Shown here one piece after another: positions 1-40,412 of a stretch of 40,412 bases of DNA; within the stretch, counting starts at the first letter, position 1, and each line of letters starts with the position of its first letter. The notes beneath the pieces were generated by a model. The model did not search any database. It was not told the origin of the DNA and worked only from the letters and a program-made list of their open reading frames with translations. The translations under genes and the position numbers were made by a program. The stretch covers positions 1-40,412 of the forward strand of contig CANJMS010000011.1 in NCBI GenBank assembly GCA_947475825.1. Direction: 5' to 3'. Origin of the DNA: Nitrosomonadales bacterium. GTDB taxonomy: Bacteria > Pseudomonadota > Gammaproteobacteria > Burkholderiales > Gallionellaceae.

Positions 1-646
1 AAGCCACTGTCGGCGCGCAATAGGCAGACACGCTTGTCACCCAAACGATGGAGAGTGTTCGAGAGGAAGGCTTGTACATTATTGGCCGAACTGGTGTTGC
101 CAGGGCGTAACCAGCAGTTGGCGATCATGCGTGTGTCAGCGACAAAAGCCATCAAGGGGTGATGGCTGACACGGCCGGGTTATAGCCCCGTGCTGCTCCT
201 TGTTGTGTGCCATAGCGCGTCATCACAGTGGAATCCAGATCGAGCGTGATGCCGTTGATGGACAGTTGGCCAAACATCCAGCGGTACAGGGAGTCCATTA
301 CTGACTCATTGGTGGCTTGGGTAAATTTATTGAATAGCCGCATGATGGCTTTGAAGTTGGCCATGCGTTTGAAACCGAATAATCGTTTCAAGACTGGATC
401 GTGCCGGGTGACTTCGCCGTGCTCAAAGCGATTGGCGCCACACCATACCGAAAGCATGAATTGGGTGATGAGTTGTTCTGGTCGATAGCCGCGATTACTC
501 TTTGGTTGAGGCAGGCTTGCAGCGGTAAGTGCCGCATCAAATCCCAAGTGGTCGAGCATGCGTTTCATGATGGCCATGCCACCCCAAGCAGTGATCTCTT
601 TGTCGGTAAAACGCAACTCAAAACCCATGATTTCCTCTGCACTCAA
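1..646 (-). pseudogene. IS1380-family transposase, frameshifted and cut by window edge
   Basis: The minus strand encodes the N-terminal part of an IS1380-type DDE transposase. It begins at 646 and includes a conserved stretch with the LDLDSTV motif, where the first catalytic aspartate is expected. The frame reads GYNP and then breaks near position 180. In a neighbouring frame the protein resumes with GRVSHHPLMAFVADTRM and runs to the window edge ending LLRADSG. Family members normally have a few extra residues between GYNP and the glycine-arginine, so a small frame-breaking deletion is the simplest explanation. The element continues beyond the left edge. It is probably inactive unless a helper copy acts on it. 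The family call rests on remembered conserved motifs. Confidence 0.75.
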
Positions 647-850
647 ATCGCGATGGCTATACGCTACTCAAAATTAACCCAAACTTCAATAGAATCAATG
701 TAATTCTCTAATGGCTTCCATTGGGAATTGTGCTCTATTGGAAAATCTCGGTTTAAAGAAGCAGACACTCGTAGCAAACGTAATTAGATAATCTGCCAGA
801 GTCTGCTTCAGGCCGAAGAGGAGCTAATAAAGGGGCTGTGGCCGCTTTAT
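647..850. other. Gap between IS remnant and integrated element
   Basis: This gap of about 200 bases has no convincing gene. It presumably contains the end of the IS1380-type element, but I could not identify its terminal inverted repeat. It holds a separated inverted repeat, GAAGCAGAC at 758-766 and GTCTGCTTC at 801-809. A terminator-like stem follows at 827-850. Confidence 0.4.
827..850 (-). terminator. Possible terminator after the element's gene cluster
   Basis: ATAAAG at 827-832 pairs with CTTTAT at 845-850, with a further GGC/GCC pairing inside. The stem abuts the stop codon of the last minus-strand gene of the element. The T-tract on the minus strand is short, so this is a weak call. 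Confidence 0.3.
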
Positions 851-1360
851 CTACACCTCCATCAGTTCGGAAAAAGACGCACGCACCCCGGCCATAAAAT
901 CAGCATCCGGGGTCAGGTCATGGTGTACGACTTGGTAAAACTGATTTCCTGCCATGCCGCGCATCGTGTCCGAGTCAAGGCCATGTTCCATACATACAGC
1001 ATCGAATGCCAGCTCAAGGCTCAATAACCGGGCTTCCGCCGCTTCAAAGTGGCTAATCATGGGTTTCCATTCCGATGGGTCATCGGTCTGGTGAAGAGTT
1101 GCAGTTACGCCGCCCATCATGGCTTGCGCCAGTGAAACTTGCCTCCAATACTCGATAGCGTAAAGCAGAGAAAGATTTTGAAGGTTGTAAGCCCAGCTCC
1201 GATATTCAAGCGGCAGTCCGACAAAATTCTGCATCGGCATCGCGGCCTCGATACGGCCTTGTTCAATCGCGTTGTGCTGTGTCCGGTAAGTGAAGGCCAG
1301 CGTAGCGCGTTCCTTGTCGGTCAGCGCGGTATAAAGTTTGGTTATGTGATCATTTTTCAT
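851..1360 (-). CDS. Hypothetical protein of integrated element
   Basis: A 169-residue protein that I do not recognise. It is mostly helical in appearance, with no signal peptide, membrane segment or obvious catalytic motif. It is the last gene of the minus-strand cluster running from the integrase, and its start abuts or overlaps the stop of the gene before it, suggesting translational coupling. Elements with DUF3987-type replication genes often carry short conserved unknown genes in this position, so I infer an accessory role in maintenance or replication of the element. No function can be assigned. Confidence 0.6.
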   Translation of the reverse strand: MKNDHITKLYTALTDKERATLAFTYRTQHNAIEQGRIEAAMPMQNFVGLPLEYRSWAYNLQNLSLLYAIEYWRQVSLAQAMMGGVTATLHQTDDPSEWKPMISHFEAAEARLLSLELAFDAVCMEHGLDSDTMRGMAGNQFYQVVHHDLTPDADFMAGVRASFSELMEV

Positions 1361-1650
1361 TATTTAACTTTCCTGTTTTCAATGGTGCGCGCCAATAATT
1401 CAATGCGATTTTCCAGCACGCCAGTTTCAATAGCTCTATTGAGCTGCCCCAACACAAAAACCAATTTTGTGCCGTCCGCCATGTCGATCTTGCCTTGCCG
1501 CATTTCCCGGTAAACTTTTGCAATTTCAAGGCGCACGTCATCGGCGGTTTTGAGGTGGATCGTCGGGGGGGTAGGTAGAACGTGCAAGCTCGCCCCGTCA
1601 ATGGTCGCAGGCGAATTGTCTGCCGTGTTAGTGGGCATTTTGCGTTTCAT
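1360..1650 (-). CDS. Small hypothetical protein of integrated element
   Basis: A protein of 96 residues from ATG 1650, or 92 from a second ATG at 1638. Neither start has a clear ribosome binding site, and both overlap the end of the gene upstream. The N-terminal third is rich in Pro and Thr and looks disordered. The C-terminal part (LEIAKVYREMRQGKIDM and onward) looks like a helical bundle. It sits in the tightly packed element cluster between two other unknown genes. I do not recognise a family. Confidence 0.55.
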   Translation of the reverse strand: MKRKMPTNTADNSPATIDGASLHVLPTPPTIHLKTADDVRLEIAKVYREMRQGKIDMADGTKLVFVLGQLNRAIETGVLENRIELLARTIENRKVK

Positions 1651-2014
1651 GCTGCATGAGTAATTCTAGTAATGCAAAAGGGTCATACTTCGCTTTGGGG
1701 ATCAGCATTTCGCACGTTGCCCTTGTCGGGTGGCGTACTGCCACGCATAGGATAATATTGTGCGGGTCGCTGGAATCATCAACATGGATTGCCCGTGGTA
1801 GTTCGGGCGCAGTGTCTAACATCGCAATAACTTTTTGCCTTCGTGCTTCCCGTTGCCTGTCGAGTAGCGTTACCGGCTTGCCGTCTGTCTCTGTTGCGAC
1901 GTTGACACTTGCGACAGTTGCGACACTTGGGGGGTGAATAGGGGAAACTGTCGCATGTGTCGCAACTGTCGCAGTCGCAACTTCCTTTTTGCGTATGAGT
2001 TCGGATAGCTTCAT
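1628..2014 (-). CDS. Hypothetical protein with Val-Ala-Thr repeat N-terminus
   Basis: A 128-residue protein whose first half is a low-complexity VATVAT-type run, encoded by many copies of TGTCGCAA or its complement. The second half is a compact, more ordinary domain. The ATG overlaps the stop of the DUF3987 gene by four bases (ATGA), so the two are translationally coupled. From memory, proteins with a similar repeat-rich N-terminus follow DUF3987 genes in other proteobacterial elements. The repeats may matter as DNA (see the repeat entry) as much as protein. Function unknown. Confidence 0.6.
   Translation of the reverse strand: MKLSELIRKKEVATATVATHATVSPIHPPSVATVASVNVATETDGKPVTLLDRQREARRQKVIAMLDTAPELPRAIHVDDSSDPHNIILCVAVRHPTRATCEMLIPKAKYDPFALLELLMQHETQNAH
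1893..1981. repeat. Cluster of GTTGCGAC/GTCGCAAC direct and inverted repeats
   Basis: Several copies of TGCGACA lie on the left of a central GC-rich spacer and several copies of TGTCGCA on the right, making a large imperfect palindrome of about 90 bp inside the gene at 1628-2014. The outermost arms are GTTGCGAC at 1893-1900 and GTCGCAAC at 1974-1981. It could be a binding array for an element protein or an origin-like region. This is inference from the repeat pattern only. Confidence 0.6.
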
Positions 2015-3639
2015 GGCTCACCCCCGATCACCATCAAGGCCGGGTTCAGCCAGATAGACAACTGCTTCCCGTCCTTGTGTAGCTGGATGCGATCCAGTGA
2101 AACAAGTTCAGTGATAGCAACATCAAGCCGCGCCCCGTCCCTGATAGTTCCATGACGCTGTGCATACCGTCTTGCGACACAGTGGGTGTGCTCCCGCCTG
2201 CAATGTTCAAGCAACCACTTATCCAGCCGTGCCGCGTCCGCCATTTCAGCAGGCAAGGCAAGCTCACCAAAGAATCTGCGCGATTCGCTCAAGTGCCATA
2301 TTGCAATGCGACTTGCTCTATCGAATGCGTCCGCGCTCACTGCGCCTTGTCCGCCCTCGAACACATGGAGCAGTGCCGCCAGACGTGTGGCGTTATCTGC
2401 CGATTTTGCGGCAACATCGCGCACGTCATACAGCTCGCCGCCACCAGCAAGCTCTGATTCGATTGCATCGTGAAATTCAACCCACAACTTTTTGGCATCC
2501 GGTGTCAGTGTCAGCATTAAAGGTGTGAGCGATCCATTGTCATCAATCGGCACATCCTGATTCAGTAATTCAGTGACGCGGCGATTGAACACGGCAAGGC
2601 TTGGCCAATGTTCGGGTGCTTCGGTGAACGGGCGGTTGCCCTGCGTTGATTCAGGCCACGCGATCAGGAAACGGGCGAGGAAGCCTGTACCGCGTGCCAA
2701 TGCCCCAGACTTTTCAAAGAAGGCAAGAAGGGTAGCTGCCTGCACCTGTAAAGCGACGGTAAGACGTGCGCCGCGCACAACAAATGATTCGGAAGTGCGC
2801 CGATCAATTGCCAAGTCGCCTCCATCCCATAGCGTATTCAAACGTGCCAAGTTGCGCATCACGCTGTCGCCACTCATACCGTGCGATCCAAACACGATGC
2901 CCGCTTCCGCCGATATCACGCCGCCGCTCGGCCACTTCATCGCCAGCTTAAACGCCAGCTCTTCCGGTGTGATGTCACCATACAGGATGCGCGGCACACG
3001 CGGCTCTTCCGGCTTGCTGTGTTCGAGGTCGCGCAGGTCACTCTCTAACCCGTTGGTCGGTTTTTTCTCTTTTGCGAGTTGCCGGATTTTGTCTTTAACG
3101 CCGTTGCGCTTGGCCTCCCAGATTGCGAGGTCTGCGTTGTAGTCTTTTATGAAAGGCTTGGCCGTTTCCGCCTGCGCGGTTTCATAGTCGCGTAGTGCTT
3201 GCGTAAAGAATCCATCACACGTTGATTTTCGCTCGCCGCTGTCCGCGATGATTGCCGTAAAAAGTCCAACAGGGGAGTGGAGCATTTCTGCTCGTTGCAC
3301 ATCGAAGTGGGCTTGTATCGACAGCGACAAGGCAGCGATTGCCGATGTCGCCACCATCGCAACGGGTGCTTGAACAAATGCTCGCACCTCTTCCACCGTC
3401 GCACGGATGGTGTCTGGCAGTGCATCAATAGGATAGGGTTCTGCTTCGATCTTTGCCGTCAACGGTTGCGGCACAGGCCATGCTGGTGCGTTGGTATTGC
3501 CGCCGTTATCCGCAGGGCTAGAATCGAATCCTGCGGGGTCGTTTTTTTGCTCTACCGGCTTTACCGCATCAATCGCCAGTTTCACGGCTTCCAAGCCGGA
3601 TAGTTTTGCCATATCGTTGAAGTCGGTTAGCTTATTCAT
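2011..3639 (-). CDS. DUF3987-type replication/helicase-like protein of integrated element
   Basis: A 542-residue protein of the DUF3987 type, which accompanies primase-like genes in prophages and integrative elements. A GERKST segment lies in the N-terminal half in a Walker-A-like context. I chose ATG 3639 because it overlaps the preceding Toprim gene by eight bases at CATGAATAA; a longer frame reaches 3738 but would overlap that gene by about 100 bases. The protein opens with LTDFNDMAKLSGLEAVKLAI, a segment that in related elements ends the Toprim protein, so the boundary between the two genes looks displaced. It probably helps replicate or mobilise the element; the biochemical activity is not established by anything visible here. 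Confidence 0.75.
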   Translation of the reverse strand: MNKLTDFNDMAKLSGLEAVKLAIDAVKPVEQKNDPAGFDSSPADNGGNTNAPAWPVPQPLTAKIEAEPYPIDALPDTIRATVEEVRAFVQAPVAMVATSAIAALSLSIQAHFDVQRAEMLHSPVGLFTAIIADSGERKSTCDGFFTQALRDYETAQAETAKPFIKDYNADLAIWEAKRNGVKDKIRQLAKEKKPTNGLESDLRDLEHSKPEEPRVPRILYGDITPEELAFKLAMKWPSGGVISAEAGIVFGSHGMSGDSVMRNLARLNTLWDGGDLAIDRRTSESFVVRGARLTVALQVQAATLLAFFEKSGALARGTGFLARFLIAWPESTQGNRPFTEAPEHWPSLAVFNRRVTELLNQDVPIDDNGSLTPLMLTLTPDAKKLWVEFHDAIESELAGGGELYDVRDVAAKSADNATRLAALLHVFEGGQGAVSADAFDRASRIAIWHLSESRRFFGELALPAEMADAARLDKWLLEHCRREHTHCVARRYAQRHGTIRDGARLDVAITELVSLDRIQLHKDGKQLSIWLNPALMVIGGEP

Positions 3640-4618
3640 GGTTCGCCCCTTCGCTGAATACCGGCATGGCAACAAAGCCGCCCACCGCTCGCGCAGCCTC
3701 AGTTGCGCCGCGCTTTCCGGCTTCGTCATCATCGGCACACAGCACGATCACGGCATCCGGTTGCTTTGCGCGCAGTGCTTGTGCCATTTTGCGAAGGTTG
3801 CCAGCGTCAAAGGCAACCACAACAGCATGGCCGGTGGCTTCGTGGATACTCGCAGCAGTGGCAAAACCTTCAGCGATGCAGATAGGTTTGCCGTCCACGA
3901 TCTTGCCGATCAAATAGCCGCCTTTTTCACCGTCAGGCAAAAAGCGTTTTTCACCATCGCGGTTTATGAATTGCAGGCTTGAAATTTTGCCGTTTAGCTT
4001 TATCGGTATCATCAGCGCGTTATTGCAGGCCATGCCGGCGATGGTCATGCTCCCGTGGTATATCTTCGCGCCATGGGGTTGAATGCGTTTGTGCATCAGA
4101 TAGCCGTGGTCAGCGATAGCCAGTTGCGTAGCTTCCAATGCGCTTGCTGGTGCATTCCATATTGAAGCGGCCTTGTCAGCCGCTCCCTTGCGCCGTAATG
4201 CCAGCAAGTCAGCTTCGGCTTTGCGCTTGGCTTCACGTTGGGCAATCTCTTCCGGTGCCGGTGGTGTCGGCTTGTCGGTGGTGCTGTGACGATAGCCGTT
4301 ATCCATTGCCAGCTTGAACAGTGTGGCGATGGTTATTCCGCCGCCGTCATCGAAGCCGCGCCACGAAGCCGCCGCCGCTCGCGCACTGTAGTTGTCAGCA
4401 GTCGCACTCCACCTGTCCCATGCGTCAAAGCCTGCATCGCCAAACTCTGATTTAATTGCCATGCCGCACTTGATCCAAGTGTCGCGGTCGGTCGCGTCAA
4501 TGAAGCTCAGGGTGTGTTCCACTTGCCCCAATGAAGTGCTAAAATTCTTTCCGTGGTTTGTATTCCTTGGGGTGTGTTGCTGGCTGGCAACTGCCCCGTT
4601 TTCTTTTGTGGTTTGCAT
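3632..4618 (-). CDS. PriCT-2 / Toprim primase-like protein
   Basis: A 328-residue protein. Residues about 30-115 match the PriCT-2 domain (IDATDRDTWIKCGMAIKSEF, then GGGITIATLFKLA). The C-terminal part is a Toprim domain with the acidic CIAEGFATA motif and the LCADDDEAGK motif that bind catalytic metal. It should act in primer synthesis or replication of the integrated element. It ends shortly after the Toprim DxD region, and the DFND tail usual for this class appears instead at the start of the next gene, which overlaps it by eight bases. It begins ten bases after the AlpA-like gene's stop codon, so the genes form one operon. Confidence 0.8.
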   Translation of the reverse strand: MQTTKENGAVASQQHTPRNTNHGKNFSTSLGQVEHTLSFIDATDRDTWIKCGMAIKSEFGDAGFDAWDRWSATADNYSARAAAASWRGFDDGGGITIATLFKLAMDNGYRHSTTDKPTPPAPEEIAQREAKRKAEADLLALRRKGAADKAASIWNAPASALEATQLAIADHGYLMHKRIQPHGAKIYHGSMTIAGMACNNALMIPIKLNGKISSLQFINRDGEKRFLPDGEKGGYLIGKIVDGKPICIAEGFATAASIHEATGHAVVVAFDAGNLRKMAQALRAKQPDAVIVLCADDDEAGKRGATEAARAVGGFVAMPVFSEGANHE

Positions 4619-4627
4619 GGCCGCCCC

Positions 4628-4831
4628 TTACGCTGTTTTGGTAAGGCTTGATTGCCATGCGATGATGTCCGATTGTTTCCACCTGACGCTTCCCGTCCCC
4701 AGCGATACCGGGTGTGGGAATTTACCTGCTTTGATTAAGCGGTAGATGGATGCGCGGGATATTCCGGCGATGAGCTCGACTTCTTTGCGACGTAACAGGA
4801 AGTCTGTTAGTTGGTGTGCTGTTTGATTCAT
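4628..4831 (-). CDS. AlpA-family transcriptional regulator
   Basis: A 67-residue MerR-like winged helix-turn-helix protein. It has the sequence LLRRKEVELIAGISRASIYRLIKAGKFPHPVSLG followed by RWKQSDIIAW, the typical AlpA signature (broken here at 20 residues: LLRRKEVELIAGISRASIYR). AlpA proteins are small DNA-binding regulators or excision factors of P4-like elements and often control the integrase. I chose ATG 4831 because AAAGGG lies a suitable distance upstream; the frame is open to 4882 but lacks a better start. It heads the replication genes, downstream of the operator-like palindromes at 4930-4986. Confidence 0.8.
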   Translation of the reverse strand: MNQTAHQLTDFLLRRKEVELIAGISRASIYRLIKAGKFPHPVSLGTGSVRWKQSDIIAWQSSLTKTA

Positions 4832-4929
4832 GTCGTACCCTTTCAAGATTGAATGAGAAGCGACACGAATTTTATGCCCCATTTTTACGCCGAACGGGGT
4901 TGAAACGGTTGAAGGGGTAGGGGTTACAT

Positions 4930-4986
4930 GGGTTCAACCCCAGGCATCAAACCCTTATGGTTATTGGGTTTTCTGGGGTTCAACCC
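4930..4986. promoter_or_regulatory. Paired GGGTTCAACCC palindromes, possible operator
   Basis: The 11-bp palindrome GGGTTCAACCC occurs at 4930-4940 and again at 4976-4986, with half-site-like GGGTTGAA copies near 4897-4917. They lie just upstream of the AlpA-like gene and at the 3' end of the gene before it. The spacing and symmetry suggest a dimeric regulator's binding sites, perhaps for AlpA itself. Inference only. Confidence 0.4.
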
Positions 4987-5737
4987 TTTTCTTTTTCGGG
5001 TCGTGGTTTTCGGGCTTGATAATCGTAAAAATTGTTGATGCGATGTTGTTTGATTCGCCCAACCCGGCACCAACCGCTTGAGTATTTATCCACTCGATGA
5101 CCTCTTCCTTCTTTGCATCAGGATTCCGCCGTGGATTAAAAAACTGTGCGATTGCTGCATTTTGGATAGTCAGCCAATGGGTAGAGTAAGCTGGGGCACT
5201 GGTGGTTTGTGCTGGTTGCGCTGCTTCCTGTTTGGGTATGTATAGGCCGCGCTCAATTGCCCAATCTAGCCAGTCAATCCTTAGGTTTTTAGATAATGCC
5301 CATTCAATAAAATATACGGGCGAATACTCACGATCAAAAGGGGCGGAGCATTCTGCATATCGTTCTTCGTTGTCGGATAGTTTTGATCGTTCCCATACGC
5401 CGCATAGTTGAGCATAACGATTAGCGCATAACTCGCCATGGCTTGGGCAAGCTCTATGTAGTGGTTCATCGTAGTCAAGCATTGTGTCGCCGCCATAGGG
5501 ATAACGACAACCTGCTAAAACTGCCAAACCATCTACAGCCTTCCAATAGTCGTATCTCAAGTAAAATTTTAATTCAGTCCAGTCCCATTCTCTAAATTTC
5601 TCTGCACGTATTCGCTCTATATTTAGTTGCCTATTTTCTTCGGAAAGTTTGTCTCGTTCTCCAAACTTTTCTACTCCTGCTCGTTCAGAAGCTAAGATTT
5701 TTTTATAGTCCTCAATTTCTTTTTCGTTGCCACTCAT
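4961..5737 (-). CDS. Hypothetical protein of integrated element
   Basis: A 258-residue protein that I do not recognise. The first 50 residues are charged and coiled-coil-like (repeated E, K, R). The middle contains aromatic-rich DWTELKFYLRYDYW and several cysteines, and the C-terminus is lysine-rich. I chose ATG 5737 because AAAGGGG lies five bases upstream; an in-frame GTG at 5752 is the alternative. It lies between the integrase and the AlpA-like regulator, on the same strand. Its base composition is more AT-rich than the replication genes, which suggests it is cargo acquired separately. No function is assigned. Confidence 0.6.
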   Translation of the reverse strand: MSGNEKEIEDYKKILASERAGVEKFGERDKLSEENRQLNIERIRAEKFREWDWTELKFYLRYDYWKAVDGLAVLAGCRYPYGGDTMLDYDEPLHRACPSHGELCANRYAQLCGVWERSKLSDNEERYAECSAPFDREYSPVYFIEWALSKNLRIDWLDWAIERGLYIPKQEAAQPAQTTSAPAYSTHWLTIQNAAIAQFFNPRRNPDAKKEEVIEWINTQAVGAGLGESNNIASTIFTIIKPENHDPKKKRVEPQKTQ

Positions 5738-5754
5738 CACGACCCCTTTCACAT

Positions 5755-5829
5755 CCCTAAAATAGAACCCACGCCAGCGGTTAAGGGTGTCCGTTTTCGC
5801 CCCGTCGGGCTAGGCGTGGATAACTCGAA
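5755..5829 (-). other. Short gap with inverted repeat downstream of integrase
   Basis: CCACGCC and GGCGTGG arms flank an inner GCCC/GGGC stem with a CGTC loop. It may fold as a transcript end for the integrase, but there is no good T-tract, so I do not call it a terminator. Confidence 0.3.
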
Positions 5830-7077
5830 TTATGCGCGCAGTGGTATCACGTCCGCGCCCTTTTCTACCTTGTCCAGATAGTCTGCCCACTGTTGCATGA
5901 TCCCGCGCCGCTCATCAAAGTAGGTGGTGCGGATGTATGCTGCTGCCGTCTCGTTTGTCAGCGCATGGGATAGCATCGCTTCTAACACTTCCCACCTGTG
6001 CCCCATATCGCCCAGCACGGTGCGCGCCAAGCTCCTGAAGCCGTGGCCTGTCATCCGGCCTTTGTAGCCGATAATCTCGATGATCTTCAATACGGTGTTT
6101 TCACTGATAACCCGTCCGGCACTGTTGCGGTTTGGAAATACATACTCACCCATCCCTGTGACTGGATACAGGACGCGTAGGATTGCGACGGCTTGGGAGC
6201 ATAGCGGCACAGCATGGGGCTTGCGTTTGCCATGCTTGCCCTTGCGCCCGGTCTGCTCTTCTGGAATAACCCAGCATCCTGCATCTAGGTCGAAGTCAGC
6301 CCACTTTGAAAAGCGCACTTCGCTGGTGCGTGTCGCGGTCAACATCAGCAGGCGCATGGCAGTTATGGCAATGGGCGATACCTTCGCCATGGTCTGATAA
6401 TCGGTAACTGCGCGCAGGAATGCGGGTATCTCGTTCGTGTCTATGCAAGGGAAGTGTTCAGCTTTTGGGCGCTCAGTCAGTGCCATGCGAATTTCAGCCG
6501 GATTGTATTTAGCGCGGCCTGTAGCGATTGCATACTTGAACACCGCACCGATTGATTGAAGCAATCTATCCCGTGTCTCGAATGTGCCGTTAGTTTCCAC
6601 CGTCCGCATGATGCCCACCAGTTCCATTGGCTCAATATCAGCAATCGAGCGATTGCCTATGATGGGCAAGGCGTACTTTTCCATGTTCATTAGCCACTGC
6701 TTTGAGTGTCCGGGTGTCCACATGGGAGACTTGACCTTGTGGAATTCGGTTGCAAGTGTGGCAAAGCTGTTTTCACTGGCTAACTGCAAAGCTTTCTGAG
6801 CTGCCTGCTTCGCTTCCTGCTTTACCGCGCTTGGGTCTGCCCCGTTCGCTAGTAGCCTGCGCGCCTGTTCGCGCCGATCCCGTGCTTCGGATAGGGTAAT
6901 GTCTGGATATACCCCCAGCGAAAGCAACTTTTCTACCCCCAGAATGCGGTACTTGAGCCGCCACCACTTAGAGCCTGTTGGTTGCACCAGCAGAAACATG
7001 CCGCCGCCGTCCGCCATCTTGTACGCTTTGGCCTCTGGCTTGGCCTTCTTAATTGCCACTTCGGTTAGTTTGCTCAT
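5830..7077 (-). CDS. Tyrosine recombinase / phage-type integrase
   Basis: A 415-residue tyrosine recombinase with an N-terminal DUF4102-type arm-binding domain (MSKLTEVAIKKAKPEAKAY, DGGGMFLLV, LGVYPDITLSEAR). The catalytic domain shows the first arginine in TATRTSEVRF, the HxxR box in GHGFRSLART, the second histidine in LSHAL and the tyrosine nucleophile near AYIRTTYFDERR. I chose ATG 7077 because family members start at MSKLT; the frame stays open to 7149. It sits about 180 bases from the 3' end of tRNA-Ser, the usual arrangement for P4-type integrases that use a tRNA 3' end as attachment site. It would integrate and excise the element occupying the left of the window. Confidence 0.92.
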   Translation of the reverse strand: MSKLTEVAIKKAKPEAKAYKMADGGGMFLLVQPTGSKWWRLKYRILGVEKLLSLGVYPDITLSEARDRREQARRLLANGADPSAVKQEAKQAAQKALQLASENSFATLATEFHKVKSPMWTPGHSKQWLMNMEKYALPIIGNRSIADIEPMELVGIMRTVETNGTFETRDRLLQSIGAVFKYAIATGRAKYNPAEIRMALTERPKAEHFPCIDTNEIPAFLRAVTDYQTMAKVSPIAITAMRLLMLTATRTSEVRFSKWADFDLDAGCWVIPEEQTGRKGKHGKRKPHAVPLCSQAVAILRVLYPVTGMGEYVFPNRNSAGRVISENTVLKIIEIIGYKGRMTGHGFRSLARTVLGDMGHRWEVLEAMLSHALTNETAAAYIRTTYFDERRGIMQQWADYLDKVEKGADVIPLRA

Positions 7078-7184
7078 GATCTTGCCATCTGGGGGTAGCA
7101 ATTTTCTTGCCGGGGGTAACATTATCAAACCTACCCCCAAATAGTGCAAGCTTCTCTGATACCACCTGATACCGCTTGAGCAAG

Positions 7185-7219
7185 AAAAAACCCGCTAAAG
7201 CTATACGCAGTGCGGGTTT
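7185..7219 (-). terminator. Rho-independent terminator after tRNA-Ser
   Basis: AAACCCGC at 7188-7195 and GCGGGTTT at 7212-7219 form an 8-bp stem. On the minus strand the stem is followed by a run of Ts (7185-7190 complement). It would end the serS and tRNA-Ser transcript before the integrase gene. Confidence 0.75.
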
Positions 7220-7251
7220 AAGAGATTGCTTGAGACTAGTTAATAACGTGT

Positions 7252-7343
<92 letters not shown>

Positions 7344-7439
7344 TGCGGTAAAAATATTACATGCTGGTTGCAAGCACGCGCATTCTATCAGCATGACAAA
7401 AAATTCGGCAGCTATCAGCAAAATCGGCTATCAGCAAAG

Positions 7440-8744
<1,305 letters not shown>

Positions 8745-8795
8745 TCAATGTAGTGCGGGCTTTGCCCACCATGTCCTGCAAAGTCCGGGCTGCCA

Positions 8796-10109
8796 TTATT
8801 TTTTCTTTTTCGCCGCAGCATCCAACTCTCGTAAATACATTAATTTCTCTGCAATTTTCGCTTCCAGCCCGCGCTCGGTCGGTTGATAAAAATTTACTTC
8901 CGGCATATTGTCAGGGAAATAATTTTCACCAGCGGCATAGCCGCCCGCCTCATCGTGCGCGTAGCGATAATCTTTACCGTAATCGAGTTGCTTCATCAAC
9001 TTGGTCGGCGCGTTACGCAAGTGCAGCGGCACTTCGCGCGATCCATCTTTTGCCACGAACGCGCGCGCGGCATTATACGCGACATAACCCGCGTTCGACT
9101 TCGCCGCCGCCGCCATATACAGCACCGCTTGTGCCAGCGCCAACTCGCCCTCCGGCGAACCCAGCCGCTCATAAGTTTGCGCGGCATCCATCGTTAATTG
9201 AATTGCGCGCGGATCGGCCAAACCAATATCTTCCCACGCCATACGCACAATACGCCGCGCCAGATAACGCGGGTCTGCCCCGCCATCCAGCATACGCACC
9301 AACCAATACAAGGCCGCGTCGGGATGAGAGCCGCGCACTGATTTATGCAGTGCGGAAATTTGATCGTAGAACGCCTCGCCGCCCTTGTCGAAACGACGCA
9401 GGCTTTGCGCCAAAGTGTTATCTAAAAACGCGCTGCCTATTTTATTGATACCAGCGGTTTTAGATGCAGTCTGCAATTGTTCCAGCACATTTAACAAACG
9501 CCGCGCATCTCCATCGGCATATCCAATAATGCGCTCACGTGCATCCTTGTCAAATGCTAATCCCGCCAGCTCAGACTGTTGCGCGTGATCGAACAAAGTG
9601 CCAAGCTCGGCTTCAGACAACGCTTTCAGCACATACACGGTGGCACGCGACAGCAGTGCGTTGTTCACTTCAAACGAAGGATTCTCAGTCGTTGCGCCGA
9701 TGAAAGTCACCAGACCTTGCTCGACAAAAGGCAGGAACGCATCCTGTTGTGATTTGTTGAAACGATGCACCTCATCTACAAATAAAATCGTGTGCCGACC
9801 ACGCTGCTGCAACTCTTGCTGCGCCTGTGCGATGGCTTCGCGAATATCTTTCACGCCGGACAACACCGCCGACAACGGCACGAACTCTGCGTCAAAAGCC
9901 GAGGCCATCAAGCGCGCCAGCGTAGTTTTACCCACCCCGGGCGGCCCCCATAAAATCATTGAATGTAACTTGCCAGATTGAAAAGCTAGGCGCAACGGCC
10001 TACCCGCACCGAGCAAATGCGATTGGCCGATTACTTCGTCTATATGTTTGGGACGCAGGCGTTCAGCGAGCGGCGCGGAGGGTGTCGTAGAGGGAAATAA
10101 ATCAGACAT
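8796..10109 (-). CDS. rarA: Replication-associated recombination protein A (AAA+ ATPase)
   Basis: A 437-residue AAA+ ATPase of the RarA/MgsA/WRNIP1 family, related to clamp loaders and acting at stalled replication forks. Walker A is GPPGVGKTT at 55-63 and Walker B is FVDEVHRF around 110-117. The C-terminal MgsA domain contains SVRGSHPDAALYWLVRMLDGG and the family-typical AYNAARAFV. The length is normal and the start is ATG 10109. It sits between lolA and serS in many betaproteobacteria; here an insert of about 2.2 kb separates it from lolA. Confidence 0.95.
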   Translation of the reverse strand: MSDLFPSTTPSAPLAERLRPKHIDEVIGQSHLLGAGRPLRLAFQSGKLHSMILWGPPGVGKTTLARLMASAFDAEFVPLSAVLSGVKDIREAIAQAQQELQQRGRHTILFVDEVHRFNKSQQDAFLPFVEQGLVTFIGATTENPSFEVNNALLSRATVYVLKALSEAELGTLFDHAQQSELAGLAFDKDARERIIGYADGDARRLLNVLEQLQTASKTAGINKIGSAFLDNTLAQSLRRFDKGGEAFYDQISALHKSVRGSHPDAALYWLVRMLDGGADPRYLARRIVRMAWEDIGLADPRAIQLTMDAAQTYERLGSPEGELALAQAVLYMAAAAKSNAGYVAYNAARAFVAKDGSREVPLHLRNAPTKLMKQLDYGKDYRYAHDEAGGYAAGENYFPDNMPEVNFYQPTERGLEAKIAEKLMYLRELDAAAKKKK

Positions 10110-10123
10110 TTTTGTTATCCTGT

Positions 10124-10325
10124 TTATTCAAGCTGCTGACCTGTTCTGACCAGCAACTGTTTAGCGATGTCCCGCAACGCCTCCAGTTCATCGTCCGCGA
10201 TGTTGGCGCGCTCATTTTTCTCGAACCCGAAGAACCATCGGTTACCCTTGTTGTTGCAACCAGTATTCTGGCACCACCTCGTTTACCTCGGCCTGCAAGC
10301 AGGGGCTTTTTTATTTCCGGCTTGA
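10124..10325 (-). pseudogene. Remnant of RelE-type toxin gene
   Basis: The minus strand encodes GRGKRGGARILVAT and then, after a one-base frame change near 10250-10258, KGNRWFFGFEKNERANIADD, ending in DELEALRDIAKQLL and a stop at 10124. These are the recognisable C-terminal blocks of RelE-like toxins of the PF06296 kind, which normally run through RTLVA.NKGNRWFF and GFEKNERANI in one frame. The N-terminal half is missing and the frame is broken, so this is a decayed gene. No partner antitoxin adjoins it. It lies just downstream of the cytochrome gene and marks one side of the insert between rarA and lolA. Confidence 0.6.
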
Positions 10326-10335
10326 ACTGAAGGTG

Positions 10336-11766
10336 CTACGGGGTGAGCGTATGGTAAACCTCAATCCCGTTCGTGGCCCCTACAGCGTGGCAGGTAGGGC
10401 AACTTTCGACAAGTGTGGTCGTGGTCATGGTTGCGGCATGTGCAGCCGTATAGCTTGCATCGTGACACGAGGTACATGCTGCCGTTATCGGCTGCGTCTG
10501 GATCGTAGTTCCGTTGAAAGAACCAGTGTTGCAATATAAATCAGTATCAAGAAGCGGATCCTCGATACAGGTGAACTTCGTTGCCGTCGAAGCAAGCAGT
10601 CCTTGCGCAAGCGGTATATCGTAGGTGCCGGGCAGATGACAGGTTATGCAGGCACCCACATTGGAACCGGCTGGAAAGCCGGTCATGCTGCCAAAATCGA
10701 TAGGCGTTCCTGAAGGATTGGTTAACGTAGGCGCGGGTGTCCCGCCGACGATGTAAGGCTGAGTCAGTGCCGTACCGCGATGGATCTTGTGTATCAGCAC
10801 TTTCATGTCCATCGACTGTGCGACGATGATCGCATTCTCAAAGCGGGCCACTTGGGTATCGTTGGATTTGTTCGGGTTGTGGCAAAACGCGCAATACTGA
10901 ACGCCGCGATTGACTCCGTTGTGTGCCGTGATTGTCGCGTGACAGGCATTGCACTTAGCGTCATCCACCACGACTCGTCGCGGTGCCGCCGATGAGACGC
11001 CTGTCACAACAAAGGGCAGTATGGGAGACACAATGCTGAAACGTATTCCGGGATAAGCGGCGGCATCCAGGACATAGCCCTCCAGTCCGATGGCGTAGCT
11101 GCCTGTGGCAGTCAGCGGTATGGCCCCGGTTACAGGGAATGTGTAATTGAAAACACCGGCAGGCGCATCAACGGCTATGAGAGTCCCCACTACACCACTT
11201 CCCTGAATCTTGGCTTGCAAGTAAGTTGCATAATCAGTCGTTGGTCCTGCGATCGTCGCTATAAGCGATGCAAATGGGGTAGTCAGAATGTTTACGGGAA
11301 CGCCGTTGCTGCTGACATGAAAGGTGACTATTGGTGTCTGACCGGGGGCAGTGTTGCTTATACCTTGTATGGTCAGGGTGAGCACGGAACACACCACATT
11401 GACATCGGTGATGTTGGCGCCAGCTATCGTTCCCGCGTTATTCGATACCGTGCATGTTTGCACGGGAGCTGTGGGATTCTGGCTTACCTGTACATTGTAC
11501 GTCTTGCCCGTGGCAAGGTGAGTTGTGAAAGCGAATGCACCGGCAGCGTTGACGGTTATTTCATTTGCGGCATTGTTGGTTAATTTAAGTCCGGAGACCG
11601 AAATTCCGCTCACTGAGCCGCTTACGGTGTAAGTGGTAGTGCTGGTTGCAGGTACGGTTCCAGACCCTCCGCCACCGCCGCCACATCCTGTTACAAGTGC
11701 CGCCAATAAGGATGCTATCAACAAGGCTATCGGTTTTGATTTTCGATAATTGCCGAATATTTTCAT
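10336..11766 (-). CDS. Pentahaem OmcA/MtrC-like outer-membrane cytochrome c lipoprotein
   Basis: A 476-residue secreted lipoprotein. A short signal peptide ends in the lipobox LVTGC with the lipidated cysteine at 28, followed by a Gly-rich linker. Residues 45-260 look like beta-sandwich domains. The C-terminal half holds five CxxCH haem sites at 272, 292, 373, 431 and 456, and LIHKIHRG at 324-331, a motif typical of OmcA/MtrC family cytochromes. Those are usually decahaem, so this is a half-size member. It probably sits on the outer membrane and passes electrons to or from outside acceptors or donors. AAGGA precedes ATG 11766 at a good distance. No mtrA/mtrB-like partner is in the window. Confidence 0.85.
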   Translation of the reverse strand: MKIFGNYRKSKPIALLIASLLAALVTGCGGGGGGSGTVPATSTTTYTVSGSVSGISVSGLKLTNNAANEITVNAAGAFAFTTHLATGKTYNVQVSQNPTAPVQTCTVSNNAGTIAGANITDVNVVCSVLTLTIQGISNTAPGQTPIVTFHVSSNGVPVNILTTPFASLIATIAGPTTDYATYLQAKIQGSGVVGTLIAVDAPAGVFNYTFPVTGAIPLTATGSYAIGLEGYVLDAAAYPGIRFSIVSPILPFVVTGVSSAAPRRVVVDDAKCNACHATITAHNGVNRGVQYCAFCHNPNKSNDTQVARFENAIIVAQSMDMKVLIHKIHRGTALTQPYIVGGTPAPTLTNPSGTPIDFGSMTGFPAGSNVGACITCHLPGTYDIPLAQGLLASTATKFTCIEDPLLDTDLYCNTGSFNGTTIQTQPITAACTSCHDASYTAAHAATMTTTTLVESCPTCHAVGATNGIEVYHTLTP

Positions 11767-12046
11767 ATTTTTCCTTTTGGAATGTACGCAAAATGCGCAG
11801 GTGGAAGCTATTTATATACAGTAATTAAAGTATGTTCAATCCATCGCGGATTCAGCCGCATTACATTAGATCTTCAAAGTATGGCTTATCGGTACGTTAG
11901 CACACACTGCCAGAACAGCAACTAAAGAGGTGCCATTGGGGTCAGCATCGTAATAGTTTTTCTGCGATATGGCACAGGGGCGAAGTAATTTGACTCCAGC
12001 ACCTTTGGTTCTTTTTGATCCGGAATGTTGATTAACCTGTAATCCG
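11767..12046. other. Gap upstream of cytochrome gene
   Basis: About 280 bases hold the ribosome binding site and presumably the promoter of the cytochrome gene. A minus-strand frame ending at 11866 (tail NYYDADPNGTSLVAVLAVCA) has protein-like composition but no recognisable domain, and it overlaps the HTH remnant. I do not call it a gene. Confidence 0.4.
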
Positions 12047-12256
12047 TTAGTTTGTCGTAAACGCCGCCTGAATATCGCGCGTTGTTGCGCCGCTTGCGAT
12101 GAGCGCACGAACAATCAAATCCAGCGAAACCGAAGGATCGCCCGCTTCAATTTTAGCGATGCGCGATTGGCTCGATTTCATGCGTTGCGCGAGGTCAATT
12201 TGCGAAAGCTTGCGTTTGATGCGTGATTTTTTAACGCGCAGCGCATTAATTCTGCC
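12047..12256 (-). pseudogene. Truncated XRE-type helix-turn-helix regulator
   Basis: The minus strand encodes 69 residues containing a complete XRE helix-turn-helix: KRKLSQIDLAQRMKSSQSRI, then AKIEAGDPSVSLDLIVRAL. It ends with a stop at 12047. The frame has no ATG or ribosome binding site before the HTH and is closed upstream by a TGA, so the N-terminus appears lost. Such proteins are often antitoxins or phage-type regulators. It lies 40 bases from the end of lolA and with the RelE remnant at 10124 it flanks the cytochrome gene. Whether the two remnants came from one system is unknown. Confidence 0.6.
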
Positions 12257-12296
12257 GCACCATCACCTCGCGCCTACACAACACTGTCCATGTAAC

Positions 12297-12911
12297 CTAC
12301 TCGTCGCCCAACACATCCGCGCCTTTGGGCGGTACAAATTTGAATAGTTGCGGTGACAGTTGTGGGTTACGTTTTAATTTTGAAAACTTTAGCACCGTTT
12401 TATTACCCAAAGCATCGTGCAACTCCATCGCCACCAATTCGGATTGTGCATTAAACGCCATGAGGATTTTTTCAAAGCCCGTGTCCTGCGTGCGTGGCAA
12501 GGCTTGCAGCCAATCCAAATCATCACGCGCGCCCGTATCTTTCAGCACAAAGCCGCGCTCGATTTCATTGCTGCCGGACAACAAGGCGGCGGGACTGCTG
12601 CCCAGTGCGGCATCCATTTTTTTAACGGTGACTTGATTTAACTCGACATCATGCAACCAAAATTTTACGCCGTCCCCCACGATGACCTGTTCGTAGGGCT
12701 TGCGATATTCCCAACGGAATTTTCCGGGGCGCACAAACTGCATCGAGCCGGAAGCAGACTGGATACGCTTACCTTTTTTATCCTGCACCTCTTGCATAAA
12801 TTCCGCCTGCGCGGAATGGGTGGAAGCAATAAAGGTTTTTAATTTTTCGATGGCACTGGCGTGGGCGGTGAATGGAAAAATGAAAATGAATAATGCAAAA
12901 TATTTATACAT
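12297..12911 (-). CDS. lolA: Outer-membrane lipoprotein carrier protein LolA
   Basis: A 204-residue periplasmic chaperone that takes lipoproteins from the LolCDE complex and delivers them to LolB. A signal peptide covers the first 20 residues (MYKYFALFIFIFPFTAHASA). The mature part has the family-typical QAEFMQEVQDKKGKR, then FRWEYRKPYEQVIVGDG and a C-terminal PQLFKFVPPKGADVLG. I chose ATG 12911 because AGGAA lies about seven bases upstream and the signal peptide begins there; the open frame extends to 13004. It follows ftsK on the same strand, the usual order in this class. Its outer-membrane partner LolB is encoded at 28737. Confidence 0.93.
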   Translation of the reverse strand: MYKYFALFIFIFPFTAHASAIEKLKTFIASTHSAQAEFMQEVQDKKGKRIQSASGSMQFVRPGKFRWEYRKPYEQVIVGDGVKFWLHDVELNQVTVKKMDAALGSSPAALLSGSNEIERGFVLKDTGARDDLDWLQALPRTQDTGFEKILMAFNAQSELVAMELHDALGNKTVLKFSKLKRNPQLSPQLFKFVPPKGADVLGDE

Positions 12912-13058
12912 AGTCTGTTCCTGAAAATGATGCTGTGTTGTTAACTTTTCTCCCCGACCAGATGAGGCAGGGAGGGATTCAATTGCATAGTATGAGTGGG
13001 GCAATGTGATTCCTATGAATCAACGATAGCGATGGGCACCGCGTCGCTCAACCCAATC

Positions 13059-15344
13059 TCACTCCGCCCGTGCAGGAGCAATCACTTCGCGATTACCGTT
13101 GCTTTGCATAGCGCTGACCACACCTGATTTTTCCATTTGCTCGACCAGCCGAGCGGCGCGGTTATAGCCTATGCGGAGTTGGCGCTGCACCAGTGAGATG
13201 GATGCGCGCCGTGATTTGACGACGATTTCCACGGCTTGGTCATACAGCGCATCGGCTTCGCCATCTTCGCTACTCGCGTCTTCGCCCGCACCATTCTCCA
13301 GACCTTCTTCAGGTGTATCCAACACCCCTGCAACATACTGCGGCGCGCCTAATGATTTTAAATATTGTGCGACACGATGCACTTCCTGATCGGACACAAA
13401 TGCACCATGCACACGCTGCGGATAGCCGCTGCCGGGCGGCAGATAAAGCATATCGCCTTGGCCCAGCAAAGCTTCCGCGCCCATTTGATCGAGTATGGTG
13501 CGTGAATCAATTTTGCTGGACACTTGAAATGCCACGCGTGTGGGTACGTTGGCTTTAATTAATCCGGTAATTACATCCACCGATGGACGTTGTGTGGCCA
13601 GCACCAGATGCACACCGGAGGCGCGCGCTTTTTGTGCCAGTCGCGCAATGAGGATCTCTATTTTTTTACCTACCACCATCATTAAATCCGCCAGCTCATC
13701 GACAAAAACGACTATGAACGGCAGCTCTTCCAATGCTTCGGGATGATCGGGAGTCAAGGTAAATGGGTTGGTTAACGGATTTTTAGATTTGATGCCGTCA
13801 CGAATTTTCTGGTTATAGCCTGCGATATTTCGCACGCCAAGTGATGCCATTAAACGATAGCGTTTGTCCATTTCTTGCACACACCAATTCAGCGCAGCGG
13901 CCGCCTGGCGCATGTCTGTCACCACGGGTGCGAGCAGGTGCGGAATATCGTCATACACCGACAGCTCCAGCATTTTTGGATCAATCAGCAACAGGCGCAC
14001 TTCCTTGGGCGTGGCCTTGTATAGCAGGCTCAAAATCATCGCATTGATCGCCACCGATTTACCCGAACCAGTTGTACCTGCCACCAACACATGTGGCATT
14101 TTTCCTAAATCTGCCACCACCGGCTTACCCGAAATATCCTTTCCCATGGCCATTGTCAGTGGCGAATTCATATCTGCATAAGCCTGTGAGCCGAGGATTT
14201 CCGACAATCGCACAATTTGTCTTTTGGGATTCGGCAACTCCAGCGCCATATACGCCTTGCCCGGAATCGTCTCCACCAAACGGATGCTGACCACTGACAG
14301 CGCGCGCGCTAAATCGCGCACCAAATTAGTAATCTGGCTGCCCTTTACCCCCACTGCCGGCTCAATCTCATAGCGCGTGATCACTGGCCCCGGATAGGCC
14401 GCCACCACCACCACTTGCACACCAAAATCCAGCAATTTGCGCTCGATTAAACGCGAGGTGAACGACAAGGTATCAGAGGATAATGTTTCCACTTCGTGCG
14501 CAGGTTGATCCAGCAAATGCAGATGTGGCAAGGCCGAGTCGGGTAACTCGGCAAACAGGGGTGCTTGCATTTCTGCGGTCACACGTTTTGATTGTTCCAC
14601 CTCCATCAACGCCTGCTCGATATGGATGGGCTGATGCTCTTCCACACGTTTTTTCTCTTCCTCCACCACCACAATGCGCTCGCCTACTGCGCGCGCACCG
14701 ATGCGTTTATCCTGCCAAGTCTGCCAACGATTGATCGCCCACCAATAAAATTTTTCAACCACAGCACCCGTACGATCAGTGAATCGCACCCATGACAAGC
14801 CACTGAATATGCTAAACCCCGCTGCCATCAATACCAGCAAAAATAAAGTCGCCCCGATAAAACCTAAAATCCGCGCCAGCGCATCACTCAACACAAGCCC
14901 TAGCACCCCGCCTGGCACCAGCGGCAGCGCAGCTTTTAAACTGTGTAAACGCAACGCTTCCAACGCGCTACTGGCCAACAGCAACACCACAAAACCCAGC
15001 AATGCCAACCACCATGCGCGACGATCAAACACGCTATTTATTGCGAGCTGGTGATACCCCGACCACACCCGCTGCAACAAAAATGCCACCCACCACCACG
15101 CCGACATACCAAAAAGATACAATAAAATATCCGACAACCAGGCTCCCAGCACCCCGCCTGGATTAAGCGTCAGGCCTGCCCTAGCGCTGGTCGACCAGGC
15201 TGGATCATTGCGGTCATAGCCAGACAAAATCAACATCAAATAAGCTGCCACCGCCACCAGAAGAATCCAGCGCGATTCGCGCAACAAGGTTGCGAGACGT
15301 TCAGGAAGCGGGGAGGATTTTTCAGGGATTCTGCTCAATGACAT
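13059..15344 (-). CDS. ftsK: DNA translocase FtsK
   Basis: A 761-residue division-linked DNA pump that moves the chromosome terminus through the septum and activates XerCD recombination at dif. The first 190 or so residues contain about four membrane segments. A short variable linker follows (a compact FtsK, without the long linker of E. coli). The motor domain contains Walker A GTTGSGKS and the LLIDPKM and [10 protein letters not shown] motifs. The C-terminal winged-helix gamma domain ([20 protein letters not shown]) reads KOPS sites. I chose ATG 15344 (MSLSRIPEK, with GGA upstream) over an in-frame GTG at 15356. Confidence 0.96.
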
Positions 15345-15499
15345 GCTTAATTCCACAAATTGATTGTGGTGCTAATCATAACATCAAGCGAGGAGGATTT
15401 CGCCTCGGGTTGGCGTGCATTTGATTAGTAGGCCGTGCGAATAATGGGTGCGCATTGATCAACGGCGCGCAAATATTTATTAACAACGTGACGAACGTA

Positions 15500-15628
15500 A
15501 TGCCATCAGGAAAGATGCATTCTTTATTAAAGCGTAAAGATTATGTTCAGATACCGCGCACTGAGGGATGTTTTATTGCTAGGCCCGACGCGCCACTGCA
15601 GGTATTTTTATCCGCGATTTTAGAATGA
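15500..15628 (+). CDS. Possible small ORF, 42 codons
   Basis: A plus-strand frame of 42 codons from ATG 15500, or 37 codons from ATG 15515 with AGGAAAG directly upstream. It contains [20 protein letters not shown] and overlaps the end of the convergent ferredoxin gene by a few bases. The residue composition is protein-like, but I know no family and the gap (15345-15619) otherwise holds only ftsK's promoter region. Low confidence. Confidence 0.22.
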
Positions 15629-16243
15629 CATTTTATGAATTAACTGTTCACGTGCCGTCAGCCGCTCAGCTTTTTCCCGTGCCTCCTGTTCAATACGCGA
15701 CAGGCGAAACTCATAGCGTCGGCGTGCAATATCCGCCTTCGCTTTCACTTGCACTTCTTTCATTGCGGCATTTATATCGGGATGGGAGAGGTGTTCCACC
15801 TTACTTTCCTCAACCTGGCTTTCCTCAACTGGGTTTTCCTCAATCGGAATCATGCTGATGCAATCCACCGGACACGGCGCAATACACAATACACAGCCAG
15901 TGCATTCAAACGAAATCACGGTATGCATCTGCTTCGCCGCGCCAACAATGGCATCCACTGGACATGCCTCAATGCATAAAGTGCAACCGATACATGCACT
16001 TTCATCGATAAACGCAACGGATTTCACTGGCAACACGACATCCGCAGCAAAGGGCTTGAAATCAACGCCGAGCAAATCTGCCAGCTTGCGTATCCCTTCT
16101 TCGCCGCCCGGGGGGCACTGATTAATATCCGCATGACCTTCTGCAATGGCTGTAGCATAAGGCTTGCAGCCTGGAAAGGTGCATTGCCTGCATTGTGTTT
16201 GCGGCAAAATTGCATCAATTTTTTCGATAATTTTTTCGATCAT
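15620..16243 (-). CDS. RnfB-type iron-sulfur protein
   Basis: A 207-residue ferredoxin of the RnfB/RsxB class. The N-terminal part has the 4Fe-4S domain [17 protein letters not shown] with a fourth cysteine in NQCPPGG. Two classic CxxCxxCxxxCP ferredoxin clusters follow ([12 protein letters not shown] and [12 protein letters not shown]). The C-terminal third is charged and helical. It lacks the membrane anchor of enterobacterial RnfB and no other rnf genes are nearby. Similar soluble forms are common as single genes in betaproteobacteria. It probably shuttles low-potential electrons, but the partner is unknown. Also possible: a dedicated ferredoxin for an unlinked oxidoreductase. Confidence 0.85.
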
Positions 16244-16569
16244 CTGATTACCTTTTCGAACAAATAATATTGGTTTACTAAATAACGCGTGCCCGATACG
16301 AGTATCAGCATAAACGTAATCTTGATGCCCATGCTCATCGCTGTCTTAAGTTTTTTGGAAAGCCATGAAAGGACACAAACCGAAAATGTTGACCATGGCG
16401 ATGTTATTCACAAACACCGTCAAGCAGGTGGTATGTTTAGTTTCCTTGTAGGGTTACTTGCTTCGAGCAGTGTATAGATAAGTCGATGTTTAGCGCCGCG
16501 CAATGGGTATTGAGCTACACGGAATATTCAGCTGGCACTCTCAGCACGCAAAGTGACCATTTGAAACAA
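16244..16569. other. Intergenic region, no convincing gene
   Basis: About 325 bases between the ferredoxin gene and the SRPBCC gene. It should contain the ferredoxin promoter. A plus-strand frame at 16289-16477 has two hydrophobic stretches but starts with GTG and has no ribosome binding site, so I do not call it. Confidence 0.4.
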
Positions 16570-17007
16570 CTAAGATTTAGCTTCCATTTTATCCTTCAGA
16601 GCCTTATTCATTTTTTCCAGCATTGGCACCACAAACTGATTCATCTTGCCCCAAAACAAAGGCACCATCAAACCGCTAAATTCTTCTCTATTTACAAGCT
16701 CTGTTCCACCATCTTTTTCTCTCAGTTCAAAGATCCGATCATTGGTAAAAAAGAAGCCGCTTATCATCGTTGCTCTCCAACGAAGGCTTTTCGGTGGATT
16801 GGATTCCAGTATCGTTGGTTGGTATTTCATTGCATCTTTGGAGTCTGCTCCTCGCATGGTGATATCCAGCTTGGAGTTTACTGCTGCGTTTCCGCTGACA
16901 TGATTGACCATCGGATTCCAGTCACCCCAATGGTCAAAATCAGTAAGTACCTGCCAAACTTGGTCTATGGGTGCTGAAATTTGAATTGCTGTTCGTAATT
17001 CTCTCAT
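16570..17007 (-). CDS. SRPBCC-family protein
   Basis: A 145-residue single-domain protein of the SRPBCC (START/Bet v1/polyketide cyclase-like) fold. The N-terminus IQISAPIDQVWQVLTDFDHW and NPMV are typical of the family's first strand and helix. The C-terminal long helix covers the ligand cavity. The start at ATG 17007 has GGAGG a few bases upstream. These proteins bind small hydrophobic ligands, but members vary too much to name a ligand. It stands alone, with a repeat element upstream of its promoter region. Confidence 0.85.
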   Translation of the reverse strand: MRELRTAIQISAPIDQVWQVLTDFDHWGDWNPMVNHVSGNAAVNSKLDITMRGADSKDAMKYQPTILESNPPKSLRWRATMISGFFFTNDRIFELREKDGGTELVNREEFSGLMVPLFWGKMNQFVVPMLEKMNKALKDKMEAKS

Positions 17008-17062
17008 GCGCGCCTCCGTAGAAAGTGGTACTTAATTGAACATTGAAGGGGATTTCGCCCTA

Positions 17063-17188
17063 ATTCCAATTCGCGTTAAAAACGATAACTGTGTTGGCAT
17101 CGTCCTCGGCTCCTAGCCGTACTCAAATGTACTGTCTTCGTCACCTCATCCTTGCCGTCTTGTTCTCCTTTCTAACGCAAACTGGAAT
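17063..17188. repeat. MITE-like inverted-repeat element, 126 bp
   Basis: A 20-bp terminal inverted repeat bounds the element: ATTCCAATTCGCGTTAAAAA at 17063-17082 matches the complement of 17169-17188 at 17 of 20 positions. The inside contains smaller stems (GTAC-6-GTAC and GGCTnnnAGCC). It encodes nothing. The structure resembles non-autonomous mobile repeats. I recall similar GC-skewed palindromic repeats in Nitrosomonadales intergenic DNA, but could not check. Confidence 0.6.
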
Positions 17189-17641
17189 AACGGGCTTGTA
17201 GAATAAGCATCTACACACCCGCATCTTGCCGAGAACCAAATCAAATATCAATGTCGTGTCGAAGTGGTGAATAATATTTTGGAGGGACAAATGGCGCGTT
17301 AAAAATACATCGACACCAGCCCTGATTTCTTGCCGTGTCCTTGCAGCGGCAACTTTTGCCCATCACTTTCGAACACGTAATGAATCACCTGATGTTCATT
17401 GACGGCGCTCGCGGTGGGTTGGGCAGGGATTCTCTCAAATAAATTCGTGCTGGAATTTAGTGTGAGAAAAAATGATCGCAATTATTTAGAGGTGCCCTAA
17501 TGCCATATAGCCACTGGATTTTGCTCAGCCTGCTAATATATTGGGCGATATTTAAACGAAAATTGAAGCGGGTTATAGCTCGGCTTGCGTCACCATGCGG
17601 TCGTTCGTGTTTCCAGAAAGCTGTAGCTCGCGTCTCTAAAA
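17189..17641. other. Intergenic region with possible gene fragment
   Basis: About 450 bases. A minus-strand frame at 17299-17481 ends in HQVIHYVFESDGQKLPLQGH plus a short tail and reads like the C-terminal end of a real protein, but I cannot name it and its N-terminal part is absent. The rest shows no gene; the stop of the GGDEF/EAL gene lies at 17642. Confidence 0.3.
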
Positions 17642-20563
17642 TTACCTCCTCTTCAACAGTCCCTCAAACTCTTCAGCTGGTATCGGTCTCGAATACAAAT
17701 ACCCTTGCGCGTAGTCGCATCCCGCAGCGGCCAGCAGGTCGCTCTGTTCAGACGTTTCCACACCTTCGGCAATCACTTTTATGCCGAGCTTGTGCGCCAT
17801 CAAGATGATCGCTTCGCAAAAAGCCAGGTCATTGTGGCCTGCCTTCAGATTGTGAACAAATGATTGGTCGATTTTCAGATAATCGATGTCAAATTTCTTC
17901 AGGTAGGACAGCGATGAATAGCCGGTGCCGAAATCGTCTATGGAAACCTGAATGTTGGCGTTACGTAGCGTGAGCAATGCTCCGTTAATCAACGTGTTCG
18001 AATCCAGCAACAAGCCTTCGGTGATCTCGATAGCCAGTCCTTGTCCGGGCAGGTCAATTTCTTTCAGATAAGATAACCACGCGGTATGATCTTCGCGGTC
18101 TTGGTAAAACTGTATCGGCGACTTGTTCACGCTGATCTGAAACAAGGGGTTGTATAGCGTTCTCCAACGCTTGGCATAGCGCATCGATTCGTGAAATACC
18201 CAGTCACCGATTCCCAGAATAAGTCCGGTTTCCTCGGCTAACGGAATGAATTGGGCGGGGCTGACCAGCCCGCGCTCGGGATGCTTCCAGCGGATCAAGG
18301 CTTCCGCCTTGTGGATGTTACCAGTAGCCAGCTCCACGATAGGCTGGAAATAAACCATGAACTGGTCAGCAGCCAACGCACCGCGCAAATCGTTGACCAA
18401 TCGCAGCTTGGTCTGCGCGGCCTCGTGTAGGGCAGGGGTGAAGTAGTTGTGGCGGTTGCGCCCTTGTTTCTTGGCGACATACATCGCCTGATCGGCATTC
18501 TTGAGCAAACCTTCTGTGTCAATAGCATCGTTGGGATACAGCGTGATGCCGATGCTGGCCGACACGCAGGCTATTTCATTTTTCAACTGAAAAGAAGCAG
18601 CGAGTTGCTTAATGATGTTCTGAGCGATCCGCTCAACACTGCTGAGATCGTCAACCTCTGTCAGCAGTACGGTGAATTCATCTCCGCCGATCCGCGCCAC
18701 GATGTCGGTCGCGCGCACACAGTCGGCGATGCGGCGGGTGGCTTCGATCAACAGCACGTCGCCCATGTCATGCCCCAGCGTGTCATTGACCGCCTTAAAA
18801 TGATCCAGATCAATGAACATCAGCGCAAACGGAGTGCCGCTACGGGTGGACTTCTTGATTTCCTGTTCCACGCGATCATAAAATATGTGGCGGTTGAGTA
18901 GCCCGGTCAATGCATCGAAGTTGGCCTGTTTCCAGATGATTTGCTCGGCTTCTTTTTTCTGGGTGATGTCGCGACTTAACGCAAACAGACATTTCTGCCC
19001 ATCCAGATCGACGCTAGATATATTTATTTCGACATCCACTAGGGACCCGTCTTTACGCCGATGTACGGTTTCAAATGTGGCTTGGCCGTTCTGCATCTCC
19101 TTGAGGTTTGCGTTCAACTCATCGGCAATAAACAATTTTGCGTCAAAGTCAAAAACCCTGAGCTGCAAAACCTCCTCCATCGTATAACCCAAATGGTGGC
19201 AGAACGCCTTGTTGGCTTCGATGACTTTGCCCTGTTCGTCAAGTACATGAATACCCTCGGATGTGCTCTGCATCAACACCTGATTGTGATGTATCAAGGC
19301 GGCCGCTTTTAGCTCAGCATGTTTACGTTCAGTGATGTCCGCCGCCACACCATGCAGCTTAACAATAGAACCACTCGCGTTCCGTATCGCTTCCCCACGC
19401 GTCAATATCCATCCGAGGCTTCCGTCAGGTTTAACAATTTCCAGCTCCAGCTCATAGGGAACACCATATGCCATTGTGTGTTGCAGAGCATCATTCAATC
19501 GCTCCCAATCTTCGGAGGTAAATAACTTTTGGTGCTCGGTGTAATCAGGCGGTGGTAATTTCGGGTTCAAACCCTGCATGATGTATAACTCTTCCGACCA
19601 AATAACCTGATTGGTTGCCAGATCCAGTTGCCAACTACCCACATGGGCGATTCGTTGTGCTTCTTGCAAATCAGACTGGCTTTGTAGCAGTGCAATTTCG
19701 GCTTGTTTGCGCTTAATATCAATTAAAAACAATCTCTGCGCGCTGAAGTAGCTCAGGAAAGATAAGACCACAATGTTCATTATTATGGACAGGACAAGCG
19801 CAAATTCAAAATTGAACCAGCCCAAGTCTTCGACTGCAGTATGGCTCAGCCAGCCAAATGCCAGCGGAATCATTATGGATGCGGGCAATATAATATTCGT
19901 TATGGTTTTTGAACTGGAAGAATCCTTGCTAGTAAAAACTTGCATAAATCCTTGATCTGGACAAATAAACAACACGCTAAGGGAGATGAATAAAAAAGCA
20001 ATAGCGGTATTCACCGGCATGGGTATGTAGTGCGCCAAACCCGAAAATGTCAGTATGTTGAACAGATGACCGATCAACGCCAGCAGTGCCAGCAACATGG
20101 CCGCTATCGCGAGCACCTGCGCCCCGAAAACAAACTGGGCTGAACGCCTGCGCATGCACTGCATGGCCCAGCCAAGCACAAAAAAACAAAGTGCAGTATT
20201 GGGAGCCATTCTGCTGGGCTGAATTAATTCTGTATCAAGCTTGCTGCTGAAGATATATTGGTCAATCGCGAAGGATGAACCAAACATGATATCGCTCAAC
20301 TTCATTACACTGACGGCAATCACGATAATAATCGCCAGTTGCCCCGCTTTGTATAAAGCTGCATGGGCGTTTGAGGTGTTTAAGCGGATGGCTTCAAATG
20401 CGAGGAGAATCAAGCAAACTGCAGTGGTCGGATTCATGGCGACACTTCCAGACATGCCATCCTTGAGGACTTCTATATCCCAAGCCCAACCAAGCAATGC
20501 CAATGCTGCCAAGAGAACTGGAAATATCGGAAGTGCCCTAATTATTATAAGTGCCGGTATCAT
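17642..20563 (-). CDS. Membrane PAS-GGDEF-EAL cyclic di-GMP protein
   Basis: A 973-residue signalling protein. The first 280 or so residues form about eight membrane helices, a sensor region. Two PAS/PAC domains follow (with AQRIAHVGSWQLD, and LMQSTSEGIHVLDEQGKVIE). Next is a GGDEF domain with an intact RIGGDEF site and an RxxD product-inhibition site (RATD) five residues before it. Last is an EAL domain with an intact EALIRW and DDFGTGYSS. Both the synthase and the phosphodiesterase look catalytically competent, so the sensor or PAS ligands probably decide the balance. It stands alone and would set cyclic di-GMP levels at the inner membrane, affecting surface attachment or motility. Confidence 0.93.
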   Translation of the reverse strand: MIPALIIIRALPIFPVLLAALALLGWAWDIEVLKDGMSGSVAMNPTTAVCLILLAFEAIRLNTSNAHAALYKAGQLAIIIVIAVSVMKLSDIMFGSSFAIDQYIFSSKLDTELIQPSRMAPNTALCFFVLGWAMQCMRRRSAQFVFGAQVLAIAAMLLALLALIGHLFNILTFSGLAHYIPMPVNTAIAFLFISLSVLFICPDQGFMQVFTSKDSSSSKTITNIILPASIMIPLAFGWLSHTAVEDLGWFNFEFALVLSIIMNIVVLSFLSYFSAQRLFLIDIKRKQAEIALLQSQSDLQEAQRIAHVGSWQLDLATNQVIWSEELYIMQGLNPKLPPPDYTEHQKLFTSEDWERLNDALQHTMAYGVPYELELEIVKPDGSLGWILTRGEAIRNASGSIVKLHGVAADITERKHAELKAAALIHHNQVLMQSTSEGIHVLDEQGKVIEANKAFCHHLGYTMEEVLQLRVFDFDAKLFIADELNANLKEMQNGQATFETVHRRKDGSLVDVEINISSVDLDGQKCLFALSRDITQKKEAEQIIWKQANFDALTGLLNRHIFYDRVEQEIKKSTRSGTPFALMFIDLDHFKAVNDTLGHDMGDVLLIEATRRIADCVRATDIVARIGGDEFTVLLTEVDDLSSVERIAQNIIKQLAASFQLKNEIACVSASIGITLYPNDAIDTEGLLKNADQAMYVAKKQGRNRHNYFTPALHEAAQTKLRLVNDLRGALAADQFMVYFQPIVELATGNIHKAEALIRWKHPERGLVSPAQFIPLAEETGLILGIGDWVFHESMRYAKRWRTLYNPLFQISVNKSPIQFYQDREDHTAWLSYLKEIDLPGQGLAIEITEGLLLDSNTLINGALLTLRNANIQVSIDDFGTGYSSLSYLKKFDIDYLKIDQSFVHNLKAGHNDLAFCEAIILMAHKLGIKVIAEGVETSEQSDLLAAAGCDYAQGYLYSRPIPAEEFEGLLKRR

Positions 20564-20743
20564 GACTGGGAATGCACAACGTTTGATATCTTTGGTTTGG
20601 ACAAACTATACTTCCATCAGCAGCACTATTGAAGTCAAGTGTTTCAGACTTATTGAGCCGACATTGTCGCATTAAATTAGTCGATGCAAATGCTGCGGTA
20701 GGAATAAAAGCATAGAAAATAAATGGGACACAGTGGAATTGGC

Positions 20744-21835
20744 TCAGACGTTGAACAGGAAATTCATCACATCGCCATCCTGCACGACGTAGTCTTTACC
20801 CTCGACGCGCATCTTGCCTTTTTCCCTGGCACCCGCTTCGCCGCCGCAGGCGATAAAGTCGGCATAAGAGATGGTCTGTGCGCGGATAAAGCCCTTCTCG
20901 AAATCAGTATGAATCACGCCTGCCGCTTGCGGCGCGGTGTCGCCCTTGTAAATAGTCCAAGCGCGCACCTCCTTCACACCAGCGGTGAAATAAGTTTGCA
21001 GGCCAAGCAAATCGTAGCCAGTGCGGATCAGGCGATTCAGTCCAGGCTCGTCCAGGCCGAGGTCAGCAAGGAATTCTTTTTTGTCGGCATCGTCGAGATC
21101 GGCCAGTTCAGCTTCGATCTTGGCACACAGCGCGACAACAGGCGCACCCTCTTTCGCTGCATGTTCACGGAGTCGATCCAGGTGCGGATTGTTTTTGAAG
21201 CCGTCTTCGAACACGTTGCCCACATACATCGCAGGTTTGATGGTGAGTAGGCACAGCGGTTTGATGAGCAACTTTTCGTCATTGCTCAAGGTAAAAGTGC
21301 GGGCGGGCTTGCCTTCATTCAGATGCGGCAGCAATCTCTCCAATACAGCGAACAGCTTCTGCGCATCCTTGTCGCCAGACTTGGCTTTTTTACCTTCGCG
21401 CTGAATGGTACGCTCCACAACCGCAAGGTCGGCCAGCGCCAGCTCGGTGATGATAACTTCGATGTCAGACAATGGATCGACGCGTCCGGCCACATGCACC
21501 ACGTTCTCATCATCAAAGCAGCGCACCACGTTAACGATGGCATCAGTTTCGCGAATGTTGGCAAGAAACTGGTTTCCCAGCCCTTCCCCTTTCGATGCGC
21601 CCGCCACCAGCCCGGCAATGTCCACGAACTCGACAATCGCAGGCTGCATTTTTTGCGGTTTGACGATCTTGGATAACTCATCCATGCGCACATCCGGCAC
21701 TTCGACGATACCCACATTCGGCTCGATGGTACAAAACGGATAATTCTCCGCCGCAATGCCCGCCTTGGTCAGTGCATTAAACAGGGTGGACTTGCCAACA
21801 TTGGGCAATCCGACGATTCCACATTTCAAACTCAT
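20744..21835 (-). CDS. ychF: Ribosome-associated GTPase/ATPase YchF
   Basis: A complete 363-residue OBG-family P-loop protein that prefers ATP and binds ribosomes. The G1 motif is GLPNVGKST at 9-17, followed by [13 protein letters not shown] (switch region) and [16 protein letters not shown] (G3). The C-terminal TGS domain contains [18 protein letters not shown]. It usually follows pth directly; here about 2.3 kb separate them, filled by the retron-like cassette and a repeat. As the gene remains intact and essential-looking, it may now be transcribed from its own promoter in 21836-21992 or by read-through from the cassette. Confidence 0.96.
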
Positions 21836-21992
21836 GGTTATTCCTTAACTTTTGCCGGATTTGAAAAGGCGCGAATTGTAACATCCTTGGGGGATTGGGC
21901 TTTGCCAAGTAGATGATGCATGACACACTGGGGAAGAGAAAGCGAAAATCAAAAATCGTTAATTCGGGTTGACCAACATGTTGCCCACGCAA

Positions 21993-23015
21993 TTAAACTC
22001 TGGTTAATTTAGTTTTCGGAATGGTTGGGGTAAGTATTTGCTTGGCTTCCTGCAAACGTCCCTTTAATGATCTAATGAGCCTCGTCTTTTCGTTGCCTAC
22101 AGCATTCTGAAGGGCTCGACGATCTTCCCATATTTTCTTGTGTCTTGAATTGGGGAGACACACCTCATCTCCTACAACGACAACACCAGTTACTGTTTTA
22201 GGTACGTTTGCAGAGAAAGTTCTTGTCTTTGAATTCTTGGTCTTTAAATCATGTTGACGCACAGTTTGGCGCACTTGACTCATCAATGTTTTGGTTACAT
22301 TTTGACCGGACAAGGTAATGTCGTCGACGTACAACGTCATCTTAATGCCGTCCGAGTTAGCCTTTTCGTAAATTTCATCAAACATCCTGCGTGCCGCAAA
22401 AAATGTTTTGGTTACATTTTGACCGGACAAGGTAATGTCGTCGACGTACAACGTCATCTTAATGCCGTCCGAGTTAGCCTTTTCGTAAATTTCATCAAAC
22501 ATCCTGCGTGCCGCAAAAAAAGCAATTCGTCCACTTAATGCGCTGCCCGTTGGCAAATGTTTTTGTTGATAGCAGCAAATATCTGCAAGAATATTTGCAA
22601 TGTCATTTGCACATTTAAAATCTTCCAAAAACATGCGCGATACCATTTGATGAGTTGTGCTTGGGTAGAACTTGGAAATGTCAGTTTTTCCCAACGGGAC
22701 ATTGCCAGTATGTTGTCTTGCATTATCAACATAGGACCGCCCCTTCTGTGAATACACGTAATCAGGTACTTCAATACGTGAAAATAAATCACCAATGCGT
22801 TTATGTACTTGTCCTAGCCAGTTAATTGGTTGTTGAATTTCTCGTCCTTTTTCAATACTCCACACTCGATAATTATCGGGGGAAAGTAATCGATCCAGAT
22901 GTTCGAGTTGAATTCCAAGCAAAGTTTCAAGTTGACCTTTCCCGACAATCTTGTAGAGACGGGAGTCTTGAATAGGGTATCGGCGATTAGCTTTGTTCGA
23001 CCGCATCGCGCTCAT
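21993..23015 (-). CDS. Retron-type reverse transcriptase with duplicated catalytic segment
   Basis: A 340-residue reverse transcriptase. The retron-specific NAxxH motif is NARQH at 98-102, motif A is KTDISKFYPST around 110-120, motif B is PTGSALSG near 155-162, the catalytic YVDD occurs twice (190-193 and 229-232), and the retron VTG motif is at 275-277. The second YVDD is due to a perfect 39-residue tandem duplication (166-204 and 205-243). Without it the protein would be 301 residues, normal for retrons. It would copy the linked structured RNA into msDNA. I chose ATG 23015; it overlaps the HTH gene by 29 bases. It may be inactive because the palm domain is disrupted. Confidence 0.88.
   Translation of the reverse strand: MSAMRSNKANRRYPIQDSRLYKIVGKGQLETLLGIQLEHLDRLLSPDNYRVWSIEKGREIQQPINWLGQVHKRIGDLFSRIEVPDYVYSQKGRSYVDNARQHTGNVPLGKTDISKFYPSTTHQMVSRMFLEDFKCANDIANILADICCYQQKHLPTGSALSGRIAFFAARRMFDEIYEKANSDGIKMTLYVDDITLSGQNVTKTFFAARRMFDEIYEKANSDGIKMTLYVDDITLSGQNVTKTLMSQVRQTVRQHDLKTKNSKTRTFSANVPKTVTGVVVVGDEVCLPNSRHKKIWEDRRALQNAVGNEKTRLIRSLKGRLQEAKQILTPTIPKTKLTRV
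22285..22520. repeat. Perfect in-frame 117-bp tandem duplication inside RT gene
   Basis: The sequence 22285-22401 is repeated exactly at 22402-22518, and the identity runs on two more bases. The unit is 117 bp, 39 codons, with no mismatch between copies. Each copy encodes FFAARRMFDEIYEKANSDGI followed by KMTLYVDDITLSGQNVTKT. The A-tract GCAAAAA at the junction may have helped slippage. Confidence 0.98.
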
Positions 23016-23292
23016 CAATCCACTCTAGCAATCGAAGAATTTTGTCGGCAGCTGCAACACGAAGTTTCTCGCTCGGTTTTTGGGGCTCTTCTATTTTTTC
23101 AGAAAAAAGAATTATGGATGACACTGGTATTTTGAATACCACTGAATATTTTTGCAGCAAATCGATACTAGGCGTTTTAAGTCCATTCTCAATCTCACTG
23201 AGGTATGAATTACCAATATCCAGACGCTTGGCCAGTTCAACTTGCTTGAGCTGGTGATATGTACGTAACAATTTCAATGCTCTGTTCAACAT
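22987..23292 (-). CDS. XRE-family helix-turn-helix protein of retron cassette
   Basis: A 101-residue protein with a standard XRE/Cro HTH at residues about 5-62 (LRTYHQLKQVELAKRLDIGN, then SYLSEIENGLKTPSIDLLQ). A C-terminal charged helical tail may dimerise. AGGG lies seven bases before ATG 23292. It is translationally coupled to the RT, which begins inside it. One published retron class is defined by a small HTH accessory gene (type VI as I recall). I infer it represses the cassette by binding the perfect dyad at 23759-23777, or controls the peptide's activity. Confidence 0.88.
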   Translation of the reverse strand: MLNRALKLLRTYHQLKQVELAKRLDIGNSYLSEIENGLKTPSIDLLQKYSVVFKIPVSSIILFSEKIEEPQKPSEKLRVAAADKILRLLEWIDERDAVEQS

Positions 23293-23323
23293 GATTTAAC
23301 CCTAGAAATAAGAGGGCGCTGGC

Positions 23324-23467
23324 TTACTCGAAAAAGTCAATAATCCGGACGATCAGACTAAATAAATTCAAGACAAAAGATGCTATCCTGAAAGTGCCTG
23401 GACGTCTCAGCCATGACCTGACCTTGATTGCCAGCCCCCACCGCTTTGAGGCTTTCTGGTCACACAT
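23324..23467 (-). CDS. 47-residue cationic/hydrophobic peptide, candidate retron effector
   Basis: A 47-codon ORF starting at ATG 23467 with AGGAGG six bases upstream, the best ribosome binding site in the cassette. Residues 1-24 are basic (QKASKRWGLAIKVRSWLRRP). Residues 25-46 are a continuous hydrophobic, possibly amphipathic helix (FRIASFVLNLFSLIVRIIDF). It lies between the structured leader and the HTH gene and ends 31 bases before the HTH start. The same frame is open upstream to 23551, but that part lies inside the structured RNA. The composition is like small membrane-acting toxins. I know no family for it; an effector role is inference. Confidence 0.6.
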   Translation of the reverse strand: MCDQKASKRWGLAIKVRSWLRRPGTFRIASFVLNLFSLIVRIIDFFE

Positions 23468-23476
23468 GGTGATCCT

Positions 23477-23720
23477 CCTGGTTACACTGCCACATGGCAG
23501 CCGTCGTTCATAACCAAGCAGAGAAGCGGTGGTTTTTACCCTCTTACCCAACTAATGCATGTCCGGTGTCGTTCCGGACATGCTTGCGCCTAGCTACTAC
23601 TGCATCGCTCGGCGTACGCTGCACCCCGACCATGCGCAAGACACAAGGAAGTACCTTTCGGTACCACAGGCCGCTTTCGCAACCCACAAAACACAACGGT
23701 TGTGCTCTGTTAACCTCAGG
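23477..23720 (-). ncRNA. Candidate retron msr-msd RNA
   Basis: About 240 nt read on the minus strand from just after the promoter to the peptide's ribosome binding site. Stems seen: CACAA/TTGTG with a 3-nt loop; GTACC-GAAA-GGTAC; a 7-bp long-range stem at 23634-23640 with 23583-23589; a perfect 10-bp hairpin at 23557-23583 (GCATGTCCGG arms, 7-nt loop); CTGCC-ATGT-GGCAG at 23487-23500 inside TGGTTA/TAACCA. A candidate a1/a2 pair is CCT-GA-GGTTA at 23711-23720 with TAACCAGG at 23477-23484. An AGC just after a1 (G at about 23705) could hold the branching guanosine. The ends and branch site are inferred, not shown. Confidence 0.6.
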
Positions 23721-23725
23721 AACGC

Positions 23726-23753
23726 ATTATACACGGCATTTCTATAAAAGCAA
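23726..23753 (-). promoter_or_regulatory. Sigma70-like promoter of retron cassette
   Basis: On the minus strand TTGCTT (23748-23753) and a perfect TATAAT (23726-23731) are separated by 16 bp. Transcription would start near 23717-23720, at the head of the structured RNA. Confidence 0.75.
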
Positions 23754-23758
23754 TATTT

Positions 23759-23777
23759 ATTTCTCTAATAGAGAAAT
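23759..23777. promoter_or_regulatory. Perfect dyad, likely operator of HTH protein
   Basis: ATTTCTCTAATAGAGAAAT is a perfect inverted repeat with 8-bp arms and a 3-bp centre. It lies five bases upstream of the -35 element of the cassette promoter. Its size fits an XRE-type dimer, and the only such protein nearby is encoded in the cassette. Confidence 0.6.
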
Positions 23778-23799
23778 TAGGTAAAGGGGTGACGTAGCA

Positions 23800-24016
23800 T
23801 CGTTTTTCTCTTGAGCTGTGCGCACCGCCCGCTTCCCCCTGTGCGCCGCCGAGTAGCGGAGTCTGGTCAGGGGGGATGTCGGCGAGGACTGTCTGAGCGC
23901 GTAGTGCGAGTTCCGCAGCCGCCTGACCAGTCGAGCAACGCAGGACACCCGAAGGGGGGCAAACCGGGGGGCGATTTCTTTTGGTTACTTTTCTTGGCAA
24001 GACAAGAAAAGTGACT
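23800..24016. repeat. Dispersed GC-rich repeat with terminal hairpin
   Basis: A GC-rich stretch with a non-coding look, ending in a perfect 10-bp hairpin (ACTTTTCTTG at 23987-23996 with CAAGAAAAGT at 24003-24012). The motif GCGATTTCTTTTGGTTACTT followed by this hairpin is one I recall as a recurring intergenic repeat in many proteobacterial genomes, where it produces spurious ORFs ending in FFWLLFLA-like residues. A further small hairpin follows at 24021-24037. Nothing else is seen to 24127. Confidence 0.5.
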
Positions 24017-24127
24017 AGTTGCTGGTCTACCACCAGCGGTGTTGTTGTTTTGGGGTTACGCGATGAAACCGCTAACCCAACCCACTAACTCCGGTGGTTC
24101 GACATACCCACCACGAACGGTTAAGAT

Positions 24128-24703
24128 TTACGCACTATGCAGCTTCAACATCGCCGCTTCCAGCTTGCCCTCAATAATCAAATCGGACACATCTAAAGCC
24201 TGCTGCAATGCAGGCTCAATTAACTCTGCTTCTTCGCGTCGCGGTGGATTGAGCACGTAATTCACTACCTCAGCGCGCTCGCCCGGATGACCGATGCCGA
24301 TGCGTAGCCGCCAAAAATCTCGGCTGCCCAGATGTGCGATGATGTCCTTCAAGCCGTTATGTCCGCCGTGACCGCCACCCAATTTCAGCTTGGCTACACC
24401 CGGAGATAAATCCAATTCATCATGCGCTACCAAGATATTTGCCGGTGCAATTTTATAAAACTGCGCCATCGCACCGACTGCACGACCACTCACATTCATA
24501 AAATTTTGCGGCTTGAGAAAATGTATTTCTCGACCCTGAATTTGACCCCGTGCAACCAGCCCGTGAAATTTAGCGTCCGCTTTGAAGTTTATTTTATTTT
24601 GCTGAGTAAAGCGATCCACCCACCAGAATCCTGCGTTATGGCGGGTAGCTTCATATTCACGGCCCGGATTGCCCAAGCCAACAATAAGGTTTATTTCACT
24701 CAT
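24128..24703 (-). CDS. pth: Peptidyl-tRNA hydrolase
   Basis: A 191-residue esterase that releases peptides from prematurely dropped peptidyl-tRNAs. Family motifs are intact: VGLGNPGREYEATRHNAGF at residues 8-26 with the catalytic His and Asn, FLKPQNFMNVSGRAV, HDELDLSPG, and GGHGGHNGLKDI. Length and start are normal. It lies in the conserved prs-rplY-pth-ychF order but is separated from rplY by a MITE-like element and from ychF by the retron-like cassette. Confidence 0.96.
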   Translation of the reverse strand: MSEINLIVGLGNPGREYEATRHNAGFWWVDRFTQQNKINFKADAKFHGLVARGQIQGREIHFLKPQNFMNVSGRAVGAMAQFYKIAPANILVAHDELDLSPGVAKLKLGGGHGGHNGLKDIIAHLGSRDFWRLRIGIGHPGERAEVVNYVLNPPRREEAELIEPALQQALDVSDLIIEGKLEAAMLKLHSA

Positions 24704-24722
24704 CGCACGATTTTAATCAACT

Positions 24723-24999
24723 AAGGAGCCTCTGATTAAGTTCATCATGAACCGCGTTGCTGACAAAAAATGGATGATCGCAAGGCGCGCGACGCTGGTC
24801 GTAGTTATTCTACGATACCAAGGAGCGCAACACAGCGAGTGCCTATTTTTGTCGCAACCCACAATGGCATTGGCATTGCGGGCGGTCTGCGGCGTCAGGT
24901 TCCTGGCGAAGGGAATAACCATTCGCGTCGTCACCTTTCTTGCATCCCATTCCGCAAAGCCGAATGCGTGGCCATGCGAGACTTAATCAGAGGTTCCCT
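24723..24999. mobile_element. MITE-like element with 19-bp terminal inverted repeats
   Basis: AAGGAGCCTCTGATTAAGT at 24723-24741 matches the complement of 24981-24999 at 17 of 19 positions. The 277-bp interior has no gene and contains a CGTAG-ttatt-CTACG stem. It fills the gap between the rplY terminator and pth. It looks like a non-autonomous element moved by an unlinked transposase; no clear target duplication is visible. Confidence 0.65.
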
Positions 25000-25003
25000 A
25001 AAC

Positions 25004-25058
25004 AAAAAGCCCATCATGCGCCTCCCGAAATAACTCTCAGGAAACATGAAGGGCTTTA
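25004..25058 (-). terminator. Terminator of rplY
   Basis: AAAGCCC at 25006-25012 pairs with GGGCTTT at 25051-25057, with a second CATG/CATG pairing inside. The minus-strand RNA ends in TTTTTG after the stem. It would end the prs-rplY transcript just before the MITE-like element. Confidence 0.65.
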
Positions 25059-25081
25059 TATCCTGACGATAAATTACTTGC

Positions 25082-25819
25082 TTATTTTTTAGCTGCAGGT
25101 TTTGCTGCCGCTGGTTTCGCTGCGGCGGCTGGTTTGGCGGCAGCCGCTCCAGCTGCGGGCTTAGCTGCGGGCTTAGCTGCGGCCTTGGCATCTGCTGCGG
25201 GTGCGGCGGCAGCATCTGTTGCCACAGCCGTTGCTGCCGCTGCTTCTACTGCGCCTCGCGGTATCTGCACGGTTGCCACCACACCTGCCCCAATATTTCC
25301 GTGACCAGCCACACCCACGCCCTTGGGTAGTTTAAGATCTGCCACATGCACTGAATGTGTCAGGGTTAAGGAAGATAAATCGACCTCAATAAATTCTGGC
25401 AGGTCATCCGGCAGACATATAATATCCAGATCGTTCATCACGTGACTGACCACGCCGCCACTGACTTTTACGCCCGGTGAAATTTCCGCATTAATAAAAT
25501 GCAGCGGTACTTTCATGTGAATTTTCTTATTCTTTTCTACGCGCTGAAGATCAATATGCTGCACTTGCTGGCGGAACGGATGCATATGAAAATCGCGCAG
25601 CAGCACTTGTTCTTTTTTACCATCCAGCTCCATCGTCAACACGGATGCGTGAAATATTTCTTTACGCAGCAGGTGATACAGCGAGTTGTGATCCAGATCA
25701 ATCAATGTTGGTTCGCCACCACCATAAACGATGCCGGGGGTGCGGCCAGTATTACGCAGACGGCGGCTCGCACCCGTTCCTTGCGCTTTGCGAGATGATG
25801 CACTAAATTCAATTTTCAT
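25082..25819 (-). CDS. rplY: 50S ribosomal protein L25 (Ctc/TL5 form)
   Basis: A 245-residue protein of the long L25/Ctc/TL5 class, which binds 5S rRNA. The first 95 residues are the L25 domain ([20 protein letters not shown] and [10 protein letters not shown]). The second domain, to about residue 190, is the TL5 beta domain ([20 protein letters not shown]). The last 50 or so residues are a low-complexity Ala/Lys/Pro tail with repeated KPAA units, a common and variable addition in betaproteobacteria. It follows prs on the same strand. Confidence 0.95.
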
Positions 25820-25919
25820 TTACTTCTCCACTTCAAAATTGGAAACCCCCGCGACCAGGGATTTCCAGGTTACGCAGCAATCAACATAATTGCCGCAAAA
25901 ACTGCTGCCAAAACAAACA

Positions 25920-26882
25920 TTAAATCGATTCGATTTCCATAAACAAGGAGCTTACCGACTCTTCGTTATTAATACGGCGCATGGTTTCGGCTAACAATTC
26001 CGCCGCACTCAACTGGCGAATGCGCTTGCAATTACGCGCTGCCTCACGCAATGGAATGGTATCGGTGACCACCAATTCATCTATTGCAGAACTTTCTATA
26101 CGCTCAATGGCAGAGCCGGATAGTACCGGATGTGTGCAATATGCCACGACCTTTTCCGCACCCTTTTCTTTCAACGCCTCTGCCGCTTCACACAACGTAT
26201 TCGCGGTGTCCACCATGTCATCCATAATCAAACAAGTACGGCCAGCAACTTCGCCAATGATGTTCATAACCTTGGCTACATTCGGTTTGGGACGACGTTT
26301 GTCGATAATCGCCAGATCAACTTCCAGCCGTTTTGCCAGCGCACGGGCGCGAACAACGCCACCTACATCGGGCGACACTACCACCAGATTCTTATAATCA
26401 TGCTTCCACACATCGTTGAGCAAAATCGGGCTGGCGTACACGTTGTCAACCGGAATATCAAAAAATCCCTGTATCTGATCCGAGTGCAAATCCATAGTCA
26501 GCACGCGATCCACTCCCACGCCAGCCAGCATATTTGCCACGACCTTAGCGGTTATTGCCACGCGCGCCGAACGCGGACGGCGATCCTGGCGCGAATAACC
26601 AAAATACGGCAAAGCTGCTGTGATACGTCCGGCAGACGCGCGTTTCAAAGCATCTACCATCACCAGCACTTCCATTAAATTATCATTGGTCGGGGCGCAA
26701 GTGGATTGCAATACAAACACATCTTTACCGCGCACATGGTCAAGAATCTCGACCATGACCTCTCCATCAGAAAATCGACCAACCGTTGCACGTCCCAACT
26801 GAATATTCAGATGCTGTGCAACATCCTGAGCTAGCCTGGGATTGGCATTGCCTGTGAACACCATTAAGCGGTCGTAAGACAC
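25920..26882 (-). CDS. prs: Ribose-phosphate pyrophosphokinase
   Basis: A 320-residue enzyme that makes PRPP from ribose 5-phosphate and ATP for purine, pyrimidine, histidine and NAD synthesis. Motifs seen: [12 protein letters not shown], the [18 protein letters not shown] segment, [17 protein letters not shown] and the PRPP-binding [14 protein letters not shown]. The start is GTG 26882 with AGAGG seven bases upstream. It lies directly after tRNA-Gln and before rplY, the usual order in this class, probably as one transcript with ispE and the tRNA. Confidence 0.96.
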
Positions 26883-26980
26883 GATGTACCTCTTGATATG
26901 ATTGCTGGCTCAAATGAATGCCGGAAATAAAACGGGTGCAATCACCCCATTAAATACCCGCATCAGAACATCTCAAATAC

Positions 26981-27055
26981 TGGCTGGGGAGGTAGGGATC
27001 GAACCTACGAATGCCGGAATCAAAATCCGGTGCCTTACCACTTGGCGACTCCCCA
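26981..27055 (-). tRNA. tRNA-Gln (anticodon TTG)
   Basis: A 75-nt tRNA with an encoded CCA. The acceptor arms TGGGGAG and CTCCCCA pair, the anticodon stem CCGGA/TCCGG encloses TTTTGAT (anticodon TTG), and the T arm has GGTTCGATCC. It lies between ispE and prs on the same strand, as in other betaproteobacteria. Confidence 0.97.
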
Positions 27056-27100
27056 AAAAATCTTATTTGCAAACCAATCTTCTATTCAAGATTGCGCTGC

Positions 27101-28006
27101 TCAATCTATCGCATAATCGCGCATCGGGTGATACGGCAAACCCTGCGTTACAATGCCTTGAATGTCCGGTGGGAGCTGGCTTAACGCCTGTTGCGCGTCG
27201 TCTGTGCTGGCAAATTCTGCAAATATACACGCACCTGAACCAGTCATACGCGCACCGATCAATTTATCCCGATCTGGTTGGCTTTGGCAATATTGTCCCA
27301 GCACATCAAGGTGGCGCGCCACTTCTGGGTACAAACCACATACCACCGGCTGCAAATCGTTGCACAACTCCGCCAACGAAAGGCCGCGAATTCTGAGGGA
27401 AATCGACCCTTGTGTCAATTCCGGGCGCGGCAATTTCATGTCTGCCTCGGTTAGCTGAGCAAATATTTGTGCCGTAGAGACCTGCACTGGCGGGAAGAGC
27501 ACTACATACCAGGCATCCGGCAAAAAGACTGCTTGCAATTGCTCGCCCACCCCTTCCGCAAATGCATTCTCACCTAATATAAAAAATGGCACATCCGCGC
27601 CCAGTTTCAGCCCTAGCTGCATCAAACGCGCGCGCGGTAAATTTAATTCCCACAAATCATTCAGAGCCAACAGCGTGGTCGCCGCATCTGAACTGCCACC
27701 ACCCAACCCGCCACCCATAGGAATGTACTTGTCTAAGGCGATGTCCACACCAAATTTACAGTCGCATTCCTGCTGCAGCAATCGCGCCGCTCGCACACAT
27801 AAATCCTGTTCGGGCGACACGCCGTCCAGCTCATTCATGCGCTGTATCTGTCCGTCTTCGCGCCGTGTGAAATGCAGCGTGTCGCCAAAATCAATCAAGC
27901 GAAAGAGTGTTTGCAAAAGATGATAGCCATCGTCCCTGCGCCCCACCACATGCAGAAACAAATTAAGCTTGGCGGGCGCGGGGCAGGATAAGGTGGTTAA
28001 GTTCAT
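27101..28006 (-). CDS. ispE: 4-diphosphocytidyl-2-C-methyl-D-erythritol kinase
   Basis: A 301-residue GHMP kinase that phosphorylates CDP-methylerythritol in the MEP isoprenoid pathway. The N-terminus APAKLNLFLHVVGRRDDGYH is diagnostic. The P-loop equivalent is PMGGGLGGGSSDAATTL around residues 90-106, and the C-terminal glycine loop is ARMTGSGACIFAEF. Length and start are normal. It precedes tRNA-Gln and prs on the same strand; lolB lies upstream, separated by a DUF1993 gene. Confidence 0.95.
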   Translation of the reverse strand: MNLTTLSCPAPAKLNLFLHVVGRRDDGYHLLQTLFRLIDFGDTLHFTRREDGQIQRMNELDGVSPEQDLCVRAARLLQQECDCKFGVDIALDKYIPMGGGLGGGSSDAATTLLALNDLWELNLPRARLMQLGLKLGADVPFFILGENAFAEGVGEQLQAVFLPDAWYVVLFPPVQVSTAQIFAQLTEADMKLPRPELTQGSISLRIRGLSLAELCNDLQPVVCGLYPEVARHLDVLGQYCQSQPDRDKLIGARMTGSGACIFAEFASTDDAQQALSQLPPDIQGIVTQGLPYHPMRDYAID

Positions 28007-28112
28007 GAAAGCTTGAGAATAGGATTTATTTTATGTTGCCGCTTTGTATGGGCAATTTTTTCGTAGATGAATGAATGCCCACAAGAAACGCTGGTTAAAC
28101 CTGCACGCAGGC

Positions 28113-28619
28113 TTAAACTTTCCCGAGGAAATCTTTCTTACCAATCTCTACCCCACAGTGCCGCAAAATATCGTAAGCCGTGGTGATGTGAAAATAGAGA
28201 TTAGGCAAAATATAGTTGTTCAAATACACCATGCCCTGCATAGACCGTTCGCCGCCGCGTGCTTTCCAAGTAACGGTGCGGTTTTCCGCGCCATTAAACT
28301 GCTCCGGCTTGAATGTTTCCAGAAACACAACTGTTTTGCGTAAACGCGCAATTAATTCTGCGAAGCTCGTTTCGTTATCTTCAAAAACTGGTGGCTCCAT
28401 TCCGCACAACCTCGCTGCACCGGCCTTTGCGCCATCTGATGCAATCTGCACCTGACGCAACATAGAAAACATATCCGGGAACAAACGACAATTAAGCAAG
28501 GCACTCGGCTCAATATTTTTTGCTGCTGCATGGGCGGCTGCTTTTTCCAGAATCGCTTCCAGATTTTTCAGCATGTGAATAAAAGTTGGAATGGCGAATT
28601 GATACATGGAATATTGCAT
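28113..28619 (-). CDS. DUF1993 family protein
   Basis: A 168-residue protein with DUF1993 features: the N-terminus MYQFAIPTFIHMLKNLEAIL, then LFPDMFSMLRQVQIASDGAK and the C-terminal YFHITTAYDILRHCGVEIGK. It is predicted to be all-helical, similar in layout to DinB-like four-helix bundles, and probably cytoplasmic. The biochemical role is unknown. It is inserted between lolB and ispE, which are otherwise neighbours, and has its own upstream gap. The start could be ATG 28619 or the ATG four codons later. Confidence 0.8.
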   Translation of the reverse strand: MQYSMYQFAIPTFIHMLKNLEAILEKAAAHAAAKNIEPSALLNCRLFPDMFSMLRQVQIASDGAKAGAARLCGMEPPVFEDNETSFAELIARLRKTVVFLETFKPEQFNGAENRTVTWKARGGERSMQGMVYLNNYILPNLYFHITTAYDILRHCGVEIGKKDFLGKV

Positions 28620-28736
28620 TGATATTTCTCCTGAAGTTTGATTCTGCTTGATAAAATTTTTGTGAAAAAGATCATACCTGCAACCTGCACTATTGTACCA
28701 GATGAGCGCGAAATGTCGGATGCAGCGCGAATAAAG

Positions 28737-29330
28737 TTAGGGGGTTACTTCGCGCACTTCCCACTCATCAATCAATAATTGCATGCTCAGTTCTCCGCGT
28801 TGCAGGCTGATGCGCAGCGGCAAACTATCAGGTGCGGGGGTTGCGTAGCGAAGGTAGTTGATGATCCATTGATCTTGCAGCAGTTGGCTGGCTTGCCCGT
28901 TGATTTCACTCTGCATTTCAAACGCACTGCTGGGTGAGGGCAAGGCAAAGACCCAATATCGCAATCCCGCAAGGGGTAACGACCAGCCTAACACTTGCTG
29001 TGTAAGCGATTCAACATCAGGCGCGGCGTAATGCTTATCCGAGGTATCCAGCGTTACCCCATCCGCACTTTTATAGATGCGCGCTACCGTTTTGCCCAGC
29101 GGGGCGAACAATAAAATTTCATCTTTTTGTGCGCTGTGCGTCCAACGCACTGTGGCGGATGTACGCTCACCTTTGTGCTTAACGGCAATGCGTCCGGCGA
29201 TGACAAACGGTTTATTTTCAATTTGTGTCGGACGAATCAGCACGGGCGGCGGTGTTGCAACGCTGGCGCAGCCTGTGACGAACAACAGTATGAGCAATAA
29301 ATAATAGCGGCACGGTCGGTTATTTTTCAC
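28737..29330 (-). CDS. lolB: Outer-membrane lipoprotein insertion protein LolB
   Basis: A 197-residue lipoprotein that receives lipoproteins from LolA at the outer membrane. The signal peptide ends in the lipobox FVTGC, the cysteine at about residue 21. The mature part has IAGRIAVKHKGERTSATVRW and LLFAPLGKTVARIY, which fit LolB's half-barrel. The start codon is GTG 29330. It lies 45 bases after the TPR lipoprotein gene on the same strand, so the two are probably co-transcribed. With lolA at 12297 it forms the final steps of lipoprotein sorting. Confidence 0.9.
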   Translation of the reverse strand: MKNNRPCRYYLLLILLFVTGCASVATPPPVLIRPTQIENKPFVIAGRIAVKHKGERTSATVRWTHSAQKDEILLFAPLGKTVARIYKSADGVTLDTSDKHYAAPDVESLTQQVLGWSLPLAGLRYWVFALPSPSSAFEMQSEINGQASQLLQDQWIINYLRYATPAPDSLPLRISLQRGELSMQLLIDEWEVREVTP

Positions 29331-29374
29331 AAATAATCTCTACAGATAAACGCTTGCAGTCGTTTTGCAAAAAA

Positions 29375-31135
29375 CTACTCCGGCAGAAATTTTTTAACTA
29401 CGCCGACCAGAACAGCATTGTCTGGATGATCCTTGATTGCCTGACGCAATATTTTAGTAGCCTCGTCTTTGTGCCCTTGTACCCATAATACTTCGCCCAA
29501 ATGTGCGGCGATTTCTGGATCAGGATTAACGCTGTATGCACGCCGCAAAAATGCTACGCTCTTGACCAAATCGCCCATTCGATAAAAGCCCCAGCCCATG
29601 CTGTCGGTAATCGCAGCATCATCAGGAGCCACCGCATACGCTTTTTCTACAAGCGCCATGCCTTCCTGCACACGCTCGTTTCTATCCAGCATATCGTAAC
29701 CCAGCGCGTTATAAGCTTGGGCATTCTGCGGGCTAATCTTGATCAATTTACGCATCATTTTCTCAAAAACATTACGCTTGCCAAGCTGGCTGGACACCAT
29801 CCCAGCGTCATACAGCAAATCGGGGTGATCGGGATGTTTTTTCAGGCCCTGTGTCAGCACTTGATACGCAGCGTTAAGTTGCTTTGCTTCGCGCAGAAGT
29901 TGCGACTCGACCAGCACGACTTGCACACGCTGTTGATTGTCTTCTACAAGTGTCGTATGTAAATGTTCACGTGCGTCATCCAATTTGCCCAGCTTGGCCA
30001 GCAACACAGCAATGCGCAAATTGGCTGGAAAGACGTACTCGCCCTCCTGCACTTTGCGATAATTTTTCAATGCCTCTTCGTTTTGCTTGCGTGTATCGTT
30101 GATCTGCGCCAGATAGTAATACACGCGATCCGGATCTTTTTTGCTGCTTACCAAAATCTGGTTTAATTCCTGTTCAGCGCGATCCAACTCGCCCATTTCC
30201 AGCGACAACAGTGCCACCGCAAAAGACAAATCAAGACTATTCGGAAACACTCCCAGCAACAATTGGAACTCCTTGCGCGCGGCCTCATATTGCTTTTGTC
30301 CAGTCAATAGCCGCGCATTAAACAAACGCACTTCTCGTGAATCAGGATAATCCTCCAGATATTTTTTAACCAATGCCAATGCCTGATCTGGCTTGCTACG
30401 CAGCAATAACTGCGCTTCCAGCATAGTTGCGCTATCCCACTCCGGGCGCAAAATACGCGCCCGATGTGCCGCCTGCAGCGCCACTTCATTTTTACCTGCG
30501 GCATCGGCTGCTTCCGCCATTGCCCACTGCGCCTCGGCCAGTTTTGGATAAGGTTGAGCCAGATCATGCACCAGCGCGTACACCGCCGCTTTATCAGGAT
30601 GGCGCGCCATCACAGGGTAAACCTGCAAAAATACATTCCCTCTATTTTCAGTATCTGCCGCTGCCAACAGCGCGACCAGGCCAGCACGCGACTCTTCCAG
30701 CATGCCACCACTTAACAAAATGGTAGCAATCCCCTGCTTGGCTTGCATCGACTTGGGATCCAGCTCTTGCCACAACTTAAAGGCTTCCATTGCCTTGTCG
30801 ATTTGCCGCGCTTCATAAGATAAACGCGCAGCGTGTGCTGCCAATCGCGGATCGCGGGTAGATTTTGCAACGTCCAAATACACCTGCACGCCGATGTCTG
30901 GTCTGCCGCGCTGCACGGCAATATCGCCCAGCAAAATTTCATAAAGAATCTGCTTGGTGAGTTCCACATTCGGCAATTCCGTTGAGCTTTGCCCTGCTCC
31001 ATTGCGGGATGGTGATAGCTCGCCAGCTTTGTCAGTTGAAGGCTGCACCTGCTGTGGCTTGTGGGCGCAAGCACCCAATACCAGCGCACTCACCAGCACC
31101 ATACCTTTCATGATTACTACGCGCTTTAGATTCAT
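29375..31135 (-). CDS. TPR-repeat lipoprotein
   Basis: A protein of 586 residues from ATG 31135. The signal peptide ends in the lipobox LVLGAC, so it is a lipoprotein. The rest is a long array of tetratricopeptide repeats with the usual W/G/A pattern, such as NAQAYNALGYDMLDRNERV and AITDSMGWGFYRMGDLVKSV near the end. A TPR protein of this kind upstream of lolB is common in betaproteobacteria. It probably scaffolds protein contacts at the outer membrane's inner face. The exact start is uncertain; other in-frame starts lie at MKGMV and upstream. Confidence 0.85.
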   Translation of the reverse strand: MNLKRVVIMKGMVLVSALVLGACAHKPQQVQPSTDKAGELSPSRNGAGQSSTELPNVELTKQILYEILLGDIAVQRGRPDIGVQVYLDVAKSTRDPRLAAHAARLSYEARQIDKAMEAFKLWQELDPKSMQAKQGIATILLSGGMLEESRAGLVALLAAADTENRGNVFLQVYPVMARHPDKAAVYALVHDLAQPYPKLAEAQWAMAEAADAAGKNEVALQAAHRARILRPEWDSATMLEAQLLLRSKPDQALALVKKYLEDYPDSREVRLFNARLLTGQKQYEAARKEFQLLLGVFPNSLDLSFAVALLSLEMGELDRAEQELNQILVSSKKDPDRVYYYLAQINDTRKQNEEALKNYRKVQEGEYVFPANLRIAVLLAKLGKLDDAREHLHTTLVEDNQQRVQVVLVESQLLREAKQLNAAYQVLTQGLKKHPDHPDLLYDAGMVSSQLGKRNVFEKMMRKLIKISPQNAQAYNALGYDMLDRNERVQEGMALVEKAYAVAPDDAAITDSMGWGFYRMGDLVKSVAFLRRAYSVNPDPEIAAHLGEVLWVQGHKDEATKILRQAIKDHPDNAVLVGVVKKFLPE

Positions 31136-31259
31136 TATCATTCCCGTCAAATTAAATAAAATAACCCGGCAAGCCAAATTGTTATGCATCTTTCATTTCG
31201 TGCAAGCGCACATATTAGGTTATATTAAACACCACACACAACCCGCATTTTTTCGCGAC

Positions 31260-32201
31260 ATGTCTGAACCTATCACCCTGTCTGCTCACAATTTACACTA
31301 TCACCACGGCCAACGCGAAATTATTCGCGACATATCGCTGGAGCTGAAGCGCGGAGAAGTGCTAGGCCTGCTCGGACATAATGGCGCAGGAAAAAGTACC
31401 ACACTACAAGTGCTAGCGGGGGTGTTGCAAATAGACAGCGGGCACGTTGAAATATGCGGCTTCGATCTCAAACAACACGCACAAGAAGCGAAATTACGCA
31501 TCGGTTTTTTGCCAGAAGCGCCGCCGCTTTATCAAGACATGCGGGTCGATGATTACCTGACATATTGCGCCAGACTGCGTCGTATGCAACCCGCCAATAT
31601 TGCTGCTGCCTTAATTCAAACCAAGCAGCGTTGCGGCTTGCAGGATTGCGGCACACATATTATCGGCACACTTTCCAAAGGCTATCAGCAGCGCGTGGGC
31701 ATCGCGCAGGCCTTAATTCATCAACCACAAGTCATCATCTTGGATGAGCCAACCGTCGGCCTCGACCCTACACAAATTAAGGACATACGCACGCTGATCC
31801 GAGAATTGGGCGATGCCCACAGCGTGATTCTTTCCACGCACCTGCTCAGTGAAGTCGAAAGCATTTGTGATCGTGTGGAAATTTTACATCATGGTCGTTT
31901 GATCTACAGCGATAGCAGCGCGGGTATGCAACAACATGGACAGCAGACCGGCTTTATAGTCAGCCTGCTGACTCCGCCCGAAATAAGTGTATTGCGTGCA
32001 ATAAATATGGTCACTGAAGTGGAGCAACTATCGCCCACCCAATTTAAAATTCTGCATACACATGCAATTAACTCTGGCGACACCGCCGCCCCCGCCGCGT
32101 TGCTGACGCTAGCAGCGCAGCATGGCTGGCAGGCGCAACAACTCACACCATTAAAAGCCAAGCTGGAAGACGTGTTCAACCAACTTACGCAAGACTCATG
32201 A
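31260..32201 (+). CDS. ABC transporter ATP-binding protein (GldA-like)
   Basis: A 313-residue ABC ATPase. Walker A is GHNGAGKSTT near residues 38-47, the signature is LSKGYQQRVGIAQAL, Walker B is VIILDEPTVGLDP, and the switch His is in STHLL. The start is ATG 31260; an upstream-open frame to 30954 is a shadow of the divergent TPR gene. It is the first gene of a three-gene operon with a permease and a GldG-like protein, and overlaps the permease start by four bases. The set resembles gldA-gldF-gldG, known in Bacteroidetes gliding, but in proteobacteria its substrate is unknown. Confidence 0.92.
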   Translation: MSEPITLSAHNLHYHHGQREIIRDISLELKRGEVLGLLGHNGAGKSTTLQVLAGVLQIDSGHVEICGFDLKQHAQEAKLRIGFLPEAPPLYQDMRVDDYLTYCARLRRMQPANIAAALIQTKQRCGLQDCGTHIIGTLSKGYQQRVGIAQALIHQPQVIILDEPTVGLDPTQIKDIRTLIRELGDAHSVILSTHLLSEVESICDRVEILHHGRLIYSDSSAGMQQHGQQTGFIVSLLTPPEISVLRAINMVTEVEQLSPTQFKILHTHAINSGDTAAPAALLTLAAQHGWQAQQLTPLKAKLEDVFNQLTQDS

Positions 32202-32947
32202 GTTCCTCGCCGAATATGATTTTCGTCATCGCTAACAAAGAACTTCGCAGCCTGTTTGCCATGCCTTCTACATGGTTGATACTCGCAGCATTGCAATTTA
32301 TTTTTGCGCTACTCTTTCTTTCACGCTTGAACGCTTATCTGCAAGTACAAGCTCAATTAACACAACTAGCCAATCCGCCCGGTGCTACCCTCATCGTAGC
32401 AGCCCCAATGTTTGAGGCACTGGCACTCATCCTGCTGATGCTCATCCCGATATTTACCATGCGCCTGATCGCCGAAGAACGCCGCAATAAAACGCTGATC
32501 CTGTTAAAGTCTGCGCCCATTTCCAGCACCGAAATTGTGCTGGGGAAATTTCTGGGACTGTTTATTTTTCTGTCCCTCATTATCATCACTTGCTCGCTCA
32601 TGATCATGACGCTGGCACTGGGCACGCCTGTGGATTACGGCTTGTTGCTGCTGAATGTGCTGGGGCTGCTGTTGTTAGCTGCCAGCTACACCGCGCTGGG
32701 CCTGTATTTTTCTGCACTCACTATACAACCCGCAGTCGCTGCCATCAGCACCATCGCTGTACTTTTTGGGCTGAGCTTACTGGCTGGCATCTCTCCCGAT
32801 AGCAGCATTGCATTTGATGCAATCAGTCCGACCCATCATTTTAGAAGCTTTAACAACGGTCTGTTCAACAGTACGGACTTGATATTTTTTCTGCTGTTCA
32901 GCATCACCTTTATATTGCTGACTTGGCACAAATTAAAAAATGAATAA
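32198..32947 (+). CDS. ABC transporter permease (GldF-like)
   Basis: A 249-residue inner-membrane protein with about six hydrophobic segments, of the ABC-2 permease type. The region FTMRLIAEERRNKTLILLKS is the cytoplasmic coupling segment typical of this class. Its start overlaps the ATPase stop (ATGA) and its stop overlaps the next start by eight bases, so the three genes are translated as a unit. It should form the channel for the ATPase at 31260. Confidence 0.9.
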   Translation: MSSSPNMIFVIANKELRSLFAMPSTWLILAALQFIFALLFLSRLNAYLQVQAQLTQLANPPGATLIVAAPMFEALALILLMLIPIFTMRLIAEERRNKTLILLKSAPISSTEIVLGKFLGLFIFLSLIIITCSLMIMTLALGTPVDYGLLLLNVLGLLLLAASYTALGLYFSALTIQPAVAAISTIAVLFGLSLLAGISPDSSIAFDAISPTHHFRSFNNGLFNSTDLIFFLLFSITFILLTWHKLKNE

Positions 32948-34283
32948 GCCTAAACATTTCATTTTCATAGCTCTGCTGTTGACTGCCATCATTGGCACAT
33001 ACCAACTTGCCGCATATTTTCCAGCGCAAGCCGACCTCACGCAAAGTGCGCGTAATAGCCTGACCGAAGGCAGCATCGCGGTGTTGCAGCAACTGCCTGA
33101 ACCGCTGCAATTGACCGTGTATGCCACCGAACAGGATGTGACGGTGGGAGATTTGCGAAAGTTAGTGCGCGATTTTATCGCGCTTTATCAACGCTACAAA
33201 CCCAACATCACACTGACATTTGTCGATCCCATCACACAGCCGGAAGAGGCGCGCAAGGTTAACATCAAAACCAATGGCGAAATGATTATCGAATATGCGG
33301 GACGAAGCGAACACATCACCACGCTCAACGAACAATCGCTGTCGAGTGCGTTACTGCGACTGGCGCGCAGCAAGCATCATCAAGTAATGTATTTGGTCGG
33401 ACATGGCGAACGCAAATTAGACGGCATTGCCAATCATGATCTGGGTGAATTCGGTAAACGCTTGCAGCAGAATGGTTTCAAACTCAGCTCGCTCAATCTC
33501 GCGCTGGCGCAAGATGTGCCAGACAATGCCAGCATCTTACTCATCACCCATCCGCAAATAAATATGCTGCCGGGCGAGATAAAAAAATTGCTGCGTTATT
33601 ACGAACGTGGCGGCAACCTGCTGTGGCTGATGGATGCGGAGCCTTTGCGCGGTTTAGAACATCTGGCCGCAACGCTCAACATCACCCTGCCCCCCGGCAT
33701 GGTGATCGACCCCGCCGCCACAGAAATGAATGCACCGTTAGATTGGACGATCAGCACACGCTATCCGCCGCACGCCATCACCCAAAATTTTGATTTGACC
33801 ACCGCCTTCCCACAGGCGCGTGCTATACAAGCTAAGCCCGGTAGCGAATGGCGCACACTGCTGGAAACTGCACATCGCGGCTGGATCAGCCGTAATGGTC
33901 AATCCAGCCAACCCGTATTTAACAAAGGCGCGGACATTCCCGGCCCCGTGAAAATTGCGCTCACCCTGCAACGCCAAGTCGATAAACGCGAACAACGCAT
34001 TGTGGTTGTCGGCAACGGCGCATTTTTAGCGAACACTTATGTGGGCAACGGCGGCAATATGGATATGGGTATCAACATGGTGAGCTGGCTGACCAACGAT
34101 GATCGGTTAATCGCCTTACAACCACGCTCAGTGAATGATGGCAGCATTATCCTCAGCCAATTTCAGCTAGGTGGCATCATGCTGATGAGTATCATCGTGC
34201 TACCAGTGCTGCTTATATTGATCGGCGGAATGTTGTGGTGGCGAAGAAGAATTACCCATACAAAAAATATCCATCCCTCATAA
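32940..34283 (+). CDS. GldG-like ABC auxiliary protein
   Basis: A 447-residue protein anchored by an N-terminal membrane helix (FIFIALLLTAIIGTYQLAAY) and a C-terminal one (MLMSIIVLPVLLILIGGMLW). The periplasmic part between them has the ABC-type auxiliary (GldG/DUF-type) fold with LTVYATEQDVTVGDLRKLVR, QVMYLVGHGERKL and NLLWLMDAEPLRGL. It likely completes the transporter formed by the two genes before it. In related operons a DUF4340 gene often follows; none is present here. Confidence 0.88.
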   Translation: MNKPKHFIFIALLLTAIIGTYQLAAYFPAQADLTQSARNSLTEGSIAVLQQLPEPLQLTVYATEQDVTVGDLRKLVRDFIALYQRYKPNITLTFVDPITQPEEARKVNIKTNGEMIIEYAGRSEHITTLNEQSLSSALLRLARSKHHQVMYLVGHGERKLDGIANHDLGEFGKRLQQNGFKLSSLNLALAQDVPDNASILLITHPQINMLPGEIKKLLRYYERGGNLLWLMDAEPLRGLEHLAATLNITLPPGMVIDPAATEMNAPLDWTISTRYPPHAITQNFDLTTAFPQARAIQAKPGSEWRTLLETAHRGWISRNGQSSQPVFNKGADIPGPVKIALTLQRQVDKREQRIVVVGNGAFLANTYVGNGGNMDMGINMVSWLTNDDRLIALQPRSVNDGSIILSQFQLGGIMLMSIIVLPVLLILIGGMLWWRRRITHTKNIHPS

Positions 34284-34463
34284 AACCATGCCAGAATGTA
34301 ACCGATTTGTAGCTATAGATTTTACAATCAGGCCGGTTTTGCGTGTCACTTTTACCAATAATAAACCGCCATGCTATTTCTAGCGACTGCGGATCGAGTT
34401 TTCATATAGGGGTTGGTAGTACAGTAGATGGTACTCTGACGGTCGCTTTGGCGATTAAGCAGT

Positions 34464-34492
34464 TTGGTGTGAATATTTAGTGTGAATATAAA
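34464..34492 (+). promoter_or_regulatory. Possible promoter of DUF4156 gene
   Basis: TTGGTG at 34464-34469 and TATAAA at 34487-34492 are spaced by 17 bp. The start would lie near 34499, about 40 bases before the gene. TGTGAATA occurs twice in direct repeat across the spacer and may be a regulator's site. The rest of the gap 34284-34463 shows nothing definite. Confidence 0.45.
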
Positions 34493-34539
34493 GTACAATC
34501 ATCGCGAAAGATAATTTACTGAATAAACCAGGAGTAGCA

Positions 34540-34878
34540 ATGCAATTTTCTAAAGGAATATTAGTTATCACTGTCATATTGCCACTGACAGCCGGGTTGA
34601 GTGGGTGCGCCAGCAGCTTGATTGGGACGCACGAAGGGGTAGAGAGGGTTTCTCTGGCCGATGCAAATCAGGTTGGTGGATGTAATTTAAAAGAAACAAG
34701 AACTATCAGCGTTCTTGCCAAAGTTGGACTTTTCAATCGAAATACTAAAGACGTGGAAGCTAATTTGTACCAGATAGCACGCAATGACGCTGTAGATATC
34801 GGTGCAGATACGGTTGTGAAGGGTGAGTCGCAAGAGTTCGGCAAGCGCACTTTTGAAATGTACAAATGCCGAAATTGA
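34540..34878 (+). CDS. DUF4156 lipoprotein
   Basis: A 112-residue small lipoprotein. The signal peptide ends in GLSGC, and the mature part contains ANQVGGCNLKETRTISVLAK and an Asp/Asn-rich segment with LYQIARNDAVDIGADTVVKG, all typical of DUF4156. AGGAG lies eight or so bases upstream of ATG 34540. These proteins are common in proteobacteria, some linked to stress responses; no defined role is known to me. It is followed by a good terminator, so it is monocistronic. Confidence 0.85.
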   Translation: MQFSKGILVITVILPLTAGLSGCASSLIGTHEGVERVSLADANQVGGCNLKETRTISVLAKVGLFNRNTKDVEANLYQIARNDAVDIGADTVVKGESQEFGKRTFEMYKCRN

Positions 34879-34918
34879 TTTAAATCTCGTTGCGTCGCGA
34901 CGACCCGCCAAATAGAAT

Positions 34919-34946
34919 AAGGCTTGCAGCGATGCAGGCCTTTTTT
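34919..34946 (+). terminator. Rho-independent terminator of DUF4156 gene
   Basis: AAGGCTTGCA pairs with TGCAGGCCTT (one bulge or mismatch) around a GCGA loop, followed by TTTTTT. It lies 40 bases after the stop codon. Confidence 0.8.
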
Positions 34947-35101
34947 CTTTTTGGTGAGTTTCGCTCGATGCAGGCACAGTGTAGAAATTGCCGGACTGTC
35001 ACCATCTGGTCTGGTGGCGTAGTTGTAAATCCGCTGTGAGATATTGAAGGATGCCAATCTAACAATCGCCATGCTGTATACAAAATAGGCAGTCACTCTA
35101 T

Positions 35102-35116
35102 CTATAACGGTTATAG
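35102..35116. promoter_or_regulatory. Perfect palindrome upstream of nhaA
   Basis: CTATAACGGTTATAG is a perfect inverted repeat with 7-bp arms. It lies about 160 bases before nhaA and is the right size for a dimeric regulator such as a LysR- or MerR-type protein, though none is adjacent. Confidence 0.45.
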
Positions 35117-35134
35117 CTGACTCCAGCAAACTCA

Positions 35135-35183
35135 CTCCCAGTCCCACGATATATTGAGAGGGGCTGGGAGACTCCCAAAAAAT
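35135..35183 (+). promoter_or_regulatory. Leader stem-loops upstream of nhaA
   Basis: CTCCCAGTCCC at 35135-35145 pairs with GGGGCTGGGAG at 35160-35170 (one G-U pair, 14-nt loop). TGGGA-GAC-TCCCA at 35165-35177 would compete for the same strand. Mutually exclusive folds in a leader suggest regulation, but if transcription starts downstream they are only DNA dyads. Confidence 0.4.
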
Positions 35184-35278
35184 GATATGCTCGGCATCCC
35201 AAGTGGTTTTTCTACAGCCTCGTTATTCGTCGTATGCAGAAACCAAGCGTTTTTTGGCGCATTTATCGAATAGCAATT

Positions 35279-36445
35279 ATGGACATTGATCAGAAAAAAC
35301 TATCGAACACATTTAGAAATTTTTTAGAATCGAAAAAATCGAGTGGCATTCTTCTAATTATCTGTACGGTTGTTTCGCTTGCGCTTGCCAATTCTGTCAT
35401 CGGCGCAAATTACCTGGGTATTTGGCAAGGTCATGTTGGCGGCTTGAGTGTTGAGCATTGGGTTAACGATGCACTGATGGCGGTTTTCTTTTTGCTTATT
35501 GGTCTGGAGCTCGAGCGCGAGTTTTATAACGGCGAACTCTCAAACTTAAAGAGTGCGCTCCTTCCTATTTTTGCGGCGTTTGGCGGTATCTGTGTGCCCG
35601 CATTGATTCATTTCGGCTTGAATTCTGGAACACCTGCGCAAGCCGGAATGGGAATTCCGATGGCGACCGACATTGCTTTTGCGTTGGGTGCTCTCGCGCT
35701 TTTGGGCAACCGCGTTCCGATTTCCTTGAAAGTTTTTCTGACGGCGCTCGCTGTGATGGATGACTTGGGCGCGATTATCGTCATTGCCATCTTTTACACG
35801 GCACAACTTTCAATCGTCTATTTAATGGGCGCACTTACAGTGTTTGCTCTGCTGGTCGTACTGAATCGTTTCTTTCGCGTGATGTCGCTCATCCCCTATT
35901 TGCTTGGCGGTGTTTTGATGTGGTTTTTGATGCTGAAATCCGGTGTCCATGCAACGATTGCGGGGGTTCTTCTGGCATTCGCGATTCCATTTTCCGCTAA
36001 AGAAGACGATGAAAAATCGCCCTCACACCGACTTGAACATTTTTTGCATAAGCCTGTCGCTTTCCTCATTCTGCCTATTTTCGCGCTGGCGAATACAGGC
36101 ATCATCATCGGCTTGGACTGGGCGCAAGATTTAACGAATACAAATAGCTTGGGCATCATTGGCGGCTTGGTATTAGGCAAGCCGCTGGGTATTATGCTTT
36201 TTAGTTTTGTCACCGTTGCGCTCGGCATTTCTCGACTTCCGCTCGATTTAAAGTGGCGACACATTTTCGGCGCGGGACTCTTGGGCGGCATCGGTTTTAC
36301 GATGTCAATTTTTATTACGAATCTGGCTTTTGTCGGAAACCCGGAAATGATAAATGCATCGAAAATGGCAATTTTGCTGGCTTCATTAACGGCTGGAACA
36401 ATTGGTTTTCTGTGGCTAAGACTTTTCACCAAACCCGCAGAATAA
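35279..36445 (+). CDS. nhaA: Na+/H+ antiporter NhaA
   Basis: A 388-residue inner-membrane antiporter exporting sodium or lithium in exchange for protons. About eleven to twelve membrane helices are visible. The key aspartates are present: MATDIAFALG (equivalent to D133 of E. coli) and AVMDDLGAI (D163-D164). The family motif FFLLIGLELEREFYNGEL is clear. I prefer ATG 35279 because most relatives start about twelve residues before the first helix; an in-frame ATG at 35234 would add 15 residues. No ribosome binding site distinguishes the two. It is monocistronic and preceded by a structured leader. Confidence 0.93.
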   Translation: MDIDQKKLSNTFRNFLESKKSSGILLIICTVVSLALANSVIGANYLGIWQGHVGGLSVEHWVNDALMAVFFLLIGLELEREFYNGELSNLKSALLPIFAAFGGICVPALIHFGLNSGTPAQAGMGIPMATDIAFALGALALLGNRVPISLKVFLTALAVMDDLGAIIVIAIFYTAQLSIVYLMGALTVFALLVVLNRFFRVMSLIPYLLGGVLMWFLMLKSGVHATIAGVLLAFAIPFSAKEDDEKSPSHRLEHFLHKPVAFLILPIFALANTGIIIGLDWAQDLTNTNSLGIIGGLVLGKPLGIMLFSFVTVALGISRLPLDLKWRHIFGAGLLGGIGFTMSIFITNLAFVGNPEMINASKMAILLASLTAGTIGFLWLRLFTKPAE

Positions 36446-36560
36446 GATGTAGACATGCAAGAAGAAGGATAAGAATTCTAAGAGTCCATGTTAAGCTCAA
36501 TCACCGCGACAAAGAATATACTTGATTTCCCCACATACTCTGACTACTCCTCTTCCGTTT

Positions 36561-37424
36561 ATGCCAATCAACACCCCTGCTTCAAAAAACTTTAAATTTC
36601 CCCTGCGACGGAGAACGCCGGCTACCGTTCTCCGTGGGATAGGCCACGCATTAATCGCACCGTTCACCTCGCAAAGAACTTTCGCTGTTGCGGACTATCA
36701 AGTGTCGGTATCTGCAAAGTCGCTGTTCGCCCGGCAGCTTGCCAAATATCAAGCCTACGAACCATTGAACTCCAACTGGTTGGTCTCACGCTTTGGAGCA
36801 GCAGATCGGGGATTGTTTGTTGATGTTGGCGCAAATTTTGGTTGGTACTCCTTGCTCAGTGCGAGGATCGCTCCAAACGCAACCGTCATTGCCTTGGAAC
36901 CGAGCCGTGAAAACTTTTCACTCCTCATGCAAAATATTGATGACAACCGTTTCACGAATATTATCGCCATACACAAGGGTGCGGGTGCCGACTCAAGCAA
37001 AGCATCACTGTATGTACATGAACAAGACAATCCGGGCGCGCATTCCATCCGCAAACCTGTGGCTGGTTTATCCGAAGAAGTCATATCCCTTGAGCCGCTG
37101 GATATTCTGCTTGCACCCTATGACGGACAAGTGCATCTACTGAAGATCGACGTTGAAGGCTACGAGATTGAAACTCTGATGGGCGCAACAGAAACACTCA
37201 AGCGAACAAACTGCATTCTGCTGGAATATTCACCCGGCTTCCTGAGGGAGTGCGGTCATGATCCTCTGCAGCTCCTGGAACTGCTTCAATTAAATGGCTT
37301 CATACCGCATCTTGTCCGAGCGACCGGAATCGAACCTGTTGAACTTCACAGGCTGGAACAATTAGATCCAACGCTCTCCCATGGAAAAAATTGGCAAGTT
37401 GATCTGGTCTTTACTCGGCCATAA
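36561..37424 (+). CDS. FkbM-family methyltransferase
   Basis: A 287-residue SAM-dependent methyltransferase. SAM motif I is FVDVGANFGWYS, motif II contains IALEPSRENF, and a later motif is LLKIDVEGYEIETLMGATE, all typical of FkbM. The family methylates sugar or polyketide hydroxyls, often in surface polysaccharides, but no glycan genes are nearby. I prefer ATG 36561; the frame extends to a TTG at 36522, and neither has a good ribosome binding site. It lies about 115 bases after nhaA on the same strand and may share its transcript. Confidence 0.85.
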   Translation: MPINTPASKNFKFPLRRRTPATVLRGIGHALIAPFTSQRTFAVADYQVSVSAKSLFARQLAKYQAYEPLNSNWLVSRFGAADRGLFVDVGANFGWYSLLSARIAPNATVIALEPSRENFSLLMQNIDDNRFTNIIAIHKGAGADSSKASLYVHEQDNPGAHSIRKPVAGLSEEVISLEPLDILLAPYDGQVHLLKIDVEGYEIETLMGATETLKRTNCILLEYSPGFLRECGHDPLQLLELLQLNGFIPHLVRATGIEPVELHRLEQLDPTLSHGKNWQVDLVFTRP

Positions 37425-37455
37425 CCTACCACCAGAGGTGGGAGCGCATTTTTTT

Positions 37456-37549
37456 CAATAAGCATGATGCTTGGTGCACCAACCTAGAAAGGAAAACTTT
37501 CTGGCAGCAAGCTTTCCGACGGTAGCAATAATAAACGCGATGCTTATTG
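37456..37549. repeat. Structured intergenic element between convergent genes
   Basis: CAATAAGCAT at 37456-37465 is the exact complement of ATGCTTATTG at 37540-37549. Between them lie the palindrome TTGGTGCACCAA and an AGAAAG/CTTTCT hairpin. About 94 bp of nested symmetry sits in the gap between the convergent fkbM-like and ubiH-like genes. It may be a bidirectional terminator or a small mobile repeat. Confidence 0.45.
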
Positions 37550-37575
37550 TGGCAAGAAAATTACCCTACACGATT

Positions 37576-38778
37576 CTAACCATTGCTACCGAACATCATT
37601 CTTTTAGCTACAAATTTTTTCACGTTGGGCAAATTATCCAGCACCGAAAATGCCGCAGCGCGTCCACTGCTAAGTAGTACTAAATCGTTTGAGAATAATC
37701 GCACCAGACCATCTGTAAACCGAATGCCTGCGTCACGATCCAGCTTGCGAGATTTTTGAAAGTCAGCGAGCATGGCTGGCGAACCTAAATTTGTAGTATC
37801 TAAATTTACCGTGCTGGCATTTTCATCCACGCTGCGCTGTATTGTCTGCGCCAGTTCCCATACATCACGCAGCCCTAAATTAAAACCCTGCCCCGCCACT
37901 GGATGCAAAGTTTGCGCGGCATTTCCCAGCAACACGGTGTGCGGTATGGTGCATTGCGGCGCGCGCTTTAATCGTAAGGGGAAATGGGTGCGCGTTCCCA
38001 CGCTTAAAAAATCGCCTACACGATCACCGAAGTGCTGCTGTAGTTGCGCCAGGAATGTTGCGTTGTCCCAGTCCAACATGGTCTGCACATCGTCTTGCGC
38101 GACCGTCCATACTAATTCGTAGCCGTCTCCAAATGGCAGTAACGCGACCGGACCTTGTGCGGTGAAACGCTCGAACGCTGTAGTGAGTTGCGGCTGCGTG
38201 CAGGTGATGTGCGCAATAATCGCACTTTGCCCGTAATCGTGAATGTGCGGTGGGTGGGTCGCTTCCAGTAATTTGCCGCCGTCTGCTACTACCGCCAGTT
38301 GCGTATTCAAGGTGTCGGTTTTTCCGGCATGTTGATAAGTGATCGTTACACCTTTTGTGTCGCCTTGCAGTTGCGATACCACCGCTCCTCTCAGCATTTT
38401 GATCTGACTGGCTTGCAAGGCGATTTGCAATTGTTGTTGCAATAAGTGATAGGGCAAAACGTAGCCTAATTCAGGCACATTTAATTCCTGTGCGCGCAAC
38501 ACCGTGCGCCCGAAAGAATTTTTTTGTGAAATGTGTATGGTGCGGATAGGAGTGATTTTATTGATGGCATCCCACACACCCAGCCGCGCCAGTATCAAGC
38601 GACTGCCGTAGGAAATCGCCAACGCACGAGGATCGGCGACCGCACTCTCAGCTGGCCGCGCTTCCAACAGGGTAACCTGCAAACCGCTGTCGCGCAGTGC
38701 CAAGGCCAAGGCCGCGCCCACTGGCCCGCCGCCGATGATGGCGATGTCACAGAAATGTTGATTGTCGAAAATACTCAT
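37576..38778 (-). CDS. UbiH/UbiF-family FAD-dependent ubiquinone hydroxylase
   Basis: A 400-residue flavin monooxygenase of the UbiH/COQ6 family, which hydroxylates the ring of ubiquinone precursors. The FAD dinucleotide fold is IIGGGPVGAALALAL at residues 14-28. The family motif ADPRALAISYGSRLIL follows, and the FAD ribityl-binding segment GNAAQTLHPVAGQGFNLGLRD is near residue 290. It is probably membrane-associated in a Ubi complex. Its ATG overlaps the stop of the nucleotidyltransferase gene upstream (ATGA), so it is coupled to a toxin-antitoxin-like pair. It could be UbiH or another UbiI/F-type hydroxylase; the site of hydroxylation cannot be told from sequence alone. Confidence 0.9.
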   Translation of the reverse strand: MSIFDNQHFCDIAIIGGGPVGAALALALRDSGLQVTLLEARPAESAVADPRALAISYGSRLILARLGVWDAINKITPIRTIHISQKNSFGRTVLRAQELNVPELGYVLPYHLLQQQLQIALQASQIKMLRGAVVSQLQGDTKGVTITYQHAGKTDTLNTQLAVVADGGKLLEATHPPHIHDYGQSAIIAHITCTQPQLTTAFERFTAQGPVALLPFGDGYELVWTVAQDDVQTMLDWDNATFLAQLQQHFGDRVGDFLSVGTRTHFPLRLKRAPQCTIPHTVLLGNAAQTLHPVAGQGFNLGLRDVWELAQTIQRSVDENASTVNLDTTNLGSPAMLADFQKSRKLDRDAGIRFTDGLVRLFSNDLVLLSSGRAAAFSVLDNLPNVKKFVAKRMMFGSNG

Positions 38779-39101
38779 TTTTCAGCTAAGTGGTAAAAAA
38801 TATTGCCTTCGCGCAGTATCTTATTTTTCAAGCGTTCGTTCTTTAATTTGTCCCAATGCAACACATCCATTTTGAAAATAAGTGGCAGCGCATCGAGCTC
38901 ACTCCACAATCGGGTAAAACGCTGATCACTCAATGTGAGCGCAAAAACAGCCAGGTCGATGTCTGAACCTTCGTTGAATGTGCCTTTGGCGCGGGAACCA
39001 AAAATTAACACTTGTTCGATTTCTGGATAAGCTGAAAACACTTTGCGAAAGTCACCAAGGATGCTGTCTGACAAACCAAAAGTCACGTGATGATTTGCCA
39101 T
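38775..39101 (-). CDS. MNT-type nucleotidyltransferase (antitoxin-like)
   Basis: A 108-residue minimal nucleotidyltransferase. The catalytic signature is LIFGSRAKGTFNEGSDIDLA, with the GS motif and the two metal-binding aspartates (DIDL) at about residues 34-52; the third acidic residue is near KMDVLHW. Paired with the HEPN-like gene just upstream, it matches HI0073/HI0074-type and MntA/HepT systems, in which the nucleotidyltransferase can inactivate the HEPN RNase by adding AMP. It overlaps both neighbours, 19 bases with the HEPN gene and four with the ubiH-like gene. Confidence 0.87.
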   Translation of the reverse strand: MANHHVTFGLSDSILGDFRKVFSAYPEIEQVLIFGSRAKGTFNEGSDIDLAVFALTLSDQRFTRLWSELDALPLIFKMDVLHWDKLKNERLKNKILREGNIFYHLAEK

Positions 39102-39481
39102 TTATTAACCTCACCAGCCAGCTTGCGGAACAGTGGCAATCCTTCTTTCAACACATAGTTGTATACCTCGTCAGCCAGTTTCTCATCATAGGTATGACTC
39201 GTCAGGTTGCGATTTTTTTGAGCTGCTGACCATGCGTTACCGTCCTCAATCAGTCCCGCCCGCAAAGCCTCCTGCCATGCCTCGCGCGGCGTATTAGCGA
39301 TGATGCCCTCCGCCTCCAGCTTCAAGCGCAAGGTCTTCCACGCAAGCTCCCAGCAAAACTCGAAACGTTGAATCACCGAATCTCGGATGAAACTGGAAAA
39401 AGGCTGCACACACGCCTCCTCCAGCCTCTGAACAGCGGTGATCAACTCTTGCCTACGCTCATTAAATCGGTTGATGTCCAT
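39083..39481 (-). CDS. HEPN-type substrate-binding protein, HI0074 family
   Basis: A 132-residue four-helix-bundle protein of the nucleotidyltransferase substrate-binding (HI0074) family. The segment FIRDSVIQRFEFCWELAWKT is typical, and RNLTSHTYDE contains the Rx4H motif of HEPN RNases. In MntA/HepT-like pairs this is the toxin; in HI0073/HI0074 the role is less clear. It is the first gene of the run HEPN-MNT-ubiH on the minus strand, with overlapping reading frames throughout. Confidence 0.87.
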   Translation of the reverse strand: MDINRFNERRQELITAVQRLEEACVQPFSSFIRDSVIQRFEFCWELAWKTLRLKLEAEGIIANTPREAWQEALRAGLIEDGNAWSAAQKNRNLTSHTYDEKLADEVYNYVLKEGLPLFRKLAGEVNKWQIIT

Positions 39482-39698
39482 TCAAATCTCCAAAGTTGAT
39501 GGTAATGATCGCAACTCGGGCGCACTGCCAACCTTTCCCGCCATTCCCCTGCCGGAAACATGCCGGAAGGTAAGATAAACCGCCCTACTCGAAGCCGCTA
39601 CATTGTCCCCTTGTGGGACGCGGTGCGATCACTGCCCCGCGTGATCATGGAGCATCACGCACCAGCCGCACAGGGAGGAGGGTGCGGTAGATATTGGA
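39482..39698. other. Gap with GC-rich hairpin
   Basis: About 215 bases between the HEPN gene and the BrnA gene. GCGTGAT and ATCACGC arms around 39638-39659 form a hairpin. It should contain the promoter of the HEPN-MNT-ubiH run. No gene seen. Confidence 0.4.
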
Positions 39699-39923
39699 CT
39701 AGGGCACTGTCTGCCAGGATATATCTATTTTTCTGTGGTGCGCCACACAATCACGGAGGTAAAGATTGATGAGGCTTTGATATGGAACGCCTGCCTCTTC
39801 TGCCATTTGCTTAAAATAGCCAATAACATCTTCACTCAACCGCATGGTTACGAGTTTTTTAAGTTTTGTCGCATAAGGATTTTTGCGAGATTTCATTTTT
39901 GAAAGATCATATTCAGTTTTCAT
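39699..39923 (-). CDS. BrnA-type antitoxin
   Basis: A 74-residue protein with a basic N-terminus (DLSKMKSRKNPYATKLKK) and a ribbon-helix-helix-like C-terminus (VTMRLSEDVIGYFKQMAEEA followed by GVPYQSLINLYLRDC). It fits the BrnA/CopG antitoxin class. It follows the BrnT toxin gene with a four-base ATGA overlap, toxin first as usual for BrnTA. The antitoxin would bind the toxin and repress the operon's promoter. Confidence 0.88.
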   Translation of the reverse strand: MKTEYDLSKMKSRKNPYATKLKKLVTMRLSEDVIGYFKQMAEEAGVPYQSLINLYLRDCVAHHRKIDISWQTVP

Positions 39924-40207
39924 GGCATAACCCCTTGGTAATATTTACTCTCGTTCTTCGTCGCTTTTCTGGCAGAGATAATTCGGATGATATTGCCTTG
40001 GTCACGCTCACAATGACAAACGATAAGCAAGCGAGCGCCATCACTGAAACCAAGCATCAAAAATCTGTCTTCTGACTCAGAACTCTCCCCATCAAAGAAC
40101 TGTATAGCGAACTCGTCATAGAAAATGGATTGTGCTTCGTCAAAAGAAACGCCATGTTTCTTCTTATTCGAAGCCGCCTTGACGGGATTCCATTCAAACT
40201 TAATCAT
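39920..40207 (-). CDS. BrnT-type ribonuclease toxin
   Basis: A 95-residue toxin of the BrnT family, with the family start FEWNPVKAASNKKKHGVSFD and FDEAQSIFYDEFAI, then the C-terminal IIRIISARKATKNESKYYQ. BrnT is a RelE-like RNase that slows translation under stress. It begins the BrnT-BrnA operon on the minus strand; the promoter must lie in 40208-40325, next to the IS3-type element. Confidence 0.92.
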   Translation of the reverse strand: MIKFEWNPVKAASNKKKHGVSFDEAQSIFYDEFAIQFFDGESSESEDRFLMLGFSDGARLLIVCHCERDQGNIIRIISARKATKNESKYYQGVMP

Positions 40208-40325
40208 AAATACATTGTATGGACATCAACTAAATTGTCAAGAAGATGAGGGTTCACTCAGCTTGAGGTAGCCTGAAATCCATAGACACACCTGTTTGGT
40301 AAAATTGAACCAACAGGAGGCTGCA

Positions 40326-40412
40326 ATGAGCAAGAGAAAAACACAGACGTACACCACGGAATATCGGGTAGAAGCGATCAAGCTGGTGATGGAACAGGGA
40401 TTATCGGTTGCC
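40326..40412 (+). CDS. IS3-family transposase OrfA, start only
   Basis: The first 29 codons of an IS3-type OrfA, cut off by the window edge. MSKRKTQTYTTEYRVEAIKL and VMEQGLSVA match the N-terminus of the HTH_Tnp_1 domain that recognises the element's ends. AGGAGG lies a few bases upstream of ATG 40326. The left terminal repeat should lie in 40230-40320, but I could not place it with confidence. Confidence 0.8.
   Translation, partial: MSKRKTQTYTTEYRVEAIKLVMEQGLSVA

What the first reader, a model, noticed from the sequence alone, without database searches (positions are those of the whole stretch)
22285..22520. Perfect 117-bp in-frame tandem duplication doubles the RT active site
Seen: two identical 117-bp copies, each encoding 39 residues with YVDD, with no mismatch. 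Perfect identity means a very recent event (or an assembly artefact). The frame is preserved, so a protein with two catalytic loops is made. Loss of one unit by slippage or RecA would restore a normal 301-residue RT, so this could act as a reversible off switch.
Basis: partly seen in the sequence, partly recalled or inferred. Interest (0 to 1): 0.7.

Follow-up and report, generated by a model that had tools for sequence, protein, structure and literature searches.

The report
Duplicated active site in retron polymerase
A bacterial anti-phage "retron" in this genome has, probably by a single copying slip, doubled the stretch of its reverse transcriptase gene that encodes the catalytic site; this looks like an ordinary one-off mutation whose effect on the enzyme is untested, not a proven genetic switch.

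Summary
Window 22285-22401 and 22402-22518 are identical 117-bp tandem copies (2 further bases match), in frame inside a reverse-transcriptase ORF (21993-23018, minus strand). The 341-aa product carries YVDD twice (residues 191-194, 230-233).

The locus is an apparently intact type VI retron: candidate structured RNA, 47-aa basic/hydrophobic peptide ORF, HTH_VI regulator, RT_VI. It sits between pth and ychF, which lie 14-17 bp apart in 15 of 18 genus relatives. The duplication was found nowhere else: 0 of 85 distinct related RT ORFs, 0 of 39 E. coli relatives; the nearest relative found (Undibacterium, 66% identical) has one unit, so one unit is ancestral. The junction has only 2 bp of microhomology.

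A predicted structure absorbs the extra 39 residues as a disordered loop beside the catalytic hairpin and keeps the retron-RT core. So "two catalytic loops" is not the expected product, and "off" is unproven.

The reversible-switch reading is not supported as an evolved feature: collapse to one unit is plausible, but re-duplication should be rare and no recurrence was found. Assembly error cannot be excluded without reads. Best reading: a spontaneous intragenic tandem-duplication allele, probably impairing the RT, in a known kind of system.

The parts
22285..22401 (-). Tandem unit, 3' copy in gene orientation (residues 206-244, second YVDD 230-233; codon boundaries are offset from the unit ends)
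22402..22518 (-). Tandem unit, 5' copy in gene orientation (residues 167-205, first YVDD 191-194)
22519..22520 (.). AA, continues the identity by 2 bp: the whole junction microhomology
21993..23018 (-). Retron reverse transcriptase, RT_VI, 341 aa from TTG (ATG at 23015 or 23006 also in frame); overlaps the HTH gene
22987..23292 (-). XRE-type HTH regulator, HTH_VI, 101 aa
23324..23467 (-). 47-aa basic/hydrophobic peptide ORF, probably the small auxiliary protein of type VI retrons; candidate effector
23484..23720 (-). Candidate retron non-coding RNA (msr-msd); ends approximate, msDNA not shown
21920..24127 (.). Extra DNA between pth (24128-24703) and ychF (20744-21835) that carries the retron; the two genes are 14-17 bp apart in 15 of 18 genus relatives

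Best explanation
A type VI retron (RNA, small peptide gene, HTH regulator, RT), inserted between pth and ychF in this lineage, has suffered one spontaneous in-frame 117-bp tandem duplication inside its RT gene, probably by replication slippage or template switching at a 2-bp microhomology. The RT gains 39 residues. Because the copies are identical, the chain can pair the helix of one copy with the catalytic hairpin of the other and loop out the rest, so the core fold can form with one active site. I expect reduced or lost msDNA synthesis rather than a new function, and the allele can collapse back to one unit by slippage. Shown: the duplication, its frame, its absence from the relatives examined, the retron gene set, the insertion site. 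Inferred: duplication mechanism, folding, activity, reversibility.
For: Duplication exact and in frame. RT_VI E 6.2e-98 and HTH_VI E 1.2e-36. In a 13-sequence alignment the 39-residue insertion is only in the window; nearest relatives Undibacterium L017 (66%) and G123 L003 (46%) have one unit. No protein-level tandem copy in 85 distinct related RT ORFs, own genome as positive control. 39 of 39 E. coli relatives align in one piece over 98-100% of a one-unit query with spans of 911-927 bp. Locus single in its genome. pth and ychF 14-17 bp apart in 15 of 18 genus relatives, 2,292 bp apart in the window. RT and HTH have been under constraint, pN/pS 0.30 and 0.21 against Undibacterium (synonymous sites near saturation, so rough). 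The two-unit model keeps the retron RT fold: mean pLDDT 83, residues 176-213 under 50; VIA Z to Ec86 7v9x 23.0 (rmsd 3.5, 277 aligned) against 23.9 (rmsd 3.4, 270 aligned) for the one-unit relative, a tie.
Against: No reads, so the duplication itself or its copy number could be an assembly error. The small peptide ORF, HTH and RNA region look intact, which would be odd if loss of the RT freed a toxin; this favours retained RT function. The structure model was made from an alignment whose gap already lay at the helix-hairpin loop, so it does not test other registers fairly. No activity data exist.
Confidence: 0.6

Rival explanations
1. Functional two-unit RT: the extra 39 residues are a tolerated surface loop between the helix after the PTGS motif and the YVDD hairpin, and the enzyme makes msDNA at useful levels.
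For: In the AlphaFold2 model the core helices and strands of the one-unit relative are all present and only 176-213 is disordered. Fold scores to retron RTs fall little. The other retron parts look intact. Frame kept (1 in 3 by chance).
Against: That loop is 3 residues long in the one-unit model and none of the 12 relatives has an insertion there, so natural tolerance is undocumented. A 39-residue insert next to a catalytic hairpin often harms folding (general knowledge).
Confidence: 0.25
2. Assembly artefact: the genome has one unit, or a different number of units, and the contig is wrong.
For: Draft genome of 119 contigs. The repeat is longer than some k-mers used by short-read assemblers (general knowledge). 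No second strain confirms the junction.
Against: Short-read assemblers tend to collapse such repeats rather than create them, so a junction inside the contig suggests reads that cross it (inference). It is the only such repeat in the window.
Confidence: 0.12
3. Evolved phase switch: gain and loss of the unit regularly turns the retron off and on in the population.
For: Intragenic tandem duplications with reversible effects are in print: pneumococcal capsule genes (PMC4022640, passages) and microhomology-mediated tandem duplications in fungi (PMC13207564, passages).
Against: 0 of 85 other related RT ORFs and 0 of 39 E. coli relatives have a duplication. Only 2 bp of microhomology at the junction. 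No within-species data.
Confidence: 0.03

Closest known systems
Type VI retrons (RT_VI + HTH_VI, small auxiliary protein), e.g. Undibacterium umbellatum L017; phage example Shewanella MuM16-1 (PMC8541194, passages)
   Same: Gene order RNA region - small peptide ORF - HTH - RT, overlapping HTH and RT genes, RT motifs, profile matches
   Different: Only the window RT has the 39-residue tandem repeat with a second YVDD
Spontaneous intragenic tandem duplications in pneumococcal capsule genes (Waite et al. 2001, 2003, seen only as cited in PMC4022640)
   Same: Tandem duplication inside an ORF, in principle able to revert by loss of one copy
   Different: There loss of capsule and phase variation are reported; here neither a phenotype nor a second allele is known
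Retron-Bth1, an RT gene interrupted by a group II intron yet making RT-DNA (PMC12548924, section 10)
   Same: A retron RT gene carrying extra DNA in its coding region
   Different: There an intron thought to splice out; here a duplicated stretch that stays in the protein

Membership tests
Type VI retron | RT of the RT_VI family | tested here: met
   PADLOC RT_VI E 6.2e-98, best of 45 families matched
Type VI retron | Adjacent HTH protein of the type VI kind | tested here: met
   PADLOC HTH_VI E 1.2e-36, directly upstream of and overlapping the RT
Type VI retron | Small auxiliary protein gene next to the HTH gene | tested here: met
   47-aa ORF, 55% identical to the Undibacterium one; similar short basic ORFs in 24 of 26 relatives, judged by eye; no PADLOC or PHROGs family. 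Feature as described in PMC8541194; the defining paper is not held
Type VI retron | Structured non-coding RNA upstream | tested here: inconclusive
   Stable fold, z -3.26, 0 of 200 shuffles as stable; same place in L017, z -5.47, 0 of 200; conserved hairpin by eye; no Rfam retron match at gathering score
Type VI retron | Makes msDNA and defends against phage | not testable with these tools
   needs an experiment
Reversible phase-variable gene | Both alleles present in a population | not testable with these tools
   one genome per species, no reads
Reversible phase-variable gene | Recurrent duplication at the same place in relatives | tested here: not met
   0 of 85 related RT ORFs, 0 of 39 E. 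coli relatives

The most novel reading that the evidence does not exclude
The two-unit RT is active and the identical copies let it fold in alternative registers, so that one polypeptide can use either catalytic hairpin: a duplication-generated, tunable retron RT whose unit number sets msDNA output and so the threshold of the defence.
Probability: 0.04. Interest if true: 0.75.

Novelty: new variant of a known kind. Interest (0 to 1): 0.3.

Why it matters
If real, it is a natural test of how much extra sequence a retron RT tolerates beside its active site, and of what happens to a retron's other parts when RT output falls. It also cautions against reading every perfect in-frame duplication as a switch. 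The wider locus draws attention to a small, basic, hydrophobic peptide found at the same place in most type VI retrons read here, whose role is untested.

Tried and rejected
Same duplication elsewhere: loci fetched were checked for repeats at DNA level and protein level. One search found an RT match in 96 loci outside the own genome; L006 had no single ORF over the match and was dropped, identical proteins were merged, leaving 85; they include distant retron RTs and some cut by contig ends. None has a tandem copy. A few have a second [YFW]xDD-like string by chance, not as a repeat. The plasmid and phage searches listed 108 and 25 records, all under 60% identity; of these I fetched only H51, H2 and H14. 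H14 was the only row listed with two pieces (40 of 108 plasmid records and all 25 phage records were listed); its annotation shows an RT split in two ORFs, not read further. E. coli: no match for the L109 RT, 39 genomes for L105.

Dispersed repeat: rejected, locus and upstream stretch single in the own genome. A Shine-Dalgarno of the small peptide held in a long-range stem: clear only in L017; in the window and L003 it pairs locally in the fold, so no common rule is claimed. Viral scan with the window RT alone: nothing. Literature on duplication in a retron RT: (retron, tandem duplication, reverse transcriptase, YADD) 0 papers; (in-frame, tandem duplication, reverse transcriptase, retron) one congress volume, unrelated by its title. 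(microhomology, tandem duplications, reversible, bacteria, intragenic) 0 papers; one Deinococcus paper, listing only.

Full report
Observation. The duplication is as described. Two 117-bp copies, 22285-22401 and 22402-22518, are identical, and two more bases match. No exact 40-mer direct repeat of another spacing exists in the window. The repeat lies in a 341-aa ORF (21993-23018, minus strand); 117 is a multiple of three, no stop is created, and the 39-residue unit with YVDD occurs at 167-205 and 206-244. A random 117-bp duplication in a 1026-bp gene would cover the whole YVDD about one time in ten and be in frame one time in three (my arithmetic), so neither feature demands selection.

What the gene is. 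PADLOC calls the ORF RT_VI (E 6.2e-98, two stretches) and the gene just upstream HTH_VI (E 1.2e-36). Pfam gives RVT_1 and HTH_3 above their cut-offs; no NCBIfam cut-off is reached. The model's fold matches solved retron RTs: Eco2 9lm3 Z 23.5, rmsd 3.4, 281 aligned; Ec86 7v9x Z 23.0, rmsd 3.5, 277 aligned. Upstream of the HTH gene is a 47-aa ORF (23324-23467), 55% identical to one of the same length in Undibacterium umbellatum. Similar short basic ORFs precede the HTH gene in 24 of 26 relatives by my reading; L021 had no HTH gene upstream and L140 was unclear, and several of the 26 are close variants from viral contigs. Further upstream a region folds stably in the window (z -3.26) and in Undibacterium (z -5.47), and DNA similarity between the two begins at about window 23718. 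I read it as the retron RNA; this is unproven, and Rfam has no retron match. [quoted passage not shown]

Where it sits. pth and ychF are 14-17 bp apart in 15 of 18 genus relatives. Of the other three, L080 has 249 bp without retron similarity, L091 has no pth within 1.5 kb and other small ORFs instead, and L097 is a fragment. The window has 2,292 bp there. L080 and the window share about 119 bp on the ychF side, up to window 21919. The retron is therefore extra DNA at this site in this lineage; horizontal gain is the likely reading, with the nearest relative found in Undibacterium.

Is one unit ancestral? Yes. In a 13-sequence alignment all 12 relatives lack the 39 residues; the closest is Undibacterium at 66%. 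In 85 distinct related RT ORFs none has a protein-level tandem copy by the test that flags the window. In E. coli 39 of 5,426 genomes hold a relative of the L105 RT, all in one piece over 98-100% of the query with spans of 911-927 bp. Matches to the RT_VI profile at E 1e-30 occur in 27 of 399 order genomes and 27 of 369 class genomes, own genome included in each; many of these are other retron RTs. Only the own genome has two such matches inside one ORF; the other genomes with two matches have them far apart or on different contigs. Within the family 13 of 158 genomes, own included, match at E 0.001, most of them distantly.

How it arose. The junction shows 2 bp of microhomology (AA) and nothing more. 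That fits replication slippage or template switching; the forward event should be rare, while collapse of two identical 117-bp copies is much easier (general knowledge). This asymmetry argues against a two-way switch. Perfect identity bounds the age only loosely.

What it does. AlphaFold2 on the two-unit protein with 20 relatives gives mean pLDDT 83.1 and pTM 0.78, with one disordered segment, model residues 176-213. In model numbering the copies are 158-196 and 197-235 and the YVDD motifs start at 182 and 221, so the second YVDD forms the hairpin (strands 217-221 and 224-228) and the first lies in the disordered loop. The one-unit Undibacterium protein gives 92.6 and 0.87. The secondary-structure elements correspond one to one apart from a helix inside and near the insert (194-211) and a short C-terminal one. 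Because the copies are identical, the same core can be built with the insert at any register within the unit. The supplied alignment had its gap in that loop, so the model shows feasibility, not preference. Foldseek TM-score to 7v9x, normalised to the target, is 0.68 for two units and 0.71 for one. I expect impairment (about 60%) rather than full function, on general grounds. The intact-looking small peptide, HTH and RNA argue somewhat the other way, since in retrons the RT-RNA-DNA complex is said to sequester a toxic effector (PMC12548924, start of abstract in the listing).

Precedent. PMC4022640 (passages) reports a short tandem duplication in wchA of one nontypeable pneumococcus and cites Waite et al. 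for duplications that control phase variation; those papers I did not see. The same passages put reversion of repeats of at most nine bases at no more than about 1e-5 and judge most such isolates not able to revert. PMC13207564 (passages) reviews reversible microhomology-mediated tandem duplications in fungi. PMC12548924 (passages; section 10) reports Retron-Bth1, an RT gene interrupted by a group II intron that still makes RT-DNA. So the mutation type is known; its presence at a retron RT active site was not found in the held library.

Verdict. Real in the sequence given, found in this genome only, most likely a spontaneous allele; assembly error not excluded; switch not supported. Interest is modest.

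Noticed in passing
23324-23467 (-): 47-aa basic peptide ORF with hydrophobic C-terminal half (net charge +6, best 19-residue hydropathy 1.98), at the same place ahead of the HTH gene in 24 of 26 relatives by eye; no PADLOC or PHROGs family. Candidate effector.
   Followed up: partly
23484-23720 (-): Candidate retron RNA; a long hairpin keeps its pairing in the window, L017 and L003 though its sequence differs in L003 (by eye).
   Followed up: partly
L091 1-1500: In genus relative G106 the stretch ahead of ychF holds other small ORFs, one XRE-like by eye (untested), so this site may collect defence or toxin-antitoxin genes.
   Followed up: no
L146 618-1673: Acinetobacter baumannii plasmid NZ_CP027184.1: HTH gene followed by an RT annotated as two separate ORFs, so the retron RT looks broken there.
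   Followed up: no
2011-7343: Tyrosine integrase (5830-7149), int-alpA RNA (5755-5820), DUF3987 protein (2011-3738) next to a tRNA gene (7257-7343): a probable integrated element.
   Followed up: no
10336-11766 (-): MtrC/MtrF-like outer-membrane cytochrome domain with a doubled CXXCH match, suggesting extracellular electron transfer.
   Followed up: no
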